A stretch of 47,716 bases of DNA from Candidatus Yanofskyibacteriota bacterium (GTDB lineage Bacteria > Patescibacteriota > Minisyncoccia > JACQLN01). A model generated the notes under the pieces. It saw nothing but the letters and a program-made list of their open reading frames with translations. It ran no database searches and was not told the origin of the DNA. Of this stretch, positions 1-47,716 are shown one piece after another (position 1 is the first letter of the stretch; each line of letters opens with the position of its first letter). The translations under genes and the position numbers were made by a program. The stretch lies in the NCBI GenBank assembly GCA_943359335.1, contig CALRHC010000007.1, positions 1 through 47,716 on the forward strand. The letters run 5' to 3'.

Positions 1-456
1 TAAACGTAAATGGCCATAAATACTGGTTAAATCTTTATTACCCTCAAAATTATGTTTTATTGCCACTACCCCACCATAACCACCCGCATAGCTAACTTTA
101 ATAACCTCCCCATCGTATATAGCATAAACAGGAATCTCTCTATCTAAATCCTCTGGATCAACCTCAATATCTACACCGGAATGATAACCAACAAACCTGC
201 CGTTGCGATAAACTCCGAAAGGATTAACGGTTTGGTTTTTATAAAAATTCTTTATAGGTAAATAAACTTCTCCCGAAGCAGGTCTAAAAGCAGAACTAGC
301 ACTAGCATAAGATGGGTAACCCAAATCTTTTAATGTGTTTTCTATAAACTCTTCCTCCGAAGAATTTGCTGTCTTTTTATAATCCGAATAATGTGCCCAA
401 ATACTACCAGCAATTAAAAAAACAAAGGTTGTTAAAAAGAATATTTTTGATTTCAT
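1..456 (-). CDS. M23-family peptidase-like secreted protein (partial, runs off left edge)
   Basis: Own translation from cat at 454-456: MKSKIFFLTTFVFLIAGSIWAHYSDYKK...GEVYLPIKNFYKNQTVNPFGVYRNGRFVGYHSGVDIEVDPEDLDREIPVYAIYDGEVIKVSYAGGYGGVVAIKH...LTSIYGHL; HxGxD and YGHL-type motifs of LytM/M23. Not in ORF track because truncated. Confidence 0.85.
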   Translation of the reverse strand, partial: MKSKIFFLTTFVFLIAGSIWAHYSDYKKTANSSEEEFIENTLKDLGYPSYASASSAFRPASGEVYLPIKNFYKNQTVNPFGVYRNGRFVGYHSGVDIEVDPEDLDREIPVYAIYDGEVIKVSYAGGYGGVVAIKHNFEGNKDLTSIYGHLRL

Positions 457-2106
457 TTAACTTTTTTGATTAGAGTCGAAATGTTTTAAAGCATATTCCA
501 AACTAGATCCGATTTTTTTACCCGAGTTAAAAATATTTTCTGGATCGAATATATTTTTTAAATCCTCAAATATTTTATAAACCTCGCTACCAAAAAACTG
601 CTTTAAATATGGACCCCGTATTAAACCATCGTTATGTTCGGCTGTAATGGAACCATTAAATTTTAAAACTAAATCGTATACTCGTCTACTTATACTAAGT
701 ATCGATGATTTTGTTTTTGGATCATCTAAATCCATTAAAGGTATTATATGGAAATTTCCATCCCCTACATGCCCCGCTACTGTATAAATTATCGGATATT
801 CATCTAAAATTTTGTAAAGTTGCGGTAAAAATTCTGGTAGATAATCTGGATTTACAATAATATCGTCTATAAAAGGAGCGGTTTTTAGGTTTCTAATCTT
901 CTGACGCAAAAAATTAAAACTCTCTCTTCTAATTACCCAATATTTTTCTGTATCATATCCGGGCAAAGTTATTTTTGTATCTAACTTAAATTCTACCAAA
1001 GCCTTCTCGGCAGCTTTTGTTTTTTTATAGGCCATATCAGCCGTGTCACTCGAAAATTCGGCGAGTATTACCAGCTTAGGCATGCCCTTGGTAAAAATTA
1101 GCCAAAATTCGTGCAAAAAATTAAAACCTAATCTAAAGATGTTGCCTTTTAACTTTTTAGCCAGATCTGGTAAAAGTTTAATAGCAATTTTAAAAGTATG
1201 GTCATCGTAAGATTCTAAACTTTCTGGTTTAAACTCTAAAAGCTTGTGCGTAATCTCGGCTAAATGTTTTAAATCTTTAAGAAAAATAACCAATAACCTG
1301 CGAGCACTCTTAGGTTTTATTAAACCAAATTTAATTTCGGTTATCACGCCGAGAGTACCTTGAGAACCAACTAGAATTTTAGTAAGATCAAAAACCTTTG
1401 TATTTGGATTATAGACATCCCATAAGTAATAACCAGAGGAATTTTTACTTACTTTGGGCTTGGCTTTTTGTAAAATATCGTAATTATTCATTACAAGATC
1501 CGAAACTTTTCTATATACTTCCCCTTCTAAGTTTTCCAGTTTTTTCTTGGATTCTAATTCTTCTTCGGAAACTGGCCCAAAAGTATACTCGTTGCCATCT
1601 CGTAAAATAATTTTTAATTCTTTTACATAGTCTATAGTTTTACCATATGCTAATGTTTTTTCTCCGCCAGCATTATTTGAAACCATTCCACCAACAGTAC
1701 AAATTTCACGTGAAGCTGGGTAACTTGGCAAAAGCAAACCTTTCTTTAACGTTTCTTTTTCAAAATCGCGATAAAACAAGCCAGGTTCAACCACGGCGTA
1801 ATCGCTTCCAACTTCCTTTAGCTTATTTATATGTTTAGAAACATCGGCAATTATAGATTCCGAAATTGAACCCCCAGTCATATCGGTGCCGCCCGAACGC
1901 ATAGTTATAGATAAATTTGAGTCTTGCGACTTATTTTCGGACACAAACTTAACCAGATTTTTTAAATCATCAATATCTTTAGGAAAAACAACAACTTTGG
2001 GCTTAATTTTAAACAAGCTGGCATCCCGACTATATTTTTCTAAGTCGGTTTCGTTAGTAGTTATTTCTCCTTTGAAAAACTCTTTAATTTTTGAACCAAT
2101 ATCCAT
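457..2106 (-). CDS. FAD-binding oxidase / D-lactate dehydrogenase-like (GlcD family)
   Basis: PKDIDDLKNLVKF, GGMVSNNAGGEKTLAYGKT, VGSQGTLGVITE, GHVGDGNFHIIP motifs. Confidence 0.9.
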   Translation of the reverse strand: MDIGSKIKEFFKGEITTNETDLEKYSRDASLFKIKPKVVVFPKDIDDLKNLVKFVSENKSQDSNLSITMRSGGTDMTGGSISESIIADVSKHINKLKEVGSDYAVVEPGLFYRDFEKETLKKGLLLPSYPASREICTVGGMVSNNAGGEKTLAYGKTIDYVKELKIILRDGNEYTFGPVSEEELESKKKLENLEGEVYRKVSDLVMNNYDILQKAKPKVSKNSSGYYLWDVYNPNTKVFDLTKILVGSQGTLGVITEIKFGLIKPKSARRLLVIFLKDLKHLAEITHKLLEFKPESLESYDDHTFKIAIKLLPDLAKKLKGNIFRLGFNFLHEFWLIFTKGMPKLVILAEFSSDTADMAYKKTKAAEKALVEFKLDTKITLPGYDTEKYWVIRRESFNFLRQKIRNLKTAPFIDDIIVNPDYLPEFLPQLYKILDEYPIIYTVAGHVGDGNFHIIPLMDLDDPKTKSSILSISRRVYDLVLKFNGSITAEHNDGLIRGPYLKQFFGSEVYKIFEDLKNIFDPENIFNSGKKIGSSLEYALKHFDSNQKS

Positions 2107-2131
2107 TGGTTCAATTATAACATTTAGAAGC

Positions 2132-3307
2132 TTAGGCTTTATATATCCACCCCGTCTTTTCTATTAGGTTCTCGAAACTAAAATCCTTAAATATTGTTTT
2201 GTTTAGGTTATTAGATATTTTTTCGCTAAATTCCTTGTCGTTATTAATTTTTAAAATGGCTTCTGTTAAAGCTTTAATATCTTTAGATTCGATTAATATA
2301 CCGGTTTCACCGTCTTTTATTATCTCCCCTATGCCACCAACATTTGTAGCCACAACGGGCACACCAGCCATCCCAGCCTCTAAAAGAGCATATGGAAAAC
2401 CTTCTTTAACTGAACTTAAAACCATTGCATCAAACGCTTTTAGGTATTGAGAAACATTAGATTTATCACCTACTAAAAAAACACAATTCTGTAACTTGTC
2501 GCTTGTAACTTGTCGCTCGAGCGCTTCGCGCTCGGGTCCATCACCAAATATAACCAGCTTAAGATCTTGGAGCTTGTAACTTGAAGTTTGTAACCTATCT
2601 TTGATTTCTTGGATAGCTTTTATCAAATAATTTAAACCCTTGTTGGCGTATAACCTCCCTAGATTTGTTACGACAAAATAATCCTCTTTTAATTCCTTAC
2701 CCACTATCTTACTGATCTCTACCCTAGCCTTTTCTTTGGTTAAAAAATTTTCATTCTTAATAGCATTATGTATTATGAAAAGTTTCCTAGTGGGAGCTAT
2801 TTTATATTTAACAGCTTTATTAAAATCATCTTCGGAAACACAAATAATTTTATCTTGAAACTTCGCAGCAAGCCAAGCTAGAAAAATAGCCACAAAACGT
2901 TTTTTGTTAGACATATCCTCTTTAAAAATCCAACCATGAGCCGTAAAAATTATCTTAGGTTTATGTTTAGTTCCTAATTTATAAACAAAACCAGCAATGG
3001 CACCAAACAATCCAATTTTGGAACTATGCAAATGAATAATATCTGGTTTTTCTTTTTTGTATAATTTTAATATTTCAAAAAACGCTAAAAAATCGTCTAA
3101 AATATTTATATCTCGGCCTAGAAATTTTAAGTGATGTGTTTTTATTTTTTGATCTTCTAACTTATTAGCCAGATCAGAATTAACCTCACCGCCAATAGCT
3201 ACCAAAACTTCGTAAGAATCCTTAAAGCTACTAGCCAAATCAAACACATTTTTTTGTGCCCCACCCACCACACCTTGAGTTATTACAAACAGTAATTTTT
3301 TATTCAT
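2132..3307 (-). CDS. Glycosyltransferase (GT4-like)
   Basis: VIFGDGPEREALE and SSVKEGFPYALLEAGMAGVPVVATNVGGIGEII motifs. Confidence 0.92.
   Translation of the reverse strand: MNKKLLFVITQGVVGGAQKNVFDLASSFKDSYEVLVAIGGEVNSDLANKLEDQKIKTHHLKFLGRDINILDDFLAFFEILKLYKKEKPDIIHLHSSKIGLFGAIAGFVYKLGTKHKPKIIFTAHGWIFKEDMSNKKRFVAIFLAWLAAKFQDKIICVSEDDFNKAVKYKIAPTRKLFIIHNAIKNENFLTKEKARVEISKIVGKELKEDYFVVTNLGRLYANKGLNYLIKAIQEIKDRLQTSSYKLQDLKLVIFGDGPEREALERQVTSDKLQNCVFLVGDKSNVSQYLKAFDAMVLSSVKEGFPYALLEAGMAGVPVVATNVGGIGEIIKDGETGILIESKDIKALTEAILKINNDKEFSEKISNNLNKTIFKDFSFENLIEKTGWIYKA
2489..2600. repeat. Two 7-nt-period repeat arrays inside glycosyltransferase gene
   Basis: CTTGTCG CTTGTAA CTTGTCG (2495-2515); CTTGGAG CTTGTAA CTTGAAG TTTGTAA (2566-2593). 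Confidence 0.85.
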
Positions 3308-3312
3308 ATAAC

Positions 3313-3341
3313 TGAAACAGGGAGGGTTAAAGCCCTCCCTG
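3313..3341 (-). terminator. Rho-independent-like hairpin downstream of cyclophilin gene
   Basis: ACAGGGAGGG-ttaaag-CCCTCCCTGT perfect hairpin. Confidence 0.6.
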
Positions 3342-3357
3342 TAAAGCGAGCCTTAAC

Positions 3358-4008
3358 TTACTGTATATCAATAGAATTAACCACGTCTCCCTGCCTAATA
3401 CCCCTTACAACCCCCATACTGGCGTCGTCTACTACTTTGCCAAAAACTGTATGCTTACCATTCAAGTGAAGCTGAGCTTGGTATGTAACTATAAAAAATT
3501 GGCTGCCGTTAGTATTGGGGCCAGCATTGGCCATAGCGATAGTACCCACGTCTACAGGCAAAGACTCAAGGTTATAATTATAAACGTAACCCATATCTGT
3601 TAGGTCTTCTATTTGTAAATCGGTTAAGCCTAAAGATTTAGGGTTAATTTCATCTTCGAATTTATAGCCTGGGCCACCTTGTCCTGCTCGAGGATCATCT
3701 GTTTTAGACAAAGGGTCTCCGCCTTGAATCATAAAATCGGAAATAACACGATGAAACTTTGTACCGTTATAAAAACCATCTTTAGCTAATTTAACAAAAT
3801 TAGCTACTGTTTTTGGAGCAACAGTAGAATATAGTTCTAATTTTATATTACCTTTTGATGTGGTAACAACAACATTTATTTTTCCTGAACTTTGTTCCAT
3901 TGGTTTTGTTTCTATATTTTTAACTTCTTCGTTCTTTTTCGAAAATAATAATTTATATCCCCCAAAAAGCACTGCTATGCCTACTAAAACTATTGTAAAT
4001 ATTTTCAT
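3358..4008 (-). CDS. Cyclophilin-type peptidyl-prolyl cis-trans isomerase, membrane-anchored
   Basis: TVANFVKLAKDGFYNGTKFHRVISDFMIQGGDP, ANAGPNTNGSQFFI; N-terminal TM. Confidence 0.95.
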   Translation of the reverse strand: MKIFTIVLVGIAVLFGGYKLLFSKKNEEVKNIETKPMEQSSGKINVVVTTSKGNIKLELYSTVAPKTVANFVKLAKDGFYNGTKFHRVISDFMIQGGDPLSKTDDPRAGQGGPGYKFEDEINPKSLGLTDLQIEDLTDMGYVYNYNLESLPVDVGTIAMANAGPNTNGSQFFIVTYQAQLHLNGKHTVFGKVVDDASMGVVRGIRQGDVVNSIDIQ

Positions 4009-4026
4009 TTTTTTATTTATGAATAA

Positions 4027-4386
4027 TCATATCAAATTTTTAAGTTCCTCTAAAATATCTTGTGGTATGGGTATTTGATCGCGAACCGGGCTAACGCCTG
4101 GGTAGCGCCACGCCGTAATAATATGTTTTCTTTTGCCTTGTAACTGATACATCGCCCATAATTCTTCTGGCTTTTTTGATTTTTTAGATATCATACAAGC
4201 AACTGTATTTTCAGCAACTCCATTCTCCACTCTTATAGGCATGCGTATTATTCTTTTAACTAAGCTTTCAGATAATCTATAATACTGCATTTTGCCGACA
4301 ACGTGCCGAGTCCAAGAATATTTTTTATCATCTTGAGGATGTTTCCAACCCCCAAAGCTAGTAGTTTTAGGAAACTTGTTCAACAT
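4027..4386 (-). CDS. Hypothetical protein (119 aa)
   Basis: ORF with coding-like context, overlaps the end of the upstream AI-2E gene. Confidence 0.6.
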   Translation of the reverse strand: MLNKFPKTTSFGGWKHPQDDKKYSWTRHVVGKMQYYRLSESLVKRIIRMPIRVENGVAENTVACMISKKSKKPEELWAMYQLQGKRKHIITAWRYPGVSPVRDQIPIPQDILEELKNLI

Positions 4387-5407
4387 CGCTCTTAAATTCT
4401 TTCCTGTATATATCTAAAAGTGAAAACATTAAAGAAAGGAGTAGTGGTCCTAACAAAAAGCCAACGGCACCAAAAAACTCTAATCCACCTAAAACCGAGA
4501 TCAAAATTAAAAGAGGGTGAATTTTAATTCCTTGTTCAAATAACTTTTGTCGCAAAAGATTATCTATTCCCCCCACAATAATTGCGCCCCAAATCAAAAG
4601 TCCTACAGCCGCACCAAAAGAACCAATACCAAATAAATAGACAATTCCAGGAATCAAAACCAAAGCGGTACCCACCACAGGAATCAAAGCCGAAATTATA
4701 GCAATCGCCCCCCATATGGCTGGGTTTGGAATTCCAAAAAATAAAAAACCAAAACCAGAAAGAATACCTTGCAACAAAGCAATCAGTAATGAACCCTTAA
4801 CAACCGAGCTTACAGTTTGAGAAAGTTTATTAAAAATTTCGCTATCATATTTATCGTCTAAAGGACTTAAGCTTATAATTACTTTTTTAAATTTATCGCC
4901 GTCTTTGAATAAATAGTAAAGCGTCATCAAAGAAAAGAACAAAGAAAAAAATGCCCCAGATACTCCAGAAAAAACTCCGGCCATATTTTTTACAAAAAAA
5001 TCTATTATCTTTTCAAAAATAGACCTAATATTGAAAGATGTGTCTGGTGAAATAACTTGCAACTTAGAATTAACAATTTGGTTTAAATTATTAATGTAGG
5101 CTTCACCACCACCCTCTTTAAGCATAAAATAAATAATGCTAGATTCCTTAATTACTAAAGTCCCTAGAAAAAAAACAGGAATTATAATTACCAAAAGAAC
5201 CAGAAAAACTGTAATAGATGAAGCTAGTCCTTTTTTACCACTAAGAAGTTTACTTATCCTTTTATAAACAGGATTGAAAACAGTGGCTAATGTTAAAGCT
5301 ATAACCATCGCCCCAACAAATGGTAAAAGCATAGCTAAATTAAGACCAAGAACTGCTAAAAAAATAGCTACAAAAAAGTAAATTTGAGTTTGTTTATCTG
5401 TATGCAT
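4367..5407 (-). CDS. AI-2E family transporter / PerM-like permease
   Basis: Multi-TM, PVVGTALVLIPGIVYLF and HPLLILISVLGGLEFFGAVGFLLGPLL motifs. Confidence 0.9.
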   Translation of the reverse strand: MHTDKQTQIYFFVAIFLAVLGLNLAMLLPFVGAMVIALTLATVFNPVYKRISKLLSGKKGLASSITVFLVLLVIIIPVFFLGTLVIKESSIIYFMLKEGGGEAYINNLNQIVNSKLQVISPDTSFNIRSIFEKIIDFFVKNMAGVFSGVSGAFFSLFFSLMTLYYLFKDGDKFKKVIISLSPLDDKYDSEIFNKLSQTVSSVVKGSLLIALLQGILSGFGFLFFGIPNPAIWGAIAIISALIPVVGTALVLIPGIVYLFGIGSFGAAVGLLIWGAIIVGGIDNLLRQKLFEQGIKIHPLLILISVLGGLEFFGAVGFLLGPLLLSLMFSLLDIYRKEFKSDVEQVS

Positions 5408-5565
5408 ATGTGTTTTATTATATACGTATTATATAGCACTTATTATTAGTTTAATAGCCTTAAATAAGGTCTTTTGCCACAAATTAAAAAATATGTTAAT
5501 CTTGTTGTCACCTTAGTAAAGTGATGACACCCCAAGAGTATTCGAGGGGTTTCTCTATTTTAAAT

Positions 5566-7389
5566 ATGTTAGATAGCTCAAAAATAAGAAACATCGCGAT
5601 AATCGCGCACATCGACCATGGCAAAACCACCTTGGTTGATTTTTTGCTTAAACAAGCTCATACATTCCGAGACAATTCCGAAGAAATGGGTCAAGACTTA
5701 ATAATGGATTCTGGCGAATTAGAACGCGAGCGCGGTATTACCATTATGGCTAAAAACGCTGCCATAATTTATAAAGACTATAAAATAAATATAATCGATA
5801 CACCTGGGCACGCAGATTTTGGTGGCGAAGTAGAACGCACCCTAAACATGGCCGATGGCTGTTTGCTTTTAGTGGACGCTCAAGAAGGTCCAATGCCTCA
5901 AACACGCGTAGTTTTGCAAAAAGCTTTGCAGTTAGATTTAAAACCAATAGTTGTTATAAACAAAATAGATAAAGCTAATCGCCGTGTGCCAGAAGTTTTA
6001 GAAGAAATAAATTCTTTGTTTTTAGAACTAGCTCATCACGAAAATCAATTAGAGTTCCCTATTATTTATGCCATTGGTCGCAACGGACAAGCTTTTGAAA
6101 AAATGCCAGAAAACCCAGACATAGAATCAAACGCAACGTTAGAACCTCTTTTTGAAAAAATAATTTCTTACATTCCTGCACCAAAAGGAAATAAAGAAGA
6201 AGCTTTTCAAATGCTTGTAACTTCACTCGATTCCGATAGCTATAAAGGCACTTACGCTATCGGCAGAATTTCTAGAGGTTCTTTAAAAGCTAAAACCTCT
6301 GTTATGGTTATGGATCCTAGAAAAGGAAATTCTAAAGGCCGTATAGAAAATATTTTTGCGTGGCGTGGTTTAAAGAAAGAAGAAATTGAAGAAGCTGTAG
6401 CTGGCGACATTATTGCCATAACAGGAATTACCGGTATTGGAATTAACTCCACCATTTGCGATCCAGTCAAACCAGAAGCCTTACCTCAAATCGCCATAGA
6501 AGAACCTACACTTAAAATTTTAATTGGACCCAACACTTCCCCATTTGTTGGCCAAGATGGGAATTTACTTACCGGCCGCCAAATTCAAGAAAGATTAGAA
6601 AAAGAAATGGAAACCAACGTAAGCATGCGCATGGAAGTTGTTGGTGGAAAATTTTTACTTTCAGGCCGAGGCGAATTGCACCTTTCTATACTTTTAGAAA
6701 CATTACGTCGAGAAGGTTTCGAACTGGAAGTGTCTAAACCTCAAGTTATTACCAAAACAGAAAATAATACTGTTATGGAGCCCTGGGAAGAAGTTTTAAT
6801 AGACACACCAGAAAAAAACCGTGGCGTTATTTTAGCTGAACTTGCTAAAAGAAAAGCAGAACTAATGGACACCTTCCCTCATGCTAGCGATATTAGGTTT
6901 GTTTATAATATGCCAACAAGAGCTTTGCTTGGTTTGCGTAGCGCTTTAATTACTCTAACCCGCGGACTTTTTGTTTTAAATTCTCGTTTTATAGATTTTA
7001 AACGCCAAGGTGAAGCCCCAGCTAAAACAAGAAAAGGAGTTTTGATTGTGCACGAAGCTGGCAAAGCTGTGGCTTTTGGTTTGGAAGTTGCCCAAGGCCG
7101 AGGCATAACTTTTGTAGAACCTGGCACGCCAGTTTACGTTGGTATGATTGTTGGCGAAAACAGCAAAGAACACGATATAGACATTAACGTTTGCAAAGGC
7201 AAGCAATTAACCAATATGCGTTCTAAAGGTAGCGACGGTATGATTCAATTAGCTCCAGCTACTTCTTTAACATTAGAACAATCTTTAGACTTTTTAGAAG
7301 ACGACGAACTTTTGGAAATAACTCCAAAAAATTTAAGGCTTAGAAAAAGATACTTAAGTAAAAACGAAAGAGATAAAAATTCAAAATAG
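5566..7389 (+). CDS. typA: Translational GTPase TypA/BipA (ORF open from 5521; conserved N-terminus begins near 5566)
   Basis: IRNIAIIAHIDHGKTTLVDFLLKQ, DTPGHADFGGEVER, NKIDKANRRVPEV, SGRGELHLSILLETLRREGFELEVSKPQV. Confidence 0.96.
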   Translation: MLDSSKIRNIAIIAHIDHGKTTLVDFLLKQAHTFRDNSEEMGQDLIMDSGELERERGITIMAKNAAIIYKDYKINIIDTPGHADFGGEVERTLNMADGCLLLVDAQEGPMPQTRVVLQKALQLDLKPIVVINKIDKANRRVPEVLEEINSLFLELAHHENQLEFPIIYAIGRNGQAFEKMPENPDIESNATLEPLFEKIISYIPAPKGNKEEAFQMLVTSLDSDSYKGTYAIGRISRGSLKAKTSVMVMDPRKGNSKGRIENIFAWRGLKKEEIEEAVAGDIIAITGITGIGINSTICDPVKPEALPQIAIEEPTLKILIGPNTSPFVGQDGNLLTGRQIQERLEKEMETNVSMRMEVVGGKFLLSGRGELHLSILLETLRREGFELEVSKPQVITKTENNTVMEPWEEVLIDTPEKNRGVILAELAKRKAELMDTFPHASDIRFVYNMPTRALLGLRSALITLTRGLFVLNSRFIDFKRQGEAPAKTRKGVLIVHEAGKAVAFGLEVAQGRGITFVEPGTPVYVGMIVGENSKEHDIDINVCKGKQLTNMRSKGSDGMIQLAPATSLTLEQSLDFLEDDELLEITPKNLRLRKRYLSKNERDKNSK

Positions 7390-7400
7390 AACAAACAAAA

Positions 7401-7425
7401 AACCTCGACGGACAACGTCGAGGTT
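7401..7425. terminator. Intrinsic terminator after typA
   Basis: AACCTCGACG-gacaa-CGTCGAGGTT flanked by A- and T-rich sequence. Confidence 0.7.
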
Positions 7426-7445
7426 TAAATTTCTGTATACCAGAA

Positions 7446-7832
7446 CTAGTTAATCTTCCAACCTTCTTCTGCCAAACTTTCGAGCCAGCCTGATTCTAAA
7501 ACAAGTCTGCGCGAGTCTTCAGTCATGTCCATCTTTTCCTTCTCAAAATTTCTGATCTCCTCTATTATTCCTCTGGCTTCTTGTACTAATGGCCTTAATT
7601 GTTCTGATACTTTGTCCCACATCCAGTCAGTATTAACTTCAATTCCACCGCGAGCAGGATTATCTTCACCCTTAGTAATCCAATTTCTGCCTTTGGTAAC
7701 TAGGTCATCAATCTCATCTAACTTAGTAGAAAGCCTAAGAAACATAGACTCATGCTCGCTTTTTAATTCGGCATTACCCTCAACTTTAAAGTCTCTATCA
7801 CTTTGAGGAATATTTGATTCTTTTTCTAGCAT
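7446..7832 (-). CDS. Hypothetical helical protein
   Basis: 128-aa ORF, charged/helical composition. Confidence 0.6.
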   Translation of the reverse strand: MLEKESNIPQSDRDFKVEGNAELKSEHESMFLRLSTKLDEIDDLVTKGRNWITKGEDNPARGGIEVNTDWMWDKVSEQLRPLVQEARGIIEEIRNFEKEKMDMTEDSRRLVLESGWLESLAEEGWKIN

Positions 7833-7945
7833 ATTTTTAATCCTTTTTTATAGGTTAATAATTAAGTAACTATTTAGGATTATACAAAAATGTACAAAAA
7901 AACAACCCCAGCATAATGCCGAGGGTTGTTTTTACAAAAAACGAA

Positions 7946-8293
7946 TTAGTATTCGTCTCTGCGACCGCCACCGAAACCACCTCTTCCGCCACCGCTATTA
8001 CCGCCGCGGCTAAATCCGCCACCGGTTCTGCGAGGAGGCCTATCACCCATAGGGCGAGCTTCGTTGACTGTCAATTTACGGCCTTCGAAATCTTTACCGT
8101 TCCACATTTCAATGGCTTTCTCTGCGTCTTCATCGTTAACCATTTCCACGAAACCAAAGCCTCGTGATCGGCCAGTCATCTTGTCGGTTATTATTGTAGC
8201 CGACTCAACTTCTCCAGCCTGTGAAAAAGCATCTTTCAAACCGTCTTGAGTGGTGCTGTAAGGCAAACCACCAATATAAAGTTTTTTTGACAT
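7946..8293 (-). CDS. RRM-domain RNA-binding protein with Gly/Arg-rich tail
   Basis: KLYIGGLPYSTTQDGLKDAF (RNP2), SRGFGFVEM (RNP1), GGGFSRGGNSGGGRGGFGGGRRDEY tail. Confidence 0.96.
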   Translation of the reverse strand: MSKKLYIGGLPYSTTQDGLKDAFSQAGEVESATIITDKMTGRSRGFGFVEMVNDEDAEKAIEMWNGKDFEGRKLTVNEARPMGDRPPRRTGGGFSRGGNSGGGRGGFGGGRRDEY

Positions 8294-8315
8294 TCTATAA
8301 TGCTATTTTTTAAAT

Positions 8316-8378
8316 GTAAGGCGACCTCTCTTTGTTTCTATTCGGGCTCAACGCCTTACCATCTATGCTTTTAGCATA
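8316..8378 (-). promoter_or_regulatory. Structured 5' leader of the RRM gene
   Basis: 8-bp inverted repeat GTAAGGCG (8316-8323)/CGCCTTAC (8352-8359) plus TATGCT-ttt-AGCATA hairpin (8364-8378). Confidence 0.5.
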
Positions 8379-8473
8379 AGACTCCGAAACTACGAGATAT
8401 CTTACAACACCCTATTTATAAACTAATATTATCTTAAAAGCAATAGCCCTAGACAAATAACCAAATATATCAT

Positions 8474-8502
8474 TTGACAAATGACCATATAAAGTGTAGT
8501 AT
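8474..8502 (+). promoter_or_regulatory. Sigma70-like promoter of the GC-rich gene
   Basis: TTGACA (8474-8479), 17-nt spacer, TAGTAT (8497-8502). Confidence 0.65.
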
Positions 8503-8576
8503 GTATTTACACAGTAATAGACAGTCCTTTCTCATAAAATCATGCCGAACCGCATGATTAACCAAGGAGGTTTCAA

Positions 8577-9299
8577 ATGAAGCAGAAGTGGCTCGTTCCC
8601 ATTTTCGCGACAATGCTCGTCATCTGGCTCGGCTCCCCCGTGGAGGCTGAAATTCGGATCGTTATGGAGACGCCGACTATCGCCAACTCCCCGAACACCG
8701 GGGTAGTGATCAACAGCAAGGTCAGCGGCGACGACATGGTCACTGTCTACATCCAGCCCGAGAACGCCAAGGGCGTGGCGATGTACGGTATCGACCTGAA
8801 GTTCGATACCACCGACTACGAAGTAGTCGGTGTCGAAAATGCGGTCCCCATCAAGAACGCCGACGGGATCATTTCCATCGGCTCCATGAACAACAAGCCG
8901 AGCTCTGTCACCTTTATGAATAAAGGCACGTGGAGCCCGATTGCTCCGCAGGGACTGACGGTCCGCACCAAGGCACGCGAGAACATCGCGTTTGCCCCTG
9001 CGGAACCGTTCACGCCACGGCCAATCGCCCTGAGTCTCGACAACTACCCTAATCCTTTCAATCCCGAAACCGAGATCCGATATTCTGTACCCATCGGTGG
9101 GATTGTCGAGCTGACCGTGCACAACATGGTCGGCCAAACCATCAGCACCCTAGTGAAGGATACGGTATCCGCCGGCACGTACTCGGTTAGCTGGAACGCT
9201 ACCGACGACACCGGTCAGCGAGTGGCTGCCGGCGTCTACTTCTACAAGATGACCTCGCCAAGTGGCGAGATCATCCAGAAAATGCTCCTGCTGAAATAG
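8577..9299 (+). CDS. Secreted protein with C-terminal FlgD-like/T9SS type-A sorting-like domain
   Basis: Signal peptide MKQKWLVPIFATMLVIWLGSPVEA; cohesin-like N-domain; YPNPFNPETEIRYSVPIGGIVELTVHNMVGQTISTLV...SAGTYSVSWNATDDTGQRVAAGVYFYKM...QKMLLLK; SD AAGGAGG at 8564. Confidence 0.88.
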   Translation: MKQKWLVPIFATMLVIWLGSPVEAEIRIVMETPTIANSPNTGVVINSKVSGDDMVTVYIQPENAKGVAMYGIDLKFDTTDYEVVGVENAVPIKNADGIISIGSMNNKPSSVTFMNKGTWSPIAPQGLTVRTKARENIAFAPAEPFTPRPIALSLDNYPNPFNPETEIRYSVPIGGIVELTVHNMVGQTISTLVKDTVSAGTYSVSWNATDDTGQRVAAGVYFYKMTSPSGEIIQKMLLLK

Positions 9300-9321
9300 C
9301 AGAACATCCCCCTCCAACAAT

Positions 9322-9360
9322 AAGGCGCTCCGATGAAAAACATCGCGAGCGTCTTTTTTA
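9322..9360 (+). terminator. Intrinsic terminator
   Basis: GGCGCTCCGATG-aaaaa-CATCGCGAGCGTC followed by TTTTTT. Confidence 0.7.
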
Positions 9361-9402
9361 ATTTCTATCTTCTAGATACTAATCTCTAACTTCTAGATTC
9401 TA
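9361..9402. repeat. 7-nt-period degenerate repeat array (NNNNCTA)x6
   Basis: ATTTCTA TCTTCTA GATACTA ATCTCTA ACTTCTA GATTCTA. Confidence 0.85.
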
Positions 9403-9403
9403 A

Positions 9404-10192
9404 TTAATCCAACTTCATCAACATTCCCCTGTCTTTTACACGCGCAAACATTCTAGAAAAAAACCAAAGCACTAAAGCTAAGTAAAAAATATTTGTGCCA
9501 ATTGCCCAAATCAAATCGTTAACTGGCAAAGTTCCTGTAGCAATAACCGATCGCATACCTTCAAATACATGCGAGGATGGTAAAACTTTAGCTACATATT
9601 GCAAACTCTGTGGCAAAACAGAAACTGGGTAAAATACTGCACTAAAGGGTTGTAATAAAAATACCAAACCAAAAGCTAAAACCTGCGCAGCGCTACCAAA
9701 GCGTAAAATAATTCCTGTTGTAAGGAATCCCAAAGTCCAACCAAAAACAAATAAATTCAACATAAACGGAATCAAATAAAATCCAAAATATAAAAGATTA
9801 AAGTGATACAAGCCCCAAGCGAGCCCAGCCATAACCAAACCCACAATAACCACCCTTACAACTGCAATTAAAACACTAGAAACTAAAAATTCGCTTAAGC
9901 GTAGGGGCGAAACAAAAATATTTAATAAATTTCTTTCCCAGACTTCTTCTAAAAAAGTGGTAGAAATTGCACGTTGCGATTGACTCATTAAATCCCAAAA
10001 TATTATTGCGCCCAAAAGAACAGTTATCACATTTAACCCGCCAAAGCTCATTTTTTCCAAATAGACGCTCAAAAAACCCCATAACAAAAGTTCTATAATC
10101 GGCCAAAAGAAAATATCCATCAAGCGCGGAACACTGCGCTGGTATAAATATAAATGTCTAATTAACAATGCGTTTATTCTATGTAATTTCAT
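9404..10192 (-). CDS. ABC-2 type transporter permease
   Basis: Six-TM permease, partner of adjacent ATPase. Confidence 0.9.
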   Translation of the reverse strand: MKLHRINALLIRHLYLYQRSVPRLMDIFFWPIIELLLWGFLSVYLEKMSFGGLNVITVLLGAIIFWDLMSQSQRAISTTFLEEVWERNLLNIFVSPLRLSEFLVSSVLIAVVRVVIVGLVMAGLAWGLYHFNLLYFGFYLIPFMLNLFVFGWTLGFLTTGIILRFGSAAQVLAFGLVFLLQPFSAVFYPVSVLPQSLQYVAKVLPSSHVFEGMRSVIATGTLPVNDLIWAIGTNIFYLALVLWFFSRMFARVKDRGMLMKLD

Positions 10193-10309
10193 CCCGTTAG
10201 AAGCAGGTCGCGGTCAGCGACTGCAAATAATTAGTTAATAATCGTGTAGTTTTTTCTTTCATATTAATAATGTATAAGTATATACCTGCGACCGCGGCTT
10301 CTAACGGGA
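10193..10309. mobile_element. MITE-like inverted-repeat element, copy 1
   Basis: CCCGTTAGAAGC (10193-10204) / GCTTCTAACGGG (10297-10308); flanking 5-bp direct repeat TTCAT (10188-10192 and 10310-10314). Confidence 0.75.
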
Positions 10310-11035
10310 TTCATTTGTGTGTTCTCTCGCTATTGCTATAAATAAATCATTTAAATCTTTATGGCCATATTTTTTAACCAAGTCTGCGGGCGTACCATCA
10401 TCTTTTATTTTCCCCTTCTGAATAAATATTACCCTATCGCAAATTTCTTCTACTTCCACCATATTATGCGAAGTATATAAAATTGTTAAACCTTTTTCTT
10501 TTTGAATTTTCTTTAAAAGCTGACGAGTTCTATCGGCAATATCTGGGTCTAGCGATGCTGTAGGTTCATCTAACAAAAGAAGTTTTGGATCATTTAATAA
10601 CGCTTTCGTTAAATTAAGGCGAGTTAACTGTCCCGTCGAAAGACTAGTCGTCATTTTACCTAAAAATTCCCTAATACCAAAAAAATCGGCTAATTCATCT
10701 ATTTTAGCTTTTATATTTTTTACACCATAAAGCCTTGCAAACGTGGCTAAGTTTTCCCAAACTTTTAAGTTACCTGGCAAATTAACATAGGGCGAAGAAA
10801 AATTTATTTGGTTTAATATCTTCTCGCGGCTATGTTTCATGTCTAAACCAAAAATTTCTATATCTCCGCTTGTTGGTGTAACCAAATCCAAAACCATTTG
10901 AATAGTTGTGGTTTTACCTGCACCATTCGGCCCTAGCAAACCGGTTATGGTTCCCTCTTCCACGCCAAAAGAAAGATCGTCCACCGCGGCCACGCCATTA
11001 AATTTTTTAACTAAGTTTTTTATTTCTAAAATCAT
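10301..11035 (-). CDS. ABC transporter ATP-binding protein
   Basis: Walker A GPNGAGKTT, signature LSTGQ, Walker B LLLLDEPTASLD. Confidence 0.96.
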   Translation of the reverse strand: MILEIKNLVKKFNGVAAVDDLSFGVEEGTITGLLGPNGAGKTTTIQMVLDLVTPTSGDIEIFGLDMKHSREKILNQINFSSPYVNLPGNLKVWENLATFARLYGVKNIKAKIDELADFFGIREFLGKMTTSLSTGQLTRLNLTKALLNDPKLLLLDEPTASLDPDIADRTRQLLKKIQKEKGLTILYTSHNMVEVEEICDRVIFIQKGKIKDDGTPADLVKKYGHKDLNDLFIAIAREHTNESR

Positions 11036-11070
11036 TAGAGGTATATTCTACTATTTAGTAAAACGAAAAA

Positions 11071-11153
11071 GCAAGTTTCCGTTTTCTTTAGCAAGTTTTG
11101 TTTGAGCTGTAGTCTGCGGAGGCGAGTTAACTTGCAAGAAAACGGAAACTTGC
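11071..11153 (-). terminator. Large hairpin downstream of speA-like gene
   Basis: 16-bp perfect inverted repeat GCAAGTTTCCGTTTTC (11071-11086)/GAAAACGGAAACTTGC (11138-11153); on minus strand followed by TTTTT. Confidence 0.6.
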
Positions 11154-11161
11154 CGAAATAT

Positions 11162-12532
11162 TTAATGCCCGTTGCCCCAGCCAAATAATTTACCCACCAT
11201 TTCTGGAGTCTCGCGTTTGCGAGCAATTTTTATTATACCGTCTTGAGCAATTAATTTTGCGGGCGAAGAAAGTAAACAGTGATGCGAAGCCAAAGCGTCC
11301 TGATACGCGCCGGAATCAAAAAACGCTACATACTGGTCTTCATCTTCTTTTAGTTTAGGTAAAAGCACATAAGCTCCACCTTCGGTATATTTATCGTCCG
11401 AATCACACGAACTCCCAGCGAGCCAAACTCTTTTAAAATCACGTTTATTAGCATTATTAACCGGTGCTACATGCCATTTTTGTTTTATAGCCCAAGTGTC
11501 TAAAAGATCGTTCATAAAACTACCATCTACTATATACCAAGCATTAGCGTTACCTTTGGGAATTGGTTTCTCGGCAATAATTTTGTAAATAGTAACTTGC
11601 GCCGGCGCTACTATATACCTCCCCCATTCAACAATTATATTTGGATGTTTTATACCAGCTTTATCGGCCATTTTTTTTAGCAAGTTAACAACATTTTTGG
11701 TAACAGTTTTTGCGGTATAAAATTTTTTCTTTTCGTAATTTATACCAAAACCTCCGCCCATATCTATAGTATCGAGCGACGGATTTTTTTTAGCGAGTTC
11801 AATATAAACTTCCATGGCCCGCTTAAGCGATAATAAAATACTTTTCTGCGAAGTCATCTGCGAACCAATATGATAATGCAAAATCTTAAAGTTTTTTACC
11901 GTAGGCAAATTTAAAATTTGGTCTTCGCTTAAACCAAACCTATCTATTTTTTTATCCCAATGCGTATCGGCTTTAACATTTAAATCTACACGCAAACCAA
12001 TATCCCCCTTATATTTATGTAGCTTTTTAAATTCGGCTTCATCCTCTACTATAGGGAAAATTGCCATACCTTTGGCTTTAAGTTCGGTAATAAGTTTTAA
12101 ATAGCTGTCCGATTTCGGACCATTACAAAGCACTCTTAATTTTGAATTAACCTTTTCTTTTTCCCATAAAGTTTTAACCAGCCACAATTCGTTTAACGAC
12201 CCCACCTCCATATGTGCGCCTTCCGAAATTAAAGGCATCACAAATTCCTTGTTTTGATTTACCTTCATCGGGTAATGATAAAAAAACTTGCCTTTATAAT
12301 TTTGAATTTTTATAAAAGCATTAAAGTAATCGCGCAAATCGGACAGGCGTTTTTCTAAAACGAATGGAAACACCACTTCTAGTGGCGAACCATATTTTTT
12401 TACCAAAGAATGCAAATTAAAAACATAGTTACCTTCGTTAACCAAAAGTTCCCCGTTTTTTGTTACATCAAAATATTCAGTGTTAAACTCTTCTACACCT
12501 AATTTCCAGTACTTTTTCCAGTTTTTACTCAT
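11162..12532 (-). CDS. Biosynthetic arginine decarboxylase-like (SpeA-like) fold-III PLP enzyme
   Basis: FYHYPMKVNQNKEFV, LHYHIGSQMT, DMGGGFGINY, GSSCDSDDKYTEG motifs. Confidence 0.85.
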   Translation of the reverse strand: MSKNWKKYWKLGVEEFNTEYFDVTKNGELLVNEGNYVFNLHSLVKKYGSPLEVVFPFVLEKRLSDLRDYFNAFIKIQNYKGKFFYHYPMKVNQNKEFVMPLISEGAHMEVGSLNELWLVKTLWEKEKVNSKLRVLCNGPKSDSYLKLITELKAKGMAIFPIVEDEAEFKKLHKYKGDIGLRVDLNVKADTHWDKKIDRFGLSEDQILNLPTVKNFKILHYHIGSQMTSQKSILLSLKRAMEVYIELAKKNPSLDTIDMGGGFGINYEKKKFYTAKTVTKNVVNLLKKMADKAGIKHPNIIVEWGRYIVAPAQVTIYKIIAEKPIPKGNANAWYIVDGSFMNDLLDTWAIKQKWHVAPVNNANKRDFKRVWLAGSSCDSDDKYTEGGAYVLLPKLKEDEDQYVAFFDSGAYQDALASHHCLLSSPAKLIAQDGIIKIARKRETPEMVGKLFGWGNGH

Positions 12533-12773
12533 TTATATATTTAAACCTAGGAACTTTTTTACCATTAACAATTACTTTTTCCATAAACATACCAAGCGGC
12601 CTAACCCAAATACCACGTCCACCATATAGCGCTTGATATACTACCAATTCTTCCAAGGTTTCGCTATGCCTAGCCACACTTAACACCCTATATTTATTTC
12701 CCTTGTAATGTTCGTACTCCCCTAACTTTAAAGACTTAGCCTTTTTAGAAAATTTTTTTAATTTATTCCCCAT
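12525..12773 (-). CDS. DUF1653-like small protein
   Basis: GEYEHYKGNKYRVLSVARHSETLEELVVYQALYGGRGIWVRPLGMFMEKV. Confidence 0.8.
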   Translation of the reverse strand: MGNKLKKFSKKAKSLKLGEYEHYKGNKYRVLSVARHSETLEELVVYQALYGGRGIWVRPLGMFMEKVIVNGKKVPRFKYINE

Positions 12774-13086
12774 CGCAATACATTTTAACCCCTTCTAAAA
12801 TTCCTGATGTAAAATATTCCTCTAATTTAATATCTTTTAAATTTAACCACTTAAAATTACTATGCTCGTCACTAATTTTTATATCTCCAATTTCTTCTTT
12901 AACTTCTCTTTCTATAATTTCGGTAAAATCTGTATTAAATTCATCTGCATCAATGCGCCCACCAGGTAAATCGTGGTACCCAGCATAACTTCCGTTATCC
13001 GCCGCTTTTAAGGCAAGAATTTCGCCTTTATTATTTTTTAATAAAAGTTTTAAAGATACTTGATAAATCCCTCTTTCTTTTGCCAT
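12763..13086 (-). CDS. NUDIX hydrolase
   Basis: Nudix box-like GGRIDADEFNTDFTEIIEREVKEEIGD. Confidence 0.85.
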   Translation of the reverse strand: MAKERGIYQVSLKLLLKNNKGEILALKAADNGSYAGYHDLPGGRIDADEFNTDFTEIIEREVKEEIGDIKISDEHSNFKWLNLKDIKLEEYFTSGILEGVKMYCDGE

Positions 13087-13105
13087 ATTTTTATTATATT
13101 AAAAA

Positions 13106-13324
13106 TTAATCTTCCATCAACCACTGAACACGCCCAACCGAGCCATCCATTAGACGAACCTTTATGCCTCGCGGGTGATTTTCGCGCGGACTTAAAATAT
13201 CTTTTACAATACCTTGTTTATATTTATTAGTTCCGTAATTTTCTTTTTCTATAATCCAAACCGCTGTACCCTGTTTTATTTTAGACCGCTCCGGCGGGTT
13301 CGGATTGTCGTTATTATTGTCCAT
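13106..13324 (-). CDS. YwbE-like (DUF2196) protein; start ATGGACAATAA overlaps secA stop
   Basis: IKQGTAVWIIEKENYGTNKYKQGIVKDILSPRENHPRGIKVRLMDGSVGRVQ; trimmed from ORF track start. Confidence 0.8.
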   Translation of the reverse strand: MDNNNDNPNPPERSKIKQGTAVWIIEKENYGTNKYKQGIVKDILSPRENHPRGIKVRLMDGSVGRVQWLMED

Positions 13325-16001
13325 GGCATTTCTTATATTTCTTTCCACTTCCACATGGGCATAGATCGTTTCTGCCAATTTTTTCACCAGAAATTGTCTG
13401 TTTTGACCCAAGTGAATTTTCTTCTGTTTTATTATACTGAATATTTTTTATAACCGGAGTTTGTTGATGAACAACTCCAACTTTAAATACTAACCCCACA
13501 ACCTGAGCTTCCATATTAGAAATTAAATCTTTAAACATTCTATGTCCTTCGGTTTTATATTCCACTAATGGATCGCGTTGGCCATAGGCACGCAAACCAA
13601 CCGAATCACGTAAGTGTTCCATTTCATCTAAATGATCCATCCAAAGTTCGTCTAATGTGCGCAAAAAAATTAATTTTTCTATAGCACGCATTTGATCTTC
13701 GCTAATTTCTTTTTCTTTTTCGTTATAAAACTTTCGCACAAAATCTTTTAAGGTTTCTGTTATTTTTGTAGCATCACCAGCTAAATTTTCGATATTTGAT
13801 TTTATGGAATCAACCGGCATAATTCTATTTATACTTTCTAAAACACCAGAAATATCTAGGTCATTTGTTTCGATTGAGGTGTTTTCAGAAATAATAGATT
13901 CTATCTCTGCATCCAAAATATTTAAAACCCTGTCTTTGCTTTTATCTTTAAAAGAAGAATCTATAAATTCCCTTCTTGTTTTGTAAACCACATCACGGTG
14001 TTTGGTCATTACTTCATCGTATTCTAAAACATGTTTACGCATATCGAAGTGATACCCTTCTATTTTTGTTTGAGCCGATTCTATTGCCCGAGAAACTAAC
14101 GAACTCTGTATAGCTTCATCTTCGGGAATATTAAATCGCGTCATCATATTTTTAATTCGCTCTCCTCCAAAAACACGCATTAAATCGTCTTCCAAAGAAA
14201 CAAAAAATTGTGATTCCCCTGGGTCACCTTGCCTGCCTGCACGGCCACGCAATTGATTATCTATTCTTCTGGCTTCGTGCCTTTCTGTACCCAACACAAA
14301 TAATCCTCCGTTATTTTTAACTTTTTCTGCTTCTTCTTTTATTGGCGGGTTACCACCAAGAATAATATCTACACCTCGGCCAGCAATGTTTGTAGCTAAA
14401 GTCACGGCACCAGATTTACCAGCTTGGGCAATTATTTGAGCTTCGGCCTCGTGGTTTTTAGCATTTAAAACCTTATGAGGTATACCTATTTGGTTTAATA
14501 GCGCGCTTAAATATTCGTTCTTTTCTATGGAACCTGTACCCAACAAAACAGGTTGGCCTTTTTCGTATAATTCTTTTACCTTACGCAACACTGCTTGGAA
14601 TTTTCCTTTTTCGGAACGGTAAATTAAATCGGCCTCGTCTTTACGTACCATCGGTTTATTTGTTGGGATAATAGCCACATCTAAACCATAAACTTTATGG
14701 AACTCTTCTTGAGAAGTTACAGCTGTACCCGACATGCCAGCAATTTTTTTATAAAGTCTAAAATAATTTTGAAAAGTAATAGTAGCCACTGTACGCGATT
14801 CCCTTTTTATAGCCACACCTTCTTTAGCTTCTATGGCTTGGTGTAAACCTTCCGAATACCTGCGTCCTGGCATTAACCGGCCAGTAAATTCATCTACAAT
14901 AATAACCTCGCCTTCTTTTACTATATAATCTTTGTCACGCTTAAAAAGAACATACGATTTTAAAGCTTGTTCTAAGTGGTGCACTAAACGAATTCCACCT
15001 TCTTCGTATAAATTTTTAATGCCTAAAAGTTCTTCTACCTTTGTAATTCCCTCTTGGGTTAAAGTTACAGATCTTCTTTTTTCGTCTATAACATAGTCTT
15101 CCGTTCCATTTAGTTTTGGAACAATGCGAGCAAATTTTTGGTACAACGCACCAGATTCTTCGTCGGGTTGAGAAATAATTAAAGGAGTTCTGGCTTCATC
15201 TATTAAAATACTATCCACTTCGTCAACAATGGCAAAATTCCAACCACCCTCATCGCTACTTCGTTGAGACAAATCTTTAACTTCGTGAACCAAGTTATCG
15301 CGTAAATAATCGAAACCATATTCATTATTTGTGCCATAAGTAATATCGGCTCGGTAAGCTTCATTTTTTTTACATGGTCGTAAAAAATCATAGATAATTT
15401 TAAAGCTTCCTAGCGTATCTCTTTCCTTGTCCTCTTCATCAGTTTTTGATTTTGAATTGTCAGTTTGATTTTTGAGATTTGAATTTTGAATTTGCTCGGT
15501 ATGCTTTGAATCATATATATACGATTGATCATGATTCACGCATCCTACCGTCATACCCAAAGCATCATATATTTGTCCCATCCAAACAGAATCGCGTCTG
15601 GCCAAATAATCGTTTGTGGTAACAAGATGTACGCCTTTTCCTTCTAAGGCATTAAGATACATAGCCAACGTGGCCATTAAAGTTTTACCTTCACCAGTTC
15701 TCATCTCGGCAATTTTACCTTCGTGCAAAGCCATGCTACCAATTAACTGAACATCAAAATGGCGCTGGCCGAGTGTTCGCACCGAAGCCTCGCGACATGC
15801 CGCAAAAGCTTGGGGTAAAATTTGATTTAAAGTTTCACCTTTTTCTAAACGCTGTTTAAATTCTTGAGTTTTATTTTTTAATTCTTCGTTAGATAATTTT
15901 TTGTATTCTGGTTCTAAGGCATTTATTTTGCTAACCACACCAAAAGCTCGTTTTAAAAAACGAGAATTTTCATCACCAAAAATTTTGCTAAATATCGCCA
16001 T
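13314..16001 (-). CDS. secA: Preprotein translocase subunit SecA
   Basis: EMRTGEGKTLMATL, VDEVDSILIDEARTPLIISQP, GRAGRQGDPGESQF, C-terminal SEC-C GRNDLCPCGSGKKYKKCHG. Confidence 0.98.
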   Translation of the reverse strand: MAIFSKIFGDENSRFLKRAFGVVSKINALEPEYKKLSNEELKNKTQEFKQRLEKGETLNQILPQAFAACREASVRTLGQRHFDVQLIGSMALHEGKIAEMRTGEGKTLMATLAMYLNALEGKGVHLVTTNDYLARRDSVWMGQIYDALGMTVGCVNHDQSYIYDSKHTEQIQNSNLKNQTDNSKSKTDEEDKERDTLGSFKIIYDFLRPCKKNEAYRADITYGTNNEYGFDYLRDNLVHEVKDLSQRSSDEGGWNFAIVDEVDSILIDEARTPLIISQPDEESGALYQKFARIVPKLNGTEDYVIDEKRRSVTLTQEGITKVEELLGIKNLYEEGGIRLVHHLEQALKSYVLFKRDKDYIVKEGEVIIVDEFTGRLMPGRRYSEGLHQAIEAKEGVAIKRESRTVATITFQNYFRLYKKIAGMSGTAVTSQEEFHKVYGLDVAIIPTNKPMVRKDEADLIYRSEKGKFQAVLRKVKELYEKGQPVLLGTGSIEKNEYLSALLNQIGIPHKVLNAKNHEAEAQIIAQAGKSGAVTLATNIAGRGVDIILGGNPPIKEEAEKVKNNGGLFVLGTERHEARRIDNQLRGRAGRQGDPGESQFFVSLEDDLMRVFGGERIKNMMTRFNIPEDEAIQSSLVSRAIESAQTKIEGYHFDMRKHVLEYDEVMTKHRDVVYKTRREFIDSSFKDKSKDRVLNILDAEIESIISENTSIETNDLDISGVLESINRIMPVDSIKSNIENLAGDATKITETLKDFVRKFYNEKEKEISEDQMRAIEKLIFLRTLDELWMDHLDEMEHLRDSVGLRAYGQRDPLVEYKTEGHRMFKDLISNMEAQVVGLVFKVGVVHQQTPVIKNIQYNKTEENSLGSKQTISGEKIGRNDLCPCGSGKKYKKCHGQ
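15443..15497. repeat. 7-nt-period repeat array inside secA
   Basis: TTTTTGA TTTTGAA TTGTCAG TTTGATT TTTGAGA TTTGAAT TTTGAAT TTGCTCG. Confidence 0.8.
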
Positions 16002-16110
16002 AAGTTATCTTTTAAGCCCACGTCTGACGTGGTCGTTTTCACTGCCAAAAATACTAGAAAATATGAACATTTAATTGACCCTATTAAGATAGCGGATTTC
16101 GAGCAAAATT

Positions 16111-16140
16111 AAAACCCCGCGTTTGACTCGCGGGTTTTAA
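16111..16140. terminator. Intrinsic terminator
   Basis: AAAACCCCGCG-tttgac-TCGCGGGTTTT. Confidence 0.65.
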
Positions 16141-16154
16141 TTTTATACAAAAGA

Positions 16155-16541
16155 TTAATGTCCGATACCAGTTTCCTCTTCCTTTTGTTTGCGTACAGAC
16201 TGAATTTTTCTGTCAGAATCTGCAAAGCCATCCAATCTATCGCGCTCAAAGATAGCGATTTCTCCATCTTTAATTCTAAGACTTCGTTCGTTATTTTTAA
16301 AATTTGACTCCAGCTCTAAAATTCTCGTTTGATCATTTTTCTGTCTTGCTTCTTCCAACATTCCTGGGATAATCTCCTGCATTTTCCTGCCAAGATAGTA
16401 TACATTCACCATATCCATATATCCTTTCCAAACTTCTCTATTATGCTCGTTAATTTCATCCACATCCGGGTTATATATATCAGGATTTTTCCATTCGACC
16501 CCCAAACCATGGTCTGGTCCACCAAATTCTTTTCCTTTCAT
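16155..16541 (-). CDS. Hypothetical protein (128 aa)
   Basis: Charged ORF with RBS-like upstream sequence. Confidence 0.6.
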   Translation of the reverse strand: MKGKEFGGPDHGLGVEWKNPDIYNPDVDEINEHNREVWKGYMDMVNVYYLGRKMQEIIPGMLEEARQKNDQTRILELESNFKNNERSLRIKDGEIAIFERDRLDGFADSDRKIQSVRKQKEEETGIGH

Positions 16542-16607
16542 ATTTTTATTAGTTAAATATTAAATTGTTAATGATCCCAGTATAACAACGTGGGGGGGGG
16601 AAATGAA

Positions 16608-16638
16608 AAGAGCATCCCGTTTTTTCGGAATGCTCTTG
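16608..16638 (-). terminator. Intrinsic terminator of FMN reductase-like gene
   Basis: AAGAGCATCCCG-tttttt-CGGAATGCTCTT. Confidence 0.6.
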
Positions 16639-16641
16639 CGG

Positions 16642-17322
16642 CTAACATCTTGGTTCTTTTACCTCGCCGTCATCGAATTCATGACCTGCCAACAACTGTG
16701 GCAAAATCACCAAGTTACGTGCGGCCAGCCGAAGGGTATTTTCGATCCATTCAAACTTATGTTCGCCTATCAACTTCATACCTATGCGAACCACGGGGCG
16801 CTCCAGTATGGAATGTTTGAATATCATTCCCCACGGTACACAAAACATTCCCATGTGGTTGAACGCCCAATTGACCTGCGACAATGCCATCGCCGCACCA
16901 TCGCCATCTTGCGAAGCGATGAGAGCAAATGCTTTGCCGGCCAAAGGTTCTTTACCGTATTTCTTCCAAATCAAGTCTTGGTTATTTTCGATCGCAGTCA
17001 TTTTTCCAATCAGTGTAGAAAGTAAGGTCGACGGCCCACCCCAATGTACTGGTGTAGCAATAGCCAAAGCATCAGCGTGGATTATTTTTTCCAGAACCTC
17101 ATGCGTATTATCTATGTACTGATGAATGCACGGGAAAGTACAAAGATTCGGCTTAGTAGAATAGCAACCTTCACAAGGAAGGATTCTTTTTTCACTAAGC
17201 CTTAAAAGCTCTACTTCCCCGCCGAAGGTTCTGGCGTGGTCCAACAACTTAACAAGAAGCTGTTCACTGCGACTACCCGATCCTCTGGGGCTAGCGCTAA
17301 TACCTAAAACCTTTATAGCCAT
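16642..17322 (-). CDS. NADPH-dependent FMN reductase / flavodoxin-like oxidoreductase
   Basis: MAIKVLGISASPRGSGSRSEQLL..., CEGCYSTKPNLC, HADALAIATPVHWGGPSTLL; RBS GGAGG just upstream of ATG at 17322. Confidence 0.9.
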   Translation of the reverse strand: MAIKVLGISASPRGSGSRSEQLLVKLLDHARTFGGEVELLRLSEKRILPCEGCYSTKPNLCTFPCIHQYIDNTHEVLEKIIHADALAIATPVHWGGPSTLLSTLIGKMTAIENNQDLIWKKYGKEPLAGKAFALIASQDGDGAAMALSQVNWAFNHMGMFCVPWGMIFKHSILERPVVRIGMKLIGEHKFEWIENTLRLAARNLVILPQLLAGHEFDDGEVKEPRC

Positions 17323-17351
17323 AATGCCTCCGAGATATTTTTTAAAAGGAA

Positions 17352-17402
17352 AGAACACTATTTCTAGTGTTCTTATTATAACAAATAAATATAAATTGTC
17401 AA
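17352..17402 (-). promoter_or_regulatory. Consensus promoter with operator-like palindrome at expected TSS
   Basis: Minus strand: TTGACA (17402-17397), 16-nt spacer, TATAAT (17380-17375), then AGAACACTA-GAAA-TAGTGTTCT (17373-17352). Confidence 0.7.
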
Positions 17403-17404
17403 GA

Positions 17405-18631
17405 TTACTTTTCCGTTTCTTTTTCCGATTTTTCTATATCTTCTTCTTTGTCTTTACCATTAATATTTAATTCCCCATTTGGACCGTTTATTTTTTTACC
17501 ATCTTCATAAACCCAAATTTTGTTTTTACCAAGTTCGGCAAAGAATGGTTCGGGTGGCACTATAAATTCTGGCGAGTATACACCCTTTTCTGTTATTTCG
17601 TTATTTAAAATCATTCTAGCTAAAATTGCGGCTGGAAAACCTGTATCTATGTTGCAAGTTGCTTTTTCCCAACCCGGCAATGTTCCAGCAGTAGAATCCA
17701 TTTCTACAGTTTTTGGTTTTCCATCTTTTGTGCCAAAAACTTTCAAAAACAAATTTTCTTTTTCGGTATAACCTTCAGGCACAGGAATTCGGCGTAAAAC
17801 TTCTATAGTAAAATCTAGCGGTCGAATATTTGTGCCATCTATCGCTATCGCCTCTTTGCTCATAAAACCTAAACCTATCAAAGCTTTTAAAGCTACATAA
17901 GAATGCGTAGGAAAACTAGAAAGCACAATAATATTTTTTATGCCCACATCTTTTAAATATTCATAAAAACTATGATGTTCGATATGCTTAGTATATTGAG
18001 TTTTTTGTTTACCAATAGTTTTATAGTAATAACTTATATCGCATTCAGCCGGTTGCTTTAAAACATATTCGCCATTTTCAAAAATTTTGGCCTGTTCGCT
18101 AAATTCATAAGCAATCGCATCTATAGAAAATGGTGTAACAAAGACCGGTTGGTTGGAATCCCATGCAAAACCCACGTGAACAGTTTCTATGGTATCGAAC
18201 TGTGGTTTTAAATAGCGAAGCATTATATTGGTAATACCTGGGGTAGAACCGATACCCGTTACAGCAATAACATTTTTTTCTTTAAAATCTTTATCTAGTT
18301 TTAACTGTTCGTAAAACATTGGCTCTTCCGAACCTAAATCCAAATAGTTCATGCCCAAATCCAAAGCCATTTTTGTAACCGCTAAATTAAAATCATCTAC
18401 CGCACAATTTATTAAAACAGTGGACCCGCTTTTTTTAACAACTCTTTTAGCGCGATCCATTTTACGCAAATCTACTAATGCAAAATCTGCCTTAGGGTGT
18501 TCGATCAATTCTTCTATGCCATAATCGTCGTTGGCACACAACAAAACGCTATGATCATTTTCTAATAAAAATTTAGAAACAATTCTCCCCTGCATTCCAT
18601 TTGCACCAACAACTACAAAATCGTATTTCAT
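17405..18631 (-). CDS. Saccharopine dehydrogenase-like NAD(P)-binding oxidoreductase
   Basis: VVVGANGMQGRIVSKFL, GIGSTPGITNIMLRYL. Confidence 0.8.
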   Translation of the reverse strand: MKYDFVVVGANGMQGRIVSKFLLENDHSVLLCANDDYGIEELIEHPKADFALVDLRKMDRAKRVVKKSGSTVLINCAVDDFNLAVTKMALDLGMNYLDLGSEEPMFYEQLKLDKDFKEKNVIAVTGIGSTPGITNIMLRYLKPQFDTIETVHVGFAWDSNQPVFVTPFSIDAIAYEFSEQAKIFENGEYVLKQPAECDISYYYKTIGKQKTQYTKHIEHHSFYEYLKDVGIKNIIVLSSFPTHSYVALKALIGLGFMSKEAIAIDGTNIRPLDFTIEVLRRIPVPEGYTEKENLFLKVFGTKDGKPKTVEMDSTAGTLPGWEKATCNIDTGFPAAILARMILNNEITEKGVYSPEFIVPPEPFFAELGKNKIWVYEDGKKINGPNGELNINGKDKEEDIEKSEKETEK

Positions 18632-18748
18632 ATTAATTTTTGTTTAGCGAAAAATTTTATTGCTTTAATAATATACAAAAAAAAAAATATTGTAAACAAA
18701 AAAAGAGAATATCTTATTCTCTTTTTTAAAAAACTTATAAAATAAAAA

Positions 18749-19129
18749 TTATTTTCTCCTAAATCTAGCTAGTGGCGAGACTCTTAATAATTTAGAAATG
18801 GACCTGGCACCACGGCGAAAAATTGTTTCTTTTTTTCCTTTAAACTTTAGCACTCCGCTTCTTAACTCGTCTCTAACTTCATCGAGTGCAGCCTGAACAC
18901 TAAAAGCCTCGGAGCGTGCACGTAATAAATTTTTTCCAATACCTATGTTGGCTTCCGCAAAAAAAATCTCTCCTTTATTATGATGAAAAGTACTCCTGCC
19001 AACCTCTACTCTCATTTCTGTTTCTCCAAAACCTTGAAACATCTTTTCCAAAGGCATTAAAGTTGAATTTATATACTCGTTTACCGAAGGTGTTAAAGAG
19101 AAATTTGTAGATTTTACTATTATTTTCAT
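18749..19129 (-). CDS. hpf: Ribosome hibernation promoting factor (HPF/RaiA family)
   Basis: MKIIVKSTNFSLTPSVNEYINSTLMPLEKMF...FFAEANIGIGKNLLRARSEAFSVQAALDEV. Confidence 0.85.
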   Translation of the reverse strand: MKIIVKSTNFSLTPSVNEYINSTLMPLEKMFQGFGETEMRVEVGRSTFHHNKGEIFFAEANIGIGKNLLRARSEAFSVQAALDEVRDELRSGVLKFKGKKETIFRRGARSISKLLRVSPLARFRRK

Positions 19130-20667
19130 TGTTTTTTATTGATTAATCTTATATAAAGCAATCCGAACCCAAAGCCCAAAACCATAACCGACACTACCCA
19201 AAATAGTAACCCGCTAGGTAATTTACTCCAAAAAGAGTTTTCCTCTTCCTGTTTATTGCCTAATTCAGCATAATCTAAGCTCGAAGCCTCAACTTGATTA
19301 TAAAAACTCGCTAAATAATTTTTAGCAGGCAAACTCTCTGGCTTTTGCTTTACTAAATTTGGAACTACCTTCATATTTTCTAACAACGCCGCGCCCGAAG
19401 AAGTAACAATATTTATACCACCCGGAGTTACTTCTTTTGTCCAAAAAAATCCACTTGAGGTTCGGCTAGCTGAAAAACCACTTTGAACCTTATCAAAAAC
19501 AACCTCATCCATTGTTAAACCGTTCGGATATTTTATTTTAATTGATCCGGCAGAAACATCTAAACCAGAAACTGCCTGCGAAACCACAAAATATCCCCCC
19601 GTAGCGACAATAGAAAATGGCGGCAAAATAAAATTCTTTTTTCCGCTTTCTAAAATCCATCCTCCGATATCGATCGTTGATTTATTTGGATTAAATATTT
19701 CTATCCAAGAAGAAGTTGAAGAAGATTGTCCAACAAAAATTTCGTTTATTAAGACTTTACCACCAAAAATAGAAACTCTTATCTGATCCAGAGACACTTC
19801 GGAACCATTGGAAACTTCTAGTGTAACAAGATATGTTCCAGAAAATTGGTAACCATATTCTATATTTATTCCCTCTTTTACAGCACCATCACCCAAATAC
19901 CATTTATAAGAATTAGCGCCCTCCGATTTTGAAGCATCAAATTTTATTTTTTGATTAACCTCGGCCACAACATCTTGCCCAGCATCTGCTTTAAGCAAAA
20001 TAATTGGTGTAGAAGTTCCCATAGAAACTCCGGACCCACTTTCGCCAGAACCAACAGTTTGATTCTCGATTACAGATGATGATGCAGTACCCGAAGCAAC
20101 AGATGAATTTTGCGCTTTAGGTGTACCAACTATATTTCCACCCTGAGCATCTTTACCATTTATAGTTACACCATTGTTTGTTTGCCATGTTCCATCTGCT
20201 TTTCTTTCCATACTAGCTTTTGAAGCGCTATCTCCTGCAGGCCAACCAGAAGACGCATCTATATAATCTACAACCAAACCCCCAGAATCTTTCAAAACCA
20301 AATTTTCACCACTATTATTTAAACCACTGCCAACAAAAGACCCAAAAACATCGGCTAAAATATCGCTAATACTATTATCATCTGTGCGTTCAATTAAATA
20401 ATAACCACCAACTGCAATTGTTCCGGAGAGATTAAGAATCAGTGTAGAACCACCTGCTTCATATAAACCCCAACCTGTTAAATCAACGATACCTGATGAA
20501 GAATTATAAAGCTCTATCCATTCATCGGCACTATTAGCCGAAGTACCCGTCCATGCAATTTCGTTTATTAAAACAGAATCGGCTCCGAAAGCGATCGGAG
20601 CCGATAGTGAAAACAAAAACATAACAATTATTGTATAAAATATATGTATTTTTAATGGAGATCTCAT
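19126..20667 (-). CDS. Lamin-tail-domain (LTD) and PKD-containing surface protein with C-terminal TM
   Basis: Signal peptide; VLINEIAWTGTSANSADEWIELYNSS and VLINEIFVGQSSSTSSWIEIFNPN LTD repeats; PKD-like YKWYLGDGAVKEG. Confidence 0.85.
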   Translation of the reverse strand: MRSPLKIHIFYTIIVMFLFSLSAPIAFGADSVLINEIAWTGTSANSADEWIELYNSSSGIVDLTGWGLYEAGGSTLILNLSGTIAVGGYYLIERTDDNSISDILADVFGSFVGSGLNNSGENLVLKDSGGLVVDYIDASSGWPAGDSASKASMERKADGTWQTNNGVTINGKDAQGGNIVGTPKAQNSSVASGTASSSVIENQTVGSGESGSGVSMGTSTPIILLKADAGQDVVAEVNQKIKFDASKSEGANSYKWYLGDGAVKEGINIEYGYQFSGTYLVTLEVSNGSEVSLDQIRVSIFGGKVLINEIFVGQSSSTSSWIEIFNPNKSTIDIGGWILESGKKNFILPPFSIVATGGYFVVSQAVSGLDVSAGSIKIKYPNGLTMDEVVFDKVQSGFSASRTSSGFFWTKEVTPGGINIVTSSGAALLENMKVVPNLVKQKPESLPAKNYLASFYNQVEASSLDYAELGNKQEEENSFWSKLPSGLLFWVVSVMVLGFGFGLLYIRLINKKQ

Positions 20668-20933
20668 CTAAAAATATCTCTTATGTTTACTTGGTTTCTA
20701 TTTAATTCGTCTAACCTATTAGAACGAAAATCTAAATCTTTAACCACAATTTCTAGTAAAGTCTGCTTTATGCTTGTTGGAGATGATGTAGAATCGGATG
20801 CTTCGGTTATGGTTTGCCAAGCATAAAAATAAAAAATTAACCCAACTATAAAAGCTACAATCAAAGAAAGTGCAAAAACTATTCTAAGACCTTTTTTCTC
20901 TATAAAACTTGCAATTATTAAATCTTTATTCAT
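20664..20933 (-). CDS. Small membrane protein of pilus operon
   Basis: Single TM, operon context with 4-nt overlaps. Confidence 0.55.
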   Translation of the reverse strand: MNKDLIIASFIEKKGLRIVFALSLIVAFIVGLIFYFYAWQTITEASDSTSSPTSIKQTLLEIVVKDLDFRSNRLDELNRNQVNIRDIFR

Positions 20934-21439
20934 GGTAATTGGATTTGAATATCTAAAGCTGTTCTTACACGCTCAGAATCGGAAGATTTACTAATAATAA
21001 TATTTGTTGAACGCACCAAGTATGGAGAATTTTCTATTTGAGCCAAAAAATTAACCGTAGCAGAATAAGAACCTTCTAAATTTATTTTTAGATTCTGAAC
21101 ATTATTTCCTTCCGAAATATTAGATAAATTTACTAAATTACCAGTATTTCTTGCGCTAGACTCAACAAAATCGATAAATTCAACAAACCTATCTTTGCCT
21201 ACAAAAGAGCTTTCGAGTTTTTGACTTAATACTTCCAAACCATCTCTGTCTCTATTAACCTGAAGAGTGTTTGCTCTTTTACCTGCTAAAACATTGTATT
21301 CGTTGTTTTTTTGCAAAAATTCTGCTTTGGTATTGGCAACCATAAATAAAAAAACAAATATTAAAACGAACGAAACCAGTATAACGCTAGTAACCACCCA
21401 AAAAGATTTAACAAATTCTAACAGGATTTTTTTGTCCAT
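20930..21439 (-). CDS. PilO-like pilus assembly protein
   Basis: N-terminal TM plus coiled coil, position after pilM/pilN. Confidence 0.65.
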   Translation of the reverse strand: MDKKILLEFVKSFWVVTSVILVSFVLIFVFLFMVANTKAEFLQKNNEYNVLAGKRANTLQVNRDRDGLEVLSQKLESSFVGKDRFVEFIDFVESSARNTGNLVNLSNISEGNNVQNLKINLEGSYSATVNFLAQIENSPYLVRSTNIIISKSSDSERVRTALDIQIQLP

Positions 21440-21969
21440 TATTTAAAATAAAAAGATAAAACAAACGAAGGATTATTTTTCTGTAAATAATTAGTTAAAG
21501 GTGAATCCATCTTTTCAAAATATTCTGCTTTTTTAATTTTGTTTTCTATATAAACGATATCGTCTCTTGTTGCAGCTTGACCCGATAAAATTATTTTCTT
21601 AGACATTACATCAATATTTAAACCAGTTAATTTTACTGGCGATGGAACCATACTAGAAACTTTCATTAAAATATCGTTCATACTAACACTTTCGTCTCTA
21701 AATACTTGATATTTAGAGAGCTGCAAATTTAATTTTTTAATTTCATCTTCTAAGCTTCTAGCTTGATCCGCTTCCTCTGTTGTGGCTTCTATATTTATAC
21801 TCTGACTTAATTCGCGTAACTGAATTTTAAGAAAAACCAATGTGTTTAATACAAATATTGCTCCGCCAAAAAAAATAATAGCTATAACAAAAACAAAAGT
21901 GTGCAATTGCTTTTTTAAAAGCATTTTATATACAATGTCTTTTTCTTGTGGAGGAAGTAAGTTAACCAT
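21439..21969 (-). CDS. pilN: PilN-like pilus assembly protein
   Basis: MVNLLPP start, N-terminal TM, LTGLNIDVMSKKIILSGQAATRDDI. Confidence 0.75.
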   Translation of the reverse strand: MVNLLPPQEKDIVYKMLLKKQLHTFVFVIAIIFFGGAIFVLNTLVFLKIQLRELSQSINIEATTEEADQARSLEDEIKKLNLQLSKYQVFRDESVSMNDILMKVSSMVPSPVKLTGLNIDVMSKKIILSGQAATRDDIVYIENKIKKAEYFEKMDSPLTNYLQKNNPSFVLSFYFK

Positions 21970-23054
21970 TATTTTATTTCTTCAAAATTCCTTAAAGCAA
22001 GTCCGATAGCCGATGTATAAGGTAAAGATTCTTCTAAAGATAATTTTACTTTAGAATGCGGATTAATATGGATTCTAGAAATTGGGTTAGCTAAAACAAC
22101 ATTAAGGCCAACCTCTTGATTTAACCAATCAGCTATGCCCCATAAACAAGCGCCACCTCCGGTTAAAACTATTTTAGAAATCTTTTTAGCACCTTCGGAA
22201 AGATAATGACTAGAAGGATGTGTTTCAAAAAAAGTAAGGTAATTCTGTATCTGATCTTTTAAAGCTTCTAAGCTTGGGCGCAATGCCTGCAATAATTCTC
22301 TACCCTTTTCTTGGTTTTTATCTAAACCAACCATTCTTTTCATAAACTCAGCTTCTTTTAGATTTACTGGGAAGTGTTCGGAAAGAGTTCTACTAAATTG
22401 ATTACCAGCTACAGTATTAGAAGAAGTAAACTTTAAAATACCCTCGGAAACTATCATGAACCTTGTTTGAGTTGACCCTATATCTAAAACTAAAACGGAA
22501 TCCCTACCTTCGTTCCTAGAAAACAGGGCTCTTTCAGCAGCTACAGACTCTAATTCTAGAGCTAAAGCAACATATCCGTTCTTTTTAAAAAAATCTGCAT
22601 ATGAGTCGGAGATTTTCTTGGGAACAGCTTGCACCATAATATCGTAATGCCCTGCCTCTGTATTTATATTCAAAATTTCATGACCATAATAAATTTCATC
22701 TAAAGCCAAAGGTAAATTAGATTCGACTTCGAACTTAAGAGCACTTTCAAGCTCTTTGCCTTTTAAGGCTATAGGCAACTCCACAACCCTTAAAAAAGCT
22801 TTCTCTTCTGGCAGAGAAACAACTAAATATTTTGTCTTTGGAAAATTACTTTTTTCACTAGCTATAAGTGTATTTAAAACTTCTAAAAAGGCGCCTTCAT
22901 TTTTAATTTCTCCATCAACAAAAGCGCCTTCTGGTAAATAGCCTTTTCCAAAAGCAACCAAATCAAAAAGACCTTTATCGCCCTTTTTTAAAGCAACGGC
23001 TTTTATAGAATTTTCAGAAATATCTAAACCAATAGATGGCGGAAAAAACTGCAT
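21969..23054 (-). CDS. pilM: Type IV pilus actin-like ATPase PilM
   Basis: IGLDISENSIKAVAL, VLDIGSTQTRFMI, KIVLTGGGACLWGIADWL. Confidence 0.9.
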   Translation of the reverse strand: MQFFPPSIGLDISENSIKAVALKKGDKGLFDLVAFGKGYLPEGAFVDGEIKNEGAFLEVLNTLIASEKSNFPKTKYLVVSLPEEKAFLRVVELPIALKGKELESALKFEVESNLPLALDEIYYGHEILNINTEAGHYDIMVQAVPKKISDSYADFFKKNGYVALALELESVAAERALFSRNEGRDSVLVLDIGSTQTRFMIVSEGILKFTSSNTVAGNQFSRTLSEHFPVNLKEAEFMKRMVGLDKNQEKGRELLQALRPSLEALKDQIQNYLTFFETHPSSHYLSEGAKKISKIVLTGGGACLWGIADWLNQEVGLNVVLANPISRIHINPHSKVKLSLEESLPYTSAIGLALRNFEEIK

Positions 23055-23086
23055 GAGTATATAAAATTATAATTAAGTAAATTATA

Positions 23087-23186
23087 CCCCGTTAGAAGCT
23101 TATTTGAAAACTACTCCAAACGGGATAAGCAAAACAACTAATATAATGTATATCGAAAATTATTATAAACTATGCTTCTAACGGGG
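23087..23186. mobile_element. MITE-like inverted-repeat element, copy 2
   Basis: CCCCGTTAGAAGC (23087-23099)/GCTTCTAACGGGG (23174-23186); flanking direct repeat TTATA (23082-23086 and 23187-23191). Confidence 0.75.
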
Positions 23187-23209
23187 TTATATCATAAACA
23201 TTGATTTTA

Positions 23210-23638
23210 TTACTGTGTATCCTGCCATCTTTTAATTTTAGAAGACGGGCCAGCGCCATCAATACGTAAAGTACCGTTACCAAAATACTTATTTCCAACT
23301 TGTGAAGAAAAAAGATAATCTCTAACAGAATTTTCAACTAATAAAGACGAACTTAAAGTTGAATCTGCTACTTCTAAACTTTCCCCATTAGTTATATCTG
23401 CTAAATCTGTGTCACGATTACGCCTTAACGCATCTTCGATAAAAGATTCGATTGCATAAATATTCTTAAATTCTATTATACTAGTTCTTGTTAAAAAAAC
23501 CCCTTTTAAAACTAGTATTGAGAAAACAGAAAATAAAGTACCTAAAACAACCATCATTACCAAAAAAGAAAACATAGCGGCATAACCACTTGGATCTTGA
23601 AACTTGAAGCTTGGAACTTGGAACTTTTTTAATTTCAT
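23210..23638 (-). CDS. PilX-like membrane protein of pilus operon
   Basis: SGYAAMFSFLVMMVVLGTLFSVFSILVL after N-terminal leader. Confidence 0.65.
   Translation of the reverse strand: MKLKKFQVPSFKFQDPSGYAAMFSFLVMMVVLGTLFSVFSILVLKGVFLTRTSIIEFKNIYAIESFIEDALRRNRDTDLADITNGESLEVADSTLSSSLLVENSVRDYLFSSQVGNKYFGNGTLRIDGAGPSSKIKRWQDTQ
23589..23630. repeat. 7-nt-period repeat array in 5' end of PilX-like gene
   Basis: CTTGGAT CTTGAAA CTTGAAG CTTGGAA CTTGGAA CTTTTTT. Confidence 0.9.
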
Positions 23639-23665
23639 AAGAATTTAAAGATATAAGATACGAAA

Positions 23666-24232
23666 TCATTGTACATACCCTCCCCTAAGCATAGTAAACG
23701 TGGTTAAAGAAAAAACCTCTTCTGGTTTTGCTTTGCTTTTAAGTTCCAAATAGAAACGAATCCCCTCCAAGCCCGCCCGTGGAGTTACACGAACAAATTT
23801 AAACTTTGTTACTTCTATATTATCCGAAGTTAAAACTAAAGGTGTTTCCCCTTCGCGTTGGAACATTACTCTGCCACCAGAAAGATAAATAGTAGCCTCA
23901 CCAACATAGTTACTTCCAAATTGAAAAGGTGTCGACAAAACCAAAGACCCTAAATCATTAGATAAAACAGAATCCGAAATATCTATACTGTTTGCATTTT
24001 TAGTTTCTCTAAAAAAGAAACCAAAAACCTGATGTCCCGAAGAAGCAAGTTCATCTCTGATACTAGAAGTTTTATAGTTATCCATCGTCCCCATCATTAA
24101 ACTCGAAATAGCTATAAGCAAGATACCTAATACACCTACATATAAAATAACTTCTATTAAGGTGAAGCCAAAAAATCTTGAATCCTGAAACTTTAAATTT
24201 GGAACTTTTTTGTGATCTAAAAATTTAGGCAT
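23666..24232 (-). CDS. Type IV prepilin-like protein
   Basis: FFG|FTLIEVILYVGVLGILL cleavage/methylation motif. Confidence 0.85.
   Translation of the reverse strand: MPKFLDHKKVPNLKFQDSRFFGFTLIEVILYVGVLGILLIAISSLMMGTMDNYKTSSIRDELASSGHQVFGFFFRETKNANSIDISDSVLSNDLGSLVLSTPFQFGSNYVGEATIYLSGGRVMFQREGETPLVLTSDNIEVTKFKFVRVTPRAGLEGIRFYLELKSKAKPEEVFSLTTFTMLRGGYVQ
24177..24211. repeat. 7-nt-period repeat array in prepilin leader
   Basis: CTTGAAT CCTGAAA CTTTAAA TTTGGAA CTTTTTT. Confidence 0.75.
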
Positions 24233-24705
24233 TAGAAATTTGCGAGATAGGTTGTTAATTTTATATTTTTATCTCGACCCCTATCATTCCAACTAACCAC
24301 AGCTTCAATTTTTAAAGTATTATTATCTACCGAGCCTCCAGAATTTATAATTTTACCCGTAGATGAATCACGAAAAACAGAATAAACAATAAAGCTTCTA
24401 GAAAATATATTTTGTATTTTATTAGATTCAGAATTTTCTATGCTCCAATCATTTTGACCTTCGGAAAAAGATAAATAGTAAGGAGTGCTAACAGTTAAAT
24501 TACTTAAATTGTTCCAATTTTTATCTCTTAGTACCCTAACTGCTTCTAAAGTTTCTACCGCAATAGCGTTTGCCCTAACACTTAGGCTCTCTGACGAGAT
24601 GCTATGAGAAAAAGCTAAATTAAGTTGAACCAAAGAAACTACAACAATTCCAATTAACCCTAAAACCACGATCGCCTCAATTAAAGTTACGCCTTTATTA
24701 TTCAT
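24232..24705 (-). CDS. Type IV prepilin-like protein
   Basis: NKG|VTLIEAIVVLGLIGIVVVSL. Confidence 0.85.
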   Translation of the reverse strand: MNNKGVTLIEAIVVLGLIGIVVVSLVQLNLAFSHSISSESLSVRANAIAVETLEAVRVLRDKNWNNLSNLTVSTPYYLSFSEGQNDWSIENSESNKIQNIFSRSFIVYSVFRDSSTGKIINSGGSVDNNTLKIEAVVSWNDRGRDKNIKLTTYLANF

Positions 24706-24711
24706 ACTATT

Positions 24712-25641
24712 TTATTGAACTATCATTGTCCCGCCACTGGATCCAACCGAAACTGTTCCGTCAGAAAAATATGTAACAAGCACCCTACCGTCTATGGAAA
24801 TTTCTAACGTAGGTCCAGAACTAGCAGGATCGCGCGTTATCGACATAATTGTATTGGTTGGATCCAACTGATTAGAATACATAGTTACTCTTTGATCCGT
24901 TCCCCCGGCATCAAAATTTCTAACATAATTAAAAACAGTTTTATTGCCATTAAAGTGTGGTTGCATAATAAAAATCTCTGATTGTTCTGGATCCGTTAAA
25001 AATTTAAATTTAAGTTCCGAAGTATTTTGTATACTCCAACCCAAATTAAATTCTTGATGTCCTGTATCTGCAACTTGCCCATTACCACCCGAACCACCTC
25101 CGCCTAAACTCCCTCCAGAAGTATAGGCATGATAAACCCTACCAGAACCATTTACATAAATTGTTCTGGTGTAAGCAGGATCGTTAATAGACGAAAGCAC
25201 AATGGTGCCTGGAGTAGTTGTTCCGTTAAGATGACTAAAAGAAACAATACTGCCTCCATTTTCAAGATTTATACTTGTTATTTTTGTACCCGAAGGCAAG
25301 CTAATAATTTTATTACCAGAACTATTTGGATCATAAACCAAACCCCTAAACAAAACTAAATCTGTATCGTTCAGTTTAACACTGTAACCAGTTTCATCTT
25401 CTTTAACCAAAGAGGACAGGCGAGATTTTTCTAAAGTTAATTTTATTGTATCTGCTCCAGCAGATAACCCACCAGATATTCTTAACCCTGTAAAAGAAAC
25501 AACACCAGCAGCAAGTAAAATACTCGTAATGGCTATAACTATTATAAGTTCAACCAATGTAAACCCCGCACAGCCGTTAGCTTTTAGCTTATAGCTTTTA
25601 GCTTTTAGAAGTTTTGAAATATTGAATTTTGAACTTGGCAT
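24712..25641 (-). CDS. Type IV prepilin-like protein (GspH-like)
   Basis: CAG|FTLVELIIVIAITSILLAAGV. Confidence 0.85.
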   Translation of the reverse strand: MPSSKFNISKLLKAKSYKLKANGCAGFTLVELIIVIAITSILLAAGVVSFTGLRISGGLSAGADTIKLTLEKSRLSSLVKEDETGYSVKLNDTDLVLFRGLVYDPNSSGNKIISLPSGTKITSINLENGGSIVSFSHLNGTTTPGTIVLSSINDPAYTRTIYVNGSGRVYHAYTSGGSLGGGGSGGNGQVADTGHQEFNLGWSIQNTSELKFKFLTDPEQSEIFIMQPHFNGNKTVFNYVRNFDAGGTDQRVTMYSNQLDPTNTIMSITRDPASSGPTLEISIDGRVLVTYFSDGTVSVGSSGGTMIVQ

Positions 25642-25642
25642 T
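25573..25642. repeat. 7-nt-period repeat array in prepilin leader
   Basis: GCCGTTA GCTTTTA GCTTATA GCTTTTA GCTTTTA GAAGTTT TGAAATA TTGAATT TTGAACT TGGCATT. Confidence 0.9.
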
Positions 25643-25757
25643 TGTTTATAAATTACTTGTCCTGTGAAGCTTTAGCGTAGTAGGAGAATTTAAAAATTAA
25701 TGCTTATGAATAATTTTCTGATAGATGCTGCAAGATACAAGTTTTAAGTTACAAGAT

Positions 25758-27005
25758 TTATAATCCTGTCCCTATAGAGTAAATAGGTTGAATTATAGAT
25801 AAAGCAAAAATCCCAACAGCGAGTCCCATAAAAATCATAATTATCGGCTCAATAACAGAAGACATGCTTTTAGTTGCAATAGATACTTCGGATTCAAAAA
25901 AACGAGCAAGTTCTTTTAAAATGTCTGCAAGAGAACCTGTCTCCTCTCCCACGGAAACCATTTCAGTTACTACTGGCGGAAAAAGATCTGGATGCTTCCC
26001 TAATAAAAAAGATAAGTTTTTACCTGTTTCAATTTCAGCCACAGTGTCGGACACAGTCTTTTTGTAAAAATAATTTGTTAAAGAATCACTTGTAATACGC
26101 ACTGCCTCCACCAAAGGAATTCCGCCCAAAAGAAGCGAACTTAAAGTTCTAGAAAATCTAGCTGAATTTATTTTTTTAGTTATATCGGAAAAAATTGGAG
26201 TTTTTAATAAGAATAAGTTTACAGCTTTTTTGCCAAACTTAGTTTTTCTAAAAACAAAATAAGCTAAATAGACAGCCAGAATCGAAGAAAAAATTAATAA
26301 ATACCAATACTTACTCATAAAATTGGCTATGCTAAATATTATTTGAGTACTTATAGGCAAAGGCACATTAAGTTCCGAAAATGTATTAGCAAGTTGAGGC
26401 AAAACAAACGTCATCATAACAACTCCAACGCCTAACATGGCTACTACTATTATTATTGGGTAAACCAAGGCTCCACGGATCTTTCTTTTAAGCATATATT
26501 CCCGACGTAAATGCATCATAACCAATCTTAGCGTGCTCTCTAATTTACCAGAGGCCTCGCCTACTTTCGCCATACTAACAAATAGATCCGGAAAAACATC
26601 GGGATGATGAGAAATAGCTTGGCTAAAAGACTCACCCGAAGCTACTTTATTACTAATATCTTTAAGGGTTTGAGAAAAATATTTATTTTTTGTTTGGCGA
26701 GACAAAGTATCTAATGCTTTATTAAGAGAAAAACCTGCCCTTATCATCAAGCTTAGATGGCGAGCAAAAATAACTTTTTCTTGCAAACTTACATATTTAA
26801 ATAAAAAACTAAAGTAGACAGATAAATCTTTTATAAAAATCGAAGCGGAATCAGAAGATGTTTCTGTTGTCCCTTTTTCTTTTGCAAAAACTAAAAACAT
26901 ACCCTCATCTCTTAATGTGCGAGCTAAAGCTATCTGGCTATCGGCAGTTTTAACACCTTCAGTTTTTTTGCCATCTTTAGAAATGGCCCTATATTCGTAT
27001 TCCAT
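25758..27005 (-). CDS. pilC: Type IV pilus inner membrane protein PilC
   Basis: YRAISKDGKKTEGV, FARHLSLMIRAGFSLNKALDTL, VGEETGSLADILKELARFFESEV. Confidence 0.95.
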   Translation of the reverse strand: MEYEYRAISKDGKKTEGVKTADSQIALARTLRDEGMFLVFAKEKGTTETSSDSASIFIKDLSVYFSFLFKYVSLQEKVIFARHLSLMIRAGFSLNKALDTLSRQTKNKYFSQTLKDISNKVASGESFSQAISHHPDVFPDLFVSMAKVGEASGKLESTLRLVMMHLRREYMLKRKIRGALVYPIIIVVAMLGVGVVMMTFVLPQLANTFSELNVPLPISTQIIFSIANFMSKYWYLLIFSSILAVYLAYFVFRKTKFGKKAVNLFLLKTPIFSDITKKINSARFSRTLSSLLLGGIPLVEAVRITSDSLTNYFYKKTVSDTVAEIETGKNLSFLLGKHPDLFPPVVTEMVSVGEETGSLADILKELARFFESEVSIATKSMSSVIEPIIMIFMGLAVGIFALSIIQPIYSIGTGL

Positions 27006-27046
27006 GCCAAATTTATCTAAGAGTAAAACGATTAATTATTAAATTT

Positions 27047-27146
27047 GAGCATCCTGAGCATATGCGAAGGATTACTTTAACGTAATGGATTCGCTGCGCT
27101 CACCATAAGGTTTTGTTACCGCTCGCTTCACTCGCGGACAAAGCCC
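27047..27146. repeat. Dispersed repeat (CTCACCATAAGGTTT family), copy between pilB and pilC
   Basis: ATCCTGAGCATATGCGAAGGAT...GATTCGCTGCGCTCACCATAAGGTTTTGTTACCGCTCGCTTCACTCGCGGACAAAGCCCTTA. Confidence 0.65.
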
Positions 27147-28910
27147 TTACTCCCTCGATGCTCTCAAAACTTCTTCTATACTTGTAATACCCTGCACAGC
27201 CTTAATGAAACCATCTTCTAGCATAGTTGTTATACCTTCCTCCTCTGCTACTTTTTGAATATCGTCCGATGTAGCGGAAGCCACAATAAGTTCTTTTATT
27301 TTTGGGGTAATATCTAAAACCTCAAAAATACCAACTCGTCCCTTGTAACCATTCGGGGAACTTTCTGTTTCTTTTGGCCTGTAAAAATTTATAGATTCCC
27401 ATGTATCTTTCGGCTCAATAATTTTTTCATTTTTTAAAGTTTTTAAAACTTTATCTAAATCTATTTCTTTGCTTAAGGCCTCTATTTCTTTTTTTGTAAG
27501 ATTATATTTAGTTCTGCTATCCGGAGATAAACATCTAACCAGCCTCTGCCCTACAATAGCTGTTAAGGTTGATGAAATAAGAAAAGGCTCTACTTTCATA
27601 TCTATCAACCTTGGAATTGCCCCTGCAGCAGAATTAGTATGCAAAGTAGAAATAACTAAATGCCCGGTTAAGGAAGCATTGATGGCAAGAGCCGCTGTTT
27701 CATCGTCACGGATTTCTCCAACCATAATAATATCTGGATCCTGCCTAACTAAGGTTCTTAAACCTTGGGGAAAAGAAAAACCAATCTCTGGTTTAACCTG
27801 TGTTTGATTAACGCGTGGTATGCGATATTCTATAGGATCTTCTATTGTAGAAATATTAACTTCGGGGGTATTTAAAATATCTAAAACAGTATAAAGCGAA
27901 GTTGTTTTTCCGGATCCAGTGGGGCCAGTCGATAAAATTAAACCAGTAGGACGTTTTATTGCGCGATGTAAAATTTCTAAAGCCTTACCGCGGTATCCTA
28001 AACCTTCTAAAGTAAATCCTTGAGAATCTTCTTGCAAAAGACGCATTACTATTTTTTCGCCATCGTAAACTGGCAAAATAGAAACGCGAAAAGACACTTT
28101 AAAACCCTCCCCCTCTATTTTAAAACGACCATCTTGAGGGAGTCTGTGTTCGTCTAACTTTAAACTAGATAAAACTTTAATACGCGCCACAATACCATCG
28201 TGTACAGCCTTAGGTAGTGTCATTACATCTTTTAAAATTCCATCGATACGATACCTCACAACCACATCTTTTTCTTCGGGCTCTATATGAACATCCGAAG
28301 CGCCTTCCAAAACAGCGTGGCGAATTAAAGTGTCTACAATTTTTACAACAGGTAATTCTTCGGCTACGCGTTGTAATTCTGCATCAGATTTAATTTTCCC
28401 ATCTTTAGAAGCAAGTTCTACAACCTTAAGAACCTCTGATGATTCGCTTTTAATAATATTATTAAATTCATCTTCTAAGCTTCGTTGATATTGCCTAATA
28501 ACAGCCTCCAATGATTGCCGAGAGGTTAGCCTTGGTAAAATATTAAGTTCAGCTTTTTTCTTTATAAAATCTATAGTCTGCAAATCGTTAGGATCTAACA
28601 TTGCAACTTCTAGGTCTGCACCGGTTTTTCTAAAAGCAACTATATTGCTATTTTTTGCAATTGGTTCTGGAATTATTTTTAAAACTTCTGATTCAACTTT
28701 TTGATTCGTAAGATCAACAAAAGGAATACCTAAAACGTAGGCCTTGGCCTTGGCTATCATTTCCTCGGAAACAAAGCCTCGCCTAATCAAAACATCCTCT
28801 AACCTACGTTTGGTTTCTAGTTCTTCGGCCTCGGCTAACTCCATATTTTTTGCCGAAACCAATTTGGAATCTATTAAGAAACTTTTTAATTTTTTTACAT
28901 CGAGCATCAT
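27147..28910 (-). CDS. pilB: Type IV pilus assembly ATPase PilB (GspE family)
   Basis: ASDVHIEP, GPTGSGKTTSLYTVLD, EDPIEYR, RQDPDIIMVGEIRDDETA. Confidence 0.97.
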   Translation of the reverse strand: MMLDVKKLKSFLIDSKLVSAKNMELAEAEELETKRRLEDVLIRRGFVSEEMIAKAKAYVLGIPFVDLTNQKVESEVLKIIPEPIAKNSNIVAFRKTGADLEVAMLDPNDLQTIDFIKKKAELNILPRLTSRQSLEAVIRQYQRSLEDEFNNIIKSESSEVLKVVELASKDGKIKSDAELQRVAEELPVVKIVDTLIRHAVLEGASDVHIEPEEKDVVVRYRIDGILKDVMTLPKAVHDGIVARIKVLSSLKLDEHRLPQDGRFKIEGEGFKVSFRVSILPVYDGEKIVMRLLQEDSQGFTLEGLGYRGKALEILHRAIKRPTGLILSTGPTGSGKTTSLYTVLDILNTPEVNISTIEDPIEYRIPRVNQTQVKPEIGFSFPQGLRTLVRQDPDIIMVGEIRDDETAALAINASLTGHLVISTLHTNSAAGAIPRLIDMKVEPFLISSTLTAIVGQRLVRCLSPDSRTKYNLTKKEIEALSKEIDLDKVLKTLKNEKIIEPKDTWESINFYRPKETESSPNGYKGRVGIFEVLDITPKIKELIVASATSDDIQKVAEEEGITTMLEDGFIKAVQGITSIEEVLRASRE

Positions 28911-29015
28911 AGACTATTTTAAGAATATTATATCATATTTGGTGTTTGAGTTTGTTTTTACAATATAAAAGTGTATCTTCCTTAAATTCAAGCTATTTGA
29001 TAGAGTAGATGCTAT

Positions 29016-29086
29016 CGGGGCGTCGTATATTGGTAGTACGCCTGTTTTGGGAACAGGTAGGCCGAGTTCGATTCTCGGCGCCCCGA
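29016..29086 (+). tRNA. tRNA-Pro (anticodon TGG)
   Basis: Acceptor CGGGGCG/CGCCCCG, anticodon loop TTTGGGA between CCTGT/ACAGG, T-arm CCGAG-TTCGATT-CTCGG; no encoded CCA. Confidence 0.95.
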
Positions 29087-29133
29087 CTGAACGAAGTGAA
29101 GGAGGGACGGAACACGACAATTTATTGTCGTGT

Positions 29134-29235
29134 GTTAGGAATCGAAAACCGGAGCATGTCCCGATTTTGACGAGGGACGCGAGGTGGGGTCGCGAGCGGC
29201 GAAGCCGACTTGTGACCGATTCTCGGCGCCCCGAC
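29134..29235 (+). other. Structured module ending in a copy of tRNA-Pro 3' end
   Basis: GTCCC/GGGAC stem, GGTCGC/GTGACC stem, then CGATTCTCGGCGCCCCGAC identical to 29069-29087. Confidence 0.75.
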
Positions 29236-29303
29236 AAAGAAGAGATAGATAAAAGCTCACCGACTTAAGCGGGCTTGCCCGCCGAAGCTCGTTGCGAGCG
29301 TAG

Positions 29304-29374
29304 GCGGGTATCGTATAGTGGTAATACCACAGCTTTCCAAGCTGTTGCTAGGGGTTCGATTCCCCTTACCCGCT
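29304..29374 (+). tRNA. tRNA-Gly (anticodon TCC)
   Basis: Acceptor GCGGGTA/TACCCGC, anticodon loop TTTCCAA between ACAGC/GCTGT, T-arm GGGG-TTCGATT-CCCC; no encoded CCA. Confidence 0.95.
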
Positions 29375-29430
29375 CAAAATGAAAATAATCCCAATGTAAG
29401 TTGGGGTTATTTTTGTTTATAGAATTGGTT

Positions 29431-29549
29431 TGGGGAAATCGAAAGCCGGAACGATGTGCCACCAAGTTGGCGGCACAGTGAGGCGGGGTCGCGACTTTGT
29501 TTGAGCGACGGCGAAAACAAAAGCTGTGACCGATTCCCCTTACCCGCTC
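29431..29549 (+). other. Structured module ending in a copy of tRNA-Gly 3' end
   Basis: GTGCC/GGCAC stem, GGTCGC/GTGACC stem, then CGATTCCCCTTACCCGCTC identical to 29357-29375. Confidence 0.75.
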
Positions 29550-29561
29550 TTAAAATTAAAA

Positions 29562-29592
29562 ACACCCCGACACAAATCGGGGTGTTTTTAAA
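29562..29592. terminator. Intrinsic terminator
   Basis: AACACCCCGA-cacaaa-TCGGGGTGTTTTT. Confidence 0.75.
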
Positions 29593-29604
29593 ATTGTATA
29601 AAAA

Positions 29605-29877
29605 TTACTTTACAGCTTCCTTCAAAGTCTTGCCGGCTCTAAATTTAGGGGCTTTTTTGGCGGCAATCTGAATCTTCTCACCAGTTCTTGGGTTTATACC
29701 TTCACGAGCTTTTCTGTCGGAAACTCTAAAAACTCCGAAACCAGAAATATTTACGCTATCACCCTTAATCATTGTTTGGGTAATAACATCAAAAATGGCA
29801 TCTACCATTTCTGCTGTTTCTGATTTTCCTTTACCTGTTTTTGTGGCTACTGCTGCCACGAATTGATTTTTTGTCAT
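29605..29877 (-). CDS. hup: HU family DNA-binding protein
   Basis: MTKNQFVAAVATKTGKGKSET..., GFGVFRVSDRKAREGINPRTGEKIQIAAKKAPKFRAGKTLK. Confidence 0.97.
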   Translation of the reverse strand: MTKNQFVAAVATKTGKGKSETAEMVDAIFDVITQTMIKGDSVNISGFGVFRVSDRKAREGINPRTGEKIQIAAKKAPKFRAGKTLKEAVK

Positions 29878-30104
29878 TATTTTATATAAGCAATTACTGC
29901 GCTTTTATTCGACCTTTTCAAAAAGTCGCGTCTTTACTACATCAATGATACCCGACCTTAAATTTTTCCGCAATAAACCTAGCTTTTTCGTTGTGGAAAA
30001 ATAAAAATTAAAAAATCACCCCGAGCAGCATTATGGAGAATGATTTTAATATATAAATAGAAAGACTCCATATCGTCTGCGAGGGGTAATTTTTGTAACA
30101 TAAC

Positions 30105-31634
30105 CTACTTAGCATACTCCACCGCTCTGTTTTCCCTAATAACAGTTACTTTGATTTCTCCGGGATACTGAAGCTCATCTTGAATTTTACCTGCCATATC
30201 CTTTGCAAGTTTGTGCATTCCGTAATCATCAATTTTATCTGGCATAACAAACACTCTAACCTCTCGGCCAGATTGAATAGCATACGATTTCTCTATGCCT
30301 TCAAAACTATTTGTAATTCTTTCAATATCTTCTAAACGTTTTAAGTAGATTTCTACAGAATCTTTACGTGCACCTGGGCGAGCCGCCGAAATAGATTCTG
30401 CTACCTGAACAATTATGCTTTCCGGAGTTTCATAAGGATATTCACCGTGATGCGCCTGCATAGCCTTTATAACATTTTCATCTACACCAAACTTTTGTAA
30501 AATTCTTCGGCCAATATCTACATGAGAACCTTGAACTTCATGGTCGATAGCTTTTCCAACATCATGAAAAAGTGTTCCCATTTTAGCCACACGCACATTT
30601 GCACCAAGTTCGGAAGCCAACATTCCGGCAACGTGAGCCGATTCAATCGAGTGGTCCAAAACATTCTGTCCAAAAGAAGTTCTAAATTTTAATCTACCTA
30701 AAAGTTGAACCAGTCTTGGATCAAGACCTGTTAAACCTAAATCAAAAATTGCAGCTTCTCCAGCTTCTTTAGCTCTTTCATTAACTTTTTCTCGTGCTTG
30801 CGCTACTGCTTCTTCTATTTTGGCGGGTTGTATTCTTCCATCTTTAATTAAAGATTCCAAAGCAGTTTTAGCAACCTGCCTACGTATTGGATCAAAACCA
30901 GAAATCATAACCGAATCCGGTGTTTCATCTACTACAATTTCTACCCCAGTTAATCTTTCAAGGGCTTTAATATTCCTACCTTCCTTACCAATTATTTTCC
31001 CCTTAAGTTCTTCGGAAGGTAAATTTACATATGTGGTTGTTACTTCGGAAACAACAGAACCAGCATATCTTTGTAACGAAGAAATTAAAATTTCTTGAGT
31101 CTTTTTTTCAAGCTCCCCTCTATTTTCAGATTCTAAACGATGAACCTGCTTTAAAAGATCCTCGCTATAATTTTTTTCTAATTGCTTAAAAATTTCTTCC
31201 TTAGCTTTTTCTTGATTAAGACCAGAAATTCTTTCCAGTTCCGCTATTTCTTTTTTCTTTATTTCTTCTACTACTTCTTTATTTTTTGAAACCTGAACAC
31301 GCTCTCCTTCCAGAACTTCTATTTTCCGTTCTGTTTCTTGTATCTTTTTTTCTAAACCTTCTTCTCTTTTTAGTAAGAGATCTTCTATCTTAGTGAGTTG
31401 CGCTTGGCGACGAACCGTTTCATCTTTAGCTTCGTTTACAATTTCTCTGGCTTTTTCTTTGGCCTCGTCTTCTTTTTCTTTTACCTCGGATTTGGCCTTT
31501 TCGACCATCTTAACGAGGCGTGCTTCTAAACTACCAGCTCGTCTTTGAGCTATTTGCTGTCGAATAAAGTACCCTATCCCCAAGCCAGCGGCCGCAGCCA
31601 AAAGTAGCTGGGGTAAAATTCCAACTTGAAACAT
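30105..31634 (-). CDS. rny: Ribonuclease Y
   Basis: KH domain GKIIGKEGRNIKALERLTGVEI; HD domain LFHDVGKAIDHEVQGSHVDIG. Confidence 0.97.
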   Translation of the reverse strand: MFQVGILPQLLLAAAAGLGIGYFIRQQIAQRRAGSLEARLVKMVEKAKSEVKEKEDEAKEKAREIVNEAKDETVRRQAQLTKIEDLLLKREEGLEKKIQETERKIEVLEGERVQVSKNKEVVEEIKKKEIAELERISGLNQEKAKEEIFKQLEKNYSEDLLKQVHRLESENRGELEKKTQEILISSLQRYAGSVVSEVTTTYVNLPSEELKGKIIGKEGRNIKALERLTGVEIVVDETPDSVMISGFDPIRRQVAKTALESLIKDGRIQPAKIEEAVAQAREKVNERAKEAGEAAIFDLGLTGLDPRLVQLLGRLKFRTSFGQNVLDHSIESAHVAGMLASELGANVRVAKMGTLFHDVGKAIDHEVQGSHVDIGRRILQKFGVDENVIKAMQAHHGEYPYETPESIIVQVAESISAARPGARKDSVEIYLKRLEDIERITNSFEGIEKSYAIQSGREVRVFVMPDKIDDYGMHKLAKDMAGKIQDELQYPGEIKVTVIRENRAVEYAK

Positions 31635-31827
31635 TTTGTGTGTAAGTTATCGGATGGTTTAAAACCTGTAAAAACATTTTAAAACGTAAAATATTAATGC
31701 TTTGTGCCGCCTTTTCGTGCCTTTTGGCCCAAAGTATACCTCCAACAAACTCTAAATCTTAAATTAATACCAAATTAAACTTAACACTCATAAGGCAAAA
31801 AAGTCAAAAAGATATATAATTAACTTA

Positions 31828-33411
31828 ATGAAACCTGTTGTTCTACTAATTTTAGATGGCTATGGCATTGGTGAAGACGGAAAAGGTAATGCCGTCACCC
31901 AAGCTAACAAACCTAACCTAGATTTTATAGAAAAAAACTATCCATCCGTTTTACTTCAAGCTTCTGGCGTACCCGTTGGTTTGCCATGGGGTGAAGCAGG
32001 AAACTCCGAAGTTGGACACACTGCTATGGGTACAGGCCAAATCTGGCAACAACCCTTAACCAAAATAACCTTTGCTATTCAAAACGGTAGTTTTTTCCAA
32101 AACCCTGTTTTAAAAAAAGCAGCTACGCATGCTAAAGAAAATAATTCTGCGTGGCACTTAGTTGGCTTAGTTGGTTCCGGTTCGGTTCATTCGTACATAG
32201 ACCATTTATATGCATTGGTGGAAATGGCTAAAAACGAAAATGTAAAAGAAATATGGCTTCATCTTTCAACCGATGGTCAAGATAGTCCACCCAAAGAAGC
32301 TGGTACTCTTATTCAAAACTTAGTGGAAAGGCTGGCTTGGGTTGGTAAAGGTAAAATCGCGAGTTGTATTGGAAGATTTTATAGCATGGATCGCGATAAT
32401 CACTGGGATAGAATTGAAAAAGCCTATCGTTTAGTAATAGAAGGCCAAGGCGAAAAAACTAAAGACTTTGTTCAATCGATAAAAAACCAATACACTAAAA
32501 ACATAAACGACAACTATTTAGAACCTATTGTTTTGGTAAACGAAAAAGATGAAGTTCAAGGAACAATAAAAGATGGCGATGTGGTTATATTTTTTAATTT
32601 TAGAGAAGATAGAGCACGTGAACTTGTAAAAGCTATAGCAGTACCCGAATTTAAAGAATTTCCAAGGAAAGAATTAAAAAATAATTTTTACGCCATGCTT
32701 ACTCTTTACGAAAAAGATTTACCAGCAGAAGTTATATTCCCCTCCTTAGAACTAAAATATACCTTGTCTCAAATAATTTCAGAAAACGGTAAAAAACAAT
32801 TTAAAATTGCCGAAACAGAAAAATATGCTCACGTAACTTATTTCTTTAACGGTGGCAGAGAAAGTGCTTTCGAAGGTGAGGAAAGACAACTTGTTAAATC
32901 TGCAGCAGCATCTCATTTTAACGATGTCCCCGAGATGAAAGCTTTCGAAGTAGCAGAAGGATTGGTAAACGCAATAAAATCGAGTAAATATGATTTTATA
33001 CTCGGTAATCTTGCCAACGCAGATATGGTTGGTCATACCGGAAACTTACCCGCAACTATAAAAAGTATCGAAGCATTAGATTTGGCTATAAAAAAAATAA
33101 TGGATACGGTTTTAGAAGTTAATGGAGTTTTAATAATTACTGCGGATCATGGCAATGCCGAACTTAAAATAAACTCACTAAGCGGAGAAATAAATACCGA
33201 ACACACCATAAACCCTGTACCACTATATTTGGTAATAAATCAGCTTAAAAAAGAAAAAACTTTAGAAAAAATAAAAGAATTACGAGAAGAAAGAACAGGT
33301 GTAAAAGGCATTTTGCAAGACGTAGCAGCTACAGTGTTAGATTTAATGCAAATAGCGCCACCCAACGATATGGATGGAAAGAGTTTACTTCCAATATTGT
33401 ACGAGCAATAA
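31828..33411 (+). CDS. gpmI: 2,3-bisphosphoglycerate-independent phosphoglycerate mutase
   Basis: VVLLILDGYGIG, GNSEVGHTAMGTGQIW, NADMVGHTGN, TADHGNAE. Confidence 0.97.
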   Translation: MKPVVLLILDGYGIGEDGKGNAVTQANKPNLDFIEKNYPSVLLQASGVPVGLPWGEAGNSEVGHTAMGTGQIWQQPLTKITFAIQNGSFFQNPVLKKAATHAKENNSAWHLVGLVGSGSVHSYIDHLYALVEMAKNENVKEIWLHLSTDGQDSPPKEAGTLIQNLVERLAWVGKGKIASCIGRFYSMDRDNHWDRIEKAYRLVIEGQGEKTKDFVQSIKNQYTKNINDNYLEPIVLVNEKDEVQGTIKDGDVVIFFNFREDRARELVKAIAVPEFKEFPRKELKNNFYAMLTLYEKDLPAEVIFPSLELKYTLSQIISENGKKQFKIAETEKYAHVTYFFNGGRESAFEGEERQLVKSAAASHFNDVPEMKAFEVAEGLVNAIKSSKYDFILGNLANADMVGHTGNLPATIKSIEALDLAIKKIMDTVLEVNGVLIITADHGNAELKINSLSGEINTEHTINPVPLYLVINQLKKEKTLEKIKELREERTGVKGILQDVAATVLDLMQIAPPNDMDGKSLLPILYEQ

Positions 33412-33451
33412 AATCTATCTGGTAATCCTTCGATTCGTTTCACTCGCTCAA

Positions 33452-33487
33452 AAAACAAAAGAACGGCTTATAGCCGTTCTTGCTTTT
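33452..33487. terminator. Intrinsic terminator
   Basis: AAGAACGGC-ttat-AGCCGTTCTT followed by T-rich stretch. Confidence 0.7.
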
Positions 33488-33493
33488 TGGATC

Positions 33494-33700
33494 CTATCTA
33501 TTAATAACAATAGGCATAATAGCAGCATCCGAAAAACGTGATCTTCTTAAGGAATCTGCTTGGCCATAGGTCATCTTCCTAGCTAAAGACTCAGAAACAT
33601 TCCAAGTATTCATTTCAGTAAAATACAAACCATTCCTAAAAAGACAGTATTCAATTTCCATACTCCTACTAGAAGCATCATTATCTTCGTCGCCATCCAT
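33494..33700 (-). CDS. Hypothetical small protein
   Basis: 68-aa ORF between terminator and clpP. Confidence 0.5.
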   Translation of the reverse strand: MDGDEDNDASSRSMEIEYCLFRNGLYFTEMNTWNVSESLARKMTYGQADSLRRSRFSDAAIMPIVINR

Positions 33701-33737
33701 TTTATCGTCTCCCTTTTATGAGGTTAGAAAGAACTCT

Positions 33738-34322
33738 TTATTTTTTACCCGAAATTATTTCGTCTACAATACCGTACGATTTGGCTTCTTCAGCGCTCAT
33801 AAAAAAATCTCTATCTGTGTCTTTATCTATATCCTTAAAGCTTTTTCCAGTATGCTTAGCTAAAATTTTGTTCAATCTTTCTTTTACCTTAAGAATATGA
33901 CGAGCTGAAATTTCGATCTCTACCGCTTGTCCTTCCGCGCCACCCATTACTTGGTGAATCATTACTTCACTGTTTGGCAAAGAAAATCTTCTACCTTTTT
34001 TACCAGCCGCCAACAAAACCGCACCCATAGAAGCCGCAATGCCTACGCAAATAGTAGAAACATCACTTTTAATAAGTTGCATCGTATCGTAAATAGCCAG
34101 GCCTGCCGTAACAGAACCACCAGGGCTATTTATGTAGAGTTTAATTTCTTTTTTAGGATCTTGGCTTTCTAAAAACAAAAGTTGAGCTATTACAGTATTA
34201 GCAACAGCATCGTTAATTGATCCGCCCAAAAACACTATCCTCTCTTTAAGTAAGCGTGAATAAATATCGTAAGCTCTTTCGCCGTATGAAGTTTTTTCTA
34301 TGACTGTTGGTATAAGATTCAT
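33738..34322 (-). CDS. clpP: ATP-dependent Clp protease proteolytic subunit
   Basis: [47 protein letters not shown]. Confidence 0.98.
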
Positions 34323-34360
34323 AAAATATATAACTAAGTAACTGGTAATTAAGTAATTAC

Positions 34361-35626
34361 CTAATTACTCTCCAAAATTTTAAATACTTTCTCGTTTCGT
34401 ATTATGTTTTTAACATAACCTCTTAAGGCTGTCAAATCAAGGTTTTGATTTGGTGCTAAAGGTGGAGCTTGGCGCATCATAGACGCCAATTTTTCCTCTA
34501 TTTCTGCGTCAGCAACTTCTACGTTTTCCCTTTTAGAAATCTCCTTTAAAACGAGGGCTGCTTTAACTCTTTTTTCAGCCTGAGGTTCCCAATCCTTCTT
34601 AAGTTCTTCTGGAGTCTTAGCAATATGGCTTAAGTAATTTTCGAGCGTTAAATTCATCTGACGCAACGAATCAGCAAGTTCCGCTGTCATTTTTTCGAAC
34701 TCCATCTCTACAAGTTCTTGGGGCAATTCTACTTTAATATTTTTAACTAGTTCTTCTACAATTTTAGCTCTGCGCTTTTCTTCGGCCTTAGATTTTTTTT
34801 CTAATTTAATACCTTCGGCAATATTTGTTTTAAGGTCTTCCACAGAAGCAAACTTACCTAATGTTTTTACAAATTCATCTGTAAGTTCTGGCAACTTTCT
34901 TTCTTGAACTAAATTAACTTTAACTTCAAAATCTATTTTTTTACCCGCTAAATCTTTATTGTGATAATTAGTTGGAGCAATTAAAGAAAAATTCTTAGTT
35001 TCGCCCTCTTTTAAACCTACAACATTATCTTCAAAACCTTCTATAAAATGTCCCTCACCTAAAACCAAGGGGTGTTGTTTAGATTCACCGCCATCAACAG
35101 CTTGCCCTTCTTTTTTAACTAAAAAATCAATTTCCACTCTGTCGCCTTTCGCGGCCGCGCGATCAACATTAAAATTTTGAGTTCTAGTTTTTCTTATATC
35201 TTCTAAAACTTCTGATATTTCTTTTTCCTCTACCTTAACCTCTTCTAAAGCTATCTTAATTTTTTTATAATCCCCCGGATCAACCTGTGGCACCACAGAA
35301 AGAGTAGCGGTAAATTCTACACCACCATCTTTAGGTAAAACTTTAGAAACCTTGGGTTCACCTACAAAATTTATCTTTTTTTCGTTAATAACTTCTGTAA
35401 GTTTTTCGCGAACCGCAATGTCGTATGCAATATGTTCTACTTTTTCTTTACCTAGTTCACGAATAACAATATCGCGCGAAGCAAACCCCGGCCTAAACCC
35501 TTTTATTGGGTTGTGGCGAGAAAGTTCTTTGGCGGCGGCGTCAAAATAGTTTTCTAATTCGCCCTCAGAAAGAGTAACTGCCAATTCTAATTGCGACTGT
35601 GGTAATTCTTTTGTTTCTAATTTCAC
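34361..35626 (-). CDS. tig: Trigger factor
   Basis: [21 protein letters not shown], PPIase-like [20 protein letters not shown]. Confidence 0.93.
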
Positions 35627-35633
35627 GAGATTA

Positions 35634-37610
35634 TTATTTTATAAGTAAACCAACAATAAGCAGTGCCACAATATTTACTATTTTAATCATTGGGTTAATA
35701 GCTGGGCCCGCAGTGTCTTTGTAAGGATCGCCAACAGTATCACCTGTAACCGCAGCTTGGTGAGCAAAAGATTTTTTGCCACCAAAATGTCCATCTTCAA
35801 TATATTTTTTAGCGTTATCCCAAGCAGCTCCACCCGAAGTCATGGAAATTGCCATAAACAAACCAGAAACCAATGAACCCACAATAACTCCGCCTAAAGC
35901 TTCCAAACCCAAAAACCAACCTACTAGAAACGGAATAACTATTGGAATTAACGCAGGAATTATCATCCCTTTTTGAGCCGCAATAGTAACAATGTCTACC
36001 GCCTTAGCATAATCTGGCTTTACTGTTCGCTCCATAATGCCCGGCATTTCTTTAAATTGGCGACGAACTTCTAAAACAACCTTAGAGGCAGCTTCTCCTA
36101 CTGCTCGAATAGAAAAAGAAGCAAATATATAAGGCAACATTGCGCCTAATAACAAACCAATAAGAACTGTTGGGTTAATCAAACTAAAATTAAACCTTAA
36201 ACCGAACTTTTCTATCTCGGCTACATAAACCACAAACAAAGTTAGAGCAGCCAAACCCGCTGAAGCAATTGCATAACCTTTAGTTACAGCTTTTGTTGTA
36301 TTGCCCACAGCATCTAAAGCATCGGTATGTTTTCTGACACCTTCATCGAGCCCTGCCATTTCGGCAATACCACCAGCATTATCTGTAATAGGACCAAAAG
36401 AATCTATAGCTACAATTATTGCGGCCATCGAAAGCATACTAGAAGCCGCAATGGCTACACCATAAATTCCAAACAAGTAGAACGAAGCCAAAACTCCAGC
36501 AGAAATAATAATAACAGGCAAAGCTGTGCTTTCTAGAGAAACAGCAAGTCCAGTAATTATGTTTGTGCCATGTCCAGACTGAGAAGAATGGGCAATAGAT
36601 TTTACTGGTCTGTAGCTTTTAGAAGTATAGTAATCGGTAACCAAAACCATTAAAAAGGTAACCACCACACCAACTAGAGCCGACCAAAATAAATTAATGT
36701 TGTTTTCTGTGTTTACAACTTTTGGAATAGCAAACCAAAGAGCTGCTAGTGTTACAACAGCTGAAGCCAACAAACCTTTATACAAAGCAGTCATTATTGC
36801 TTCGCCAGATAATCTTACAAACCAAGAACCAACAATACTACCTAAAATTGCTGTAGCACCTATAACCAAAGGTAAAATTATAAAAGAAGGAGCCACAAAA
36901 GCACCAAGCAACATTGTGCCAATCATTGTAGCCACATAAGTTTCGAAAAGATCAGCGGCCATACCAGCACAATCCCCTACGTTATCTCCAACATTATCTG
37001 CAATAACTGCTGGGTTTCTAGGATCATCTTCTGGAATACCAGCTTCAATTTTTCCAACTAAATCGGCACCCACATCGGCTCCTTTAGTAAAAATACCTCC
37101 GCCCAAACGAGCAAAAATAGAAATTAAGCTTCCACCAAAACCAAGCCCAATAAGAGCGCTTAAATCATTTGTAATAAAATAAAACCCAGCAACAGAAAGC
37201 AAAGCTAAAGCACAAACGAAAAATCCTGTAACAGCTCCACCATTAAAAGCCAAAGAGAAAGCTTGTTTTAAACCAGTTTTTGCAGCTTCAGCCACGCGCA
37301 CATTCGATCGCACCGCAACACTCATGCCAATATATCCCGCCAAAGCAGAAAGAAAACCTCCAATTAAAAAACCGATTGCTGTTGCTAAGCTCAAGGCAAA
37401 ATATATTCCAACCGCAAGCAAAACAGCAATTATAGATATTGTTTTATATTGACGCTTTAAATAAGCGTTGGCTCCTTCGCGAATAGCTTGAGAGATATCT
37501 TTTTGTTCTGTTGGGCCTTCTGGTTTTTTTAAAACCGAAACAATAAGTAAAGCGCCGTAAATGATTCCTACCAAACCCGACACTATAATAAATATTTGTG
37601 ATGTAGACAT
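35634..37610 (-). CDS. hppA: Membrane-bound proton/sodium-translocating pyrophosphatase
   Basis: [56 protein letters not shown]. Confidence 0.98.
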
Positions 37611-37652
37611 TTTTTTAAATTTCTAACAATTAATAACAAATCTAAATTTATT

Positions 37653-38996
37653 TTATTCGCTTTTTTCCTTTAAAGTTTCTTCGTCCTTAACAACATCTTC
37701 CGGTATTTCTACTTTTTCTTCGTTAACAGTCTCGCTCGATTCAACCGAAGTTTCTTCTCCTTCGGATTCTGTTTTTTCTTTTTCTGTAACAACAGGTGCT
37801 GTGCCTTTAACATCTATCTTCCAACCAGTAAGTTCAGCAGCCAATCTAACATTTTGTCCTCTTTTGCCAATAGCTAAAGAAAGTTGATCCTCGCTTACAT
37901 CTACAGTGGCTATATGATGAACTTCATTTAAATCTACATTTAAAACTTTTGCTGGAGAAAGCGCACTGGCTATTAATTTAGACTCGTCATCAGACCAAGC
38001 TACAATGTCTATGTTCTCGCCACCAAGCTCGCTTATTACAGCACTAACCCTAATACCTCTTTGTCCAACACACGAGCCCACAGGATCGATTCCAGGGTCA
38101 CTAGAATAAACAGCTACTTTGCTTCTAGAGCCAGCTTCACGTGCAATTGCTTTAATTTCTACTACCCCCGTTGCAATTTCTGGTACTTCTAATTCAAAAA
38201 GTTTAGCAATTATTTTTGGATGCTTACGTGAAAGTATAATAGCAGGACCACGATGATCTTTTTCTACTCTAACCACATAAACCCTTAAACGCTGACCAAT
38301 GCGATATCTTTCTTGTGGAATTTGTTCTTCTGGAAACAAAGCGCCTGTTGTTTTACCAATATCCAAATAAACTGTGCCACGCTCTACCCTTTGAACAGTA
38401 GCAGAAAGAATATCGCCTTCTTTTTCTTTAAACGTTTCGTAAACAACTTCTCTTTCGGCTTCACGAATACGCTGAATAATAACTTGTTTTGCTGTTTGAG
38501 CAGCGATACGGCCATAATCTTCTTTGGTATCCAATGGAATCAAAAGCTCTCCGCCAAGTTCTATAGCAGATTTAACTTTTTTAGCTTCATCGATTAAAAT
38601 ATGGCGTTTTGGGTTAAAACGGAATTTTTTATCCTTTGTTTCTTCTTCCTCTAATTCTTCTTGCATGGATCGTCTATCCTCAACTACTTTTTCTGAATCG
38701 TCTGTCGATTCTCCTTTTAATTTAGCCTCTCTCTCGGCTCGTTCTGCCTCCATTTTAGCGATTTCTTCTTCCGAAAAAATCATACTTTCGTCTACAGTCA
38801 AAAGAACCTGAAAAAACTTAGCAGTTCCAGTCTTTGGATCTAATTTTACCCTTATATTCTGACCTTTTTCGCCATAATCCTTTTTATAGGCGGCAGCCAT
38901 GGCCATTTCTATGGTTTCCATAACCTTTTCCTTAGAAATGCCCTTTTCTTCGGCAATTTGGTCTATAGCCGAAATAAATTGTTTTAAATCAATCAT
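37653..38996 (-). CDS. nusA: Transcription termination/antitermination protein NusA
   Basis: S1 and KH domains: VCVGQRGIRVSAVISELGGENIDIV, AIGKRGQNVRLAAELTGWKID. Confidence 0.96.
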   Translation of the reverse strand: MIDLKQFISAIDQIAEEKGISKEKVMETIEMAMAAAYKKDYGEKGQNIRVKLDPKTGTAKFFQVLLTVDESMIFSEEEIAKMEAERAEREAKLKGESTDDSEKVVEDRRSMQEELEEEETKDKKFRFNPKRHILIDEAKKVKSAIELGGELLIPLDTKEDYGRIAAQTAKQVIIQRIREAEREVVYETFKEKEGDILSATVQRVERGTVYLDIGKTTGALFPEEQIPQERYRIGQRLRVYVVRVEKDHRGPAIILSRKHPKIIAKLFELEVPEIATGVVEIKAIAREAGSRSKVAVYSSDPGIDPVGSCVGQRGIRVSAVISELGGENIDIVAWSDDESKLIASALSPAKVLNVDLNEVHHIATVDVSEDQLSLAIGKRGQNVRLAAELTGWKIDVKGTAPVVTEKEKTESEGEETSVESSETVNEEKVEIPEDVVKDEETLKEKSE

Positions 38997-39039
38997 GCAA
39001 GTTTTATTTATGAACGAAGTGAATAATTATTAAAACTTA

Positions 39040-39142
39040 GCCCCTGAGGCTGTCGAAGGGTAAACATAATGAAAATGGTTCGACAAACTCACCATAAGGT
39101 TTGGCGACCAATCACTTCGCTCTTGGGCCAAATCCTTAATAA
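39040..39142. repeat. Dispersed repeat (CTCACCATAAGGTTT family), copy near nusA
   Basis: CCCTGAGGCTGTCGAAGGGTAAAC...GGTTCGACAAACTCACCATAAGGTTT; related to 27047-27146. Confidence 0.65.
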
Positions 39143-39145
39143 ATA

Positions 39146-39167
39146 AGGACCGCCTCAGCGGTCCTTA
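39146..39167. terminator. Intrinsic terminator-like hairpin
   Basis: AAGGACCGC-ctca-GCGGTCCTT. Confidence 0.6.
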
Positions 39168-39313
39168 ACAGTGCCCTAACTAATGACCCTATTGTACACA
39201 AGATCAAAAAAGGGGTCAACCCCGTTTAGAAACAGTCCGTCTGGGACCCTTTGGGCGCGAAGCGCGGACGCGGTTTCCCCCGCCAAAGAGTCGCATAATG
39301 TTATAATCAAATT

Positions 39314-40228
39314 GTGACTATAAAATCTCTATTCACCGATTACCTAAACCACCTAGAAATAGAAAAAAACCGTTCTAAAAAAACGGTGGAAAATTACGAT
39401 CGCTATTTAAGGCGCTTTTTCGATTACGCTAAAACCGATTCCCCTACCGGAATTTCTAACGATGTGGTTAGAAATTACAGATTACACTTGAACCGCATAA
39501 CACCTCCATTAAAAAAAATTACTCAAGCTTACCACTTAATTGCTCTACGTAACTTTTTAAAATATTTAGCCAAGCGCGATGTAAAAACTTTAACTGCCGA
39601 TAAAATAGAACTTGGAAAAGTTGGCGACAGGCACATAGACTTTTTAGAAAATGAAGAAGTAGAAAGATTACTAGACGCAGCCAACGGAAACTCTGTTAAA
39701 AATTTACGAGACAAAGCATTATTAGAACTTTTATTTTCCACGGGGCTACGTGTTTCCGAACTTTGTTCGTTAAATAAAGAATCGGTTAATTTAAAACGCG
39801 GAGAATTTGCAGTTCGTGGTAAAGGCGACAAAATTCGTGTGGTTTTTCTTTCCGAACCCGCAAGGCGTTCGTTAGAAAATTATATTTCTAAAAGACAAGA
39901 TATAGATGAAGCGCTGTTTGCCAGAGGAACAAGCGACAAGAAACAAGGTACAAGTAAGACAAGTAAAGATTTAAGAATTACACCTAGAACTGTTCAAAGA
40001 ATTGTAAAACATTACGCAACTAAAGCCGGAATTATAAAAGATATTCATCCACATACCTTACGCCACAGCTTTGCCACTGATTTATTAAGAAACGGTGCAG
40101 ATATACGCTCCGTTCAAGCAATGCTAGGGCACTCCAACATAACTACAACTCAAATCTATACCCACGTTACAGATACAGGTTTAAAAGAAATTCACAAAGC
40201 CTTCCACGCACGCAGAAGAAAAGAATAA
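39314..40228 (+). CDS. Tyrosine recombinase XerC/XerD family
   Basis: LLFSTGLRVSELCSL, HTLRHSFATDLLRNGADIRSVQAMLGHSNITTTQIYTHV. Confidence 0.95.
   Translation: MTIKSLFTDYLNHLEIEKNRSKKTVENYDRYLRRFFDYAKTDSPTGISNDVVRNYRLHLNRITPPLKKITQAYHLIALRNFLKYLAKRDVKTLTADKIELGKVGDRHIDFLENEEVERLLDAANGNSVKNLRDKALLELLFSTGLRVSELCSLNKESVNLKRGEFAVRGKGDKIRVVFLSEPARRSLENYISKRQDIDEALFARGTSDKKQGTSKTSKDLRITPRTVQRIVKHYATKAGIIKDIHPHTLRHSFATDLLRNGADIRSVQAMLGHSNITTTQIYTHVTDTGLKEIHKAFHARRRKE
39929..39965. repeat. 7-nt-period repeat array inside xer gene
   Basis: ACAAGCG ACAAGAA ACAAGGT ACAAGTA ag ACAAGTA. Confidence 0.85.
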
Positions 40229-40235
40229 TTTTTAA

Positions 40236-40263
40236 ATTAGGGCTTAGGATTTAGAGTTTAGGG
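40236..40263. repeat. 7-nt-period repeat array, intergenic
   Basis: ATTAGGG CTTAGGA TTTAGAG TTTAGGG. Confidence 0.75.
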
Positions 40264-40267
40264 TTTT

Positions 40268-41260
40268 TTATAAACCCATCACTTCCTTAACCAACTTCAA
40301 AGTTTCTTGGGCTTCGGCGCGAGCTTTGGCCGTACCCTCTAATAAAATTTGATCTATAAGTTCTGGATTGTTTTCAAACTCGGCCCGCTTTGTTCTAATA
40401 GGTTCTAAAAAGTTATTTATTGCTACAACTAATTTTTCTTTAACTTCTACATCTTTAATTGTGCCTTTTTGATAGCGCGATTTTAAATCAGAGACTTCTT
40501 CTTTGTTTGTATTAAAAAGATCGTGGTAAATAAAAACTGGATTGCCTTCTACTTGCCCCGGTTCGTTACCATGCACACGATTAGGATCTGTATACATTCC
40601 CATAACCTTCTTTTTAACTTCTTCACTAGAATCAGAAAGATAAATACAGTTCCCAATCGACTTAGACATTTTTGCTTTGCCGTCTGTACCAATTAAAGTT
40701 ACAGCTTCGTTTCCAACCAAAGCCTCGGGTTCTGGAAAAACTTCGCCGTACATATTGTTAAATTTGTTCGCAATTTCACGTGTAACTTCTATGTGAGATT
40801 CTTGATCTTTGCCAACCGGAACCAAATTCGCCCGTACCATTAAAATATCGGCCGCTTGTAAAACAGGATAAGCTAAAAGTCCCAATGAAGCATTTTCCAT
40901 TTTAAGATCACGCATGACTTCCTTCAAAGTAGGTATTCTTTCTAAACGAGGTTTGTTAACCAGCATTGCAAACAAAAGATAAAGATAAGCTACCTCCAAA
41001 ATTTGTGACTGCCTATAAAAAACAACTTTTTTAGGGTCTAGGCCGCAAGCCAAATAATCCAACATAAGCTCGCGAATATTTTCGTTTAGTTTTTGTATAT
41101 TTTCTTTTTCCGGTTTAGTAGTAAGTGTATGTAAATCTGCAAGAATAATAAAAGTATCGTATTCATTTTGTAATGCTATACGATTCTTTAATGTGCCTAC
41201 ATAATGCCCCAAATGGAGCTTACCGGTAGGTCTATCGCCAGTTAATATTCTTTTTTTCAT
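40268..41260 (-). CDS. trpS: Tryptophanyl-tRNA synthetase
   Basis: GDRPTGKLHLGHYVGTLKNR, KMSKSIGNCIYLSD. Confidence 0.96.
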   Translation of the reverse strand: MKKRILTGDRPTGKLHLGHYVGTLKNRIALQNEYDTFIILADLHTLTTKPEKENIQKLNENIRELMLDYLACGLDPKKVVFYRQSQILEVAYLYLLFAMLVNKPRLERIPTLKEVMRDLKMENASLGLLAYPVLQAADILMVRANLVPVGKDQESHIEVTREIANKFNNMYGEVFPEPEALVGNEAVTLIGTDGKAKMSKSIGNCIYLSDSSEEVKKKVMGMYTDPNRVHGNEPGQVEGNPVFIYHDLFNTNKEEVSDLKSRYQKGTIKDVEVKEKLVVAINNFLEPIRTKRAEFENNPELIDQILLEGTAKARAEAQETLKLVKEVMGL

Positions 41261-41279
41261 GTTTTTATATTCTTCTTGG

Positions 41280-41351
41280 TGCTCTCGGAGGGACTCGAAC
41301 CCCCAACAACTGGTTCGAAGCCAGTTATGATATCCATTTCACCACGAGAGC
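41280..41351 (-). tRNA. tRNA-Arg (anticodon TCG)
   Basis: Minus strand GCTCTCG...ACTGG-CTTCGAA-CCAGT...GGGGGTTCGAGTCCC..CGAGAGC-A. Confidence 0.93.
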
Positions 41352-41419
41352 TATATATTTGCTTTTAAAAGTGTATCCTGCTACCTTCCTAGCGTAAATA
41401 TAGCATATTAAGGTTGGTA

Positions 41420-41482
41420 TTGACAAGTTGATAATAATATGCTAGTATTGAACCATATCGCGTTTCTGACGCGGTTTTTTGT
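41420..41482 (+). promoter_or_regulatory. Promoter followed immediately by terminator-like hairpin
   Basis: TTGACA (41420-41425), 17-nt spacer, TAGTAT (41443-41448); CGCGT-ttctg-ACGCG (41459-41473) then g and TTTTTT. Confidence 0.55.
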
Positions 41483-41580
41483 TTGCTTAATTACAAGCTC
41501 ATAGCTAGCAATTAGGCAGAAATCCCTAGCTTTTAAGCGAAGGATAACATACATCTGGCGCAGGGGCTTGCCCCTAAACT

Positions 41581-42126
41581 ATGAAAAAAACAATACAAAA
41601 AGTGTTTATTATGAGGCTAATTTTAGCCATACTAATAACGTCTACTATACCAGCTCATACAAGCGCTGCTTTAATAGACATAAATACCGATAGTATTAGT
41701 TCTTGGCTTAGAACCAAAATTGCTCCAACAGCCTTAGCCGACGAAACAAAAGCTAAAAACGATGACTTAGCCACAATAAGTGGTTTAGCTTTTATTACCT
41801 CTGGCCAACCTTTAATAGGTGTAGTTAAGGTGTACGAAACTTTTGTAACCGCTTATTCTTCTAGTGTAGATGAAACAGATAGCACTCCGTTTATAACAGC
41901 TTCTGGTAAAAGAGTACGCGACGGTATAGTTGCTGCAAACTTTTTACCAATGGGTACGAAAATAAGAATACCCGAAATCTTTGGAAATAAAGTATTCGTA
42001 GTTGAAGATCGTATGGCAAGACGCCACGCCGAGAAAGTAGACATTTGGTTCCCTACCAAACAAGAGGCCAAAACTTTCGGCCGAAAGAAATTGCAAATTG
42101 AGGTTATAGAAGATTTTTCTCTATAA
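41581..42126 (+). CDS. 3D-domain secreted protein
   Basis: Signal peptide; FVTAYSSSVDETDSTPFITASGKRVRDGIVAANFLPMGTKIRIPEIFGNKVFVVEDRMARRHAEKVDIWFPTKQEAKTFG. Confidence 0.88.
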   Translation: MKKTIQKVFIMRLILAILITSTIPAHTSAALIDINTDSISSWLRTKIAPTALADETKAKNDDLATISGLAFITSGQPLIGVVKVYETFVTAYSSSVDETDSTPFITASGKRVRDGIVAANFLPMGTKIRIPEIFGNKVFVVEDRMARRHAEKVDIWFPTKQEAKTFGRKKLQIEVIEDFSL

Positions 42127-42129
42127 AAC

Positions 42130-42166
42130 AAAAACCCCCGACACAAGGTTGGGGGTTTTTGTTTTA
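42130..42166. terminator. Intrinsic terminator (bidirectional)
   Basis: AAAACCCCC-gacacaaggt-tGGGGGTTTTTG. Confidence 0.75.
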
Positions 42167-42175
42167 GTTACAAAA

Positions 42176-42376
42176 CTATTCACGTGTTACTTTCGTAGCA
42201 GATGTTCTTCCTTCTTTTTCAACAATTTCGAAAGAAACTGTATCTCCAGTGTTTAACTCGTCTGGTGTAACACCAACAAGTTCTGAAAAATGAAAAAAGG
42301 TATCTTTTTCTTGTCCTTCGCAAGAAATGAATCCATATCCCTTTTCTTTGAGAACGCTTTTGATTGTACCTGTCAT
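42176..42376 (-). CDS. Cold-shock domain protein
   Basis: MTGTIKSVLKEKGYGFISCEGQEKDTFFHFSEL. Confidence 0.96.
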   Translation of the reverse strand: MTGTIKSVLKEKGYGFISCEGQEKDTFFHFSELVGVTPDELNTGDTVSFEIVEKEGRTSATKVTRE

Positions 42377-42481
42377 TGTATGATTATTTTAAATTTCTAA
42401 TTTGAAACATTCGACGTTGCTTCTCCATACCATAACACTATTACGAAATAACACAAACTTTTAGCTATGTCTAAACATTTG

Positions 42482-42562
42482 TGGGCGAGGAGAGATTTGA
42501 ACTCTCACGCCTTGCGGCACTAGCTCCTAAGGCTAGCGTGTCTGCCATTTCACCACTCGCCC
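42482..42562 (-). tRNA. tRNA-Leu (anticodon TAG)
   Basis: Minus strand GGGCGAG...CTAGC-CTTAGGA-GCTAG...long variable arm...GAGAGTTCAAATCTCTC-CTCGCCC-A. Confidence 0.93.
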
Positions 42563-42813
42563 AAATTAAATTTTCTCGGCTACAGCCTCGGTCAAAAAAC
42601 CGAGGGCTCGTGTTGACCAGGGCAATTTTTTATTGCCCGCCTAAAGCTACAATTATTCGCCTTATGCCCACTCGCCCTTACGTGCATTTATATTATCAGA
42701 ATAAGCAATTGTTCGCACTTGACTTTTACATCGTTTTGATATATTATATCAGCGTTACAGAAACAGCAAGTTATTTAAAAAAATAATAACAAACAACCTC
42801 AAAGGAGGCGTAA

Positions 42814-43956
42814 ATGGCCAGTCAGCCAAGACCACAGCAACCGCGGCAACAACCGCAACAGCCTTTGGTGGTAACAGATGTTCGACTTGAACAAGTCGGG
42901 CGTTCTGGTTCCACTTTAAAAGGAAGGATCGCAGCAACTGCGAAAAAGGGAAACAACCCTTGGTCTGGAGTGGACATTAATTTCAAAGTCGGAGGAGTGC
43001 AAACACAAAACTCGCCACTGCAAAGTGGTGAAGATGGGTCTGCAAACGACGATTTCGAAATTCCACTTGACCCTGCCACAAGCAGGGTTCTGATTGAAGC
43101 GTATACGCCGGGATCAAATCCCGTAAGAAAGTTTATAGATGTTGCAACTGCCATTAAACCGCCTACTGTGAAAAAAGCTCTCGACAAAATCGGTCTTGTA
43201 GCAACAGATAGTGGTGATGGCAACTGGGCAATATCTATTGCTGCATGGATGCAAGATTCATCTCCTGCTACAGATGTAGCAATAGAAGTGTCCCATGCAG
43301 GAAACATAGAAAGCGTAACTACCGATAAAAGTGGGTTTGCAAGGCACAGAGTAAAGGTAACAGGCCGAAAAAGCATTGTTTCTTTTCAAGCGCCTGGAGT
43401 ACAAAAAAGTCTGGTTCTGTACGGTCCAAAAAATAAAGAGCATCGAAAAAATAATGTTTATCTGGGTATACTCTGGATATTTGCGATTCTGTGGTTAACG
43501 GGCATAGCGGCAACAGATTATTTTTATCTTACGCCGCCAGTAACACAGTTTAGTGAATTTTCAGATGAGGGTCAAAAAGCTCTAAACCTATACATGAATG
43601 GCGAAGTTAAAACTGACCACGAAATGATTGGTTGGAATAAGCCTGATCCTAATTACCTAAATAAGTTTTGGACCATTGGTTGGGTTTCGATTCTGATGGC
43701 ATTGGTATTTACCCCAATCGCCCTACGCGAAGAATTTATCCGCGCATGGACTATAGCTTGGTCTAACACCCAAGCATGGGTAGATAAACCGGACGAGCCC
43801 AAGACACCTCCAACAACTGGTTCTGGTACAAGAACAGAAGAAAAAGTGGTAAGTAAAAAGGATCAAATCTTCAAGCAAATGTACTTATTTTCTCGTGAAC
43901 TGCTTTCAGCAGTAATAGCCGAACTAGCCGTTGGCGAAAGGAAAATAATGCGATGA
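42814..43956 (+). CDS. Uncharacterised membrane protein with Pro/Gln-rich N-terminus and possible Ig-like repeats
   Basis: SD AAAGGAGG; MASQPRPQQPRQQPQQP...; TM segments after residue ~210. Confidence 0.75.
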   Translation: MASQPRPQQPRQQPQQPLVVTDVRLEQVGRSGSTLKGRIAATAKKGNNPWSGVDINFKVGGVQTQNSPLQSGEDGSANDDFEIPLDPATSRVLIEAYTPGSNPVRKFIDVATAIKPPTVKKALDKIGLVATDSGDGNWAISIAAWMQDSSPATDVAIEVSHAGNIESVTTDKSGFARHRVKVTGRKSIVSFQAPGVQKSLVLYGPKNKEHRKNNVYLGILWIFAILWLTGIAATDYFYLTPPVTQFSEFSDEGQKALNLYMNGEVKTDHEMIGWNKPDPNYLNKFWTIGWVSILMALVFTPIALREEFIRAWTIAWSNTQAWVDKPDEPKTPPTTGSGTRTEEKVVSKKDQIFKQMYLFSRELLSAVIAELAVGERKIMR

Positions 43957-45305
43957 CAAACATTCAAATGTTCCTTTGTGGTTTGGCCGCAATAGTGGTA
44001 TTCAAGTTTCTTGGATGGATCGGTGCATGGGGAACAGGTCTTGGTATCGGAGCATTGCTTGTTGTATTTTTTATTCTGCAAAATTTACCAGATACACAGA
44101 TACGAAAGATTACCAAGCTTTTCTTTTTGGTAATCGGTATATGGGGTCTGTATAACGTTTTTTCTTCGCATACTCCCTTAACAGGACGGGCATTAAAGAT
44201 GCGGGAACGTGTTACGGATCTACAGTTAGCTCAGAAAGTTCAGCCTTCCGGATACTATGCAATGTTTGGAATAGCGGGGGCAGTTGATAAACGTGATTCT
44301 ATAGAAAGCGTCGACATAGCTAAGAGAGCAATTAAACTTGCTCAAACTAGCGACGACGAAACCTTCAAAAAAGGAATACGCAATCTCGTTTCCGAACTGG
44401 ATGAGTTAAGAGACTTCAAAAAAGAAGTCCAGACAAAAACATCGGGTGAGGATTCTAGTTTTTCTGGTTTAATACAGGACATACAAAAAACACGAGGTCG
44501 CACCTTATTATGGGCGTTATCTATAATAGGAATCATGGCTCTCGTGGTATCTGCCGTAGTTAACAAAGATAAAACAAAAATCACAAAAACAACCTTTTCG
44601 GTAATAGGAATAATATTGGGAGTTTTTGTGTTAGATAACATTGTTTACGCCCAAGGCACCGTTGGTTCACCCAACATGCCAAGCGTGCCAATGCCCAGTT
44701 TTGGCAATATGCCGAGTGGCGCGGTAATAATGTTTGGTGCAATCTTTTTTTATCTAATACTTCTTGGAATTGCTTTTTTTAGCAGTAACAAGAAGTTATG
44801 GTGGGGAATATTCGCTTTTGCAGTAATCGCTGGGCTTATACTTTGGTGGGCTAGTAATTTTTACACCTACTACTACCACGGTGGCCTTAAGGCCGATTTA
44901 GATGCCCAAAACCGAATGGTTAGTGCTTACAAAGGGATTCAGCAAAAAGAACGAGCGAAGATCCCTCAAGCTAAGCACTACGATAAGCCTACTCCTATAC
45001 GAGAAGGCTTAGAAGGAGAATTTCCTGTAACGCTAGATCCGGTTCATTGGAGCAAAGAAATTCCGTTTGGTGAAGGTTATAGTTTAGAGTTCGAAATGCC
45101 GGGTTGGTACGAAGTCCTTGCTTCAACCGGTGACCGAATTTTGAACAAAAACGACGGTACAACAAGTGCCGGCGTTATAACATATATGAAATGGGATGGC
45201 GTAATAACCTATCCCAACAAAATGATTTTCCAACGACAAGGAGAAATTCGCTGGATACGTGTTCGCGGCGAAGGCGAACACGGAAAAGTGAGAGTTTACA
45301 GATAA
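43953..45305 (+). CDS. Uncharacterised multi-TM protein with C-terminal soluble domain
   Basis: ATGA overlap with upstream ORF; hydrophobic N-half; internal signal-like segment VFVLDNIVYAQG. Confidence 0.75.
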   Translation: MTNIQMFLCGLAAIVVFKFLGWIGAWGTGLGIGALLVVFFILQNLPDTQIRKITKLFFLVIGIWGLYNVFSSHTPLTGRALKMRERVTDLQLAQKVQPSGYYAMFGIAGAVDKRDSIESVDIAKRAIKLAQTSDDETFKKGIRNLVSELDELRDFKKEVQTKTSGEDSSFSGLIQDIQKTRGRTLLWALSIIGIMALVVSAVVNKDKTKITKTTFSVIGIILGVFVLDNIVYAQGTVGSPNMPSVPMPSFGNMPSGAVIMFGAIFFYLILLGIAFFSSNKKLWWGIFAFAVIAGLILWWASNFYTYYYHGGLKADLDAQNRMVSAYKGIQQKERAKIPQAKHYDKPTPIREGLEGEFPVTLDPVHWSKEIPFGEGYSLEFEMPGWYEVLASTGDRILNKNDGTTSAGVITYMKWDGVITYPNKMIFQRQGEIRWIRVRGEGEHGKVRVYR

Positions 45306-45329
45306 TGATGTTCTTTGTTTTGTACCCTA

Positions 45330-45366
45330 ACCCTCCCCCGACAAAATGTCGGGGGAGTTTTGTTTT
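45330..45366 (+). terminator. Intrinsic terminator
   Basis: CCTCCCCCGACA-aaa-TGTCGGGGGAG followed by TTTTG. Confidence 0.75.
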
Positions 45367-45514
45367 GGTTTACAAAATCGTTTATTAAAAATAAAAACCA
45401 AAACATCCCGAGCGAATTTTATGAGCGAGGGATTACCTAATAATTAAAATCATTCTATAATTAAAATAATAATTTGTTCTTTGTGCTCCTTAAAAATTAG
45501 GAGGCATAAGCTTA

Positions 45515-46009
45515 ATGGATAAAAAATGGATAGCTGGTATCGCTGGCTTGTTTGACCCCACACTTATAAAACTAGCGCAGGAAATTGCCAAAAAAATTCC
45601 CGAAGGAAAATTGTCACATTCAAACTTAGCTGAATCTCTTTTAGGTGCTTTACGTGGAATAGTAGAAACCCACGCCGAAAAATTTTCTGGTGCATCTTCA
45701 GTGGCCGTAGAAAAATTAAGTAATCTTTCGGGATTTCTTTCTGCAACTTTAGCAAGAACAAAAGGAGAAACTAGTAATCACGATTTACTTCAGATTTTTT
45801 TAGCACAAACTCTGGAACGCTTAAGAAACGCCGAAGACCCGCAAAAAGAATTTGGAAAAATAAAAGAAGAACTAGTTTTGTTTAAACAAATTATGGAATT
45901 GGCTTATCCCAAAGTAGAATCAGCATCTCCTGTACTAGAAAGTTTTAATAAGAAGCTGGAAGAAATCCGAGAAAAACTAAAACCTGCTGGTTCAACAAGC
46001 TCACCATAA
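45515..46009 (+). CDS. Uncharacterised helical cytoplasmic protein
   Basis: SD GGAGG upstream; 164 aa. Confidence 0.7.
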   Translation: MDKKWIAGIAGLFDPTLIKLAQEIAKKIPEGKLSHSNLAESLLGALRGIVETHAEKFSGASSVAVEKLSNLSGFLSATLARTKGETSNHDLLQIFLAQTLERLRNAEDPQKEFGKIKEELVLFKQIMELAYPKVESASPVLESFNKKLEEIREKLKPAGSTSSP

Positions 46010-46021
46010 AGGAGGCTTAAT

Positions 46022-46873
46022 ATGGCCACAACTAGCGAATCTTTAGGTAAAACGGTTGAACTGATGTTTGATATCGCCATATACGGCGCTGAAAAAACTT
46101 ATCAAAAAGTAAAATCTTCGGCGCCAACATATCTTAAAGCACTGTTTAAAGGCATAGCTATTTGGTTTTTATTTATGTTCGCTTCTATGTTTTTAAAGGC
46201 TTACACTGGTATGGTGGAATTTGCATATGTTGGAGCAACTTTGTGCATAATTCTCGGTATTGCGCTTGCGTTTTTGGCATCACCCCTTGGAATTGTCATA
46301 GGCATGCTAAAAGTAGAAACTCTAAACCCAGCGCTAGCCGGGAGTAGTTATACAAGAGGAGCCCTAAGTATTATTTTTGTAACACTTTTAGCGTTTCTTT
46401 ATGTAATAAGAATGCCGGTAGAAAACAACCCAGGCACAATGCCTATACTGCTAATATGCGCTTCTGCTTTAGTAATAGGCATACACCTGTGGGGCAGTTG
46501 GATTCCGCCAAAGCTTTATACTTTGATAGTTATGGGTACAATGGCTTACACTACACTTTCTCTTTTTGATCCTAACCCTGTAGGTTTTGTCCTGACCAGC
46601 TTTAATCCCACATACTCCACCTACCAAGGTAATAAATACAGTAGAGAAGAAGTAATAATTGTTCCCAATAACGACAAGGATTTTTCTGAATTAATTACTT
46701 TGTATGGAAATTATAATGTAGTTTTTAAAGGCTGGGCACATTTTCTACCAGAAGGTTCAAATGAATATATAACAGCAAGCTCAAGCCAAGATTTTAACTA
46801 CCCATCTTTAAAAAAATTCCGTGTTCGTAGCCAACTCGGCTTGGTAGTATTTACACCTATAAACAGTGATTGA
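46022..46873 (+). CDS. Uncharacterised multi-TM protein
   Basis: SD AAAGGAGG upstream; multiple TM then soluble C-terminal region. Confidence 0.72.
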   Translation: MATTSESLGKTVELMFDIAIYGAEKTYQKVKSSAPTYLKALFKGIAIWFLFMFASMFLKAYTGMVEFAYVGATLCIILGIALAFLASPLGIVIGMLKVETLNPALAGSSYTRGALSIIFVTLLAFLYVIRMPVENNPGTMPILLICASALVIGIHLWGSWIPPKLYTLIVMGTMAYTTLSLFDPNPVGFVLTSFNPTYSTYQGNKYSREEVIIVPNNDKDFSELITLYGNYNVVFKGWAHFLPEGSNEYITASSSQDFNYPSLKKFRVRSQLGLVVFTPINSD

Positions 46874-46906
46874 AAAAAAACTATACCTCCTAAAATCCCG
46901 TTAAAA

Positions 46907-46942
46907 ACCAAAACACCCTCGACAGAAGTCGGGGTGTTTTTA
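46907..46942. terminator. Intrinsic terminator
   Basis: AAAACACCCTCGAC-agaa-GTCGGGGTGTTTTT. Confidence 0.75.
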
Positions 46943-46965
46943 TTTTAGGTTTTTATAAACCTAAA

Positions 46966-47322
46966 CTATACCAAACTATTTACGAAACCAACTATAGAAT
47001 AGGAAACTACAACCACTACCAAGCCTATTACAGCATAAAGAATTAAGCTCTTTGCTTGGCCAAGTTTCTTTTCGTCTCCACCAGAAGAAATATACAAATA
47101 ACCAGCATAGATAATCATAGCCACAGCTACTATGGCTATGAGGCTAATAACGTAATTAACAACAGTGACTACTTTAGCTTCTATAGAAGTTATTGTAAGA
47201 CTTGCATCTTGATCCACTACTGGTATATCTTGGGCGAGAGCAAAAGAAAAACCAAGCACAAATAGCGACAAGGACACTAAACCGACAGAGATCAACTTAT
47301 ATAAGTTTTTAATTTTCAACAT
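46966..47322 (-). CDS. T4SS_pilin-family (VirB2/TrbC-like) small membrane protein
   Basis: Signal peptide, two TMs: VVNYVISLIAIVAVAMIIYAGYLYISSGGDEKKLGQAKSLILYAVIGLVVVVVSYSIVGFVNSLV. Confidence 0.82.
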   Translation of the reverse strand: MLKIKNLYKLISVGLVSLSLFVLGFSFALAQDIPVVDQDASLTITSIEAKVVTVVNYVISLIAIVAVAMIIYAGYLYISSGGDEKKLGQAKSLILYAVIGLVVVVVSYSIVGFVNSLV

Positions 47323-47433
47323 TTTTTAAATATTAAAAGATAATTAAAAGGAATTTTTTATTAAAAATAAAAAATATCGACTTTATGTTATTTTATCATA
47401 CGGTAGCACCATATAACAAACAGCCTGTGGATA

Positions 47434-47716
47434 TTAATTTAACACACTATTAACAAAGCCAACTACAGACTTCGAAAGTATAAGCACAATCAAACCTATA
47501 ACAACCCACATAAGCGTCTGCTTAGCTTGTTTAATATTATCGGGCTTATCTCCGCCAGTTATAAATAAAAACCCAGCATAAACAACCATAATAACCGCTA
47601 TAGGGCCTGCTAAAAACAAGAAGAAGTTAATTATTTTGTCTATTAAAGTAGTTATGGTTGCATCTTGCCCCAAGGGATTACATATAACACCATCACAAGC
47701 AGGAGCATGAGCATCA
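47434..47716 (-). CDS. T4SS_pilin-family small membrane protein (partial, runs off right edge)
   Basis: Reading frame stays open past track start: DAHAPACDGVICNPLGQDATITTLIDKIINFFLFLAGPIAVIMVVYAGFLFITGGDKPDNIKQAKQTLMWVVIGLIVLILSKSVVGFVNSVLN. Confidence 0.82.
   Translation of the reverse strand, partial: DAHAPACDGVICNPLGQDATITTLIDKIINFFLFLAGPIAVIMVVYAGFLFITGGDKPDNIKQAKQTLMWVVIGLIVLILSKSVVGFVNSVLN

What the first reader, a model, noticed from the sequence alone, without database searches (positions are those of the whole stretch)
29069..29235. tRNA-Pro followed by a structured module that ends in a second copy of the tRNA's own 3' end
Seen: 19 nt CGATTCTCGGCGCCCCGAC at 29069-29087 (T-loop to discriminator +1 of tRNA-Pro) recurs exactly at 29217-29235, 148 nt downstream. 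Between them lie a perfect hairpin ACACGACAA-TTTA-TTGTCGTGT (29112-29133) and a GC-richer module AATCGAAAACCGGAGCATGTCCC...GGGAC GCGAGGTGGGGTCGCGAGCGGCGAAGCCGACTTGTGAC. Established: duplication of a tRNA 3' end is the usual footprint of site-specific integration at tRNA genes. Inference: a very small integrated element, or an RNA carrying a tRNA-tail mimic. It is too short to encode an integrase.
Basis: partly seen in the sequence, partly recalled or inferred. Interest (0 to 1): 0.85.

Follow-up and report, generated by a model that had tools for sequence, protein, structure and literature searches.

The report
tRNA-tail-copying RNA modules
In many tiny-genome bacteria (and in a second phylum, Elusimicrobiota) a compact folded RNA of about 100 nucleotides sits just behind tRNA genes and ends in a faithful copy of the end of whichever tRNA it sits behind, an arrangement I found in no RNA library or paper and which may be a mobile, intron-like RNA that exchanges tRNA ends.

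Summary
Both neighbouring tRNAs in the window, Pro and Gly, are followed by a homologous structured module that ends in a perfect 19-nt copy of that tRNA's own tail. The module is a three-way-junction RNA on the tRNA strand, with strong compensatory covariation. A model found it in 57 of 147 genomes of the class and 57 of 389 sampled across the phylum. A core-only pattern that ignores the tail also found it in Elusimicrobiota. It lies behind tRNAs of 18 isotypes and behind tmRNA. The copy runs from C56 to about N73. The module's 5' strand is complementary to the same T-loop/T-stem. In loci from families outside the window's class, 17 of 20 had their own tRNA's tail (swapped control 4 of 380). 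Cores cluster by genome, not by tRNA, so the core spreads or converts between tRNAs while its target-specific parts are rewritten. No Rfam family matches; limited paper searches found no description. I favour an RNA-level, intron-like tail-exchange element over a DNA integrative element or a tRNA-like ncRNA, but the mechanism is inference.

The parts
29016..29087 (+). tRNA-Pro(TGG); tail 1 (C56 to N73 plus one base) = 29069-29087
   Evidence: ARAGORN and Rfam tRNA model
29088..29111 (+). trailer/spacer between tail 1 and the module
   Evidence: related trailers in G001, G002 and G004
29112..29133 (+). hairpin P0 (ACACGACAA-TTTA-TTGTCGTGT); a hairpin 0-4 nt before the module is common in the family, tetraloop mostly CTGC or TTTA
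29137..29223 (+). type-1 structured module after tRNA-Pro: P1 29138-29143/29218-29223, P2 29148-29150/29183-29185, P3 29188-29196/29209-29217
   Evidence: CM hit; covariation
29138..29146 (+). 'guide' strand GGAATCGAA, reverse complement of the tRNA T-loop/T-stem TTCGATTC(C)
29217..29235 (+). tail 2: exact copy of the tRNA-Pro tail (junction X2 lies at 29216|29217)
29304..29375 (+). tRNA-Gly(TCC); tail 1 = 29357-29375
29376..29421 (+). hairpin spacer between tail 1 and the Gly module (terminator-like by eye; the consensus scan did not call one on the + strand)
   Evidence: alignable in G002 and G003
29434..29537 (+). type-1 structured module after tRNA-Gly: guide GGGGAAATCG 29432-29441, P3 29487-29495/29523-29531
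29531..29549 (+). tail 2: exact copy of the tRNA-Gly tail
   Evidence: conserved in four genomes of the genus

Best explanation
A previously undescribed family of compact structured RNA elements attached to the 3' side of tRNA and tmRNA genes. SHOWN: (1) a conserved three-way-junction RNA; (2) its 3' end is a copy of the adjacent tRNA's tail from C56 to the tRNA 3' end; (3) its 5' 'guide' strand is complementary to the T-loop/T-stem of that tail; (4) cores are shared among different tRNAs within a genome while guide and tail are tRNA-specific. INFERRED, most likely: it works at the RNA level like an intron or tail-exchange element. The tRNA body can pair with tail 1 or tail 2, and the guide can pair with tail 2 or tail 1, so the two T-loop junctions (U55|C56 of tail 1, and module|C56 of tail 2) are equivalent. 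Joining them removes everything between and leaves an intact tRNA, which is why the copy extends just to the tRNA end. Transfer of the core between tRNA genes would use the universal T-loop as target and acquire the new tRNA's tail.
For: Covariation: 94% of cells paired against 79% shuffled, 303 against 79 compensatory cells, slid controls 27-44%; repeated on 21 loci not used to build the model. Two P3 positions are G-U by norm on the tRNA strand and would be A-C on the other. The left edge of the copy is sharp at gtt|C in 58/81, the right edge near the tRNA end. Three loci with the junction shifted to about 71|72 copy only 5-7 nt, again just enough to complete the tRNA. Type-3 guides (GAACC) also pair with GGTT upstream of the junction, a sequence tail 2 lacks: the logic of an internal guide sequence that reads both exons. 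At tRNA-Gly, tail 2 is identical in four genomes although the core has been replaced and the spacer has diverged. Nearest-neighbour cores share the genome in 33/91 against 2.5 shuffled, and share the isotype in another genome little more than expected (8 against 5.3). G018 Arg and Glu modules have 98% identical cores but different tails. In the MFE of the whole Pro unit the tRNA 5' acceptor strand pairs with tail 2.
Against: The tRNA is complete without any splicing. Many spacers hold a terminator-like hairpin before the module. The core matches no known ribozyme in Rfam and is far smaller than known self-splicing introns. Some tail copies carry a palindromic insert or have decayed, and changes at tRNA-paired positions of tail 2 keep pairing little more than chance (15 kept, 11.3 expected). 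At tRNA-Ala tail 2 has not followed a compensated T-stem change in tail 1. Within-genome similarity of cores could be gene conversion rather than movement. No RNA data exist here.
Confidence: 0.4

Rival explanations
1. A DNA-level, non-autonomous integrative element: a 120-170 bp cassette recombining at the T-loop of tRNA genes (att core = tail), moved in trans by Xer or by a recombinase no longer present; the fold is a single-stranded recombination site like an integron attC.
For: Direct repeat of a tRNA tail is the classic att footprint; the copy ends at the tRNA end, as tRNA-restoring att sites do; tandem arrays occur (L185 three units, L063, L099, L104). In G001 a native-type tRNA-Pro trailer follows tail 2. 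Every one of 17 module-rich genomes has a tyrosine recombinase.
Against: In 17 module-rich genomes that recombinase is nearly always single, and in the window's genome it is Xer-like; Y1 transposases and RT are absent from several module-rich genomes. Conserved G-U pairs indicate function of the tRNA-sense strand. Guide and tail differ at every tRNA, unlike a fixed att site. No circle or clean empty/filled pair was obtained.
Confidence: 0.25
2. A tRNA-linked noncoding RNA that is not spliced: a tRNA-like RNA (acceptor strand copy, hairpin P0, T-arm-like P1, structured core, tail 2), matured by the tRNA enzymes, or a 'giant tRNA' whose acceptor stem uses tail 2, regulating or buffering its tRNA.
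For: A strand resembling the tRNA 5' acceptor strand precedes P0 in some loci, for example tmRNA loci L058, L065, L074, L084 and tRNA-Tyr L101 (10 loci with a 7-bp match against 3.0 expected, shuffle maximum 9). Conservation at the Ala locus stops just after tail 2 plus CCA. Tail 2 carries CCA where tail 1 does not in 15 loci against 3 the other way. The MFE forms this fold.
Against: The acceptor-strand copy is missing or weak in most loci, including the window; presence differs between close relatives (tRNA-Pro has a module in G000 and none in G002 or G004); cores group by genome rather than by tRNA.
Confidence: 0.25
3. An intergenic palindromic repeat or terminator family whose tail copies are by-products of local duplication and gene conversion, without function.
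For: Terminator-like hairpins in many spacers; tandem duplications; some decayed copies.
Against: Conserved covarying core across two phyla, strict strand and order relative to tRNA, and tail 2 kept through core replacement at tRNA-Gly.
Confidence: 0.07

Closest known systems
Group I introns in tRNA genes (internal guide sequence pairing both exons)
   Same: A short guide in the RNA is complementary to the sequence across both junctions; removing the insert leaves an intact tRNA; compact structured RNA; moves between genes.
   Different: Junction in the T-loop, not the anticodon loop; the tRNA is already complete upstream; about 100-nt three-way-junction core without a group I match in Rfam; target-specific guide re-made at each tRNA.
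Integrative elements and genomic islands at tRNA 3' ends (tyrosine recombinases)
   Same: Direct repeat of the tRNA tail from the T-loop to the 3' end; the tRNA stays intact.
   Different: 120-170 bp, no genes, many different tRNAs in one genome each with its own tail, covarying RNA fold, no dedicated integrase.
Integron gene-cassette attC arrays
   Same: Short structured site, tandem arrays in some loci.
   Different: Carries no cassette gene; nearly always tied to tRNA or tmRNA; three-way junction of about 90 nt; no dedicated integron integrase identified in the window's genome.
REP/BIME and IS200/IS605-type (Y1) elements
   Same: Short structured sequences, many copies, guide-to-target base pairing.
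   Different: The guide varies with the target; Y1 transposase absent from several module-rich genomes including this one.
tmRNA and other tRNA-like RNAs
   Same: In some loci acceptor-strand and T-arm-like helices with a hairpin in place of the D/anticodon arms.
   Different: Found downstream of ordinary tRNAs and of tmRNA itself; its tail copies the neighbouring gene; no Rfam tmRNA match for the module.

Membership tests
Known RNA families (Rfam 15) | Score at or above a family's gathering threshold over the module | tested here: not met
   only tRNA, tmRNA and rRNA; no module match at gathering score, and no convincing one at permissive thresholds
Group I intron | Group I catalytic core | tested here: not met
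   No Rfam group I match for type 1 even at E<=5; none at E<=1 for one type-3 module
Group I intron | Guide complementary to the sequence across both junctions | tested here: met
   Guide pairs with the T-loop/T-stem; type 3 also with GGTT upstream of the junction
Group I intron | Self-splicing activity | not testable with these tools
   Needs in vitro transcription or RNA-seq
Integrative element at a tRNA gene | Direct repeat of the tRNA 3' end at both borders | tested here: met
Integrative element at a tRNA gene | Encodes or co-occurs with a dedicated integrase | tested here: not met
   Module too short to code; usually a single tyrosine recombinase per genome, Xer-like in the window
Integrative element at a tRNA gene | Empty site with a single tail in a relative | tested here: inconclusive
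   tRNA-Pro has no module in G002 and G004, but flanks are too diverged to place the ends
RtcB-dependent tRNA intron | RtcB ligase present | tested here: not met
   RtcB in 9 of 57 module-positive against 35 of 90 other genomes; not found in this genus
Retroelement / DGR / group II | Reverse transcriptase present in the genome | tested here: not met
   Absent above cut-off from 13 of 17 module-rich genomes including this one
REP / IS200-IS605 | Y1 transposase present | tested here: not met
   Absent from 8 of 17 module-rich genomes including this one
tRNA-like RNA (tmRNA type) | Acceptor stem formed with its own 5' strand | tested here: inconclusive
   Seen in a subset only: 10 loci against 3.0 expected

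The most novel reading that the evidence does not exclude
A new class of small self-splicing or tail-exchanging ribozyme that targets the universal T-loop of tRNAs and tmRNA, replaces their 3' tails at the RNA level, and spreads among tRNA genes by acquiring the tail of each new host.
Probability: 0.3. Interest if true: 0.97.

Novelty: categorically new. Interest (0 to 1): 0.87.

Why it matters
A widespread structured RNA tied to tRNA genes in the Candidate Phyla Radiation and Elusimicrobiota, matching no curated RNA family, that re-specifies its target at each tRNA. If RNA-catalysed it would be among the smallest intron-like ribozymes and a new way of making tRNAs; if DNA-mobilised it would be among the smallest integrative elements, programmable by a tRNA tail. 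Either way some 20-35% of tRNAs in the two genomes surveyed carry a downstream tail copy that annotation overlooks, and the question can be tested with one tagged construct.

Tried and rejected
Chance or simple repeat: rejected by swapped-tail controls and covariation. Rfam at permissive thresholds: nothing convincing. Phage (distant blastn) and viral collections: no real match. RtcB-dependent splicing, RT-based retromobility and Y1 transposition: enzymes absent from module-rich genomes including this one. Origin of tail 2 from CCA-added mature tRNA: only a weak CCA excess (15 against 3), and many copies include the first trailer bases instead. Universal acceptor-strand copy upstream of P0: significant only in a subset; a looser test found none. 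Selection on tail 2 for pairing with the tRNA 5' half: not seen among the few substitutions. Paper searches returned nothing on this architecture, but they cover open-licence papers only and the hit lists were read at title/abstract level.

Full report
CHECK. The 19-nt tail of tRNA-Pro (29069-29087) recurs exactly at 29217-29235, and the hairpin is at 29112-29133 as reported. The next gene, tRNA-Gly, has the same arrangement with its own tail (29357-29375, copy 29531-29549). The two modules are homologous: AATCGAAA.CCGGA ... GAGGYGGGGTCGCGA ... TGTGACCGATTC.

GENOME. The motif TCGAAANCCGGA matches exactly at six places in the 592-kb genome, all behind a tRNA (Trp, Lys, Arg, Pro, Gly, Ala), each module ending in that tRNA's tail; Lys has one extra base, Ala one substitution, and Arg carries a palindromic insert. 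A covariance model (R1) adds a seventh behind tRNA-His and a weak hit inside a coding region that I discard. A survey without any model finds further tail copies, including tRNA-Tyr, Met and Lys(TTT), which have a different core ('type 3'). In the complete genome G109, 17 of 49 tRNAs score, against 3-6 in the three controls; a few of these hits rest on short or poorly parsed tails.

STRUCTURE. P1 joins the guide strand (for example GGAATC) to the first part of the tail copy; P2 is RCC-GGA..GA-GGY; P3 is GGTCGCGAC/GTTGTGACC; no unpaired base separates P3 from the tail copy. On 106 loci 94% of cells pair against 79% after shuffling, 19 of 20 pairs have double changes, and slid controls fall to 27-44%. 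On 21 loci not used for the model the result repeats (93% against 74%). Two P3 positions are G-U by norm on the tRNA strand, so the tRNA-sense strand is the one that folds. A hairpin (P0, tetraloop mostly CTGC or TTTA) commonly precedes the guide.

DISTRIBUTION. Model R2 hits 57 of 147 genomes of the class and 57 of 389 sampled from the phylum, 41 of them outside the class. No viral contig matched. The record behind G001, a genome of the window's genus, is titled Parcubacteria group bacterium (L227; the same contig as L051 by length and sequence).

THE TAIL RULE. Host genes are tRNAs of 18 isotypes and tmRNA (six loci). The copy starts at C56 (gtt|C in 58 of 81) and stops at the tRNA end or a few bases after it. 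Where the guide targets the acceptor end instead (L046, L119, L124), only 5-7 nt are copied, again just completing the tRNA. In 20 loci from families outside the class, 17 have their own tail against 4 of 380 swapped. In Elusimicrobia and other genomes with encoded CCA, the CCA is often copied too. 74 of 126 copies are perfect over 18 nt.

EVOLUTION. Cores group by genome, not by tRNA (33 of 91 nearest neighbours against 2.5). In G018 the Arg and Glu modules have 98% identical cores, unrelated spacers, and each its own guide and tail. At tRNA-Gly all four genomes of the genus have a module and an identical tail 2, but the window has a type-1 core and the other three an unrelated type-2 core, with an alignable spacer in two of them. 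tRNA-Pro has a module here and none in G002 or G004; in G001 a module ending in a Pro-like tail is followed by the native-type trailer, but its tRNA lies beyond the contig end. So modules are gained, lost, converted and retargeted, while tail 2 is kept at least at the tRNA-Gly locus.

MECHANISM. Three readings survive. (a) RNA-level tail exchange or splicing: explains the guide matching both junctions, the copy ending just at the tRNA end in both junction positions, the conserved core, and why tail 2 must stay correct. (b) DNA integration at the T-loop: explains the att-like repeat and tandem arrays, but several module-rich genomes lack RT or Y1 enzymes and have essentially only a Xer-like recombinase. 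(c) An unspliced tRNA-like RNA: supported in a subset by an acceptor-strand copy, by the conservation boundary after tail 2, and by the MFE of the whole unit, in which the tRNA 5' acceptor strand pairs with tail 2. I rank a > b = c. None is demonstrated. RtcB is not required.

KNOWN? No Rfam family and no paper in the open-licence library turned up by my searches. It works like, but is not shown to be, a group I-type intron or an att-bearing element.

Noticed in passing
L001 (tRNA-Tyr), L002 (tRNA-Met), L271 1360-1500 - strand (tRNA-Lys TTT): A different core (type 3: GAAGGGGTCGGGAAAC...GTTTCCCG.TGGCGGAAATATTAAAACC...) with the same guide/tail architecture; the guide GGTAGGAGTCGAACC is complementary to the whole T-arm.
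   Followed up: partly
L140, L141, L142 (tRNA-Gly in G002, G003, G001): Type-2 core (GAAGGGTA-hairpin-AACCCGGGCTTCGGAGGAG... or a close variant) at the orthologous tRNA, replaced by type 1 in the window.
   Followed up: partly
L003, L059, L089, L102, L105: A palindrome of the type CTGCCTGCCGGCAGGCAGG is inserted at the same point of the tail copy (TCC|C) in several genomes; a second short element that targets the T-arm copy.
   Followed up: no
L141 about 255-515: In G003 a tRNA gene appears split: a 5' half (GGAGAGTAGTATAGTGGG) and a 3' half (GAGTTCGATTCTCGGCTCTCCGACC) flank a segment holding tRNA-Pro.
   Followed up: no
L334, L033, L042, L078, L118, L121, L126: Orphan modules with no tRNA detected within about 650-700 nt upstream; L334 keeps only the last part of a tail 1 (cttggggtcacca).
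   Followed up: partly
L185 2641-2968; L063; L099; L104: Tandem arrays of two or three [tail-spacer-module] units of about 140-165 nt.
   Followed up: partly
L082 66-200: Short repeats of GTGACCGATTCC follow a module, as if the 3' junction had been amplified.
   Followed up: no
L240 (Hydrogenedentota MAG), L256 (Parachlamydiales MAG): Single hits in other phyla; could be binning contamination or transfer.
   Followed up: no
window 39314-40228 +: The only tyrosine recombinase found in the genome (Xer-like; above the cut-off of the XerA/integron-integrase model, below those of XerC and XerD).
   Followed up: partly

Follow-up and report, generated by a model that had tools for sequence, protein, structure and literature searches.

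tRNA Genes Followed by a Copy of Their Own 3' End

The window, that is, the whole stretch of 47,716 nucleotides of DNA analysed here, carries a tRNA-Gly(TCC) gene at 29304..29375 on the + strand (ARAGORN; Rfam RF00005, 64.6 bits). The final 19 nt of this gene, C56 to C74 (CGATTCCCCTTACCCGCTC), lie at 29357-29375 and recur at 29531-29549 (+), 174 nt apart. This exact repeat had been claimed in a preliminary description made from the sequence alone, and the claim held, as did the hairpin described 3' of the tRNA (about 29385-29412) and the module that follows it (29432-29530). The hairpin is terminator-like and belongs to a linker at 29376..29431 (+), which was recognised from its sequence and has a homologous counterpart at the Gly-TCC gene of the same-genus genome G003. 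The linker forms the variable 5' part of the inserted element.

The module begins with a guide strand, GGGGAAATCG, at 29432..29441 (+), identified by folds and by complementarity across 49 elements. It is complementary to the T-loop and the 3' half of the T-stem of tRNA-Gly, with one extra A. The guide is followed by a core of the type termed class A at 29442..29530 (+), which ends in GTGAC and is supported by covariation and by a class A covariance model, R1 (81.4 bits). Within this core, stem P2 pairs GCC (29445-29447) with GGC (29482-29484) and includes a hairpin, stem P3 pairs GTCGCGAC (29488-29495) with GCTGTGAC (29523-29530), and the joining segments are AAA (J1/2) and GGG (J2/3). The distal copy of the tRNA-Gly 3' end (29531..29549) follows directly.

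The tRNA-Pro(TGG) gene at 29016..29087 (+; ARAGORN and Rfam RF00005) is followed by the same arrangement. Its 3' end at 29069-29087 is likewise repeated exactly, at 29217..29235 (+), with a spacing of 148. Between the two copies lie a linker at 29088..29135 (+; sequence and fold) with a hairpin P0 at about 29111-29134, a guide strand, TAGGAATCG, at 29136..29144 (+; guide complementarity and fold) and a class A core at 29145..29216 (+; R1, 82.7 bits; fold z = -2.99). In this core P2 pairs ACC (29148-29150) with GGT (29183-29185) and P3 pairs 29189-29196 with 29209-29216. The preliminary description had also claimed a break point common to both tRNAs, and this held: the Gly and Pro copies both begin at T-loop C56, directly after GTGAC.

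Anatomy and Fold of the Elements

The elements are non-coding, approximately 100-200 nt long and fold into three arms. From 5' to 3', a unit consists of the tRNA 3' end, a variable linker that often has a terminator-like hairpin and/or the hairpin P0, the 9-nt guide, AAA, P2 with a G-N-A/GA internal loop, GGG, P3, GAC and the C56 of the distal copy. The GAC|C56 junction is exact in 73 of 83 well-preserved units. The distal copy starts at C56 of the same tRNA and reaches approximately base 74-76, and its length peaks at 19-21 nt, which corresponds to the tRNA 3' terminus. The inserts, some 90-250 nt in length, contain no ORF.

Structurally, the core is a three-way junction that is conserved and covaries strongly. 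Among 88 distinct units found by R1, standard pairs occupy 93% of pair cells and double changes occur at 19 of 20 pairs, and the covariation score is 0.435 as against 0.160 for shuffled alignments (reached in 0/500) and no more than 0.081 for slid controls. As the alignment of these units was fitted to the model, the absolute pairing and covariation values are biased upward. The fourth P3 pair is a conserved G.T (G.U in RNA) in 77 of 86 units. In stem P1, formed by the guide and the target, the TCG/CGA pairing has an alternative, GAG/CGA, in which tandem sheared G.A replaces the pairs at bases 57-58. With two conserved G.T pairs left out, G.T outnumbers A.C in the stems by 70 to 37, which points to a folded + strand.

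The Guide Strand

Two features were missed by the preliminary description, namely the covarying three-way junction of the core and the identity of its 5' strand as a 9-nt complement of bases 56-64 of the same tRNA. The complementarity was measured in 49 elements by pairing each guide with the tRNA copy of its own element and, crosswise, with those of other elements. Own and cross values are 0.94 and 0.31 at base 59, 0.80 and 0.51 at base 63, and 0.71 and 0.35 at base 64; from base 65 on they are close to each other, at background. The excess of own over cross pairing at bases 59, 63 and 64, lost from base 65, shows that the guide is local to its tRNA and ends at base 64.

Over bases 59-64 in 134 units, departures from the tRNA number 77 cells in the guide and 56 in the distal copy, and the two have changed together against the tRNA in only 7 cells of 804. 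Guide and copy thus drift separately and joint change is rare, which argues that the match is set at insertion and decays later while the tRNA is conserved. Selection on the guide for pairing with the tRNA was considered and rejected; a first count of 73 to 14 was suggestive, but a symmetric count gave about equal drift. Maintenance of P1 by compensation was rejected on the same 7 cells of 804. In the tRNA-Ala unit of the window's own genome the guide fits the Arg T-loop, which could favour guide-directed choice of the site over copying of the guide from the target, although this is no more than a possibility.

Occurrence Within and Beyond the Genome

The window's own genome (G000; 592 kb, 43 tRNAs) was surveyed by comparing each tRNA with its downstream DNA. 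Elements lie behind 10 of the 43 tRNAs, each element followed by the 3' end of its own tRNA. Seven have a class A core (Pro, Gly-TCC, Trp, Ala-GGC, His, Lys-CTT and Arg-GCG), matching the 7 copies found by R1 in this genome, and three have a second type of core, class B (Tyr, Lys-TTT and Met). For 9/43 tRNAs, the 350 nt downstream contain a match of at least 14/17 to their own bases 56-72, while the tRNAs without elements score 8-11/17, and the repeats are therefore not due to chance. In the tenth case, Arg-GCG, the copy is interrupted by a small palindrome.

Class A matches to R1 were found in 31 of 93 genomes of the same class and in 30 of 287 genomes across the phylum, with up to 12 per genome. 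A pattern scan of GTDB genomes returned at least 111 stretches from many Paceibacteria groups, Saccharibacteria, Microgenomates, Berkelbacteria, WS2 and Elusimicrobia. Of 118 parsed matches, 95 lie within 450 nt behind a tRNA, and these span 19 amino-acid types. The elements are thus widespread in a major bacterial radiation (Patescibacteria/CPR) and in a second phylum, Elusimicrobia, and they occupy up to a quarter of the tRNA genes of one genome.

The preliminary description had argued that a common break point combined with a tRNA-specific copy speaks against random duplication. It had proposed a search of other tRNAs for a GTGAC|C56 junction followed by the local 3' end, absence of which elsewhere would leave a local tandem duplication. 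The argument is supported: the pattern was found behind 19 amino-acid types, in many Patescibacteria groups and in Elusimicrobia, and absence elsewhere is ruled out.

Filled Sites, Empty Sites and Other Targets

Filled and empty versions of the same site can be compared in close relatives. The window's genome has a filled tRNA-Trp site that is empty in G003, the sequence downstream being the same; the Arg-TCT site is filled in G002 and empty in G003; and the Glu-TTC site is filled in G003 and empty in G000-G002. In Elusimicrobium, the tRNA-Asp site holds an element in G096 and one with a different core in G099 and is empty in G093, G094, G095 and G098, with the native flank (TATTTTAGTTTT..) coming after the distal copy, and the tRNA-Met site is filled in G096 and G099 and empty in G098. 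Units also occur in tandem, three at locus L266 and two each at L279 and L096. The syntenic filled and empty pairs, together with the tandem arrays, indicate mobile insertions and not local duplication. An ordinary target-site duplication of fully variable length was also rejected, since most repeats stop at the tRNA 3' terminus. Long apparent repeats at L231, L052, L115 and L296 resemble truncated second units.

Not all sites are in the T-loop. At type 2 sites (L245, L285 and L236) the insertion point is the tRNA 3' terminus (C72) and the guide is complementary to CAC plus the trailer. The unit at L224 lies at the 3' end of rpsI, a gene called by eye from its reading frame, and L291 has the same target sequence. 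The 3' ends of tRNA genes and of rpsI are classical targets of tyrosine integrases in streptococcal ICEs (PMC4701971). At two further loci (L222:2752-2830 and L217:2021-2089) a core apparently sits inside a tRNA gene, near base 26/27 and with no repeat; L222 crosses a run of N, so an assembly error is possible there.

Search for Mobilising Machinery and Known Families

Candidate mobilisers were compared between 31 element-positive and 62 element-negative genomes of the same class, counted by hand from tables. No association with the elements was seen for RVT_1 (10/31 positive and 26/62 negative genomes), the large serine recombinase PF07508 (14/31 and 35/62) or the Y1 transposase (20/31 and 34/62), and all three were rejected as mobilisers for this reason. 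Tyrosine recombinases do not track the elements either (28/31 and 60/62). RVT_1 is absent from the window's genome and from the element-rich genomes G017, G018, G022 and G078, and the Y1 transposase (PF01797) is absent from the window's genome. The sole PF00589 protein of this genome is a XerC-like tyrosine recombinase encoded in the window at 39314-40228 (+). The elements themselves encode no site-specific recombinase, the inserts being ORF-free. A serine recombinase was further rejected as mobiliser at L123, the sole locus examined, where it belongs to a separate element between the tRNA and the module.

Rfam gave no match at gathering score over the elements and none that was convincing in permissive searches, and nothing alike was found in the literature searched, which mostly did not include subscription papers. 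The elements match no RNA or transposon family described among those searched.

Comparison With Known Systems

In one respect the elements behave as tRNA-targeting integrative elements do: the gene stays intact, and the insert is bounded by direct repeats of its 3' end. They share with tyrosine-integrase ICEs and prophages at tRNA 3' ends a fixed T-loop crossover, a regenerated gene 3' end, a repeat equal to that end, tandem accretion and the use of the rpsI 3' end (PMC4701971). Unlike these, they are only 100-200 nt long, carry no integrase or other gene, and place one core at 19 amino-acid types with a guide matched to each target. Integron cassettes and their attC stem have the same topology: tandem arrays, a folded single strand, and an outer stem in which an internal strand pairs with the adjacent strand of the target, in the manner of R''/R' (PMC8946536). 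However, no GTTRRRY/RYYYAAC boxes were seen by inspection, the element meets its target at GAC|C56, the sequence of the stem varies from target to target, there is no ORF, and the genome has only a XerC-like recombinase of unassigned subtype.

Group I and group II introns likewise have a structured core and a guide pairing beside the junction, but the elements have no Rfam intron match, their core is below 100 nt and the tRNA is already complete upstream. Recognition of the target by pairing with a guide inside the element, inferred here, is also a property of IS200/IS605 and other guide-pairing transposons. The elements differ from IS200/IS605 in the lack of a Y1 transposase in this genome, the direct repeat of approximately 19 nt and the pairing 3' of the junction. 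Non-autonomous elements of the MITE or SINE kind and mini-casposons are similarly short and non-coding with a repeated target sequence, and casposons also use tRNA 3' ends. The present elements have no terminal inverted repeats and no partner was found (Cas1 was outside the searched families); SINE-like retroelements are further set apart by the absence of a reverse transcriptase (RVT_1) from the window's genome.

Proposed Explanation and Its Alternatives

The explanation that is favoured, with moderate confidence and without expression or excision data, is a family of very small mobile elements, non-coding and site-specific, whose insertion targets are genes that need an intact 3' end. Insertion is mainly into the tRNA T-loop, between U55 and C56. 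The right end (..GTGAC) is joined to C56 and the tRNA 3' end is regenerated on the left, so that the element is bracketed by a direct repeat running from C56 to about C74-A76 and the tRNA is left intact. Tandem arrays, empty sites in close relatives and a 9-nt target-complementary guide on a three-way junction are likewise established. The steps of movement are inferred. The + strand would fold and its guide would pair with target bases 56-64, and this pairing, stem P1, is predicted to stack coaxially on P3. The P1/P3 stack would set the 3' end of the element directly against C56, the putative site of strand joining, with an unidentified joining enzyme acting in trans. A circular unit, as in integron cassettes, would yield equal tandem arrays and boundaries. 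Both a folded single-stranded DNA and an RNA intermediate remain possible as the moving form.

Several points count against a mobile element. There is no mobilising gene within the elements and none of those tested tracks them. For near-identical cores to occur at different isotypes, a fresh target copy and a guide to match it must be generated in a way that is unexplained, and part of the sites lie behind tRNA 3' ends (type 2) or behind other genes. A bolder reading, possible but less likely than not, is that a guide directs a previously unknown class of mobile nucleic acid, in the form of a very small folded RNA or single-stranded DNA. Here the 9-nt guide would find T-arm bases 56-64, the 3' end would be joined to C56 and the tRNA 3' end rebuilt, with joining carried out by a host enzyme or by the element's own catalysis. 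If true, this would amount to guide-directed insertion on a very small scale, the 9-nt guide lying exactly at the joining point, with a striking target: essential tRNAs, repaired perfectly.

Among the alternatives, mobility at the RNA level is possible. The guided element RNA would be joined to C56 of the tRNA or of nicked DNA and copied by a reverse transcriptase in trans, a route akin to reverse splicing or to target-primed reverse transcription, SINE- or group-II-like. It is supported by the conserved G.U as fourth P3 pair (77/86), the tandem sheared G.A at bases 57-58, the Gly unit's RNA fold (z -2.85, as against -1.64 for the DNA fold), the precise right end with a variable left part, and the excess of G.T over A.C in stems (70 vs 37), which points to the folded + strand. 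Against it stand the lack of RVT_1 matches in the window's genome and the same four element-rich genomes, the Elusimicrobium units placed behind a terminator, and sites at rpsI and tRNA 3' ends that are typical of DNA integrases. A host-kept cis-acting RNA, tuning tRNA processing or termination with the tRNA copy as its working part, would explain the shared strand with the tRNA, the conserved structure and P1 pairing in cis. It is nonetheless unlikely, given the patchy presence with syntenic empty sites, the independent decay of copies and guides with few compensatory changes, and the ability of any isotype to carry an element.

Scars or ends of larger integrative elements (ICE or phage attachment sites) shrunk by deletion could account for a repeat that equals the tRNA 3' end, as in attL/attR, and larger serine-recombinase elements do lie between the tRNA and the module in some genomes (L123). 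However, the L123 element has an attP of its own and entered at the CCA end, where tRNA and module were already in place on either side, and independent scars would not be expected to show one and the same folded core, its guide fitted to the target, at 19 amino-acid types of tRNA, which makes this origin very improbable. Local tandem duplication would produce direct repeats, but a conserved core common to loci, genomes and phyla all but excludes it.

Other Classes and Neighbouring Features

Class B has the form AAGGGGTCGGGAAA..GTGGMGGAAA..TTAAAACCG.. with a longer T-arm complement, and occurs behind Met, Tyr and Lys-TTT tRNAs (L005:526-735, +; L001:433-616, +; and L013, behind tRNA-Lys(TTT)), as well as at Lys-TTT in G002 and Tyr in G004. 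A further class, C (GGGGAATCGAAGGG..CCCGG..AAGGATTCCCC), was seen at L129 and L176 (tRNA-Gly TCC) and at L157 (Ser-TGA). At Gly-TCC it has the same linker hairpin as the window's class A unit, which suggests an exchange of the core in place. A longer class A variant, at L157 (Ser-GCT) and L172 (Glu-TTC), has an extra hairpin and CCAGTTCGTAGAAATTTCC..GGAAATAGGAGG between GGGG and P3.

A small palindrome resembling CCTGCCTGCCGGCAGGCAGG occurs within hairpins and in one tRNA copy (L005, Met unit; L035, Arg-GCG copy). Behind tRNA-Asn at L159, a short ORF that appears GIY-YIG-like by eye is followed by a second T-arm/3' end fragment. The large serine recombinase element at L123:2257-3654 (+) and flanks lies at the CCA end, between tRNA-Leu and a class A unit, and its attL, its attR and an inverted spare attP are readable.
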